NCBI GenBank assembly: GCA_900019385.1
Contig: FIZJ01000024.1
Span: 1-35,252 of the forward strand
Origin: an uncultured Clostridia bacterium
GTDB taxonomy: Bacteria; Bacillota; Limnochordia; Darwinibacteriales; DTU012
DNA length: 35,252 nucleotides
Direction of reading: 5' to 3'
The translations under genes and the position numbers were made by a program. Below are positions 1 to 35,252 of this stretch, one piece after another (the stretch's first letter is position 1; every line of letters begins with the position of its first letter). The notes beneath the pieces are model-generated. The model saw only the letters and a program-made list of their open reading frames with translations. It was not told the DNA's origin and did no database searches.

Positions 1-144
1 CTGGTACACAAGAGTGGGTGCGAGCATCTGGCACCGGAGGGTAGCAGGATCTACCTTGGCACGTTTGACGACCATAGTAGCGCAATAGCGCAGGCTAAGA
101 TGTACTACGCCCAGGTGAGCGGCTGCGAGGAGTGCACTAAATAG
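1..144 (+). CDS. C-terminal fragment of a Cys/His-motif protein (partial)
   Basis: Frame 1 is open from the window edge to a TAG and gives 47 residues. The peptide has the pattern HKxxCxxL, then LGxF, then AxxxAxxxY, then V-x-GCxxC. That layout matches a conserved C-terminal motif found on many small Firmicutes proteins of unknown role, where the Cys and His residues probably bind metal. The rest of the gene lies outside the window, so neither its start nor its function can be given. A folded segment and a terminator hairpin follow at 226-318. Confidence 0.6.
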   Translation: MVHKSGCEHLAPEGSRIYLGTFDDHSSAIAQAKMYYAQVSGCEECTK

Positions 145-225
145 GCTAGACCGAATGGGAGTGTGAGTGTGCCTACTGTCCGATTTGCCTGGAGCAGTAG
201 TAATCTATCAATGTGTAGGCAGACA

Positions 226-285
226 GTGACATAGCGGGTGGCCCGAGGGCTGTGTATTTGGGTTACCCTACTCCCTGCATGTCAC
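226..285 (+). promoter_or_regulatory. Candidate structured leader RNA ahead of the acetyltransferase gene
   Basis: A perfect 7-bp helix (GTGACAT 226-232 with ATGTCAC 279-285) encloses two smaller hairpins, GCC/GGC at 241-250 and GGG/CCC at 260-268, giving a three-way-junction shape. It ends three bases before an intrinsic terminator, and the next gene begins at 404. This is the geometry of a transcription-attenuating leader. I do not recognise it as a known riboswitch class; it could also be merely the 3' untranslated region of the upstream gene. Confidence 0.35.
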
Positions 286-288
286 AAC

Positions 289-318
289 GGAGAGGTGTAA
301 ACCTCTCCTTTCTTGTAT
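289..318 (+). terminator. Intrinsic terminator
   Basis: An 8-bp perfect hairpin (GGAGAGGT, loop GTAA, ACCTCTCC) is followed by TTTCTTGTATT. It can end transcription of the gene stopping at 144, or act as the off-state of the folded leader at 226-285. Confidence 0.75.
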
Positions 319-403
319 TAAGCAGTATAGCTTGAATCACGCAAACAAATCGGTTTACGCGTATCGGCCCAGGTAAAAGGGGTTTTCGGGGGAGACATGA
401 TAC

Positions 404-946
404 ATGTTTGTGGATCTGTGCACAGCCGACTGTGATCTGAAGGAACAAGCTGCACAGGTGCTATTTGAGGCATTTTGCGAATCGAACACCGAAGCATGGC
501 GGACTATAGATGAAGCTCGTAAAGAGGTCTATGAGTGCACCTCTGAGGAGTACATCTGCATTGGGGCGGTTGAGGACGGTAGGCTCGTTGGATGGGTTGG
601 CCTTAGGCCTATGTACGACGTGACGTGGGAATTGCACCCCATAGTTGTCCGGCCAGACTGCCAGAGACGGGGCATTGGCAGAAGGTTGGTCGAAGAAGTT
701 GAGCGGGTAGCGCGCAGCAAGGGTATCATTGGGATTACACTTGGGACAGATGACGAGTCGTTTCAGACGAGCCTTTCGAGCAAGGACCTTGACGCCGACA
801 ACGTCTTGGATGAGCTGAAAACGATCACCAGCGACGGTACACATCCCTTGGAATTTTACGCCAAGTGTGGATATACAGTTGTCGGAGTCATACCCGATGC
901 GAACGGGAGACGCAAGCCGGATATCTGGATGTGGAAAAGACTCTAG
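404..946 (+). CDS. GNAT N-acetyltransferase, AAC(6')-Ii-like
   Basis: A 180-residue GNAT-fold protein. It carries the strings WELHPIVV (about residues 77-84), the acetyl-CoA loop QRRGIGRRLV (about 90-99), LGTDDE, and a C-terminal block HPLEFYAKCGY...GVIPDANG...KPDIWM. These closely parallel the chromosomal aminoglycoside 6'-N-acetyltransferase AAC(6')-Ii of enterococci, including its length, so acetyl transfer from acetyl-CoA to an amine is expected. The real substrate in this organism is unknown and need not be an antibiotic. The start at 404 is preceded by GGGGGAG at nine bases; an ATG at 397 is in another frame. It is a single gene behind a terminator and possible attenuator. The family is clear; the substrate is inferred. 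Confidence 0.85.
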   Translation: MFVDLCTADCDLKEQAAQVLFEAFCESNTEAWRTIDEARKEVYECTSEEYICIGAVEDGRLVGWVGLRPMYDVTWELHPIVVRPDCQRRGIGRRLVEEVERVARSKGIIGITLGTDDESFQTSLSSKDLDADNVLDELKTITSDGTHPLEFYAKCGYTVVGVIPDANGRRKPDIWMWKRL

Positions 947-1047
947 CAGGCCAAACCCTATGGTTCTATGCGCCGCATTGCGCAAGAGGCCTCAAACCGC
1001 GTAAGTATGAATAGGGCAGACTCATGCTGCTCGAAGGGGGAGAGGTC

Positions 1048-1392
1048 ATGTCTACGAGATCCCTAGTGATTGCCCTGCGCGTTATTGGAGTAGTACTTCT
1101 GGTCAGTGCTGTGGTTGTCGGGGTGCTAACCGGATCGATTAGGGGGCTAGTTATATCAGTTCTTGGTTCTATATCGACGGTGGTTGTATACTTCGCCCTT
1201 GCCGCCATTTTGGAAAATCAGGAGTATGTCCTGGAGTACATATCAGGTGAGCTTGGACGATTGGAGAAAAGGCTTAAGTCGTACATACGCACAGGTGACA
1301 AGGTTTGCGAGAGATGCAACAGCAGCTACGATCCTAGCTACTCGTACTGCCCGAACTGCGGGTACAGAAACGTGCCGCCGTCGGCTTCGTAG
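1048..1392 (+). CDS. Small membrane protein with C-terminal zinc ribbon
   Basis: A 114-residue protein. Two hydrophobic helices (about residues 7-29 and 33-56) are followed by a charged, helical stretch and a CxxC...CxxC zinc-ribbon (CERC and CPNC, about residues 89-107). The start at 1048 is chosen over 1024 because GGGGGAGAGG sits directly upstream of it. Zinc-ribbon membrane proteins of this size are common in Firmicutes and mostly uncharacterised. It is transcribed in the same direction as the acetyltransferase, about 100 bases downstream. No function can be assigned; the ribbon probably faces the cytoplasm. Confidence 0.75.
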   Translation: MSTRSLVIALRVIGVVLLVSAVVVGVLTGSIRGLVISVLGSISTVVVYFALAAILENQEYVLEYISGELGRLEKRLKSYIRTGDKVCERCNSSYDPSYSYCPNCGYRNVPPSAS

Positions 1393-1499
1393 TTCAAGCC
1401 GCCCAGTGGCGCTGTGGCTATCGTGGACAGAGCTTTTGTGAAACGTGCATCAGTACCGGGCATGGCGCAGCAGGGTTTCGCTGACCGGCTTGATGGCAT

Positions 1500-1528
1500 T
1501 TGGGCACAGGTTTGCACGATGTTATAAT
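1500..1528 (+). promoter_or_regulatory. Sigma-A-type promoter for the nitrilase pair
   Basis: TTGGGC at 1500-1505 and TATAAT at 1523-1528 are spaced by 17 bases. The -10 box is perfect and the -35 box weak. It lies about 115 bases ahead of the start at 1644 with no gene between. Confidence 0.5.
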
Positions 1529-1643
1529 GGACTTGTAGATCCACTGAGGGGCGTGCTGACGAATCAGTATATCAACCGGAAAGAGCGTGTGATGGTTGGC
1601 GGCCCCGATGTTTCTCAGATCCTCGCAACTGGGAGGATGCAGT

Positions 1644-2564
1644 ATGTCGAGTAACAAAAGGCTGAGAGTCGCAGCGCTATCTCTTGCCGGAATATCTCTC
1701 AATCAGCCTGAGCACTATGTCGCTTCTCTTGTTACTCATCTCAAAGAGCTTCAGGTCGGGCTCACAGTCTTGCCGGCCCACACATCGTTTTTGCTGTGTC
1801 TATCTTCAGGGTACTTAGGCCAAGCCCGCGACTTCCTTGATAGCTACAGACTTTTTATGAGTAAGTCGAGAGAATGGAATGACCATTACCTGCAGATACA
1901 TAGCGGCGTGGCGGAGGAATGCGGGGTGTACCTCGTGGCAGGGACAACTGTCGAAGAAGTTGACGGCCGCTTCTACCATACGTCCTACTGCTTCGGGCCG
2001 GATGGTGCGATCTGCTGCAAGCAGCGCCAGACTCACCTCAGCCGTGAAGAACGCGGTCTCGGCATGGATAGAGGCGATGAGCTTCAAGTGTTTGACATCG
2101 CAGAGATGAAGGCGGGCTTGGTTGTTGGCACCGATGCCCGCCATCCCGAAGTCAGCCGCATCTTTGCCTTGCTTGGAGTAGACCTCATCGCTCACAGTGG
2201 TGCAATCGAGGCCGGACACAGCAGCCTGACTCAACCTGCAGGTATCTGGGCACAGGTGCAGCAAAATCAGGTCTGGGGCGTTGAGGCGCAGCTCAATGCG
2301 AGCATCTGTGACCGCACCTTCGCTGCGCAGTGCGCAATCATAGGCCCGTGCGAGGTGACCTGCGGCTCGACTGGTTATCTGGATCGTGAGGACACTGAGA
2401 AACCTTTCGCAGCAGCTGAGCTGATAGAAGCCGACCTTCACAAAATCAGAGGTGAATATCCCCTGCTGAGACTCCTCAACCCGACAGCTTATCGTGGCAA
2501 GCTGCCAGAGCTTTACGGAGAGGCTGAGGGGGCAAACACATTGCGCTCTGGGACGGTGGGGTAG
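1644..2564 (+). CDS. Nitrilase-superfamily pseudoenzyme (catalytic triad lost)
   Basis: A 306-residue protein with the carbon-nitrogen hydrolase layout: N-terminal VAAL strand, VLPAH, GPDG and a downstream VxxDARHPE segment. In this superfamily catalysis needs Glu-Lys-Cys. Aligned with the neighbouring gene, the Glu of LPE is Ala45, the Lys before V/I-H is Gln129, and the Cys of VCxD is Gly162. All three are gone while the frame is intact, so it is probably a folded non-catalytic homologue (a binding, regulatory or partner subunit) rather than a pseudogene. The start at 1644 has GGGAGGAT upstream; a longer start at 1596 has no such site. It sits just ahead of an intact paralogue and probably shares its transcript. 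Confidence 0.75.
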   Translation: MSSNKRLRVAALSLAGISLNQPEHYVASLVTHLKELQVGLTVLPAHTSFLLCLSSGYLGQARDFLDSYRLFMSKSREWNDHYLQIHSGVAEECGVYLVAGTTVEEVDGRFYHTSYCFGPDGAICCKQRQTHLSREERGLGMDRGDELQVFDIAEMKAGLVVGTDARHPEVSRIFALLGVDLIAHSGAIEAGHSSLTQPAGIWAQVQQNQVWGVEAQLNASICDRTFAAQCAIIGPCEVTCGSTGYLDREDTEKPFAAAELIEADLHKIRGEYPLLRLLNPTAYRGKLPELYGEAEGANTLRSGTVG

Positions 2565-2686
2565 GCACATGGCGTTCTAGGGCGAGAAGGTAAGACACGA
2601 CGCTCTGGGGCGAGGACGCAAGCAAATGGTGCTCTGGACGAGAAGGTCAGCTGGTGGTGCTTTGGGCGAGGAGGCAAGCACATGGC
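2545..2686 (+). repeat. Five-copy degenerate 28-bp tandem repeat between the nitrilase genes
   Basis: Five head-to-tail units of 28-29 bp begin at 2545, 2574, 2602, 2631 and 2659, with consensus starting GCTCTGGGCGAGGAGGCAAG and ending CACATGGC. The last unit supplies the ribosome site (GAGGAGG) and ATG of the gene at 2682. The first unit overlaps the stop of the upstream gene, and the end of that coding region (about 2518-2544) looks like a sixth, worn unit. Confidence 0.75.
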
Positions 2687-3806
2687 GCTTGATGGATGGA
2701 AGGAAAGGCTCTTTCGACTGTATCTTTCATGGATCTGTCGTCGGTCAAGGCTTACAAGGCGACTCTCGGCTCTGATCGGGGAGGGCAGGCAGACTCCCGC
2801 TGTTGATCGTCGCAGGATCAAGGTTGCCGCGGTGCAGGTGAAAGTCAAGCTGTTTAAGGACCCTCTGGACTACGCTGAGGAGATGCACCGACGAGTCAAA
2901 GAAGCAGCCGATACCGGTGCACACTTGGTCGCGCTTCCCGAGTACAACAACCTGTCTTTGCTCGGGATGCTCCCCGGAGTGGAGGAGATGGCTGAAGCGG
3001 TCGCTGCCGAGGATGATGAGAGCCTAGAGATCGCTGATAGGAAGCCCGGCGAACCCAGCGCTGATGAAATGCCCGGTGAATCTAGCGCTCCTGCAATCAC
3101 GGTTTCAGACGTGATTCGCTATGTTAGCCCAGTCATAGCTCCTTTTCTAGACATTCTTTACTCCACGCTCGCAGCCGGGTATGGCCTCTACCTGATGGCA
3201 GGTAGCTTCCTCCTTGCGGATGGCGATAGAGTGGTCAATCGCTCCTTTTTCTACGGTCCTGATGGACAGCTCATTGGGACACAGGACAAGGTCCACCCTA
3301 TGCCGATTGAGGCTGAGTGGCGGATTTCTGCAGGGCATGAGTTTCATCTCTTTGAGACTGCTGTAGGCGAAGTCGGTGTGCCTGTGTGCATGGATGCAAC
3401 CTACTTCGAGACCTTTCGCATCCTTGAGCTGCAAGGTGCTGAGATCGTGATCATCCCCATCGCCAACCCAGAGCCCTACAACTACTGGAAGGCATTGCGG
3501 GGGATCTGGCCTCGAGTCCAGGAGTGCCCTGTGTACGGGATCAAGAGCGCCCTTGTTGGAAGTGCGTTGGGGTTCACATTTACAGGTCGGGCCGGAGTGT
3601 TTGCGCCTGCAGAGCTGACTCCGGATGGCAGCGGTGTTCTCGCGGAGGTTGAATGCCCCGAAGAGGAGGGGATCGCAGTAGCAGAGTTGGATTTGAACGC
3701 TCTGCAGGAGCTGCGCAACGACCACCCCTGGCGAGACAACAACTTGTCACTCTACCAGCGCTACTTCCCGGGGGTATATGAGTCTGTCAGCTCCCGCAGT
3801 GGCTGA
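2682..3806 (+). CDS. Carbon-nitrogen hydrolase (nitrilase superfamily), catalytic triad intact
   Basis: A 374-residue enzyme of the nitrilase/amidase superfamily, which hydrolyses C-N bonds in amides, nitriles or ureido compounds. The triad is visible: Glu87 in VALPEYNN, Lys203 in QDKVHP and Cys236 in GVPVCMD. Residues about 101-145 form an acidic, low-complexity insertion, and the first 45 residues are a basic extension. The family is usually 260-320 residues, so this is a long member. The start follows GAGGAGG by seven bases; that site lies in the tandem repeat. Downstream, its end overlaps the convergent transporter gene by 46 bases. The substrate cannot be read from sequence; transport genes next door suggest a small imported compound, which is inference. 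Confidence 0.8.
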   Translation: MALDGWKERLFRLYLSWICRRSRLTRRLSALIGEGRQTPAVDRRRIKVAAVQVKVKLFKDPLDYAEEMHRRVKEAADTGAHLVALPEYNNLSLLGMLPGVEEMAEAVAAEDDESLEIADRKPGEPSADEMPGESSAPAITVSDVIRYVSPVIAPFLDILYSTLAAGYGLYLMAGSFLLADGDRVVNRSFFYGPDGQLIGTQDKVHPMPIEAEWRISAGHEFHLFETAVGEVGVPVCMDATYFETFRILELQGAEIVIIPIANPEPYNYWKALRGIWPRVQECPVYGIKSALVGSALGFTFTGRAGVFAPAELTPDGSGVLAEVECPEEEGIAVAELDLNALQELRNDHPWRDNNLSLYQRYFPGVYESVSSRSG

Positions 3807-4981
3807 CTACATACCGGGTAGGCTGCTAGACGGTTGAGTCTTTCGGTCACAGCAAGCATCAATACCAAGAACAAGCCCAAGTAGGCAGGAAATATAGCGA
3901 TTGTCGTGAGACTGGTCAGCAAACCGAATATCGGTGGCATGAAGGTCGAGCCTACATACGCGCTTGCCACCTGGATACCGATGATTGCTTGGGAGTTCTC
4001 CTCTCCGAAATTGGCCGGTGTCTGGTGTATGATGCTGGGGTAGATGGGTGCACAGCCCAAACCGATCATGAGCAGCCCCACCAGCGGGACAACGTTGATC
4101 TGTATTGGCAAGACCACTGCCATGAGCCCGACAGTGATGACAGCCATTCCAATACGGATCATATTGCGGTCTCCCAGTCTGTCACTAACGAAGCCACTCA
4201 AGAAACGGCCTATCGTTATGCCCAAGAAAAACAGAGAAGCCCATCTGGCCGCAGCTTCGACATCGATCCCTCGATGCAGGACCAGATAACTGCTGGCCCA
4301 TAGGCCTGTGGTGGTCTCAACGCCGCTGTACGCGACGAAGCTCATTATGGTTTCTTTGACCCCTTTGATCTTTAGTGCTTCAGCGACTGAAAGGTGTCTA
4401 GATGTACCCGTCTGGTCTGCTTTCCTTGTCTGCTCTTGTTTTCTCCAGATAGGCAGACTGAAGAAAAGCACCGCTGTCAGTGTGATCTGAATCAAGGCAA
4501 CAGTCACATACCCGTTTTCCCAGCTGTTCTTGACCGCCAAGCTGTAGCTCATGATGTATGGCCCTATCGAAGCGCCGAAGCCCCAAAAGCAGTGCAGCCA
4601 GTTCATGTGCCTGGAAGCGTAGTTGAGCGCCACGAAGTTATTGAGGGCCGCATCCACTGCACCTGCTCCGAGGCCGTATGGGATGGCCCAGAGGCATAGC
4701 ATCCAAAAGGAACGTGAAAATGAAAACCCAAACAGTGCGATTGCTGTCATCAACACACTGATTGTTGTGACAAGCCCTGTTCCGAACCTGGTGACCACGC
4801 GATTGGTGTTTAGGCTTGAGATAACGGTGCCGCACGCAATGATCATGGAGACTACTCCGCCATAGGAAACAGGGACACATAACTCTGGATACATGGAAGG
4901 CCAGGCAGAGCCTAGAAGGGAGTCTGGTAGTCCCAGACTGATAAAAGCTAGGTAAATCAGTGCTAGCAACAACGAATACAT
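3761..4981 (-). CDS. MFS transporter
   Basis: A 406-residue protein with about twelve hydrophobic segments and the two-bundle layout of the major facilitator superfamily. The first half opens with LGLPDSLLGSAWPSMYPE and has a G-Y-G-L-G-A-G stretch in helix 4. The C-terminal half contains a GRFLSGFVSDRLGDR loop, the MFS motif A repeated between helices 8 and 9. The start at 4981 is preferred to 4990 because AAGGA lies eight bases upstream of it but touches the first ATG. It is convergent with the intact nitrilase gene and shares 46 bases with it. Uptake or export of a sugar-like or small organic solute is expected; the substrate is unknown. Confidence 0.8.
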   Translation of the reverse strand: MYSLLLALIYLAFISLGLPDSLLGSAWPSMYPELCVPVSYGGVVSMIIACGTVISSLNTNRVVTRFGTGLVTTISVLMTAIALFGFSFSRSFWMLCLWAIPYGLGAGAVDAALNNFVALNYASRHMNWLHCFWGFGASIGPYIMSYSLAVKNSWENGYVTVALIQITLTAVLFFSLPIWRKQEQTRKADQTGTSRHLSVAEALKIKGVKETIMSFVAYSGVETTTGLWASSYLVLHRGIDVEAAARWASLFFLGITIGRFLSGFVSDRLGDRNMIRIGMAVITVGLMAVVLPIQINVVPLVGLLMIGLGCAPIYPSIIHQTPANFGEENSQAIIGIQVASAYVGSTFMPPIFGLLTSLTTIAIFPAYLGLFLVLMLAVTERLNRLAAYPVCSQPLRELTDSYTPGK

Positions 4982-5179
4982 GATGTGCATCCTTCTTGAT
5001 TAGTGATTGTGAAGAGCAGGCCACCCCGGGGTTCTACTCCTAGTATATGGGGAGAGTGCCGTTTGGGGCTCAGCATAGCAGAAGCCTGGAACTCCATGTC
5101 TGGGAGCCCAGGACTTCTCGTACAAAACTACACCAGAGATGCCTAGTGTGCCCGACCTCAGGTATATCAGATATCGGTG

Positions 5180-6502
5180 CTATGCTGCTACTCCCTTTTG
5201 TTCGTATGCGACGACTTCCTGTTCGGGATAGAACGAGAATATGATTGCGCCGATCGCAGTAAAGAGAGCTGCTACAGGGCCTGTTAGTTGGATCCCAAGC
5301 GGTTGCTCGGCTGTCTTGCCGAAAACATCGAGCAGCCCTCCGGTGATTATTGAGGAGAGTCCAAGCGCCAGTTTTAGGATGAAGCCTTGGGCACCGAAGT
5401 ACATCGCCTCTCGGCGTTGGCCGGAGAGCCTCTCCTCCAAATCTGAGACTGCTGCGACGATAGCATCAGGGACGACGAAGATAGCCGAGACTGGGATTCC
5501 GAACAGTGCCATCAGGGTGTAACCCAACACCTGTGGCGGCAGTCCGAGAAGCGGTTGCCCCAGCAAATAGATGCAGGGAAGCAAAATAGCAAACAGGATC
5601 AGTGAAAACAGCATGACCGCCTTCAAACCAAATCTCTTGCAGGAGATGTTGACCAGGGGGAAGCACACCAAGGCTACGCCCAGCACTAGTCCGAAATAGA
5701 CTGCAGTGTCCCCTTCGGTCCCTTTTAGCAAGACAGTAACGTAGGCGGGGATGTTAAGGGTGACTATGTTGAACCCGAGCCAGAAGGCGACGTTGCCTGC
5801 GAGATATATTAGGAACGGACGATTCCTAAAGGTAGTCTTCAAAGCATCTATCAGTCCCAATGTCGCAGGCTCTGACTTGGCATAGTCCCTCTCGCGGATG
5901 AGCATGGGAATGTAGAGCATCACCAATCCGATCCCTGCCATTGTCCAGAGCATGCCGTAGTTGCCAAGAGCATCGATAAGCACGCCTCCGCCTACAGCAG
6001 CCCCGGCTACGCCTAATATGCTAAAAACAGCTTTCCAGGTAGACAGGTCAACCCGGTCTCTGTTAGTTCGGGCGAGCTCAGGGAGCAAGGCCAGGTGAGG
6101 ACAGACATAGAGGGTGAACAGTGCGAAGTAGAGTCCCAGCATCAGCGCAAGGTAAGTGCTGTTTAGCACAGACTGGCCACTCACGGGCGGATAAAAGAGC
6201 GCGAGGAAGACGGCAACGTAGAGAACTCCACTGTAGAGCATGAATGGGATTCGGCGTCCCAGGCGCCCGCTGTGGTTGTCGGACCAGCGAGCGATGAGTG
6301 GGTCGGCGATCGCGTCGACGACGCGGCCTAGGAACATGACGACACCAAAAGCAAACCCCGAAATCAACGCTTCAGTTCCTCTGATCGGTGTCAAGACGTA
6401 GAAGTACATCAGCCAGGTAACCATGATTCGATCGATCAGACTGTAGCCGCCCGCACCAACGCCGTAGGCCAGCTTACCCCAGAAAGGTAGTTTCTTGACC
6501 AT
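5180..6502 (-). CDS. GPH-type (glycoside/hexuronide:cation) symporter, MFS superfamily
   Basis: A 440-residue membrane protein with twelve predicted helices. The N-terminus (KLAYGVGAGGYSLIDRI, then WLMYFYV) and the loop DPLIARWSDNHSGRLGRRIPF are hallmarks of the glycoside-pentoside-hexuronide:cation symporter family (MelB, XylP, GusB type). Such carriers take up sugars or glycosides with Na+ or H+. The start at 6502 has AGGAG ten bases upstream; the longer GTG start at 6541 lacks a site. It lies on the same strand as the MFS gene about 200 bases away, so the two may be separate units. No sugar enzyme is adjacent, so the substrate is open. Confidence 0.85.
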   Translation of the reverse strand: MVKKLPFWGKLAYGVGAGGYSLIDRIMVTWLMYFYVLTPIRGTEALISGFAFGVVMFLGRVVDAIADPLIARWSDNHSGRLGRRIPFMLYSGVLYVAVFLALFYPPVSGQSVLNSTYLALMLGLYFALFTLYVCPHLALLPELARTNRDRVDLSTWKAVFSILGVAGAAVGGGVLIDALGNYGMLWTMAGIGLVMLYIPMLIRERDYAKSEPATLGLIDALKTTFRNRPFLIYLAGNVAFWLGFNIVTLNIPAYVTVLLKGTEGDTAVYFGLVLGVALVCFPLVNISCKRFGLKAVMLFSLILFAILLPCIYLLGQPLLGLPPQVLGYTLMALFGIPVSAIFVVPDAIVAAVSDLEERLSGQRREAMYFGAQGFILKLALGLSSIITGGLLDVFGKTAEQPLGIQLTGPVAALFTAIGAIIFSFYPEQEVVAYEQKGVAA

Positions 6503-6662
6503 ATCAAGCCAGCTCCTCTCGCAGGATTCTGGTGATCCCACCTCATCACTTATGTTCGCTGCAATGTGGGGGTTTCCTTTTATTGTTTTATTGAGTTGAT
6601 AGTCTATGCTGATGGGATCCTGAGTGTGCGCGTTTAGGCTGCTTGCCTTGTGACGACCAGTG

Positions 6663-7835
6663 CTATGCGTGAGTCTCCATGTTTGGGGCTGTTTCAGCAG
6701 TATGCGCTTGCGGTTGCAGAGCAGCTCGACGATATCTCGAACTAATCCTCTCGAGGTACCGGATTACGAGCCTGCGTTTACGCAAGTCACGCAGTGGAAG
6801 GCAGGTTCCAACCTTCTCAATCATGGTCTGCAAGGTCAAATCCTCAGCGTGAACAACGACAAGCCGGATTCCCCGTTTCTCGCAGATCCATTCCTTGATT
6901 TTGTCGCGGAGTTGCTGTTTCTCAACCTCCCGTGGACTGGAAAACTCCGTCGGCTTGTAGTGCTGCGGGCCGTTGAACTCGAAAGCCACTCTGCCAGGGT
7001 AGTATCGATCCAACTCCATTCTCTCGTCTGTGAATGGATTCACAAGAAAGCCCGGTGTGGCGTTGTCCTGGAACTCGTCAGAGTCGACGATGAGCGAAAG
7101 GTATTCCTTCATCAAACCTTCGCCTTTGAATTTGGCTCTACTCAGTCGCTTTTCCACCCTGGCCAATTCGGCCATGCATTCCTCGTGGACTGGGTTTCTG
7201 ACAGTAAAGATGAATGGACAGAGGTGGTTCTGGCGAGTTCGCCCCAGCCAACCATGCTGAACGAGCACATTGATTGCGCGCCTAATCGTCTTTGGCGCCC
7301 TGTCAGTGAGCTCCCTCAGCTGCTTGCACGTATACTTCCCGTTAGGGAACCTGAACTCAGGCAACGCCTGAAGCACGCCATATATCACAACTGCTTGAGG
7401 CTTGATAAAGCGATCCTCAATAAGCTCTCTAGGAATTGTGACGTATCGTCGAGTCCACTGCTGAGCGGACGTGGAATGGTGACGGACATGGGTCTTGAAG
7501 CGACCATGTGCTCGCCTCTGTGTGCGATGCGAACCGCGTAGCTGTGGCGTCGAGGTCTGCTTCCGTCGCCACCGACCCTGCTCGACCTCTTGGGCCCCTC
7601 CCGAGGATCGCTGGTGCCCTGATGGTAAGCCATACCAACCTGCTTCAGTGAGTCTGGCAAGCCCCTTTCGGATTGTAGGGCGTGATAGGCCTGTCAGAGC
7701 TGCCAGGCGAGTACGGGATGGGCGACCTCCCTTAGCTATCTCCGGATAGAGGCGCAGAGCCATCCAGAGCACTTTGGTAGATGCAGTCAGAGCCGAGTCC
7801 AGCAGCAGGTCAACAGGCACACGCACTTTATCCAT
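6663..7835 (-). CDS. Double winged-helix protein fused to a Vsr/DUF559-like nuclease domain
   Basis: A 390-residue protein. Residues about 15-70 form a first winged helix (LAALTGLSRPTIRKGLARL). A basic linker follows (about 75-125). Residues about 130-210 form a second one (LRELTDRAPKTIRRAINVL). Residues about 260-330 carry ELDRYYP...AFEFNGPQHY...Q..D..K, then a LVVVHAEDL strand, which fits the PD-(D/E)XK fold of Vsr, DUF559 and related nucleases. The tail is very basic. AGGAGGG lies six bases before the ATG. A sequence-guided DNA nicking, replication or transfer role is plausible, but no partner gene is adjacent. Domain calls are by motif, and the catalytic assignment is inferred. Confidence 0.7.
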   Translation of the reverse strand: MDKVRVPVDLLLDSALTASTKVLWMALRLYPEIAKGGRPSRTRLAALTGLSRPTIRKGLARLTEAGWYGLPSGHQRSSGGAQEVEQGRWRRKQTSTPQLRGSHRTQRRAHGRFKTHVRHHSTSAQQWTRRYVTIPRELIEDRFIKPQAVVIYGVLQALPEFRFPNGKYTCKQLRELTDRAPKTIRRAINVLVQHGWLGRTRQNHLCPFIFTVRNPVHEECMAELARVEKRLSRAKFKGEGLMKEYLSLIVDSDEFQDNATPGFLVNPFTDERMELDRYYPGRVAFEFNGPQHYKPTEFSSPREVEKQQLRDKIKEWICEKRGIRLVVVHAEDLTLQTMIEKVGTCLPLRDLRKRRLVIRYLERISSRYRRAALQPQAHTAETAPNMETHA

Positions 7836-8165
7836 CGTTCACCCTCCTAACAGATTTTGGTGCTTGGATTTGACCTACTTGGTGCGTCGCCCTTCATTTT
7901 TCATCCTTAGAGACCAAAAGATCATCCCTGCAATCTAGCGGAGAAGAAAAAAGATACCCTGACTCCGCTGTGATTTGGGATATATACCCTATCCGCGGCG
8001 CCGCATATGGTGATTTGGAACTAATATGGAAATTACTCGGTGGGGGTTGGATCACATTGCTGGTTTTTAGTGACTATTTCGCCGACTACTAATCCTCCCT
8101 AGATAAGATGAGGCGCTTTTCTTTCCGTCGCCGCTTCCTTAGGCTAGGTAATGAAGTTCCCAGAC
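7836..8165. other. Gene-free spacer with a palindrome inside a direct repeat
   Basis: No gene is seen here. GTGATTTGG occurs twice in direct orientation (7970-7978 and 8010-8018), bracketing a perfect 10-bp palindrome GCGGCGCCGC at 7995-8004. It lies between the start of the minus-strand double winged-helix gene and a tandem repeat, so it may hold that gene's promoter or operator. Confidence 0.3.
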
Positions 8166-8309
8166 GTTAATTGGATCTCTCATTGTCCAGTTAAGTGCGT
8201 TTATCAGTGATCAGCCAAATACGTTTGCCAACGTCCAGCCTAGCGGCTATGTCAATACTTAGCCAGATCGGTCCAGCAACGCTTAGCTGAATCAGTATGC
8301 CGACAGTTT
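8166..8309 (+). repeat. Six-copy 24-bp degenerate tandem repeat
   Basis: Six exactly 24-bp units start at 8166, 8190, 8214, 8238, 8262 and 8286; most begin GCC, GCT or GTT and end CCA, TCA or CTTA. The best pairs are units 3 and 5 and units 4 and 5. The spacing is exact although the sequence is worn. It lies directly upstream of the TetR promoter and encodes nothing evident. Confidence 0.6.
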
Positions 8310-8352
8310 GATCAATCCACCTAATTCAACTCGATGTGTCGGTCAAGTAGGG

Positions 8353-8381
8353 TTGACTTGGCATGAGTGGGATCTTATAAT
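8353..8381 (+). promoter_or_regulatory. Promoter of the tetR-ABC operon
   Basis: TTGACT (8353-8358) and TATAAT (8376-8381) are separated by exactly 17 bases, close to the sigma-A consensus. The expected start point is about 8388, giving a leader of about 200 bases before the GTG at 8592. Confidence 0.8.
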
Positions 8382-8391
8382 GTGAATGTGG

Positions 8392-8403
8392 GTTCATATG
8401 AAC
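8392..8403 (+). promoter_or_regulatory. Probable TetR operator (palindrome GTTCATATGAAC)
   Basis: This perfect 12-bp palindrome lies at the expected transcription start of the promoter at 8353-8381. A second TTCATAT follows 17 bases later (8409-8415). Placement over the start site fits repression by the TetR protein encoded next; binding is inferred. Confidence 0.55.
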
Positions 8404-8591
8404 GTGAATTCATATTCATACTTGTGCTTGCACTTGACGCATATGCACACTCACACTTGCATTTACACTTGCACATAGAGTCAGAGTTACATTGGCATCA
8501 ATGTTTATCTCCGGACATGCGCTCGGCAGGCGCTCGGGATACGCGCAGCCATGAAGTCAAGTGCAGCTAGCGCAGTAGGGAGGAGAAACAA

Positions 8592-9206
8592 GTGCCTAAA
8601 GCTACTTTCTTCAACCTGCCAAAAGAGAAGCAGAAGAGGATCATAGACGCTGCTATTGATGAGTTTGCAGCCAGGCCCTTTCACCAGGCACGAGTCACAG
8701 CTATTGCCGATCAGGCGGGAATACCAGCAGGGAGTTTCTATCAGTATTTCGAGGACAAAAAGGACCTCTACAAATACCTTATCAGCTTGATAGCACACGA
8801 AAAGGTCTCTTTTGTCAATCAAGAGCTCGTAGAAAAGAAGGAGGAGTGCGGCTTCTTTGGGCTCCTTCGAGAAGCCTATCTGAGTTCGATTCGCTTTGCC
8901 AAAGCACATCCTCGTTTTGTGCCAATTGGCATCATGCTGTTTAGCGACAAAGAGCTGTACCACGAGATCTTCGGTGAGTATGCGGACAGAGGAGTCGAGT
9001 TTTTCAAAGAACTGCTGGAGCAAGGAAAACGTGAGGGCTCGGTTGACCCAAGCATCGACACCACTCTTGTAGCCAATGTGCTTATTGGGATCCACTTCGT
9101 GTTGGCTGATTTCATCATAGAGGATGGGAAGCTGGATTACGATGACATGGTTGTAATAGACCAGGTGCTTGACTTGGTGGAAAACGGGATCAAAAAGAGA
9201 GACTAG
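8592..9206 (+). CDS. TetR/AcrR-family transcriptional regulator
   Basis: A 204-residue protein. The N-terminal helix-turn-helix (about residues 30-55, IADQAGIPAGSFYQYFEDKKDLY) is typical TetR/AcrR; the rest is an all-helical ligand-binding and dimer domain with no recognisable ligand signature. The GTG start follows GGGAGGAG by six bases. It is first in a same-strand run with an ABC ATPase, two permeases, a LolA-like protein and a barrel protein, and a palindrome sits at the promoter start site. That arrangement fits a self-repressing regulator of the whole operon, probably induced by a lipid or envelope stress signal (inference). Confidence 0.9.
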   Translation: MPKATFFNLPKEKQKRIIDAAIDEFAARPFHQARVTAIADQAGIPAGSFYQYFEDKKDLYKYLISLIAHEKVSFVNQELVEKKEECGFFGLLREAYLSSIRFAKAHPRFVPIGIMLFSDKELYHEIFGEYADRGVEFFKELLEQGKREGSVDPSIDTTLVANVLIGIHFVLADFIIEDGKLDYDDMVVIDQVLDLVENGIKKRD

Positions 9207-9317
9207 CCGGGCTTACGATTGCGGTAACTTGCTACAGTTCGGCCGATCAATGCGGCAAACGGGGAGCCGGCCAATGCGGCAACTAGCGATGGGAGAGGAA
9301 AGCAAGGAGGTATGAGC

Positions 9318-10025
9318 ATGGCTTTGCTTCAACTGCACGACGTGAAGAAGATCTATGATCAGGGAAAGATTGAAGTCCCCGCCCTGCGAGGGATTGACTT
9401 GGAGGTTGATGAGGGGGAATTCACCACTGTATTTGGCCCATCAGGTTCAGGGAAAACGACTCTGCTAAACATCATCGGCTGCCTAGACAAACCAACCGCA
9501 GGTACAGTCACCTTCGCAGGGTCAGACCTAGGCGGGCTGGACAAGAAGGCGCTTGCTAGGATCAGAAGGCACAACATCGGCTTCATCTTTCAGAGCTATA
9601 ACCTCATACCCGTGTTGACAGCATACGAAAACGTTGAGTTTGCCGCGAGACTCGTAGGGAAGTACAGCAGCAGGGAGATCCGGGACCGGGTGTTGTCGAT
9701 TCTTGCCGCTGTAGGCCTGGAGGGACTGGAAGGCCGCAGGCCAAACGAGCTGTCCGGCGGACAGAAACAGCGAGTCGCTATTGCGAGGGCGCTTGTCAAG
9801 GAGCCGAAGCTGGTGCTGGCTGATGAACCGACCGCCAACCTGGACTCCAAGACAAGCGAAGAAGTTCTGCAAGTCATGCTAAAGATGAACCAGGAGCTTG
9901 GCACTACCTTCATCTTCTCCACCCACGATCCTAGAGTGATGGAATATGCCCGCCGTCTGATCGAGATTCGGGACGGGCTCATCACCAAAGATCAAAGGAG
10001 GAAGCAGGATGATGTTCTTAACTAA
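9318..10025 (+). CDS. ABC transporter ATP-binding protein (LolD/MacB type)
   Basis: A 235-residue ATPase of the LolD/MacB/FtsE class. Visible motifs are Walker A GPSGSGKT, the Q-loop in FQSYNLIPVLTAYENVEF, signature LSGGQKQRVAIARAL, Walker B LVLADEPTANLD and the switch histidine in STHD. The ATG at 9318 is preferred to 9312 because AGGAGG sits seven bases ahead of it, against one base for the other. It overlaps the next gene by 17 bases, indicating translational coupling. It would power the two FtsX-like permeases that follow, moving lipoprotein or lipid out of the inner membrane rather than pumping solute across it. Confidence 0.92.
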   Translation: MALLQLHDVKKIYDQGKIEVPALRGIDLEVDEGEFTTVFGPSGSGKTTLLNIIGCLDKPTAGTVTFAGSDLGGLDKKALARIRRHNIGFIFQSYNLIPVLTAYENVEFAARLVGKYSSREIRDRVLSILAAVGLEGLEGRRPNELSGGQKQRVAIARALVKEPKLVLADEPTANLDSKTSEEVLQVMLKMNQELGTTFIFSTHDPRVMEYARRLIEIRDGLITKDQRRKQDDVLN

Positions 10026-11250
10026 GCTGGCATTCAAGAACTTAGCCAGGCACCGCAACCGGACGCTGATCACTGCCAGCATTATAGCCGTAGCTATCCT
10101 CTTTTATATCTTCCTTGACTCAATGATAGGCGGCATGGTTGAGATGTCGTACGAGACCATCATTGATTATGAGTCCGGACATTTGCAGGTGGTTGACAGC
10201 AGATATTGGGAAAGAGAAAGCGAACTTCCGCTCGAGCATTTGATGGAGCTAGATGAAGCATTGATGGACGTTATCCGGAGGTCAGGAGGTTATCACGCCA
10301 GTTCACCGGAGCTGAGTTTCCAGGCCAGGCTGACCGTGGGTAGCGGAGAACTGCCAGTGATCGCAAAGGGAGTGCGCTCCGAGGATTTCGTGGATGTATT
10401 TGCGCTAGAGGATAAGTTTGTTGAGGGATCGATGTTTGCGTCAGGGCAGTACCAGGTCGTATTGGGGAAAAGGCTTGCGGATCTATTGGGTATAGGGACG
10501 GGCGACTACCTTACCCTGCTGTTTAGAGATAAGAACAAATCCTTCAATACAATAGACGCCGAGGTCGTGGGGCTGGTGCACACCAGCAATCCAAATGTCA
10601 ACCAAAACACTGTCTTCGTCCCGCTCGATCTGGCGCAAGAGGCGCTTGGTGTTGACGGCCAAGTTAGCAAGCTGATAGTGAGGCTGAATGACAAAGGCAT
10701 GGCGTCTCAGGTTGCCGACGACATGAGAAAAAGCCTGGCGGGGAGCAGGAGTGAACTTACCGTCTATCCTTGGGATGAACTGGAGGCTTTCACCTACGTC
10801 GAGGCTCAGAAAGCCGAGAACCTAATCATCCTCGGGCTCATCTTGACGATCGCCGCGATAGCGATAGTCAACACAGTGATCTTGGCTGCTCTGGAGAGAA
10901 CAGAGGAGATCGGAATGATGAAGGCTCTCGGATTGCAAAACAGCGAGGTCATCTACACCTTTGCCCTTGAGTCTACAGGCATAGGTATTCTTGGAGGAGT
11001 CGTCGGTGTCGTCCTTGGGCTGATCAGCGTTGGGTTGCTCTCCAAGTACGGCATGGACTTCGAATCGCTGTTTCGTATGGACCTCACGGAGTTTGGGATC
11101 CCTGTGATTGGCAGAGTCTATGGGACCTGGAATCCGTCTGCGTTCGTTATGGTATTCCTATTTGGCGTCATAGTCTCGTTGCTAGCCAGTATCCTTCCGG
11201 CTTACTGGGCCGCTGACAAAGATCCGGTAAAGAGCATATACCACCGCTAG
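10009..11250 (+). CDS. FtsX-like ABC permease (MacB/LolC/E type), first copy
   Basis: A 413-residue permease. One membrane helix near residues 20-42 is followed by a large extracytoplasmic MacB_PCD-like domain (about 45-260) and three C-terminal helices, including the conserved ERTEEIGMMKALGL coupling segment. This four-helix layout is that of LolC/LolE and MacB. The start codon lies within the ATPase gene and uses AGGAGG. The paralogue at 11262 is 12 bases downstream, so the two probably pair as a heterodimer, as LolC and LolE do. Confidence 0.9.
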   Translation: MMFLTKLAFKNLARHRNRTLITASIIAVAILFYIFLDSMIGGMVEMSYETIIDYESGHLQVVDSRYWERESELPLEHLMELDEALMDVIRRSGGYHASSPELSFQARLTVGSGELPVIAKGVRSEDFVDVFALEDKFVEGSMFASGQYQVVLGKRLADLLGIGTGDYLTLLFRDKNKSFNTIDAEVVGLVHTSNPNVNQNTVFVPLDLAQEALGVDGQVSKLIVRLNDKGMASQVADDMRKSLAGSRSELTVYPWDELEAFTYVEAQKAENLIILGLILTIAAIAIVNTVILAALERTEEIGMMKALGLQNSEVIYTFALESTGIGILGGVVGVVLGLISVGLLSKYGMDFESLFRMDLTEFGIPVIGRVYGTWNPSAFVMVFLFGVIVSLLASILPAYWAADKDPVKSIYHR

Positions 11251-11261
11251 GAGGGATAATC

Positions 11262-12521
11262 GTGGGATTTCTCTTTAGACTGGCTTCAAGGAATCTGTTT
11301 CGCAGCAAACTCAGGACTGCTGTTTCCATCGCTGCTATTGCCTTTGGCGTCATGATAGTGGTCTTTGCCCGAGGGCTTGTGGTAGGGATGACTGAGTCCA
11401 TCTACTCAGACCATATCTACTACAACTCCGGCCACATCAAGATCGTCACTCCCGAATACCACGTGCGAGAGCGGCTTCTAACCCTCGATTATCCAATAGA
11501 TGGCTTTGCCGGAGAAGGGCTGGAGGAGATGATGTCTGCCCTGCGCGGTGTGGATGGAGTGGACATGGTCATCCCAAGGCTGAAGTTTGGCGCAATGGTC
11601 AGCACTGACGACGAACTGGTGGCAATGAGCGGGTGGGGGATCGTCCCGGACTACGAGCTCAAGTTCACCGATGTCGAGGATTACTTGGTAGAGGGCAGGA
11701 TGGTGCAGCCGGGACAGCGAGAAGTGGTGATGGGCACCGCACTCCTAGAGGAGATCAACAAGGGAGTAGGCGACAAGGTCACCATACTCTTTAACACAGC
11801 TTTTGGGTCGCTACAGGGCGTGACTTTCACGATTGTGGGACGCATAGAAACCGGCTTGAAGCTCCTCAACGAGGTGGTTTTCTACCTTCCTCTGGATGAA
11901 GCGCAAAGACTCCTGGAGATGGAAGGCGAGGCTACAGAGTTGTTGCTAGTAACTCCAAACAGAGAGAAGGTTCCAGACGTGCTCCCTGAAGTAGAAGCCT
12001 TGCTCGCAAGATTCGGCGCCGCGGACAAGTATGTGGCTTTGAGCTACAAGGAGACAAGCGATTTGATCTCCATAATGGAGATCTCTGAGGCGATATTTGA
12101 CTCCATCTATATCTTTCTGGTCCTCTTGTCCTGCATTGTCGTAGTCAATACCATGATCATGATCGTCAGGGAGCGCACAAGAGAGATCGGCATGATGTCT
12201 GCGTTGGGCCTTGAGAGCAGGGAGATCTTGCAGCTCTTTGCCATTGAGGGCGGCCTCATGGGGGTTGTCGGAAGCCTGGTCGGCGCTGTCTTGGGGCATT
12301 TGATAAACAGCTACCTGGCTCGGGTTGGTCTCGACTACGGAGCAGCATTGTCAGAGATGAGTGCGGATACTCTCCTAAACACGATGGTGCATCCTGTTGC
12401 CTCGATTGAGGTGGCAATCTACTCCTTCGTGTTGGGAGTAGTTGTGGTCACTATCGCATGCTTTTTCCCTGCTAGAAGAGCTGCTGGATTGGAGCCGACA
12501 GAAGCGTTGCGGGAGGGTTGA
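11262..12521 (+). CDS. FtsX-like ABC permease, second copy
   Basis: A 419-residue paralogue of the preceding permease, with the same order: N-terminal helix (about residues 20-40), periplasmic domain, then three C-terminal helices after the RERTREIGMMSALGL coupling segment. The start is GTG behind GGAGGG. It is the likely second half of the permease dimer. The following gene encodes a LolA-like protein, which supports a role in handing lipid-modified cargo to a periplasmic carrier. Confidence 0.9.
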   Translation: MGFLFRLASRNLFRSKLRTAVSIAAIAFGVMIVVFARGLVVGMTESIYSDHIYYNSGHIKIVTPEYHVRERLLTLDYPIDGFAGEGLEEMMSALRGVDGVDMVIPRLKFGAMVSTDDELVAMSGWGIVPDYELKFTDVEDYLVEGRMVQPGQREVVMGTALLEEINKGVGDKVTILFNTAFGSLQGVTFTIVGRIETGLKLLNEVVFYLPLDEAQRLLEMEGEATELLLVTPNREKVPDVLPEVEALLARFGAADKYVALSYKETSDLISIMEISEAIFDSIYIFLVLLSCIVVVNTMIMIVRERTREIGMMSALGLESREILQLFAIEGGLMGVVGSLVGAVLGHLINSYLARVGLDYGAALSEMSADTLLNTMVHPVASIEVAIYSFVLGVVVVTIACFFPARRAAGLEPTEALREG

Positions 12522-12656
12522 TGTTCGCCTCTGATGAGAACTGTGACGCGCTCCGGTCTGCGGCTTGGCTGAGCCGGGCCGAAGCAGAGCTATGCACTTG
12601 AGCGAAAGCTCAAAGATGGGATTAGACCAAGTTGAACTATGAGGGGGTAGCAATTA
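12522..12656 (+). other. Spacer with two small hairpins inside the operon
   Basis: CGGCT/AGCCG (12561-12576) and TTGAGC-GAAA-GCTCAA (12598-12613) can form hairpins, the second with a GNRA loop. Neither has a T tract, so they may protect or process the transcript rather than end it. Confidence 0.35.
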
Positions 12657-13412
12657 GTGAGAAGACACAGGGTCTTGGTGATACTCGTGCTTGCTGCGAT
12701 AATGCTGATGGAAGCGTGCGCTGTTGGTGCGGCAGCCGAACTGACAGCCGAAGAGATCATCAGGTACAGGGACGATAATGAGTATTTTGAGTCGGCACGG
12801 TTTGAGGCTGAGATGGTGATCGTCAGTGGAAGCCGACAGATGGTCAAGACGATGACCTCTTATGTTCAGGAAGACAATGGCCTAGTTGTTTTCACCAACC
12901 CGCGGGATCGAGGCACGAAGTTCCTCAAGCGTGGAGACGATCTGTGGATGTTTTTCCCTGACGCTGAAGACTTGGTCAAGATCTCTGGGCACATGTTAAA
13001 TCAGGGAATTATGGGCAGTGACTTTTCTTACCAGGATGTAATGGAGGCTGACAAGCTCACGGATCTATACGCTTTTGAGTTGGTTGGCGAGGAGGAGCTT
13101 GACGGGAGGCCGTGTTATGTTCTCGAAGGCATTGCTGTAGAAGGTCAAGATGTTTCATATTACCGCCGAAAATCTTGGATTGACAGCGAGCGGTTTGTTG
13201 GCCTGAGAGAGGAGTTGTACGCGAAGAGCGGCCGCCTGCTAAAGGTTATGAGGGTCACTCGAGTAGAGGAACTCCAGGGACGCTGGTATCCGATGGAGTC
13301 GGTCATGGAGGATCAGCTGCGCAAGAACACGAGGACTGAGTTCGTAGTCAGATCCATCGAGTTTGACCCGGAGATCCCTGAAGGCACCTTTACTCTGGAA
13401 AACCTGCGTTAG
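12657..13412 (+). CDS. LolA-like outer-membrane lipoprotein-sorting protein
   Basis: A 251-residue exported protein. A hydrophobic signal peptide ends near residue 25 (VGAAAEL); the MEAC stretch is a poor lipobox, so a soluble periplasmic form is more likely. The body has the features of the LolA-like family PF17131: TSYVQEDNGLVVFTNPRDRGTKFLK, DDLWMFFPD and a DxxxLREELYAKSGRLLKVM strand, forming an incomplete beta-barrel that cups lipid. The GTG start has GAGGGGGT upstream. Placed between FtsX-type permeases and a barrel protein, it is the expected periplasmic carrier between inner and outer membrane. Confidence 0.85.
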   Translation: MRRHRVLVILVLAAIMLMEACAVGAAAELTAEEIIRYRDDNEYFESARFEAEMVIVSGSRQMVKTMTSYVQEDNGLVVFTNPRDRGTKFLKRGDDLWMFFPDAEDLVKISGHMLNQGIMGSDFSYQDVMEADKLTDLYAFELVGEEELDGRPCYVLEGIAVEGQDVSYYRRKSWIDSERFVGLREELYAKSGRLLKVMRVTRVEELQGRWYPMESVMEDQLRKNTRTEFVVRSIEFDPEIPEGTFTLENLR

Positions 13413-13425
13413 GGAGTTGTCTTGA

Positions 13426-14577
13426 ATGCGAAGAGTAGTAGTCTTTCTCAGCGTCACAGCATTGCTCACGTGCTCTTTGACGGGCTTGGGGATTGTCCCC
13501 TCTGCGCGTGCAATGGAGGTGGGTGGCAAGCTAGACGTCTCAGTCTCTGCACAGTTGCAGGACGACGGCAGCTTTGATACTGAAGTGGTTGAGAGCCTAG
13601 ACCTCGAGCTGTTCTTGCCCCCGTTAGGTAACAACACTGAGATGCGAGTGGGTTTCCTCTTGACCAAACCCATACAGGGTCTGTTTGCAGGCAACGAACC
13701 TACATACTTCGCAAAGAAGCTCTATCTCAGGCACCGTGGAGAGCGTTTTCACCTGACTGTAGGGAGACAGCCTGTTTCCTGGAGCTTTGGCTCTTTGCTC
13801 AACCTGGTGGATTACACCCTAGGAGCAGAGACTCTAAAAGAAGACAGCACCGGCAAATACATCGATGCAATTGGAGTCTACATTCCTGTTAACTGGAATT
13901 CCGGTGTCGACGCAGTCCTGTCGTTCCCTCGCGGCTTTAGCACCGAAACCAAGGAGATGAAATGGGGAGTGAGAGGCAGGTTCGGGGTCAGGAGGTATGA
14001 CTTGACTGTCAGCTATGTCAGGGAGTCAGAGGCAGCTGCAGGAGGAGGGAGCGGCGACCTTATGTCTCTTGCGTCCTTGTTTCCCAGGCAACGGCTGGGC
14101 TTGACCCTCAAAGGCGATGTCGGAAACTTCGGTGTTTACGGAGCACTTGGATATTACTTTGACACTGGAGTCGACAGCAGCCGGAGCTATCTGGTCGGGG
14201 TTGATTATAGCCGCAGCATCGATTATTACAGAAAGCTCACGCTGCAACTCGAATATCTCGGGATACAGCCGGGCAATCTCGATCCAACCGTGAAGGCCAA
14301 TCTGTTGAACCTAGACGGAGACGACCACCAGCTCGATTTACTAACTGCGAGCGTGGTCTATCCAATAGACGACTTCTCCTCAGTCTCTCTAGTAACCGTG
14401 GTCAGCTTGGATGACGGCAGCTTCTTGGCGGCTCCGGTTTATAGAAACGCTCTGCCGGGAGACATCGATCTCACCGTCGGTGTAACGGCGTTCTTCGGCA
14501 GGGACGGAAGCCTCCTTGCACCGGGTGTGTTTGTGCCCAAAGCAGTTTTTACTGTGGGCTTAAGCTATGCTTTTTGA
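13426..14577 (+). CDS. Outer-membrane beta-barrel protein (DUF1302-like)
   Basis: A 383-residue exported protein. The signal peptide ends about residue 29 (SARA). The remainder alternates polar and hydrophobic residues in many short strands, with VGRQPVSWSFGSLLNLVDY, a motif seen in DUF1302-type barrels. The last residues, VGLSYAF, form a classic outer-membrane insertion signal ending in Phe. It follows the LolA-like gene by 13 bases and is last in the operon, so it is probably the outer-membrane partner or end point of the export route. Its presence is strong evidence for a diderm cell. Confidence 0.75.
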   Translation: MRRVVVFLSVTALLTCSLTGLGIVPSARAMEVGGKLDVSVSAQLQDDGSFDTEVVESLDLELFLPPLGNNTEMRVGFLLTKPIQGLFAGNEPTYFAKKLYLRHRGERFHLTVGRQPVSWSFGSLLNLVDYTLGAETLKEDSTGKYIDAIGVYIPVNWNSGVDAVLSFPRGFSTETKEMKWGVRGRFGVRRYDLTVSYVRESEAAAGGGSGDLMSLASLFPRQRLGLTLKGDVGNFGVYGALGYYFDTGVDSSRSYLVGVDYSRSIDYYRKLTLQLEYLGIQPGNLDPTVKANLLNLDGDDHQLDLLTASVVYPIDDFSSVSLVTVVSLDDGSFLAAPVYRNALPGDIDLTVGVTAFFGRDGSLLAPGVFVPKAVFTVGLSYAF

Positions 14578-14712
14578 CAAGCAGCGGAGTCTGAATGATG
14601 CTCTCGAGCTAAGCTTCTGAACGGTGTTCTTGATCCATAGGTCGAAGTACTGCCACACTGCCGCGGACTGTCGAATAGGATGCGTAAGAAGCGATTCGCC
14701 CTGAACAGTCCA

Positions 14713-14872
14713 AGCCGATGTACGCCTTGCACAGTGCGAGCTAGACAATCCAAGCTGTCGTACGCTCCACTTAGTGTGAGCTGGACCGCCCAAGCCGTCG
14801 TGCGCTCCGCTGAGTGCGGGATAGACAGTCTAGGCTGCCGCACGCTTCTCACAGTGCGAGGACACACGGATA
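14713..14872 (+). repeat. Four-copy 40-bp degenerate tandem repeat
   Basis: Four exactly 40-bp units start at 14713, 14753, 14793 and 14833. Each opens with AGC or GGC plus TG/CG-rich bases, has an ACGC block near base 10, AGTG near base 21, and closes with a GACAATCCA-like string. A fifth, worn unit may precede them (14673-14712). The repeat fills the spacer between the barrel gene and the DUF2935 gene. No gene is seen between 14578 and 14900. Confidence 0.65.
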
Positions 14873-14900
14873 GGAACGGGGCATGAAAGGAGACGAGAGC

Positions 14901-15707
14901 ATGAATCAGCTCCTAGTTGAGCCGCCGGTAGGGGGCGTCCTCGTTGGAAGCAAGCTTGATGTTGCCCGGTTCTGGACCAGGATCATGAAGGAGCACGCGT
15001 TGTTCATCAGGCTCGGCCTGCCATGCGATTAGGTGCAACTGATAGCTGAGGCTCAGGCCTTCTTTGACAGGTTTGCAGCGCTCGAGACGCAGGTGAACCA
15101 AGCTCAAGAACTAGACCCCACCCTCTTGGACAACTTGATACAGGCGGTGAGAGACTTCATCGATTACAAGAGGCGGCTTCTGGCTCTAATAATCCAATGC
15201 CAGATAGCCCCTTGCTTGTACCCTCTGTTGATCGACCATATCACCAGAGAAGCAGTCAACTTCCTCGATCTCTTGAAGAACAGCAGTCCCGAGGACCCGC
15301 TGGATGCAATCCTCGCAGTAGAAGTGTTCTGGCTGCGGATCATGAAAGAGCACATCGAGTTCGTCAGAGGCCTACTTGATCCGTCAGAAAGACTGCTTAT
15401 CGAGCAATCCGACCAGTTCATTGCGACATTCTCAAACCTGCTCGATGAAGCCAGAGATCTACAGTCAATGAATTTCCAGGCACAGCCTGACTCGTTCAAC
15501 ACCGTAGCCAGGTTCACAGATGCCGTCCTCGAGAACATAACCCAGTTGAGAAACTTCAAAGCTGCAGCACACGAGCTGGCGTTGCTGTGCCAGTTGCTCA
15601 GCATAGTATCAACTCCGCTCTTGCTTGACCATATCCGCAGAGAGGCTGACAGAGCCCTGTTGGAGATCGGTGCGCTGCAGGCGCAGTTGGACATGAGTGA
15701 CGAGTAG
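14901..15707 (+). pseudogene. DUF2935 protein interrupted by an in-frame TAG
   Basis: The ATG at 14901 follows AGGAGACGAG. Reading on gives 43 residues ending LFIRLGLPCD, then TAG at 15030-15032, then 224 residues in the same frame to 15707. Both halves belong to one DUF2935 protein, an all-helical ferritin-like pair of bundles. The first half has FWTRIMKEHALFIRLGL and the second half repeats it as FWLRIMKEHIEFVRGLL, the usual start of each bundle. Total length without the stop, about 268, is normal. A single base change from CAG, GAG or AAG would explain it. A GTG directly after the TAG could restart translation, but no ribosome site lies there. It could be a true nonsense mutation or a sequencing error. 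Confidence 0.8.
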
Positions 15708-15757
15708 GTATAGTCGGGTGTGCGTGGACTGCATCGTCTAGGCCGTAAGGGTTATGA

Positions 15758-15799
15758 TTGCAGGTAGAAGCGGCGACTCACCACCGCTTCTACTTGCAA
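15758..15799 (+). terminator. Long stable hairpin after DUF2935 (possible terminator)
   Basis: A 16-bp stem with one G-T pair (15758-15773 with 15784-15799) closes a 10-base loop. It lies 50 bases after the DUF2935 stop. The sequence after it is A-rich rather than T-rich, so it is not a textbook terminator on either strand. Confidence 0.45.
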
Positions 15800-16229
15800 A
15801 CGAAGCTGTGAGCTGCTACTCATTTGTTCTGCTTGCTAAGAAGGGCCTTTTGCGTCCGAGGGGCAGCTCAACTGAGAGGCGAATGGCTTCCTGAGTGCGG
15901 CGTTCTTCTGCACCGAGGTTCTTCACCTCCGCTACGCCGTCAAAGGTCTCTTGGAGCTTGGCAGACGTTTAGCCTTCGATACGATCATACACCATGATTA
16001 TACATGAAGTCCATAATATGTAGAATGCGATGCTGGATGAGGTGCGCGATATGCAGCGACAGGAGAGTCGTCTCATCAGAGAGCGCAACTTACACGGAGC
16101 GGAACTCGGAGGTGGGTTCAGCCACCAAGCGGCAGGAGGACACGGCTGTAGGTAGGCCGTATTGCCGTCCGGCTTGGTTTGATGCACTTGAAACTGCAGG
16201 CGATGGCATCGGACGGCTCGCGTTTGTGG
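15800..16229. other. Gene-poor spacer with possible coding remnants
   Basis: No convincing gene. On the minus strand 15816-15968 is open for 50 codons and ends QEAIRLSVELPLGRK...TNE with TAG but has no start codon or ribosome site; its composition is protein-like and it may be a gene remnant. On the plus strand a 41-codon frame from 16030 is rich in charged residues but also lacks a ribosome site. Confidence 0.25.
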
Positions 16230-16235
16230 TATAAT
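16227..16235 (+). promoter_or_regulatory. Extended -10 promoter candidate
   Basis: TGGTATAAT is an extended -10 element with no good -35 box. It lies about 180 bases before the isomerase-like gene. The stretch between (about 16265-16385) contains an inverted TTAGGTGT/ACACCTAA pair and worn repeats of an AACTTAGGTGTCCGAG-like string. Confidence 0.4.
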
Positions 16236-16414
16236 GTGGTATGAATGGATTATCGGCTCCATGAAGTTGCCCGCGGCTTCGTAACTTAGGTGTCCGAGCG
16301 CGTCTCTAGAACTGAGGCCGAGCGAGAACACCTAACTTGGGCCTCTTAACTCAGGTGTCTGAGGCCTGGTGACGAGGAGCGGGCTGTATGAGAGACGAGC
16401 CTGGGGAGGTCGCC

Positions 16415-17251
16415 GTGAAGCAGGTCTTGGTCTCGACAGCCACATTGCCAATGGCAGTCAGGAGAGCGTTTTACGACTATGAGGGGATCTTTGAGGCCTA
16501 TGAGAAGCTTGAGGCAGATGGGGTCGAGCTGGTATTCTTGCCCGAATGGGACAGCGGTCGGCCTCCTGTCACGCCCACCTCAGCGGATTGGCAGGTAACC
16601 TCGAAAATTGAGTCCTCCGAGATTGTCGACCTGTGCGTTTCAAAAGGCATCCCAATACCCATAGTCCATATCAACCGAGATGTGGGTACCAGGATAAGCT
16701 CAATAAGCAAGGACGATGTCAGGATTGGGCAGCGAATTCTCGATGACAACCTGGCTGCAGCCACAGTGGCAGGTTCAGAGATCGGCGTGCTTCACCTCTG
16801 GGACACCTATAGCAAGAGCATAGACATCAAGACGGTGTTTGACAGAGTGCATGAGGTTTCCAAGGACTATGAGATAAAGCTGGCGATTGAGAACATCCCG
16901 ATAAGCGACCCAAGTTTGACGGCTGCCGCAGTGTGGGAGCGGCTTGAGGAGATCATGCCACAAGACTACGGCTTTACGCTCGATCTCAACTGGTGCTCGC
17001 TGTATGACAACTTCGCAGAGCTTGCCGCTCATATTGACAGGATAATGCATGTTCACGTTCAGGGCGCTGTCTCGAGGCCCGAGGAGGGTGTCGAGACTAT
17101 GGTTCCGAGAGTCGGGCAGCTTGACATCCTAAGCAGCCTGTCGGAACTGTGCAGTATGGGATATGACCGAACCATAACCCTGGAGCTAAATCGTCCGACA
17201 GGCCTTCATGATTTCGAGGCTGCTTTGAGCATGATTGCATCAAGGATCTAG
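16415..17251 (+). CDS. Sugar-phosphate isomerase/epimerase-like TIM-barrel protein
   Basis: A 278-residue protein of the xylose-isomerase-like TIM-barrel superfamily. Metal-site positions of the family are visible: Glu in AIENIP (strand 5), Asp in FTLDLNW (strand 6), His in IMHVHVQGA (strand 7) and Glu in ITLELNRP (strand 8). Members isomerise sugars or cut DNA at abasic sites; the short form and lack of a basic face point to the isomerase/epimerase group, substrate unknown. The GTG at 16415 has GGGGAGG five bases upstream; the ATG at 16388 has no site. It stands alone and converges with metX. Confidence 0.75.
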   Translation: MKQVLVSTATLPMAVRRAFYDYEGIFEAYEKLEADGVELVFLPEWDSGRPPVTPTSADWQVTSKIESSEIVDLCVSKGIPIPIVHINRDVGTRISSISKDDVRIGQRILDDNLAAATVAGSEIGVLHLWDTYSKSIDIKTVFDRVHEVSKDYEIKLAIENIPISDPSLTAAAVWERLEEIMPQDYGFTLDLNWCSLYDNFAELAAHIDRIMHVHVQGAVSRPEEGVETMVPRVGQLDILSSLSELCSMGYDRTITLELNRPTGLHDFEAALSMIASRI

Positions 17252-17298
17252 AGATAACTCAGCCTCTATGGCCAACCAAGCCGCGAGGCCGGGTTGTG

Positions 17299-18552
17299 TC
17301 ACAGACCTATCTGTGAGTAGAGGGGTGGAGATAGCCGCTTTGTCGTTTGTCCATCCAGAAACGCCTTGACTACCTCAGTAAGCGTCTCAGTCTCAATCAA
17401 GAACGCGTCGTGTCCGGCAGATGACGGTATCTCTACGTACGTAACCCTTTTTTCGCACTTCGCCAAACTCAGAGCTAGTTGCTCCATCTGAGCCGGAGTA
17501 TACAGCCAATCTGAACTAAACGATACTAATAGGAACGTTGCTTTGGCACGTGACAGCGCTCTCTCCAAATCGCCGTCGCCCCAATCTGACGCGTCGTAGT
17601 AGTCCATTGCTCTTGTGATACAGAGATAGCTGTTGGCATCAAACCTCTCCACGAACTTCTCGCCTTGGTGATCGAGATAGCTCTCAACCTCAAATTCAGT
17701 AGAAAACCCGTAGGAAGGCCCACAGCCATGGCGATAACGCCGTCCAAATTTGGCTTCCAGCGACTCTTCGGACAGATATGTGATGTGCGCGAGGCGTCGA
17801 GCTACTGACAAGCCAACTCGTGGGGGCACGCCGTCGTAGTAGTCTCCGCCCCTGAAGTTGGGATCGTTGACAATAGCGTAACGGCCCACCGCGTTAAAGG
17901 CCAGGCCTTGAGCGCTGAGCCGGGCTGAGGCGCCTATTACGATCGCGCTTTCTACCCTCTCCGGATAGGCGAGAGCCCACTCTAGTGCTTGCTGGCCTCC
18001 AAGCGATCCACCGATGACTGCCTTTAGCTTGTCAATCTTGAGGTGGGTGACAAGGCGCTCCTCCAGCCTGACCCAGTCACCTACTGTGACAACTGGGAAG
18101 CTTGATCCGTAGGGCTTGCCCGAACTAGGGTCGGTAGAAGAGGGTCCGGTTGTTCCATAGCAGCTTCCAAGGACGTTTGAGCACACGACGAAGTACTTGT
18201 TGGTATCGAGCGCTTTGCCTGGCCCGATCATTGAGTCCCACCATCCTGGCCTGTCTGCTCTCCAAGGTCGGCCCTGCTCAAGGGCATCAGGATCCCAACC
18301 TGCCGCGTGTGCGTCGCCTGACAGCGCGTGACAAACAAGAATAGCGTTGTCTCGGTCGGAGTTTAGTTTGCCATATGTCTCGTATGTGACATCGATCGGC
18401 CAAAACGGCCTGCCGCATTGGAGAACTAGGGGATTCTCTTGGTCTGCCAGCCTCGCCAAAGACGACCTGACATACCCGACAGACGTCGGTGAATCCGGCG
18501 GGTCGTAGTCCCGTCTTCTGACTCGCGAGACTCGGTAAGCCGCTATTGCCAT
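17299..18552 (-). CDS. metX: Homoserine O-acetyltransferase
   Basis: A 417-residue alpha/beta-hydrolase-fold enzyme that activates homoserine with acetyl-CoA in methionine synthesis. The nucleophile elbow is GGSLGGQQALEW, the catalytic Asp lies in SFSSDWLYTPAQM and the His in SSAGHDAFLIE. The YGKLNSDRDNAILVCHALSGDAHAAG region and the oxyanion/substrate loop NVLGSCYGTTGPSS are family hallmarks. GGGAGGAGG precedes the ATG. It lies 15 bases after metY in one operon under the SAM riboswitch. Some members use succinyl-CoA; the assignment as acetyltransferase follows pairing with an O-acetylhomoserine sulfhydrylase. Confidence 0.93.
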   Translation of the reverse strand: MAIAAYRVSRVRRRDYDPPDSPTSVGYVRSSLARLADQENPLVLQCGRPFWPIDVTYETYGKLNSDRDNAILVCHALSGDAHAAGWDPDALEQGRPWRADRPGWWDSMIGPGKALDTNKYFVVCSNVLGSCYGTTGPSSTDPSSGKPYGSSFPVVTVGDWVRLEERLVTHLKIDKLKAVIGGSLGGQQALEWALAYPERVESAIVIGASARLSAQGLAFNAVGRYAIVNDPNFRGGDYYDGVPPRVGLSVARRLAHITYLSEESLEAKFGRRYRHGCGPSYGFSTEFEVESYLDHQGEKFVERFDANSYLCITRAMDYYDASDWGDGDLERALSRAKATFLLVSFSSDWLYTPAQMEQLALSLAKCEKRVTYVEIPSSAGHDAFLIETETLTEVVKAFLDGQTTKRLSPPLYSQIGL

Positions 18553-18567
18553 CCCTGCACCTCCTCC

Positions 18568-19881
18568 CTACGACTGGCTAGCCTGGATCGCCTGATCAAG
18601 GTCAGCGATTATGTCTTCCGGGTCCTCTATTCCGACAGAGAGTCTGATGAACTCGTCGGATACACCTGCCTTTGCTCGCTCCTCTGGCGACAGTTGTTGA
18701 TGAGTGGTCGAAGCCGGATGTATGATGAGCGTCTTGGCATCCCCGATGTTTGCCAGATGAGAAATGAGCCGAACGGAGTCTATCAGCTTTGTCCCGGCGC
18801 TGTACCCGCCCTTGATCCCAAACCCGATGATTGCGCCAAAACCGTTGGTCAGATACTTGCGTGCTCTGTCGTGGTCAGGATGTCTTTCTAGCCCCGGGTA
18901 GTTGACCCATGCTATACTCGGGTGTCCTTCGAGCCACCTTGCCACCTTGAGGGCGTTTTCGCAGTGTCTGCTCATGCGTAGGTGAAGTGTCTCGAGCCCC
19001 TGCAGGATTAGAAACGAGTTAAACGGAGAAAGGACCGGGCCGAGGTCGCGCAGGAGCTGGCAGCGAGCCTTTGTTATGAAAGCAGTGCTTTTCGTTCCCA
19101 ACTCTCTGTCTCCGCCGAACGCTTGGTGCCACGAAATCCCATGGTACGAAGGATCCGGCTCGACTAGGTCCGGAAATCTCCCATTGTCCCAGTCAAACGT
19201 GCCTGATTCGACGATCGCCCCGCCGATAGAGGTGCCGTGGCCGCCGATGAACTTCGTCAGTGAGTGCACCACAATGTCGGCACCGAGCCCAAAAGGCCTC
19301 AGGAGGTAGGGGGTAGTAACAGTGTTGTCTACGATCAGAGGTATGCCGTTCTTGTGAGCGACCTCTGCGATGGCTTCGTAGTCGTCTACGTTGTTTTTGG
19401 GGTTTCCAATGGACTCTAGATAGACACACTTGGTCTTGTCGTCTATGGCTTTTTCGACATTGGTTGGATCGGAGGTGTCCACCAGTCTAGCTGTAATCCC
19501 GAGCTTTGAAAACGTGTGGTGAAATAGGTTGTAAGTGCCCCCATACAGGAAGCTGGAGGATACGATATTGTCTCCTGCCTTCGCTAGATTGAGAATGGCT
19601 AATGTGATGGCGGCCTGGCCTGACGAGACAGCCAGCGCGGCACTGCCGCCCTCAAGCTGTGCCAGCCTCTTTTCCAGCACGTCTGTGGTCGGATTTCCTA
19701 GTCGCGTGTAGATGTAGCCGGTATCTTTCAGACTGAAGAGGTCGGCTGCATGGGCAGACGAGTCAAACCCGTACGAGGTCGTCTGGTAGATCGGAACAGC
19801 TCTGGCCTTTGTAGCGGAGTCAATCGTCTGTCCGCCATGGATTGCGGTCGTGTCGAATGAGCAGCTGAGCTTGTCGGTCAT
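18568..19881 (-). CDS. metY: O-acetylhomoserine sulfhydrylase (aminocarboxypropyltransferase)
   Basis: A 437-residue PLP enzyme of the Cys/Met metabolism family that makes homocysteine from O-acetylhomoserine and sulfide. Family marks are [44 protein letters not shown] and the PLP lysine in [11 protein letters not shown]. The C-terminal [15 protein letters not shown] is typical of this branch. The start at 19881 has AGGAGG nine bases upstream; the longer frame from 19950 runs through the terminator and riboswitch and is not a gene. It is the first gene of the metY-metX pair. Confidence 0.94.
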
Positions 19882-19900
19882 CTTGTCATTCCTCCTAAGA

Positions 19901-19929
19901 GAAAACCCTCTTCGATGAGAAGAGGGTTC
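19901..19929 (-). terminator. Intrinsic terminator of the SAM riboswitch
   Basis: On the minus strand AACCCTCTTC and GAAGAGGGTT form a 10-bp stem with a 5-base loop, followed by TTTTCTCTT. It stands between the aptamer and metY and is the expected off-switch when S-adenosylmethionine is bound. No explicit anti-terminator pairing was worked out. Confidence 0.85.
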
Positions 19930-19939
19930 AAAACCGCCC

Positions 19940-20055
19940 TCTCTTCTCATCTTTCCGGCATAGTGCCGGCTGGAATTGGCACCTTTCCATCGTCTGATGG
20001 CGGTTGCCGAAGGGTCATTGGGCCAGTCCCTCGCCTTCTCTGGATAAGAAGATAG
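19940..20055 (-). promoter_or_regulatory. SAM-I (S-box) riboswitch
   Basis: The minus strand reads CTTATCCAGAGAAGGCGAGG, then GACTGGCCC, ATGA, CCCTTCGGCAACC, AAAGGTGCCAATTCC and a closing GATGAGAA that pairs with the opening TTCTTATC. These are the conserved helices and junctions of the SAM-I aptamer. It controls metY-metX by transcription termination in response to S-adenosylmethionine. Confidence 0.95.
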
Positions 20056-20324
20056 ATGCGCGCCATATAGTAGACTATGTTTATCAACTTAGTTGGGAAT
20101 GTAGTGTTTAGGCTGAGCATACCACTGGCGTCAGCGGCGATCAATCCCCAACATGCGGTGTCTCAGGCTATGGGCTCCTCGTCGCTCACTATTGCGGGCT
20201 CATTTGCTGTATATCTGACCATTACGATTGATTAGGTGTAGATTAGTGCTAGGCCGATCTACGGCGATTCCTTTATGCGAGCCGGGAAGGCGCTTAAGTA
20301 GTGATCAGCGCGAGTAGAGGTGGT

Positions 20325-20890
20325 CTAGAGCGGTTGGCACTGCTCGCAGAAGTATATGCTGCCGCCAAGAAACGCAGCCTTCTTTATCAGCGAGCCACAT
20401 GCAGGACACGGACTGTCTACGGTTTTTTGCTCAGCACAGTCTCGTATCCACCCGGGTTGCCAAATAGGTCACGCTCAGTATCTCTTCCGCCCTTATCAAC
20501 CATCTCCCTAAGCACTGATTTGACAGAGTCGAACAGCGTATGCAGTTGTTCTTTAGACAGCGTCGAGACCTTGCGCTTGGGGTGGATCTGGGCTGTCCAC
20601 AAGATATCCTGCAAGACACCGTTGCCTAGCCCAGGTATGCGCTGTTCGGTCGCAAGAAGCGCTTTTGCAGATAGGGATTCGAGCCTCTGGCCTTGCAGGA
20701 GCGACTTAAAGCGGGTATAGTCGAACTCATCCGCTAAGGGTGAGGGTTTGGTCCTTGCTCCTAGGTGATATGAGTTGTCAAACTCTCCATATGCCCTAAG
20801 GATGTCTGAGATTACAAGAGTCGTGATTTCAGCGTCCTGAGGTATCTCAAACGAGTGTTCGATACCCGTCAGTTCTTCCCTGTAGGCTGT
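20325..20890 (-). pseudogene. Truncated, frameshifted Fpg/Nei-family DNA glycosylase
   Basis: The minus strand encodes the H2TH and zinc-finger part of an Fpg/endonuclease VIII-type glycosylase: EFDNSYHLGARTKPSPLADEFD, then LATEQRIPGLGNGVLQDILW, then RDLFGNPGGYETVLSKK, and, in another frame, CPACG(x13)YFCEQCQ. The frame breaks at a run of six T (20423-20428, plus strand); a seventh base would restore SKKTVDSPCPACG. The N-terminal catalytic domain (about 110 residues, with the Pro-Glu start) is missing: the open frame runs back only to a TAG at 20891-20893 with no start codon and abuts the end of the next gene. So it is both 5'-truncated and frameshifted. Confidence 0.85.
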
Positions 20891-21690
20891 CTAGTATCCA
20901 ACTCATTCTGTTGGTGCCCGAACGCGGCTTCTTGGTGCAGCTCTTGCCCGTTGACGATGACTCGGTCTACGCCGCGAATGAGCAGCGGAAGCCTGCTGAG
21001 GAAGCTCAGAGTCTGCTGATCAGGAATGATTCCGTTTAGCGTGAGGGTTCGTCCGCCAGACAGGGCGCCTACTTCTTTGATCCGGGCGCTGCGAGCATCG
21101 TCTCTTCTGCGAAGGAGTTCCCATACAGAATAGATGTTTTCGGCTGCCTGGTTCTTTGTCAGCCGGGCATAGGCACTGAGGGTGAAGTCTTGGCAGTCCT
21201 GCAGAATAACGCCTGCAACCCATGCCAACATCACGACTAGCACATTGAGCTGTCTAGCAGTTTCGGACATCGCTAGCAACACTGCAGCTATACCGATGCT
21301 GAGAGCTATCTCTCCATAGCTTGCTCGAAACTCAACTAGTTGCCCAATCATGAATGTCACGTACTTGTTTCGCCTGGCGGAGTACCGCCTCAACAGCGAA
21401 GCCACAATGCACACTGCACCGAACGCGAGGCCATACGGCCATACAGTTTTCAGCATAGACAACAAGGTTGTGCCCGCGACGGGTACAGTGAACATAGCTC
21501 CTTTGGATGCCACAAAGAGGACCAACCAAAGGACGTTTGCAAGAACCCACGGAGACAACGACAGCAGAAATCCCCAGACAAACGCAATCGGCAACGTAAC
21601 GTAGAGCGGCAATACTCCTGCCCTGAGTTCACACAAATGAACCCCCGGGCCCTGACGCGAGAACACCGATTTCTCGAAACCACCTACCAC
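20869..21690 (-). CDS. Multi-pass membrane protein, possibly with a BON-like tail
   Basis: A 273-residue protein I do not recognise. About five hydrophobic helices lie between residues 28 and 175 (two near 28-70, one near 80-100, two near 133-175). A soluble C-terminal part follows, with GGRTLTLNGIIPDQQTLSFL...RGVDRVIVNG, whose strand-helix-strand shape resembles a BON domain; this is tentative. The GTG at 21690 stands six bases after GAGGAGGG, better than the ATG at 21696, which touches it. Its 3' end abuts the glycosylase remnant, as if a deletion had joined them. Confidence 0.6.
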   Translation of the reverse strand: MVGGFEKSVFSRQGPGVHLCELRAGVLPLYVTLPIAFVWGFLLSLSPWVLANVLWLVLFVASKGAMFTVPVAGTTLLSMLKTVWPYGLAFGAVCIVASLLRRYSARRNKYVTFMIGQLVEFRASYGEIALSIGIAAVLLAMSETARQLNVLVVMLAWVAGVILQDCQDFTLSAYARLTKNQAAENIYSVWELLRRRDDARSARIKEVGALSGGRTLTLNGIIPDQQTLSFLSRLPLLIRGVDRVIVNGQELHQEAAFGHQQNELDTRQPTGKN

Positions 21691-22304
21691 AGTCATCCCT
21701 CCTCTGACTGCCCGTTGGGAGGTCGCCGAGAACGCCCATCAAGGCCCAAAATACCCACCGCAAGCCCGTGCAGGGTGGAAAGAAAGGTGCCTTAGCATCG
21801 TGCCTGGCTGAGTCTGGCTGGATTGTTGATCCTATTATGATCAATTTTCCCGCCGTTGTCGAGGCTTCTTGTATAAATCTTGCATTAATGGGTTGCGATT
21901 TTTGGCAATTGTTTGGAGCACTGGTCTGAACTGGGGAAGACCTTGAGTTCGAGACCGTGTTATGGTGCCTTTGTTGCCAGCATCGCTACTCGACTAGAAT
22001 GGCAAGTAAATGCTCACATGTTCTGAGCAGGCAGGTAAGCCTCGGAGTAGTTTGCCTCGAAAGCCTGCGAATCCGCTTGTCATCAAGGAAGTACCTTACG
22101 GCTGGACGTTTTGTCCGCTATGCCGGTACCGCCAAAGGGGAGCTTGTTAGAGACGTCGAGCTGATATCTTGACCCCTATGAAGGGAATGAGGCTTACGTT
22201 GAGAAGTTGAAAACAGCGGCTATGTAGTGCCTGCATTGCCTCGTTATCGAACAGACCGGAGATAAACGACAATCTCTCGAGACATCGGAAGGAGAGGACG
22301 ACAT
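21691..22304. other. Gene-free spacer
   Basis: No supported gene. A TTGATC/GATCAA inverted repeat with a 7-base centre lies at 21826-21844, upstream of the minus-strand membrane protein, and could be an operator. A 71-codon plus-strand frame (21957-22172) has no ribosome site and no protein-like pattern. AGGAGAGG at the right end serves the gene at 22305. Confidence 0.4.
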
Positions 22305-23072
22305 ATGAGACAGTATGTGGTCACTCCAGCTGCAGGAAAGCGGCTGATCGCAAAGGGGATCTCCGAGCACCCTGAGGTCTTGCGAGCGTTGAAAGAAGGG
22401 ACAGTCGTGGTTCTTGCAGGAACCACCAATGGGTATGTTGCAGAGGAGCTGCTCGGTAAGATCGGTCAAGCTGACGGGTTTAGCATGAAAGGGTTTGTTC
22501 GCGGAATCACTGTGCCCCCGTATGTGTCAACTACTGAGATCGGGCGTTCGCCTGGCGGGCATCAATTCCCTGGTGATGTAGTAATAGTTAAGGGAAACTG
22601 GATCAAGGGGAAGACCGTATTCGATGTTGTCGATGACTTGCAGGAAGGCGATGTCATCTTAAAGGGTGCGAACTCGATCGACCTGACGAGGAAGCAGGCT
22701 GCGATACTCATCGGGCACCCGAAGTGCGGGACTATAGGTGTAATCATGCAAGCCGCCATAGGCAGGCGTGTTAGGCTCATCTTGCCCGTCGGCCTTGAGA
22801 AGCGTGTGCCGTCGGATCTGAACGAGCTCGCTGCAAGGGTCAATAGCCCTGGCTCAGAAGGGCCGCGGCTCTTTCCTGTTTCAGGAGAGGTCTTTACAGA
22901 GATCGAGGCCCTGTCGCTCTTGACCGGTGCCAAGGCTGAGATAGTCGCTGCCGGTGGTATCTGTGGTGCTGAGGGTGCCGTATGGCTAGCAGTCTGGGGC
23001 TCGGATGAAGAGATGGAGAAGGCAAATGCTCTCATGGAGTCTGTCGTGGGAGAACCGCAGTATTCGTTATAG
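22305..23072 (+). CDS. Conserved hypothetical protein (GTTNGYVAEELL family)
   Basis: A 255-residue soluble protein. It has motifs I associate with an uncharacterised conserved family found in anaerobic Firmicutes and archaea: PAAGKRLIAKGI, VLAGTTNGYVAEELL, GDVILKGANSID, GRRVRLILPVGLEKRV, and a glycine-rich IVAAGGICGAEGAVWLAV. The glycine-rich and GTTN segments suggest a nucleotide- or sugar-binding fold, but no catalytic residues are known to me. GGAGAGG lies upstream of the ATG. A HAD hydrolase follows 75 bases later on the same strand, perhaps in one unit. Function unknown. Confidence 0.8.
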   Translation: MRQYVVTPAAGKRLIAKGISEHPEVLRALKEGTVVVLAGTTNGYVAEELLGKIGQADGFSMKGFVRGITVPPYVSTTEIGRSPGGHQFPGDVVIVKGNWIKGKTVFDVVDDLQEGDVILKGANSIDLTRKQAAILIGHPKCGTIGVIMQAAIGRRVRLILPVGLEKRVPSDLNELAARVNSPGSEGPRLFPVSGEVFTEIEALSLLTGAKAEIVAAGGICGAEGAVWLAVWGSDEEMEKANALMESVVGEPQYSL

Positions 23073-23147
23073 GTATCCTGCTAGTGAATACAAGTGGCAG
23101 GCACGACTTCAACCTCAATGGCGTTTTAACATAAGGAGTGAGCTCCG

Positions 23148-23801
23148 ATGATTGGAGAGCGTCTGCAGACCGCAGACAGGATCCGGGTAGTGCTGTTTGA
23201 TGTCGGTGGGGTGCTGGTAGAGCTCGTCGGAACCCCGATGCTACTGTCATGGGCCGGGATTGAGTTGTCCCCAGATGATGTGTGGGAGAAGTGGCTGACA
23301 TCTCCTGCAGTTAGGGCCTTTGAGATCGGCAAAATCAGTGCCTCGGAATTCGCAGTTCGCCTCATACGCGAGATGAAGCTGGCGGTAGAACCTGATGAAT
23401 TGCTAGAACAGTTTGTCAAGTGGCCCAGAGACCTGTACCCCGAGACGCTTGAGTTGATCAACAGCATACCCGAGCGATATATAAAGGCGACGCTCAGCAA
23501 CTGCAATTGCCTGCATTGGCCTCGCATCATGAACGAAATGGGCTTGGGCGAGATGTTCGACTTCCACTTCGCATCTCACCTCACTGGTAAGATCAAGCCT
23601 GATGAAGACGCGTTTTTGCAGGTCATCCATGGGATCGGGTGCAGCCCGTCAGAGATCCTGTACCTGGATGATAACAGGTTGAACACTGAGGCGGCAGAAA
23701 GGCTGGGGATAGTGGCTGTTCAGGTCAAAGGAGCAAAGCAGGCAACAGATGTGCTCTTTGAGGCAGGGATCATACCGGTCAGCAGGTTGATAGCCAAGTA
23801 G
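23148..23801 (+). CDS. HAD-family hydrolase (IA subgroup)
   Basis: A 217-residue haloacid dehalogenase-like protein. Motif I is LFDVGGVLV, with the nucleophile Asp but Gly in place of the usual second Asp, as in the YihX/epoxide-hydrolase-N-domain branch. Motif II Ser lies in ATLSNCN, motif III Lys in GKIKPDEDAF, and motif IV is LYLDDNRLN. Residues about 20-90 form a helical cap. Such proteins are usually small-molecule phosphatases; loss of the second Asp makes this uncertain. AAGGAGTGAG precedes the ATG. Confidence 0.8.
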   Translation: MIGERLQTADRIRVVLFDVGGVLVELVGTPMLLSWAGIELSPDDVWEKWLTSPAVRAFEIGKISASEFAVRLIREMKLAVEPDELLEQFVKWPRDLYPETLELINSIPERYIKATLSNCNCLHWPRIMNEMGLGEMFDFHFASHLTGKIKPDEDAFLQVIHGIGCSPSEILYLDDNRLNTEAAERLGIVAVQVKGAKQATDVLFEAGIIPVSRLIAK

Positions 23802-23836
23802 TGCGAGTTAGCGAATGCACGTTTGGAGGTATGGTC

Positions 23837-23923
23837 GTGGATGAGTACGACAAGATCGCTGACTGGGACAACTACGTGTTTGTAGCTCAAAGGCAGCCCG
23901 TCAAGGTAGCAAAGGGGAGATGA
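23837..23923 (+). CDS. Possible 28-residue small protein
   Basis: A GTG seven bases after GGAGG opens a 28-codon frame, MDEYDKIADWDNYVFVAQ..., acidic at the front and basic at the end, closing with TGA. It follows the HAD gene by 36 bases. The ribosome site and composition are reasonable, but the frame is too short to judge without homologues. The rest of 23924-24186 shows nothing coding. Confidence 0.3.
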   Translation: MDEYDKIADWDNYVFVAQRQPVKVAKGR

Positions 23924-24186
23924 GGGCAGTATGCACGCATTGGGGCCGTAGACAGACATATGCAGCGAGCGAGCCAAGTACTCGAAAGCCAGAGTTCCGA
24001 CTCCGGTCGTCAGAGAGATCTGCAGGAGGCGTTATCGCAGCCTGAGGGGACGAGCAAAGCACGAGGTCTTTCAGGTATGTGACGAGTTGTTGGCATCCCA
24101 TAGTCGAAAAAGGAGCTGATGAGCTAAGACCGCTCAGGCACTCGGGCTCAGCCTCAACTCCCAAGTCGATTTCAGACGTCTGAGTA

Positions 24187-24711
24187 CTAGTTTAGAGTAA
24201 GAATTGTAGCCATTATGGTGTCTTCGTACGTGTCTGACGGCAGTTCCCACCAGGCGTCTCGAAGCAGCTCGGCGCCGAGGAATCGGACGTTCAGCCAGCC
24301 GCGGTATCTGCTGGGAGCTATAGGTGTGAAGGTTACTTCCTCTCCGCCTTGAAACGGCGGTGTGCTCGTTGGGCCGGATGGGTCGGGCTCGATGCTCGGT
24401 ATTTCCGGCCTGTCGAACACTTGATACCTCACGTATATGTTGAGCAACCGATTTGGAAACCCGACAGACCTCAGTTGAACCTGCACAGGGGCGTTTGTTG
24501 TCACAGTGAAGCTAGGCCAGTTCATGCCGTCTGTGCCCAGTGTGACACTTAGGTCGGTTGTTGACTGTTCCCATTCAAACTTGGCGTAAGGCGCAACCGA
24601 CGCCCTGACCTGCAGTGTGCGTGAATCGAACACCTCAGCAGACGTAGTTGCAGGCATTGCCAGAAGCGAGAGAACTGCAACCAGAGCTAACAGGCGTGAC
24701 TTTCTTAACAT
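24187..24711 (-). CDS. Secreted beta-rich subunit, SCPU/DUF4402-like (member 1)
   Basis: A 174-residue protein with a signal peptide ending near residue 25 (TTSAEV). The mature part opens with SRTLQVRASVAPYAKFEW, has a NAPVQVQL core strand, a Pro-rich loop near residues 110-125, and ends YEDTIMATILTL. This start, core and end pattern recurs in the four secreted proteins at 29299, 30050, 30811 and 33634. It resembles fibre subunits of the SCPU/DUF4402 type, which is inference. It lies 62 bases after the BTAD regulator on the same strand, so regulator and subunit are probably co-transcribed. GGAGGTG lies upstream of the ATG. Confidence 0.65.
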   Translation of the reverse strand: MLRKSRLLALVAVLSLLAMPATTSAEVFDSRTLQVRASVAPYAKFEWEQSTTDLSVTLGTDGMNWPSFTVTTNAPVQVQLRSVGFPNRLLNIYVRYQVFDRPEIPSIEPDPSGPTSTPPFQGGEEVTFTPIAPSRYRGWLNVRFLGAELLRDAWWELPSDTYEDTIMATILTLN

Positions 24712-24772
24712 ATCGGCCAGTCACCTCCAGCTACTAGGCTTGAGGGGCATTACACTCCACAACGGGCATCTA

Positions 24773-25990
24773 TTACAGCAAAACCGAGTCAAGCGGATAT
24801 TCCTTTCTGTCGTCATCAGGGTTGATGATCTCATAACTGATCTCACACGCACCGACGGATTTGTCTTCCAGCGCCTGATTGAGCCTTCTTGACACCAGCT
24901 TGACACCGGCCTTCTCAATGCCTGAAAGCAGAACCAGGATTAGCCCAGGCGACCACTGGCAAACAGCATCGCCCCTGCGAAGGCACAGCTGCACTGTTGA
25001 GAGAATATCGCGATCGGAGTGCTCGCTCTTGTCGCCGAGCTTGGTATTGATGGTGATGAGCCCAAGGGGCTTGCCGCTGCGACTGATCCTGCGACCCTCA
25101 AGCGTGGCGATGGACCTAAATGACTCTCTATCGCATATGAAAGCCCCTTCTCGCGGCGCTTCTACGCCTAGATCGCCATTGGCTGGCCGACTAGTCACTG
25201 CCAGCGACCGCTTCATGTTGCGAACCATCTCTTGAACTGCGGAACTAGGTTCCAGTCCGAACTCGTTCCGCAGCATGTCTGCGTAACGCTTGTATGCAGT
25301 GATTGCTTCGCTGTAGCGTTCAGCTTTGATGAGCGTGGAAATAAGAGCGAGATGGCCTTCTTCTCTGTACGGGTCAGTCTCCACTATTTTACGGCAGATC
25401 TGCAGGGCTGCGTTGCAGTCGTTCTTGTAGGTAAGCAGCAGTGTCGCGGCTCTCAGACTGATATCGATGTACATATCTCTATAGCGCTCTCTGAACGCGA
25501 TCGTCCAATCCTCATACAGGTCTTCCTGGAGAAAATCGCCCCTGTATAGCTTGAGCGCATGCTCACAGCTGCTCAACGCAGCAGCCGGATCCACGTGCTC
25601 GAGTTGCCTGCTGACCCCCACGCGCTCCTCAAAACTCTTGATGTCCAAGAAGGCGATGCTGTCCTTGTGTAGCCAGTAGAGTCCGTTGGAGTGCCGGATC
25701 GGAGATTCCTTACTGCTCCTAGACGCTGATTCTCCGCGAAGCGTTCTCCGCGCAAGGTGCACAACTGCATGCAGATTGTGACTGCAGTCTATTCCTTCGT
25801 TGTCTGGCCACAGCAGCTCGATCAGGACTTCATTGGGGACCTTTTCGCATTGCTTGGCAGCGAGGTACTTGAACAGAGTTAGAGCCTTCTTTGACTTCCA
25901 GTTTTCCTCTGTCAGAGTGGTCTTGTTGATCTGGAGCCTAAAGGGACCTAGCAGACTTATATGTAGCTGGCAGTTTTTTCTTTCTGTCAT
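24773..25990 (-). CDS. BTAD-domain transcriptional activator with degenerate GGDEF-like tail
   Basis: A 405-residue regulator of the SARP/BTAD group. Residues 1-95 are an OmpR-like winged helix (LHISLLGPFRLQIN..., NLHAVVHLARRTLR). Residues about 120-260 are the TPR-like BTAD domain, with LKLYRGDFLQEDLYEDW and YRDMYIDISLRAATLLL. Residues about 285-395 resemble a GGDEF domain in layout (CDRESFRSIATLEGRR, LRRGDAVCQWSPGLILVLLSG), but the GGDEF loop is replaced, so no cyclase activity is expected. The start at 25990 is preferred; the frame extended to 26122 lacks a ribosome site. It is divergent from the secretin gene and probably regulates the surface-protein cluster. Confidence 0.8.
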   Translation of the reverse strand: MTERKNCQLHISLLGPFRLQINKTTLTEENWKSKKALTLFKYLAAKQCEKVPNEVLIELLWPDNEGIDCSHNLHAVVHLARRTLRGESASRSSKESPIRHSNGLYWLHKDSIAFLDIKSFEERVGVSRQLEHVDPAAALSSCEHALKLYRGDFLQEDLYEDWTIAFRERYRDMYIDISLRAATLLLTYKNDCNAALQICRKIVETDPYREEGHLALISTLIKAERYSEAITAYKRYADMLRNEFGLEPSSAVQEMVRNMKRSLAVTSRPANGDLGVEAPREGAFICDRESFRSIATLEGRRISRSGKPLGLITINTKLGDKSEHSDRDILSTVQLCLRRGDAVCQWSPGLILVLLSGIEKAGVKLVSRRLNQALEDKSVGACEISYEIINPDDDRKEYPLDSVLL

Positions 25991-26100
25991 AGTGAGGCCC
26001 CCCAAAACACTCGCATTCGTCCATCTGGGACATGGTTTCGTGGATAGCAAAGGTGGGCTAATACCATGTTCCTCATTCTTCCTTTCTGCACTTTGTGCAT
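25987..26100 (-). CDS. Candidate leader peptide coupled to the BTAD regulator
   Basis: A 37-codon frame (MHKVQKGRMRNM...) follows GGAAGGAG closely and ends in TGA overlapping the regulator's ATG (ATGA). The regulator itself has only GGGG as a ribosome site, so coupling is plausible. No homology is known; it could be chance. Confidence 0.3.
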   Translation of the reverse strand: MHKVQKGRMRNMVLAHLCYPRNHVPDGRMRVFWGASL

Positions 26101-26341
26101 TTTCTCCTTCCGATGCTTCCATCTACGATTTTTCGATTGCTTACTCAAGCTTACTCGGGCGCTGTGCCTGCCGATGTCCCAGCTATGGGTCGTGAATCGC
26201 GTTTTAGATCTCTGTGAGAATCCGTTTGTAAAATAAACCGAGTCGTAATTGTTAGGTTTCCTAGAGTGAAGGTAAATCGCAGCTGACCTTGATTGGTTAT
26301 AGAGCCGGGATGACGTACAGGTCTAATGAGGAGGGTCCGTG

Positions 26342-27547
26342 ATGGTTCGAACTGTGAAGCGTGCAATACCTCTATGTGTGGTCATATCACTCCTTTATGC
26401 CAATGGCGCGTTGGCGAGCACCAGTGAGCAGCCTCTTGTCAATATGTTGTTCTTTGAGACCGACTTGCGCGAAGCTCTCAGCGAGATCTCCATGCAGACT
26501 GGAGTCAACATCATGCCTGACCAGACAGTGAGCGGAGCAGTCACTGCCGATCTGCAGGATGTTCCGCTGGAACAGGCTTTGAAGATCCTGCTCTTCGGAG
26601 GAGGGTACTCCTTCCGCAAGGTCGACGACAATCTCTACTTCGTTGGCCTGCCCGATCCGCGAAACACTAGCTTCGGTCAGCTGGTAGAGAGTGAAGTGAT
26701 CTTGCTGGACAACGTGACTGTCGCCCAGGTCATGGCAGTTTTGCCAAACTTCTTGACTAACTACGTAAAGGGCGAGCCGGATTCCAGAGTGCTGTCGATA
26801 TCAGCACCAGCGACCGAGATGGAGAGAATAAAGATACTCATCGAACGAATCGACCAGCCTCGAAAGCAAGTCGAGATAAGTGTGTTGATCACAGAGATCT
26901 CGTCCTCAGCCCTAAAGGACTTTGGAGTGGGCGGGGCAGGCACAAACGTGTCATATGACTTCCATGAGGGTCAGGTCTGGAACAAGGACTGGGGCGGAAA
27001 CTTGGGCCTCGCCGGGCAGCTCTTGTCGTTTGCTTTCGACGGTTATGGCAATCTCGAATCCGCGCTCAAGTTCCTCGAACAGGAGAACGAGGCCAAGGTA
27101 CATGCCGATCCGAAGATTGTGGTGGCTGATGGACAGCCGGCAGAGCTGTTTATTGGCGAGGAGCAGATTCTGCTGGTTGCAGCAGAGAGTACTACAGCAC
27201 CGACGACTGCCCGAGTAGAACGAGTAGAGGTCGGAGTGAGTATCAGAGTGACACCGACAGTTGTCGGCGATCAGGTATTTCTTAATATCGCTCCCGAGCT
27301 CAGTCACTTCATAAATCCCGCTGCATCTGATCTGGTAGTGAAGCAAGCCACACTAAGCACCACAGTCTGCCTGGCCAGTGGGCAGACGGCTGTCCTGGGC
27401 GGGATGACAATGCAAGAAACATCCGATAGGCAGAGCAAAGTCCCAATTCTGGGCGACATACCGATTATCCGGTGGTTGTTCAGAAACGAGGCGAGCCAGA
27501 AAACTGACAGGGAACTGCTGATCTTCGTAACCCCGGTGATTCTGTAG
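26342..27547 (+). CDS. Orphan secretin (PilQ/GspD superfamily outer-membrane channel)
   Basis: A 401-residue protein with a signal peptide (to about residue 25, GALAS). Next come an N0/STN-like domain (VNMLFFETDLREALSEIS...NIMPDQTVSG), an N1-like domain (VILLDNVTVAQVMAVLPNFL...SAPATEMERIKILIERIDQP) and the secretin core. The core includes VEISVLITEIS, DPKIVVADGQPAELFIGE, VGVSIRVTPTV and VPILGDIPIIRWLFR...ELLIFVTPVIL. Multimers form large outer-membrane gates. It is short for PilQ or GspD, and no pilin, ATPase or inner-membrane platform gene lies in the window. The ATG at 26342 has GGAGGG six bases upstream. It heads a run of secreted-protein genes. Confidence 0.9.
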   Translation: MVRTVKRAIPLCVVISLLYANGALASTSEQPLVNMLFFETDLREALSEISMQTGVNIMPDQTVSGAVTADLQDVPLEQALKILLFGGGYSFRKVDDNLYFVGLPDPRNTSFGQLVESEVILLDNVTVAQVMAVLPNFLTNYVKGEPDSRVLSISAPATEMERIKILIERIDQPRKQVEISVLITEISSSALKDFGVGGAGTNVSYDFHEGQVWNKDWGGNLGLAGQLLSFAFDGYGNLESALKFLEQENEAKVHADPKIVVADGQPAELFIGEEQILLVAAESTTAPTTARVERVEVGVSIRVTPTVVGDQVFLNIAPELSHFINPAASDLVVKQATLSTTVCLASGQTAVLGGMTMQETSDRQSKVPILGDIPIIRWLFRNEASQKTDRELLIFVTPVIL

Positions 27548-27562
27548 ACAGGGGAGAGTCAG

Positions 27563-28942
27563 ATGAAGCGCGTAGGAGTGATACTGCTGTTTGCCGCTTT
27601 GCTGTGTTTCAGCATACAGGCTTCGCCGACTGTTAGCGCGGCGCTGGGCGAGCAAGTGGTGTCGTCAGAACTTGAGCGGTCAAGTGCCCAGACGTCGCCC
27701 GGAGGCCAGCCTACCAGCAGCGGCATCGCAAAGCAGCTATTGGCGCCAGGGTGGGAGCATCCTCATATTGCCCAGAGTGTACCGGTAGTTGTGTATACGG
27801 TAAGTCTATCTGAGCTGGACTCGAGCATGGCGAGTCGTCTTGAGTTCGGCTTTGAGACTGCAAATGGTGTACAAGACGGTGTCTGGGATGTGACCTTTGA
27901 TCATGCTGTCGTGCGCCTTTTGCGAGAGGCCTCTGATGCGTTGCACTCCAAGGTCTCAGGCTCTGTCGAAGAGCAGCGTAGTGCTGTCGGATATCAGTCC
28001 TGGTTGGTCACACTTGAGGAACGCCCTGTTGAGGTCTTGATCCAACAGACGACAGTGCTCCCGTCTGCGGAGAGCCAAGAGAGGGACTCGGAGTTCAGGC
28101 TTAGGCTGACACCGCGGCACGTTGATGCGGTCAGTAATGTGGTCTTGACTGAGCTAGAGCTTGACCTTCTGACCCCGTCTGGCGGAGTGGGGAGGGCTAA
28201 GTCCAGTGTGCTTGTTTCGACAGAACCTCAGCCGATGGCTGTTGTAAAGAGGGCAGTCGCAGCGACAAATGAGTCCGAGGATCTGTACTTCGCTATGTAC
28301 TTGTCAGCTGATGTGGTGTCTTCAGCGCAGCTGCCTAGAGATGTCGCGTTGCTGCCCATCGGGTCTATAGGAGGCTTTCAGCAGCTGTTTGAGGAGAGGC
28401 GCTTCGAAAGCGTCCAACCAGCGCCGCAGTGGAGGATTAGTCTAGCAGGGGGGCATGATCTGCGATTTGGTGTTGTCTGCGCATTTCCGTTGTCAAGCAA
28501 ACTCTCCGTCCGTGGGAATCTTGAAATGAGTGAGAAGGGACTTGGCGGCTATGCAGACGTTTCAGTCGAGGTTCATGATAGATTGGGGATTGCCGTCCAG
28601 ATCGACAAGAGAGGAAGCGGTGGGTCTCCAATTGTCAGGTTGGGGTTGGTAGACGAGACCGTACTTGGCGACAGGCTTCACCTTAGAGCGACGTATCTGC
28701 CTATCCAGATTGATCTCAGTAAGGCTGACATAACGGCGTCTAGTTGTGTGACCCTTGAGGCCGTTCTAAAGCAGACGAATTGGGATCTCTGGTATCAGAG
28801 GTGTTGGTACAACGGCGGGCTTGACAATGAGATAGGCATGACATTGGCAACCGGGTCGCACACTGGGGTTGACTTCAGTTGGCTCAGGGATCGCGACGGC
28901 AGTACGTGGTTTAGGATAGGAGTCGTCTTCAGGATTCTTTGA
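27563..28942 (+). CDS. Probable outer-membrane or periplasmic partner of the secretin
   Basis: A 459-residue exported protein (signal peptide to about residue 27, TVSAAL). Residues about 60-230 contain repeated strand-like segments without a known motif. From about 240 to the end, short alternating strands and the terminus WFRIGVVFRIL suggest a beta-barrel, though the last residue is Leu rather than Phe. It starts 15 bases after the secretin stop behind GGGGAGAG, so the pair is almost certainly one transcript. I do not recognise a named family. A channel-assembly or surface-anchoring role is inferred from position. Confidence 0.6.
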   Translation: MKRVGVILLFAALLCFSIQASPTVSAALGEQVVSSELERSSAQTSPGGQPTSSGIAKQLLAPGWEHPHIAQSVPVVVYTVSLSELDSSMASRLEFGFETANGVQDGVWDVTFDHAVVRLLREASDALHSKVSGSVEEQRSAVGYQSWLVTLEERPVEVLIQQTTVLPSAESQERDSEFRLRLTPRHVDAVSNVVLTELELDLLTPSGGVGRAKSSVLVSTEPQPMAVVKRAVAATNESEDLYFAMYLSADVVSSAQLPRDVALLPIGSIGGFQQLFEERRFESVQPAPQWRISLAGGHDLRFGVVCAFPLSSKLSVRGNLEMSEKGLGGYADVSVEVHDRLGIAVQIDKRGSGGSPIVRLGLVDETVLGDRLHLRATYLPIQIDLSKADITASSCVTLEAVLKQTNWDLWYQRCWYNGGLDNEIGMTLATGSHTGVDFSWLRDRDGSTWFRIGVVFRIL

Positions 28943-29028
28943 TTTTTGAGTCAGTTTTGAGTCCGGTTTTACTGCAGTTTGATTGCATGAGTCTATGCTT
29001 GTATTGAGAAAGCAAGGAGGGTCGTCAG

Positions 29029-29259
29029 ATGAGTGCAACCCGATGCCCCGACAGGATCAGAGCGACTGGGAACACGTTTGTAGTCAGGATCCTACGCAAC
29101 GAGCACGGCACCTGGCAAGGCACAGTAGGTCATGTCCAGTCCGGGGCTATGGCAAGCTTCCGAAGTTGCCTAGAACTCATTCAGTACATCAACAGAGAGT
29201 TAGAAAGACAGGGCCGGAGCGATGCCGAGACACCGCTTAAGAAGGTTGGCAATATATGA
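29029..29259 (+). CDS. Small conserved cytoplasmic protein
   Basis: A 76-residue protein without a signal peptide. It has TFVVRILRNEHGTWQGTVGHV followed by FRSCLELIQYINREL, a pattern seen in many short uncharacterised Firmicutes proteins (strand, WQG-V, then an F-R-S-x-x-E-L-I helix). AAGGAGGG lies ahead of the ATG. It is placed between the secretin pair and the secreted subunits, on the same strand, 40 bases before the next gene. A regulatory role is a guess. Confidence 0.75.
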   Translation: MSATRCPDRIRATGNTFVVRILRNEHGTWQGTVGHVQSGAMASFRSCLELIQYINRELERQGRSDAETPLKKVGNI

Positions 29260-29298
29260 ATGAGGATTGCCGCGGTCTTGCGTTAAGGAGGAGGGCAT

Positions 29299-29787
29299 AT
29301 GCGAGGTAGACTCTGGCTGGTATTGCTACTCGGGTTTCTCATGGTAGCGGTATCCGCGAGCGTCGCGAATGCAAGTCGTAAAGTATCCCTCACAGACACA
29401 CTCGAAGTGGCAGCGACGGTGGAGAAGTACGCCGTGTCTTTTATAAAGAACCCACTGACCTTCAATATCAGTGGTGCGGTAGGCTCTTACAGGGAAACGA
29501 AAACAGCGACCTACAGCCTCGAGGTCAATACACCGGTAAGAGTGGTTTTCTCAGCCAGCCCTCTGGCGTACATCAGCGATCCTCGCTATGTGCTGGACGT
29601 GACTTACTGGGTCAATTCACATCGCAGCAAGTTCAGGCCTGGTGAAGATCTTACTCTAATCGCCAATTACGCTGGTGTGCAGACTCTCAACTACGAGATC
29701 TTCGGAGAAGTAGTGATACACCAGGTATCTGCTCAACCAGCGGGTCAATACGCCGGCGTTATCACAGTGACAGTATCTGCATTGTAG
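29299..29787 (+). CDS. Secreted beta-rich subunit, SCPU/DUF4402-like (member 2)
   Basis: A 162-residue protein with a signal peptide ending near residue 26 (VANAS). The mature part opens with TDTLEVAATVEKYAVSF, has the core strand VNTPVRVVFSASPL and ends AGQYAGVITVTVSAL. It parallels member 1 (NAPVQVQL core, YEDTIMATILTL end) and the other three. The G-x-Y-x-G-x-I-x-V-T-V terminus is the last strand typical of SCPU/DUF4402-like and other sandwich-fold surface proteins. AAGGAGGAGG stands before the ATG. Confidence 0.65.
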   Translation: MRGRLWLVLLLGFLMVAVSASVANASRKVSLTDTLEVAATVEKYAVSFIKNPLTFNISGAVGSYRETKTATYSLEVNTPVRVVFSASPLAYISDPRYVLDVTYWVNSHRSKFRPGEDLTLIANYAGVQTLNYEIFGEVVIHQVSAQPAGQYAGVITVTVSAL

Positions 29788-29942
29788 CAGCGTCTTGCCG
29801 GATCAGTCTACGTTGCGCCCCCAGAGGCGTGAAAGGGGAGATGAAAGTCACAAGGGTGGAAGTTCTCGATTAGTTTGGCAGTCTCATAGGTGTTGCCGAG
29901 GTTTGGAAAGCTCTATAGGTCAAATATCTCTGATCCTGCTCT

Positions 29943-29997
29943 TTGGAAGCAATGATCCGTCGTCCTTTAACTGGTCACCAATGGGGTGGCGGGGAGC
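29943..29997 (+). repeat. 55-bp non-coding element, copy A
   Basis: This stretch matches 33228-33282 at 44 of 55 positions without a gap. Shared strings are TTGGAAGC, ATGATCCGT and GGGTGGCGG. It lies about 50 bases before the subunit gene at 30050. The hairpin possible in copy B is mostly lost here, so sequence rather than RNA shape seems to be kept. Confidence 0.6.
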
Positions 29998-30049
29998 TAG
30001 TGGTGAAACCGTCCAAAGCTGAGGACAAAACAAAGAGGAGGAAGATTTG

Positions 30050-30661
30050 ATGAAGAGGATACTTGTACTGGGTGTGACCCTGATGCTGCTCGTAGCTATG
30101 GGCAGTGTGGCAATGGCGGAGATTGACGATGCTGCGTTGTCAATCGGGGCTGACGTAGCGACATTTGGTGAGATTAGAGATTGGCCTGAATTCCTGGATT
30201 TGGGCACTCTCAGTGGTGAGGCTGGAGACGAGAAGGATGCAGAGACAGATCGGTTCCGAATAGTCCGCAACGACGCTCTGCTGATCACTCTCAACCTTAT
30301 CAAGCCGCTGACCTCACAATATGAGATTGACATAATTGATTGGTTTCCGCCAAACGCGCAAGTACGAGTTCAACTCGGGACCACTGTCACCCTGTCACAG
30401 CAAGTAGTTAAGAGGTTCCTTGGCTTTCCTGTCGGCGCTGAGTGGAAGGAGCGGATTGTAGTTTCAGCAGGGCCGAACGTGCCGGACAACCCTATCGGCT
30501 CCTTTGTCACAAGTGATTACGGTGACTATGTTCTGGGCAAGCTCAAGGGGGCTATTGGCTACAAGATCAAGGTCCACGCTGTCTTGGGTGACATCGACGA
30601 TCAGCCTGCAGGCGGCTATGAGGGCGAGGTAGTGCTCACGATTAGCGCTCCTCTATCCTAA
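30050..30661 (+). CDS. Secreted beta-rich subunit, SCPU/DUF4402-like (member 3)
   Basis: A 203-residue protein with a signal peptide ending near residue 23 (AMAEI). It opens with AALSIGADVATFGEI, continues ETDRFRIVRNDALLITLNLIKPLT and ends GDIDDQPAGGYEGEVVLTISAP. It is the close relative of member 4 at 30811: ETDxFxIVRN, a KPLT end to the same strand, and the GDIDDQPAG...LTISAP tail, so the two are a tandem duplication. The ATG at 30050 lies eight bases after AGGAGG. It carries no catalytic motif and is probably structural. Confidence 0.65.
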   Translation: MKRILVLGVTLMLLVAMGSVAMAEIDDAALSIGADVATFGEIRDWPEFLDLGTLSGEAGDEKDAETDRFRIVRNDALLITLNLIKPLTSQYEIDIIDWFPPNAQVRVQLGTTVTLSQQVVKRFLGFPVGAEWKERIVVSAGPNVPDNPIGSFVTSDYGDYVLGKLKGAIGYKIKVHAVLGDIDDQPAGGYEGEVVLTISAPLS

Positions 30662-30672
30662 GTATGGCACCT

Positions 30673-30716
30673 TGTGTCAGGAGCAGATCGTCGATCTGAC
30701 GTTCTCTCCTGACACA
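30673..30716 (+). repeat. Nested perfect inverted repeats between members 3 and 4
   Basis: TGTGTCAGGAG (30673-30683) and CTCCTGACACA (30706-30716) are perfect 11-bp arms. Inside, CAGATCG-T-CGATCTG (30684-30698) is a second palindrome. There is no T tract. A further TCTCAG/CTGAGA palindrome lies near 30740. It could be an operator, a processing hairpin or a weak terminator. Confidence 0.6.
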
Positions 30717-30810
30717 TCTGATCGCGGCCATCCTGGGCATCTCAGAGATCTGAGATCTGCGAGACGCGGGCCTAGGGTGGCCGGATTGGGCGGTACAGGA
30801 GGAATATCGG

Positions 30811-31491
30811 ATGAAGAGAACACTGAGCGTACTGGCGTTAATTTTAGTCCTGGCGCTCTTGACGACTACAAGCAGCGTTGCTTTGGCAGAGAGTCTGCAT
30901 TGTTGGCCTTGGCCATTTCCCTGGCCTCCGGATGATGGCGGAGGAAGTGGGGGCGGAGGAGGCAATCAGGATCCTGACCCAGGAAACGGTATCGGATCGT
31001 CTCAGACTGTCTACGTGGGCGCCGAGGTATTGCCTTACGGCGAGATTCAAAATCTGTCGGGGTCATTGCATGTAGGCCAGCTTAGCGGTGAGTCCGGAGC
31101 TACGGTGAGTGAAGAAACCGATGACTTCCAGATAGTTCGGAATGCGCCTCTCACGGTGACCCTCAGCATCACTAAACCACTGACCCTGATAAACAGCAAG
31201 ACTGGCGATTTCAGGGAGTACAGCATAGAGACGACAGCAGAGCTCTTGCGCCAGAATCCTAAGTCGGGCAGATGGGGGGCCCCTGTGATTTCGGCCACGA
31301 GAGGTCCGAGCGTGCCCGAAGACCAATGGTCCGCTACTTGCGAGCTTGGTGAGTTCGAGGAGTACGTAGCAGAGAAATTCAAGAATTGGCGCCTCCGAGT
31401 AACTGCTACCTTGGGCGACATAGACGATCAGCCTGCAGGTACCTACGGAGGAGAGATAGTCCTAACGATCAGTGCCCCGTCTGGTTCATAG
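30811..31491 (+). CDS. Secreted beta-rich subunit with Trp/Pro and Gly-rich N-terminus (member 4)
   Basis: A 226-residue protein. The signal peptide ends near residue 26 (VALAES) and is followed by HCWPWPFPWPPDD and a glycine-serine stretch before the shared domain begins at VYVGAEVLPYGEI. The body matches member 3 (ETDDFQIVRNAPLTVTLSITKPLT; tail GDIDDQPAGTYGGEIVLTISAP). The aromatic-proline segment and flexible linker are absent from the other four and may expose an attachment or polymerisation strand. One Cys lies in that segment. CAGGAGGA precedes the ATG. Confidence 0.65.
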   Translation: MKRTLSVLALILVLALLTTTSSVALAESLHCWPWPFPWPPDDGGGSGGGGGNQDPDPGNGIGSSQTVYVGAEVLPYGEIQNLSGSLHVGQLSGESGATVSEETDDFQIVRNAPLTVTLSITKPLTLINSKTGDFREYSIETTAELLRQNPKSGRWGAPVISATRGPSVPEDQWSATCELGEFEEYVAEKFKNWRLRVTATLGDIDDQPAGTYGGEIVLTISAPSGS

Positions 31492-31687
31492 AAAAGGGAG
31501 CTGCGGATTGGCACTGGGTCTGTACCGTGTTGGCCTGGGTGTCGCGGTTTGCGAAAGATTACCCTGAGCGCCTCTTACTGCCTCACTCAGATCGATTCGA
31601 GGCGTCTGACATCCACGGATAAAGCTCAGGGTGCTCTAGCGTGTTCACCTCGTGCGAAAGCAGATCTGATAACTAGGAGGACTCTAA

Positions 31688-33220
31688 ATGCTCCGGAAAT
31701 ACTCCGCTACCATAGCACTACTTGCACTGATCTTATTGCTCTTGTCTGCCGAGGTAGGTGCTGTAGGGGTACGGCCGTTGGCACTAGACATGTACCTTCA
31801 GCCAGGAGACACGAGCGAGTTTGAGCTGATCCTGTCTCCAGAACCTACGCAACAAGTCGTCAGTTTGAGCCTTTTTCGTCCGGTTCAGCTGATCAACGGA
31901 GCATTGGCTTACGAAGAAGGCGATGCGTCAATCTACAAGGCGATAGACTGGATTCATCTTGAACAAGAACGGGTGGTTGTTAATCCCGGCGAGGACACAA
32001 TCGTCAAGGGGCGTGTAAGAGTTCCGTTTGACGCTGGTGGCTCCTATATCGTGGTCGTTATGGTGGAGCCCGAAGGAAGCACTGGGCACGTTGAGGGTGC
32101 TAGCGGAGTAGTATTCCGAGTCCGGTACGCTGTCAGGATCGCAATACATGTTGATCGGCCGGGATTGAGGCCTTCGGCCGAGGTTGTTGATTTTCAACTG
32201 GTCCCTGACGAGGAAAGGAGGCCGCTGGTTGTCACACACATCGTTAACCCGTCTCCTCTCATGTATTCGGTCTCCGCTGAGGTGACCATCAGAGATCAGA
32301 ATCGACGGCTGGTTCAGCGTATCGATCTGCAAACGCAAACCGCGCGGGATTCAGGATTGCTGTCAACCAGTATCTTCCCAGGCAGTCAGCTGCGGTTGGA
32401 GGGAGCGGTCACCGAGCCTCTGTTCCCGGGGGACTACGAGATGCGCCTGTTTCTGCGGTATGCGGATGGGCGACAAGTCATCAAGAGAGAGCAAATCAGC
32501 TTGACTGGTGGCGAGTTCAACCAAGATGACCGCATGGCCTGCCTCAAGGTCGAGCCTGAGGGTATTGAGGTAAGCATGAGGCCGGGCGGATCAGCAACGC
32601 AAGTGATTGAGATGACAAACAGAATCGGTGAGCCTGTAACCGTGCAGATCGTAGGTAGCAACATAAGAGACGAGTATCCTTACTCGATCTTTGATTCGCT
32701 AGAAGTCGGCTTGAGAGGACAGACTGAGCTCACGCTGGAGCCCCGAAGGCCGGGCAGAAGCATACTGACAATCCGTGCACCTCGTGAGGTGGCAGATGGA
32801 GGGTATTATGGAAACCTAGAAATCGGAGTCTTCTCCGAGGCGGGTGACCTGGTTGAAGTTCATACAGTTCCTATTAGCGCTGTAGTCGGGAGCCCATCGG
32901 ATTACAAGGTTGACATCCTGAGTCTCCACGCCGACTACTACGATGGAGAGTGCTTGCTGAGCCTGGCAGTCCAGAACCGGGGCAATGTCCATGTAATCCC
33001 CAGTGCGACTGCATACATCAAGGACAGCCAAGGGGTTGTTATTAGCACCCAACAGCTGACTCTCCAGGAGGGAATAAGTAGGATACTGCCAGAGAAGGTC
33101 GCTTACCTCACAGCTACGGCGTCAAATCTTGAGCCGGGTGAGTATGTAGTCGATATCAGTGTGCGCCAAGACGCGTTTGAGCTGGTGCGGTCAGAGATGC
33201 CGCTACTGATTGCGGAGTGA
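31688..33220 (+). CDS. Large Ig-like exported protein (pilus-chaperone or DUF916-like)
   Basis: A 510-residue protein with a signal peptide to about residue 25. Residues 26-165 open with VRPLALDMYLQPGDTSEFEL, as PapD-type chaperones and DUF916 proteins do, and include AIDWIHLEQERVVVNPGED...RVRVPFDAGGSY. Residues about 166-275 form a second sandwich (VVTHIVNPSPLMYSVSAEVT...LFPGDYEMRLFL), about 285-400 a third (GGYYGNLEIGVFSE), and the last part resembles CARDB (LAVQNRGNVHVIPSATAYI). There is no cell-wall anchor. AGGAGG stands before the ATG. It probably binds or folds the small subunits beside it. There is no usher gene, so this is not a standard chaperone-usher set. Confidence 0.6.
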   Translation: MLRKYSATIALLALILLLLSAEVGAVGVRPLALDMYLQPGDTSEFELILSPEPTQQVVSLSLFRPVQLINGALAYEEGDASIYKAIDWIHLEQERVVVNPGEDTIVKGRVRVPFDAGGSYIVVVMVEPEGSTGHVEGASGVVFRVRYAVRIAIHVDRPGLRPSAEVVDFQLVPDEERRPLVVTHIVNPSPLMYSVSAEVTIRDQNRRLVQRIDLQTQTARDSGLLSTSIFPGSQLRLEGAVTEPLFPGDYEMRLFLRYADGRQVIKREQISLTGGEFNQDDRMACLKVEPEGIEVSMRPGGSATQVIEMTNRIGEPVTVQIVGSNIRDEYPYSIFDSLEVGLRGQTELTLEPRRPGRSILTIRAPREVADGGYYGNLEIGVFSEAGDLVEVHTVPISAVVGSPSDYKVDILSLHADYYDGECLLSLAVQNRGNVHVIPSATAYIKDSQGVVISTQQLTLQEGISRILPEKVAYLTATASNLEPGEYVVDISVRQDAFELVRSEMPLLIAE

Positions 33221-33227
33221 ACGAGCA

Positions 33228-33282
33228 TTGGAAGCGATGATCCGTTATCCCCTAAACGGTCATCAACAGGGTGGCGGCGAGC
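33228..33282 (+). repeat. 55-bp non-coding element, copy B
   Basis: This is the second copy of the element at 29943-29997 (44 of 55 identical, no gap). Here GATGA-T-CCGTT and AACGG-TCATC can pair into a 10-bp hairpin whose loop CCCC could meet the following GGG. It begins eight bases after the Ig-like gene ends and precedes the riboswitch promoter. Confidence 0.6.
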
Positions 33283-33336
33283 ACCTCCGGAGAGTTGGAG
33301 ATCGTAATGGACAGGGTTGTATATACAGTTTAAGGG

Positions 33337-33365
33337 TTGTCAAAGCACAAAAAGTGGTATATAGT
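33337..33365 (+). promoter_or_regulatory. Promoter of the c-di-GMP riboswitch transcript
   Basis: TTGTCA (33337-33342) and TATAGT (33360-33365) are spaced by 17 bases. The expected start is near 33372, about 20 bases before the aptamer, so the last subunit gene has its own transcript. Confidence 0.7.
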
Positions 33366-33393
33366 GTAATCAGGAGTTGAATATTTAGATATA

Positions 33394-33488
33394 CCTTCAC
33401 CGATAAAGGCAAATCCGTCGAAAGATGGAGGCGCAAAGCCACAGGCCTAAGGCAGTTTGCTATGGCGGCTGGGTTACCGAAGGAAGGC
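33394..33488 (+). promoter_or_regulatory. c-di-GMP-I (GEMM-I) riboswitch
   Basis: The strand reads AAAGGCAAATCC, TCGAAAGATGG, GGCGCAAAGCCACAGGCCTAAGG (shown in parts), TATGGCGGCTGGGTTACCGAAG. These match the conserved GEMM-I core: GCAAA, the GAAA tetraloop, ACGCAAAGCC-like joint (here GCGCAAAGCC), CCTAA receptor and GGGTTACCG. Flanking CCTTC and GAAGG close the base helix. It places the secreted protein at 33634 under cyclic di-GMP control. Confidence 0.95.
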
Positions 33489-33499
33489 CGCAGACTACC

Positions 33500-33540
33500 A
33501 AGCCTGTCATTCCTATCGGGAAGGACAGGCTTGTTGTTTG
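33500..33540 (+). terminator. Terminator of the c-di-GMP riboswitch
   Basis: AAGCCTGTC/GACAGGCTT plus TTCC/GGAA form a 13-bp stem with one mismatch and a 5-base loop, followed by GTTGTTTG. It lies 12 bases after the aptamer, so the switch most likely acts by transcription termination. The polarity (on or off with ligand) was not worked out. Confidence 0.8.
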
Positions 33541-33633
33541 AGGCCCCTTCAGCGGAACAGTCTTTGAAGACGCAAAGATCGGTCTAGAAGGCGAGATCTA
33601 GATGGATTCGGACTGCCCTAGGAGGGGTGCAGT

Positions 33634-34110
33634 ATGAGAAACCATGGGTTTGTGATAGTTGGACTAGCCTTGGTGCTGGTATTCGCAATAGTGATTACAA
33701 CCTCGGCTCGAGTTCTCGATCAGCGAAGCTTGCGAATACGAGTCAGCGTTGCAGCCATGCAGGAATTACAGGTGTTGGAGCCTGTGGCTGTAGCTGTGAG
33801 TTATCCTTGGGAAGGAGCAGACCAGGGTAGGCCGCTCGAAATCAAGAATGTCGGAATGGTGCGGATTAGGAGCAACTCTGGATGGGTGCTATACCCGGAT
33901 GTTGTGTCGAATTCGAGATTCAGAGTGTCTGTCAGACCGTCAAACAGCCCGACTGCCAATTGGATGGTAGTGTCAGGCAACAACCCGGTGATCGCGGGCT
34001 CTATGGGATCTTACGACCTCAGTTTCGATGTGCGGGTTGAAACCTCAGGCAGTGGTTTGGGGCAGTATCAGGAGATCATTGAGTTGGGGTTTACAGCCAG
34101 CCAGCCGTAG
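33634..34110 (+). CDS. c-di-GMP-controlled secreted beta-rich subunit (member 5)
   Basis: A 158-residue protein with a signal peptide or N-terminal anchor (hydrophobic residues about 6-24, then TSARV). The mature part opens with QRSLRIRVSVAAMQEL, close to member 1 (SRTLQVRASVAPY), has the core MVRIRSNSGWVLYP and ends LGQYQEIIELGFTAS. It is the most diverged member, but strand order and spacing are shared. It alone has a private promoter, a GEMM-I aptamer and a terminator, so its dose follows cyclic di-GMP separately from the rest. GGAGGGG precedes the ATG. Confidence 0.7.
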   Translation: MRNHGFVIVGLALVLVFAIVITTSARVLDQRSLRIRVSVAAMQELQVLEPVAVAVSYPWEGADQGRPLEIKNVGMVRIRSNSGWVLYPDVVSNSRFRVSVRPSNSPTANWMVVSGNNPVIAGSMGSYDLSFDVRVETSGSGLGQYQEIIELGFTASQP

Positions 34111-34183
34111 GTGTAGAGGTATCGCACCCGCACGGGGTGTGATCATCGCAAGGCTTCAGCCGCTTGTCCGCGTACCAACTGCG

Positions 34184-34213
34184 GCCAGACCGTTTCGGTC
34201 TGGCTTTTCCTTT
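34184..34213 (+). terminator. Intrinsic terminator after the surface-protein cluster
   Basis: GCCAGACC (34184-34191), loop GTTTC, GGTCTGGC (34197-34204), then TTTTCCTTT. It ends plus-strand transcription at the right edge of the cluster, just before the convergent antiporter gene. A second hairpin (CACCC/GGGTG) stands at about 34126-34140. Confidence 0.85.
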
Positions 34214-35252
34214 ACTCGGCGCTCTGAGTTAGCAGCGACTGACTCTCAGCTTTGCCCACTTCACCTGCTCTTGTAATCGCCAGTTTGGAGCAGAAGGGCC
34301 CGATAATTTCGTAGACGACCACTGAGCCAAGGATTACTGTCGTGACCAGATCCGCGATGCTGGGGAAATTTTGCTGCACAACAAGCGTGACCCCGATCGC
34401 TACTCCCGCTTGCGGAACGAGGCCTAGGCCCAGGTATTTCAGCACAGTTTCAGGTGCACCGCCGAGTTTGGCACCAAGAGCGGCCCCGGCCATTTTGCCA
34501 ATTACGCGACTTACAATGTATGCCACTCCGATTGCGCCTACTTGCGTAACAAGCTCTAGCTGTAGATTGGCGCCCGCCAAGACGAAAAAGAGGACGTATA
34601 TCGGGGTGTCGACCGACTTGAGGATGTCAAATATCCGGCCGGTCTCTCGCGGAAGCAAGTTCACTGAAATACAGCCCATGGCCATACAAGCCAACAAGGT
34701 GGATAGGTTAAGCATTTCTGCAAGCCCGGCAGTGGCAAGGACCATGCCTAGAATGATTACTATCCTGTCGGGCTGTTCTTTGAGACGAGTCGAAATCGTC
34801 AGAAGAACAAGCGCAGCGATCGTACCTAGGAGAAACGAGCCGAACAGCTCCCAAAACGGCGCGCCAATCATTGTTGCCAAGCTGCCACTGACCTCGCCGG
34901 CCAGCACTTTGGAGATGGCCATCGTTATCCCAAATGCGATTACACAGAGGGCGTCATCAATCGCAACTACCGCCAACAGGGTGTCGGTCAACGGCCCCTT
35001 CGCCTTATATTGGCGAAGCACCATGATAGTCGCAGCAGGTGCTGTGGCCGAAGAGATAGCTCCAAAAATCAACGCGATATAAAGATCGACTCCAAGTAGA
35101 AAATGCAGGGTGAGAGTGACGAATGCAAATGCCCCTACTACCTCTAGGATTGCAATCAGAATGACGCTCTTGCCAACTTTCTTGAGTTGCTTAATGGCGA
35201 ACTCTCCGCCGATTGTAAAGGCTATTATGCTCAAAGCAATTGTGTTGATCGG
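34212..35252 (-). CDS. Kef/CPA2-type cation:proton antiporter (N-terminus outside window)
   Basis: At least 346 residues are visible and the frame stays open through the right edge (PINTIALSIIAFTIGGEF), so the first part is missing. About ten hydrophobic helices are seen. Family marks are SSATAPAATIMVLRQYKAKGPLTDTLLAVVAIDDALCVIAFG, with the paired acidic residues of the ion path, and LGLVPQAGVAIGV in the second half. Such carriers exchange Na+ or K+ for H+ and hold internal pH or salt balance. No regulatory TrkA domain follows, since the gene ends about 20 residues after the last helix. It is convergent with the surface-protein cluster. Confidence 0.88.
   Translation of the reverse strand, partial: PINTIALSIIAFTIGGEFAIKQLKKVGKSVILIAILEVVGAFAFVTLTLHFLLGVDLYIALIFGAISSATAPAATIMVLRQYKAKGPLTDTLLAVVAIDDALCVIAFGITMAISKVLAGEVSGSLATMIGAPFWELFGSFLLGTIAALVLLTISTRLKEQPDRIVIILGMVLATAGLAEMLNLSTLLACMAMGCISVNLLPRETGRIFDILKSVDTPIYVLFFVLAGANLQLELVTQVGAIGVAYIVSRVIGKMAGAALGAKLGGAPETVLKYLGLGLVPQAGVAIGVTLVVQQNFPSIADLVTTVILGSVVVYEIIGPFCSKLAITRAGEVGKAESQSLLTQSAE

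Follow-up and report, generated by a model that had tools for sequence, protein, structure and literature searches.

A putative c-di-GMP-controlled system pairing a secretin with pilin-like subunits in diderm Bacillota

The window (the whole stretch of DNA analysed, 35,252 nucleotides in length) comes from a Limnochordia genome, that is, from a diderm member of the Bacillota. Between positions 24187 and 34110 lies a locus encoding a BTAD/SARP-type regulator, a short secretin, a second predicted outer-membrane protein, a small conserved protein, a multi-Ig protein and five small secreted proteins, here termed subunits, interspersed with c-di-GMP aptamers (Table 1). Each element that the first-pass annotation listed for this locus is present where it was placed.

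Table 1. Features of the locus, numbered by position in the window.
Feature	Position	Strand	Remarks
Subunit, small, secreted and beta-rich	24187-24711	-	Downstream of BTAD gene; relative of the 29299 group, hhalign 96.8%
BTAD/SARP-type regulator	24773-26122	-	PF03704, 2e-20; divergent from secretin
Short secretin (SEC)	26339-27547	+	PF00263, 2e-41; STN, Secretin_N and secretin core
Inferred secretin-derived core (about 75-252) with predicted 12-stranded outer-membrane barrel (289-457)	27563-28942	+	N0/N1 domains lost
Small conserved protein P0001, 76 aa, cytosolic-looking	29029-29259	+	Homologs in L028, L030 and L222
Subunit, predicted chaperone-usher-pilin-like sandwich	29299-29787	+	AF2 pLDDT 86.9
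c-di-GMP-II riboswitch aptamer	29936-30023	+	RF01786, 62.5 bits; upstream of subunit 30047
Subunit	30047-30661	+	Likely start ATG 30050; 39% identical to 30811
Subunit with Gly/Pro-rich linker following signal peptide	30811-31491	+	
Multi-Ig periplasmic/secreted protein (IG)	31688-33220	+	Remote WxLIP (DUF916-DUF3324) homolog by sequence; candidate chaperone
Truncated c-di-GMP-II aptamer copy	33227-33283	+	3' third lost
c-di-GMP-I (GEMM-I) riboswitch aptamer	33398-33481	+	RF01051, 83 bits
Strong hairpin, then U-rich run	33499-33533	+	-23.2 kcal/mol
Subunit, separate sequence family	33634-34110	+	Orthologs behind c-di-GMP-I aptamers in relatives

The locus is not a chance assembly, as the same gene set is found again in dozens of genomes. 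Its conserved core consists of the subunits, the Ig protein, a secretin of about 400 aa and the outer-membrane-barrel protein, and ranges over several Bacillota families, Halanaerobium and Thermotogota MAGs. A failure of the set to recur in related genomes would have refuted the original proposal; instead, a same-strand secretin lies no more than 8 kb away for 51 of 61 full-length Ig genes across the class, and the secretin directly adjoins the Ig gene in all 15 further cases found in the phylum beyond it. The BTAD gene is likewise a conserved cluster member, adjoining the secretin/barrel pair in many relatives, and paralogous subunits are many per locus. The metabolic genes that flank the loci differ from genome to genome; at two loci (L170 and L171), these neighbours are glycogen/sugar genes.

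The secretin meets the test for its superfamily, having a PF00263 core with N-domains, and is 47-56% identical to its relatives; by family, it would form an outer-membrane gate. Its sequence family is PilQ/GspD-like and most class genomes possess some pilus locus, both of which would suit a secretin serving a type IV pilus, Tad pilus or type II machine encoded elsewhere, its neighbours being incidental. This reading, to which hardly any weight is given, is already contradicted. The operon encodes no assembly ATPase (PF00437), platform (PF00482) or type IV pilins, and the outer-membrane usher (PF00577) was found in 0 of 73 class genomes, with an E. coli control detected, so the first-pass annotation was right that neither partner set is present. 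The Tad locus of the same genome possesses a separate secretin of its own, as does every T2SSF locus in Halanaerobium and two Thermotogota genomes. Moreover, in a genome assembled as a single contig (G057), the sole secretin adjoins the Ig gene, and a second such genome (G051) has two Ig-secretin pairs; neither contains T2SSF, nor T2SSE above the cut-off. Nearly complete MAGs that carry the system also lack a platform or ATPase above the cut-off (G018, G029 and G047), save for one short, doubtful ATPase match in a further MAG, G019 (26.6 bits, E 1e-6). Two genomes, G013 and G028, were left out of those counted as having no pilus, since their T2SSE matches point to lost contigs. The phylum-wide conservation of the Ig-secretin pairing likewise argues against a gate borrowed by another machine. 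A role as the PilQ or GspD of such a machine was therefore rejected, and no type II or type IV pilus operon using this secretin, which could have overturned the proposal, was found.

The product of the adjacent gene (27563) has no Pfam match. Flagged initially as a second likely outer-membrane protein, it holds up as a predicted barrel fused to a core that, judged by profile comparison, is of secretin ancestry. With a broader set including intermediates that retain N-domains, its core matched the secretin core at 93.3% (E 2.7e-7). The homology is visible only with this set: when the family was compared directly with close secretins alone, the match reached just 6.6%, and a narrow profile retrieved nothing relevant among solved structures. 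In the predicted structure, the nearest folds to the barrel are 12-stranded, KdgM-like oligosaccharide porins, with FapF also among the matches. Together with the sugar genes beside L170 and L171, the porin resemblance could indicate a nutrient-capture device, in which a KdgM/NanC-like porin is accompanied by Ig and beta-sandwich proteins that bind surface polysaccharide. This is improbable, however, as the secretin is constant in the operon, the barrel bears a secretin-derived domain and the subunits resemble pilins rather than carbohydrate-binding modules. Furthermore, the neighbouring metabolic genes vary among genomes, and c-di-GMP control suits adhesion.

The Ig protein was first described as PapD/DUF916-like, and the profile evidence supports only the second half of this description. 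Pfam gave a weak match to PF06030, with the WxLIP domains singly below the cut-off, and a narrow profile found nothing relevant among solved structures. A broad profile, searched against PDB sequences, retrieved EfmWxLIP1 (9i1y, E 5.8e-9; 9i25, E 9.7e-9) over both domains, and no PapD-type chaperone up to E 10; a second WxLIP search around G131 returned nothing further. The Ig protein is thus, at the level of sequence, a remote WxLIP homolog. As a chaperone it remains a candidate, resting on this remote homology without an Ig-subunit complex. WxLIP has a C-terminal membrane helix, whereas no C-terminal transmembrane helix is evident in the Ig sequence. According to PMC10599100, WxLIP is predicted to contribute a strand that closes a gap in the sandwich of its partner, and stabilising WxL proteins on the cell surface is its proposed role.

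Four of the five subunits are related in profile comparison (96.8%, 96.2% and 92.0%). The earlier claim that all five are related fails for 33634, which could not be linked to the others by sequence and has in common with them only a small secreted size and an N-terminal alternating-strand motif. The subunits could not be identified as WxL domains, which carry two Trp-x-Leu motifs, as no match was found in 38 subunits by Pfam and hhalign gave under 1%. Subunits and WxL domains both finish in a similar AGxY...T-strand. For the single subunit modelled, 29299, Foldseek matched the AF2 model to CfaB, FimF, the PapG pilin domain and CsuA/B; all seven matches below E 1e-3 are chaperone-usher subunits, with moderate TM-scores of about 0.45-0.57. 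Subunits of unrelated predicted fold would have counted against the first-pass proposal, but the one modelled is a predicted pilin sandwich. The N-terminal alternating strand is significant (p=3e-12) and unstructured in the monomer model of 29299, no complex having been modelled.

These properties bear on whether the subunits polymerise at all. They might instead be coat or adhesin proteins exported singly through the secretin, with the Ig protein anchoring them to the surface or wall in the way suggested for WxLIP and WxL of Gram-positive bacteria, and no fibre being made. The homology to WxLIP, with its proposed surface-stabilising role, favours such display, and a switchable coat would fit the large number of paralogous subunits at each locus. 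Nevertheless, it is considered unlikely, though it is the strongest of the alternatives: the best structural neighbours of the subunit form polymerising donor-strand fibres, the N-terminal alternating strand is typical of a donor strand, and the Ig protein differs from WxLIP in having no evident membrane helix.

The GEMM-I riboswitch reported at the outset is confirmed, whereas the c-di-GMP-II aptamer and its truncated copy had been overlooked; both intact aptamers exceed the Rfam gathering cut-offs (35 bits for RF01051, 53.5 bits for RF01786). The truncated copy matches the 29936 aptamer over 55 nt without gaps, scoring 55 where the null reached at most 28, and its truncation excludes it as a second full c-di-GMP-II aptamer. 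The hairpin downstream of the GEMM-I aptamer is likely its terminator/expression platform. Only two of the five subunits in the window have an intact aptamer ahead of them. In eight loci, subunit-type genes are preceded by c-di-GMP aptamers of several classes, which across relatives comprise c-di-GMP-I, c-di-GMP-II and the GGC and GAG variants. Many relatives have no Rfam-detectable aptamer, and neither the secretin nor the Ig protein has one. Control of subunit choice by c-di-GMP is an inference made without ligand-binding or expression data.

The proposal of a distinct, c-di-GMP-controlled system for export or fibre assembly survives as the best inference, given that the gene set recurs, no pilus or type II machine owns the secretin, a pilin sandwich fold is predicted and aptamers lie ahead of subunits; fibre formation itself is inferred. 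In the preferred reading, assigned a probability of roughly 0.58, the locus encodes a self-contained outer-membrane system for export and assembly of pilin-like subunits, although export, binding and fibre are all inferred. Subunits would leave the cytoplasm via Sec, as their signal peptides suggest. In the periplasm, the Ig protein would act as chaperone, lending a strand that completes each incomplete subunit sandwich; this role is modelled on PapD-type chaperones, which are known to complete subunits by a lent strand, and on the prediction for WxLIP with WxL. A secretin ring and the secretin-derived barrel protein would replace the usher as exit gate. Polymerisation may proceed by N-terminal strand exchange, which is proposed to supply the energy so that no ATPase is needed, and the end product would be a surface fibre or adhesive coat. 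The c-di-GMP switches would pick which subunits are made, and the BTAD regulator may govern the secretin and Ig protein, which have no aptamers. Counting against this mechanism, no route is known by which a secretin could perform ordered, usher-like exchange. Filament, export and binding are also unobserved, only one subunit has been modelled and 33634 remains unlinked.

Three routes across the outer membrane are generally recognised for diderm surface fibres: an usher, a secretin working with a pilus motor, and an amyloid channel. The present system, common in deep diderm Bacillota, pairs subunits of the usher route with the gate of the pilus route, without either partner set. More tentatively, at a little below even odds, it may constitute a 'chaperone-secretin' pathway, a hitherto undescribed route by which diderm cells make donor-strand fibres: a chaperone of the WxLIP type would pass pilin-like subunits on to a gate formed by the secretin and the secretin-barrel protein. 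Present across diderm Bacillota and Thermotogota, this pathway would be an ancestral counterpart linking Gram-positive WxL clusters with Gram-negative chaperone-usher pili, and would suggest a common origin of the WxLIP-WxL and chaperone-pilin partnerships. It would also give poorly studied diderm lineages a surface organelle, and would yield predictions that can be tested on the envelope filaments of cultured Limnochordia, which are so far unexplained (PMC11456536). The mixed aptamer classes on subunit genes offer a natural case of a single messenger choosing surface proteins. As far as could be found, the gene system is widespread and undescribed: searches of open-access literature for orphan secretins, secretins with WxL, c-di-GMP riboswitches with secretins, and Limnochordia or Halanaerobiales secretins returned no description of the operon, most subscription papers lying outside the search.

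Several known systems resemble this one in part. Type IV filament machines (T4P, T2SS and Tad) have the secretin superfamily in common with it, but their ATPase, platform and type IV pilins are missing from the operon, and the first two also from some whole genomes. In Fap amyloid secretion, export is likewise free of an ATPase and FapF matches the barrel structurally; here, however, the barrel is fused to a secretin core, a secretin is present and the subunits are folded sandwiches instead of amyloid repeats. Regulons of pili or adhesins under c-di-GMP-I or c-di-GMP-II likewise place RF01051 and RF01786 ahead of surface-protein genes, whereas here both classes and their variants are found, across relatives, on the subunit-type genes of one system. 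Gram-positive WxL clusters (WxL with WxLIP) also encode small secreted beta-sandwich partners alongside a WxLIP protein, to which the Ig protein is homologous over both domains, but the present hosts are diderm, a secretin and barrel are present, no WxL domain is detectable in the subunits and no C-terminal transmembrane helix is evident in the Ig protein. Like chaperone-usher pili (FimC/D, CFA/I and archaic Csu), the system has small Sec-exported subunits of matching predicted fold, a neighbouring gene for a periplasmic Ig protein and no ATPase; unlike them, it has a secretin and a secretin-derived barrel protein as its putative gate in place of an usher, and a WxLIP-like Ig protein whose sequence shows no detectable relation to PapD chaperones.

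All genes that the first-pass annotation had named in the 24187–34110 locus were confirmed in the window, itself a single contig (G000:C24) of a 2.17-Mb genome that is 97.7% complete, and the gene set recurs together in relatives, contrary to the first refuting condition of that annotation. Most of the genomes compared are draft MAGs. A single-sequence search found homologs of the second likely outer-membrane protein, encoded at 27563, in 27 of 61 relatives; a profile search found them in 41 of 73 class genomes. In the 20 fetched neighbourhoods, the homolog adjoins a secretin gene wherever the contig permits; these secretins are 47–56% identical to that of the window, and BTAD, Ig and subunit genes usually accompany the pair. 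Conservation of the Ig gene extends further than that of 27563: it is present in 56 of the 73 class genomes and in 36 of 199 genomes sampled across the phylum. A same-strand secretin gene lies within 8 kb of the Ig gene in 51 of the 61 class matches taken as full length (median gap in the class, 882 bp; several of the other 10 sit close to contig ends), and a secretin of about 400 aa is directly downstream in all 15 further phylum-sample loci having the relevant flank. The commonest gene order is subunits, Ig protein, secretin and outer-membrane-barrel-like protein. Halanaerobium saccharolyticum MSL 17.2 carries the set as well, as do Mesoaciditoga and Thermotogae MAGs, and the window's own genome has a second copy.

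The annotation had further proposed that the system has neither usher nor pilus motor, and both points held. The source genome encodes three secretins: the window copy, its paralog in the second cluster and one at a Tad-type locus. In Halanaerobium, Mesoaciditoga and a Thermotogae MAG, every locus for the T2SSF platform protein has its own same-contig secretin, and the Ig-linked secretins are on other contigs. Two single-contig genomes, one whose sole secretin directly follows the Ig gene (G057) and one with two Ig–secretin pairs (G051), contain no T2SSF and no above-cut-off match to the T2SSE ATPase; the same was true of three MAGs that are 97–98% complete (G018, G029 and G047). G019, which is 91% complete, gave a single hit, a short and doubtful ATPase match of 26.6 bits. 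Ushers were found in 0 of 73 class genomes and were detected in the E. coli control.

Intermediates, profile comparison and an AlphaFold2 model together identify the 27563 product as a putative secretin paralog that has lost N0–N1 and has a predicted porin-like barrel. In three 560-aa intermediates (from loci L168, L070 and L076), the first 200–263 residues match the secretin profile and the remainder matches the 27563 family profile; that from L076 has an above-cut-off STN domain. The enlarged 27563 family matched the enlarged secretin set with 93.3% probability (E 2.7e-7) across the secretin core, residues 63–252 of the family model. The AlphaFold2 model (mean pLDDT 78, pTM 0.48) has a helix-strand region at 75–252, whose predicted element order, by the authors' own reading, parallels the secretin core, and twelve strands at 289–457 (pLDDT mostly >90) for which the porin KdgM is a structural match (TM 0.74 by target, 3.7 Å). 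In other families, the corresponding position is occupied either by a full secretin-like protein or by just a small barrel-like one.

The five subunits had been described as related; profile comparison supports this for 29299, 30047, 30811 and 24187, but did not tie 33634 to them. As anticipated, a beta sandwich was predicted for 29299, the only subunit modelled (mean pLDDT 86.9, pTM 0.69), with an unstructured mature N-terminus. All seven PDB structure matches with E <1e-3 are chaperone-usher pilus proteins; archaeal donor-strand filaments and cannulae stand lower in the list. Best PDB matches to the subunit sequence profile include Caf1 and CsuE (E 0.04–0.1), which is suggestive only. In the majority of 37 subunits, among them all five from the window, an alternating-hydrophobic strand is found near the mature N-terminus (moment 1.62 vs 0.90 background, p=3e-12); judged from sequence, it fits a donor strand, yet could be an ordinary first strand.

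The Ig family gave only sub-threshold Pfam matches, most commonly to WxLIP_PGBD (5 of 15 members, best 0.0017). A profile of divergent members matched both domains of the solved Enterococcus faecium WxLIP (9i1y; E 5.8e-9) and did not find a PapD-type chaperone. In AlphaFold models, a WxLIP strand is predicted to slot, in parallel, into the gap of the WxL sandwich (PMC10599100), an insertion that, as predicted, is chaperone-like. From this and the WxLIP homology, a chaperone role may be inferred for the window Ig protein. Separately, the Thermotoga maritima control genome has above-cut-off PF06030 (WxLIP_PGBD) matches and a secretin, adjacency not being established.

The inferred c-di-GMP switch rests on curated aptamers (c-di-GMP-I with its GGC variant, c-di-GMP-II with its GAG variant) lying upstream of genes for small secreted proteins of subunit type. 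Eight loci show this arrangement: the window, L025, L030, L028, L175, L177, L167/L076 (L076 being the same sequence as G016:C269) and Halanaerobium L077. Subunit identity of the targets in L175 and L177 was not confirmed by profile. Tandem c-di-GMP-I-type aptamers precede 33634 orthologs in two cases, and in the eight loci no c-di-GMP aptamer directly precedes a secretin or Ig gene. Against the switch, no aptamer was detected in many relatives.

Coordinates of aptamers, related loci and incidental features
Feature	Location	Remark
c-di-GMP-II aptamer	window 29936-30023	missed in the first-pass annotation
Truncated, apparently decayed c-di-GMP-II aptamer copy	window 33227-33283	between Ig gene and GEMM-I aptamer; lacks 3' third; far under Rfam threshold
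Strong hairpin and U-rich run	window 33499-33533	3' of GEMM-I aptamer
SAM riboswitch	window 19944-20050 (-)	upstream of minus-strand gene 18568-19950; no relation to secretin system
Second cluster copy	L021 8337-13752 (G000:C53)	secretin, barrel protein, BTAD, 33634 relative; SAM riboswitch just downstream
Tad-type locus	L183 5021-11939 (G000:C11)	own about 840-aa secretin, Tad-type ATPase, two single-domain T2SSF-like genes
Three secretin-like genes in a row	L083 9791-14626 (uncultured bacterium)	455, 610, 550 aa; strong PF00263 core in two
Group II intron domain matches	L026 9035-9202; L027 7293-7463; L039 8026-8198	near subunit genes
WxLIP-like 306-aa protein after 200-aa secreted protein	L195 2234-3760 (G095)	no secretin in the vicinity; may be related, in a monoderm-style form, to the Ig-subunit pair

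Most economically, the locus is read as follows: subunits would be exported via Sec and capped by the WxLIP-like Ig protein, would leave by way of the secretin and its barrel partner, and would be assembled by strand exchange. Computation establishes that the gene system exists, recurs and is independent, together with the homologies. It does not show that subunits are capped or polymerise, that the gate proteins are partners or that the aptamers respond to their ligand, and no complex was modelled. Within the open-access literature, the system is judged novel. Electron microscopy has shown an outer membrane in cultured Limnochordia, and strains LN-T and L945-T bear filaments on the envelope whose make-up is unknown and for which a role as electron conduits was suggested (PMC11456536). 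A secretin system of the window type is a candidate source of these filaments.
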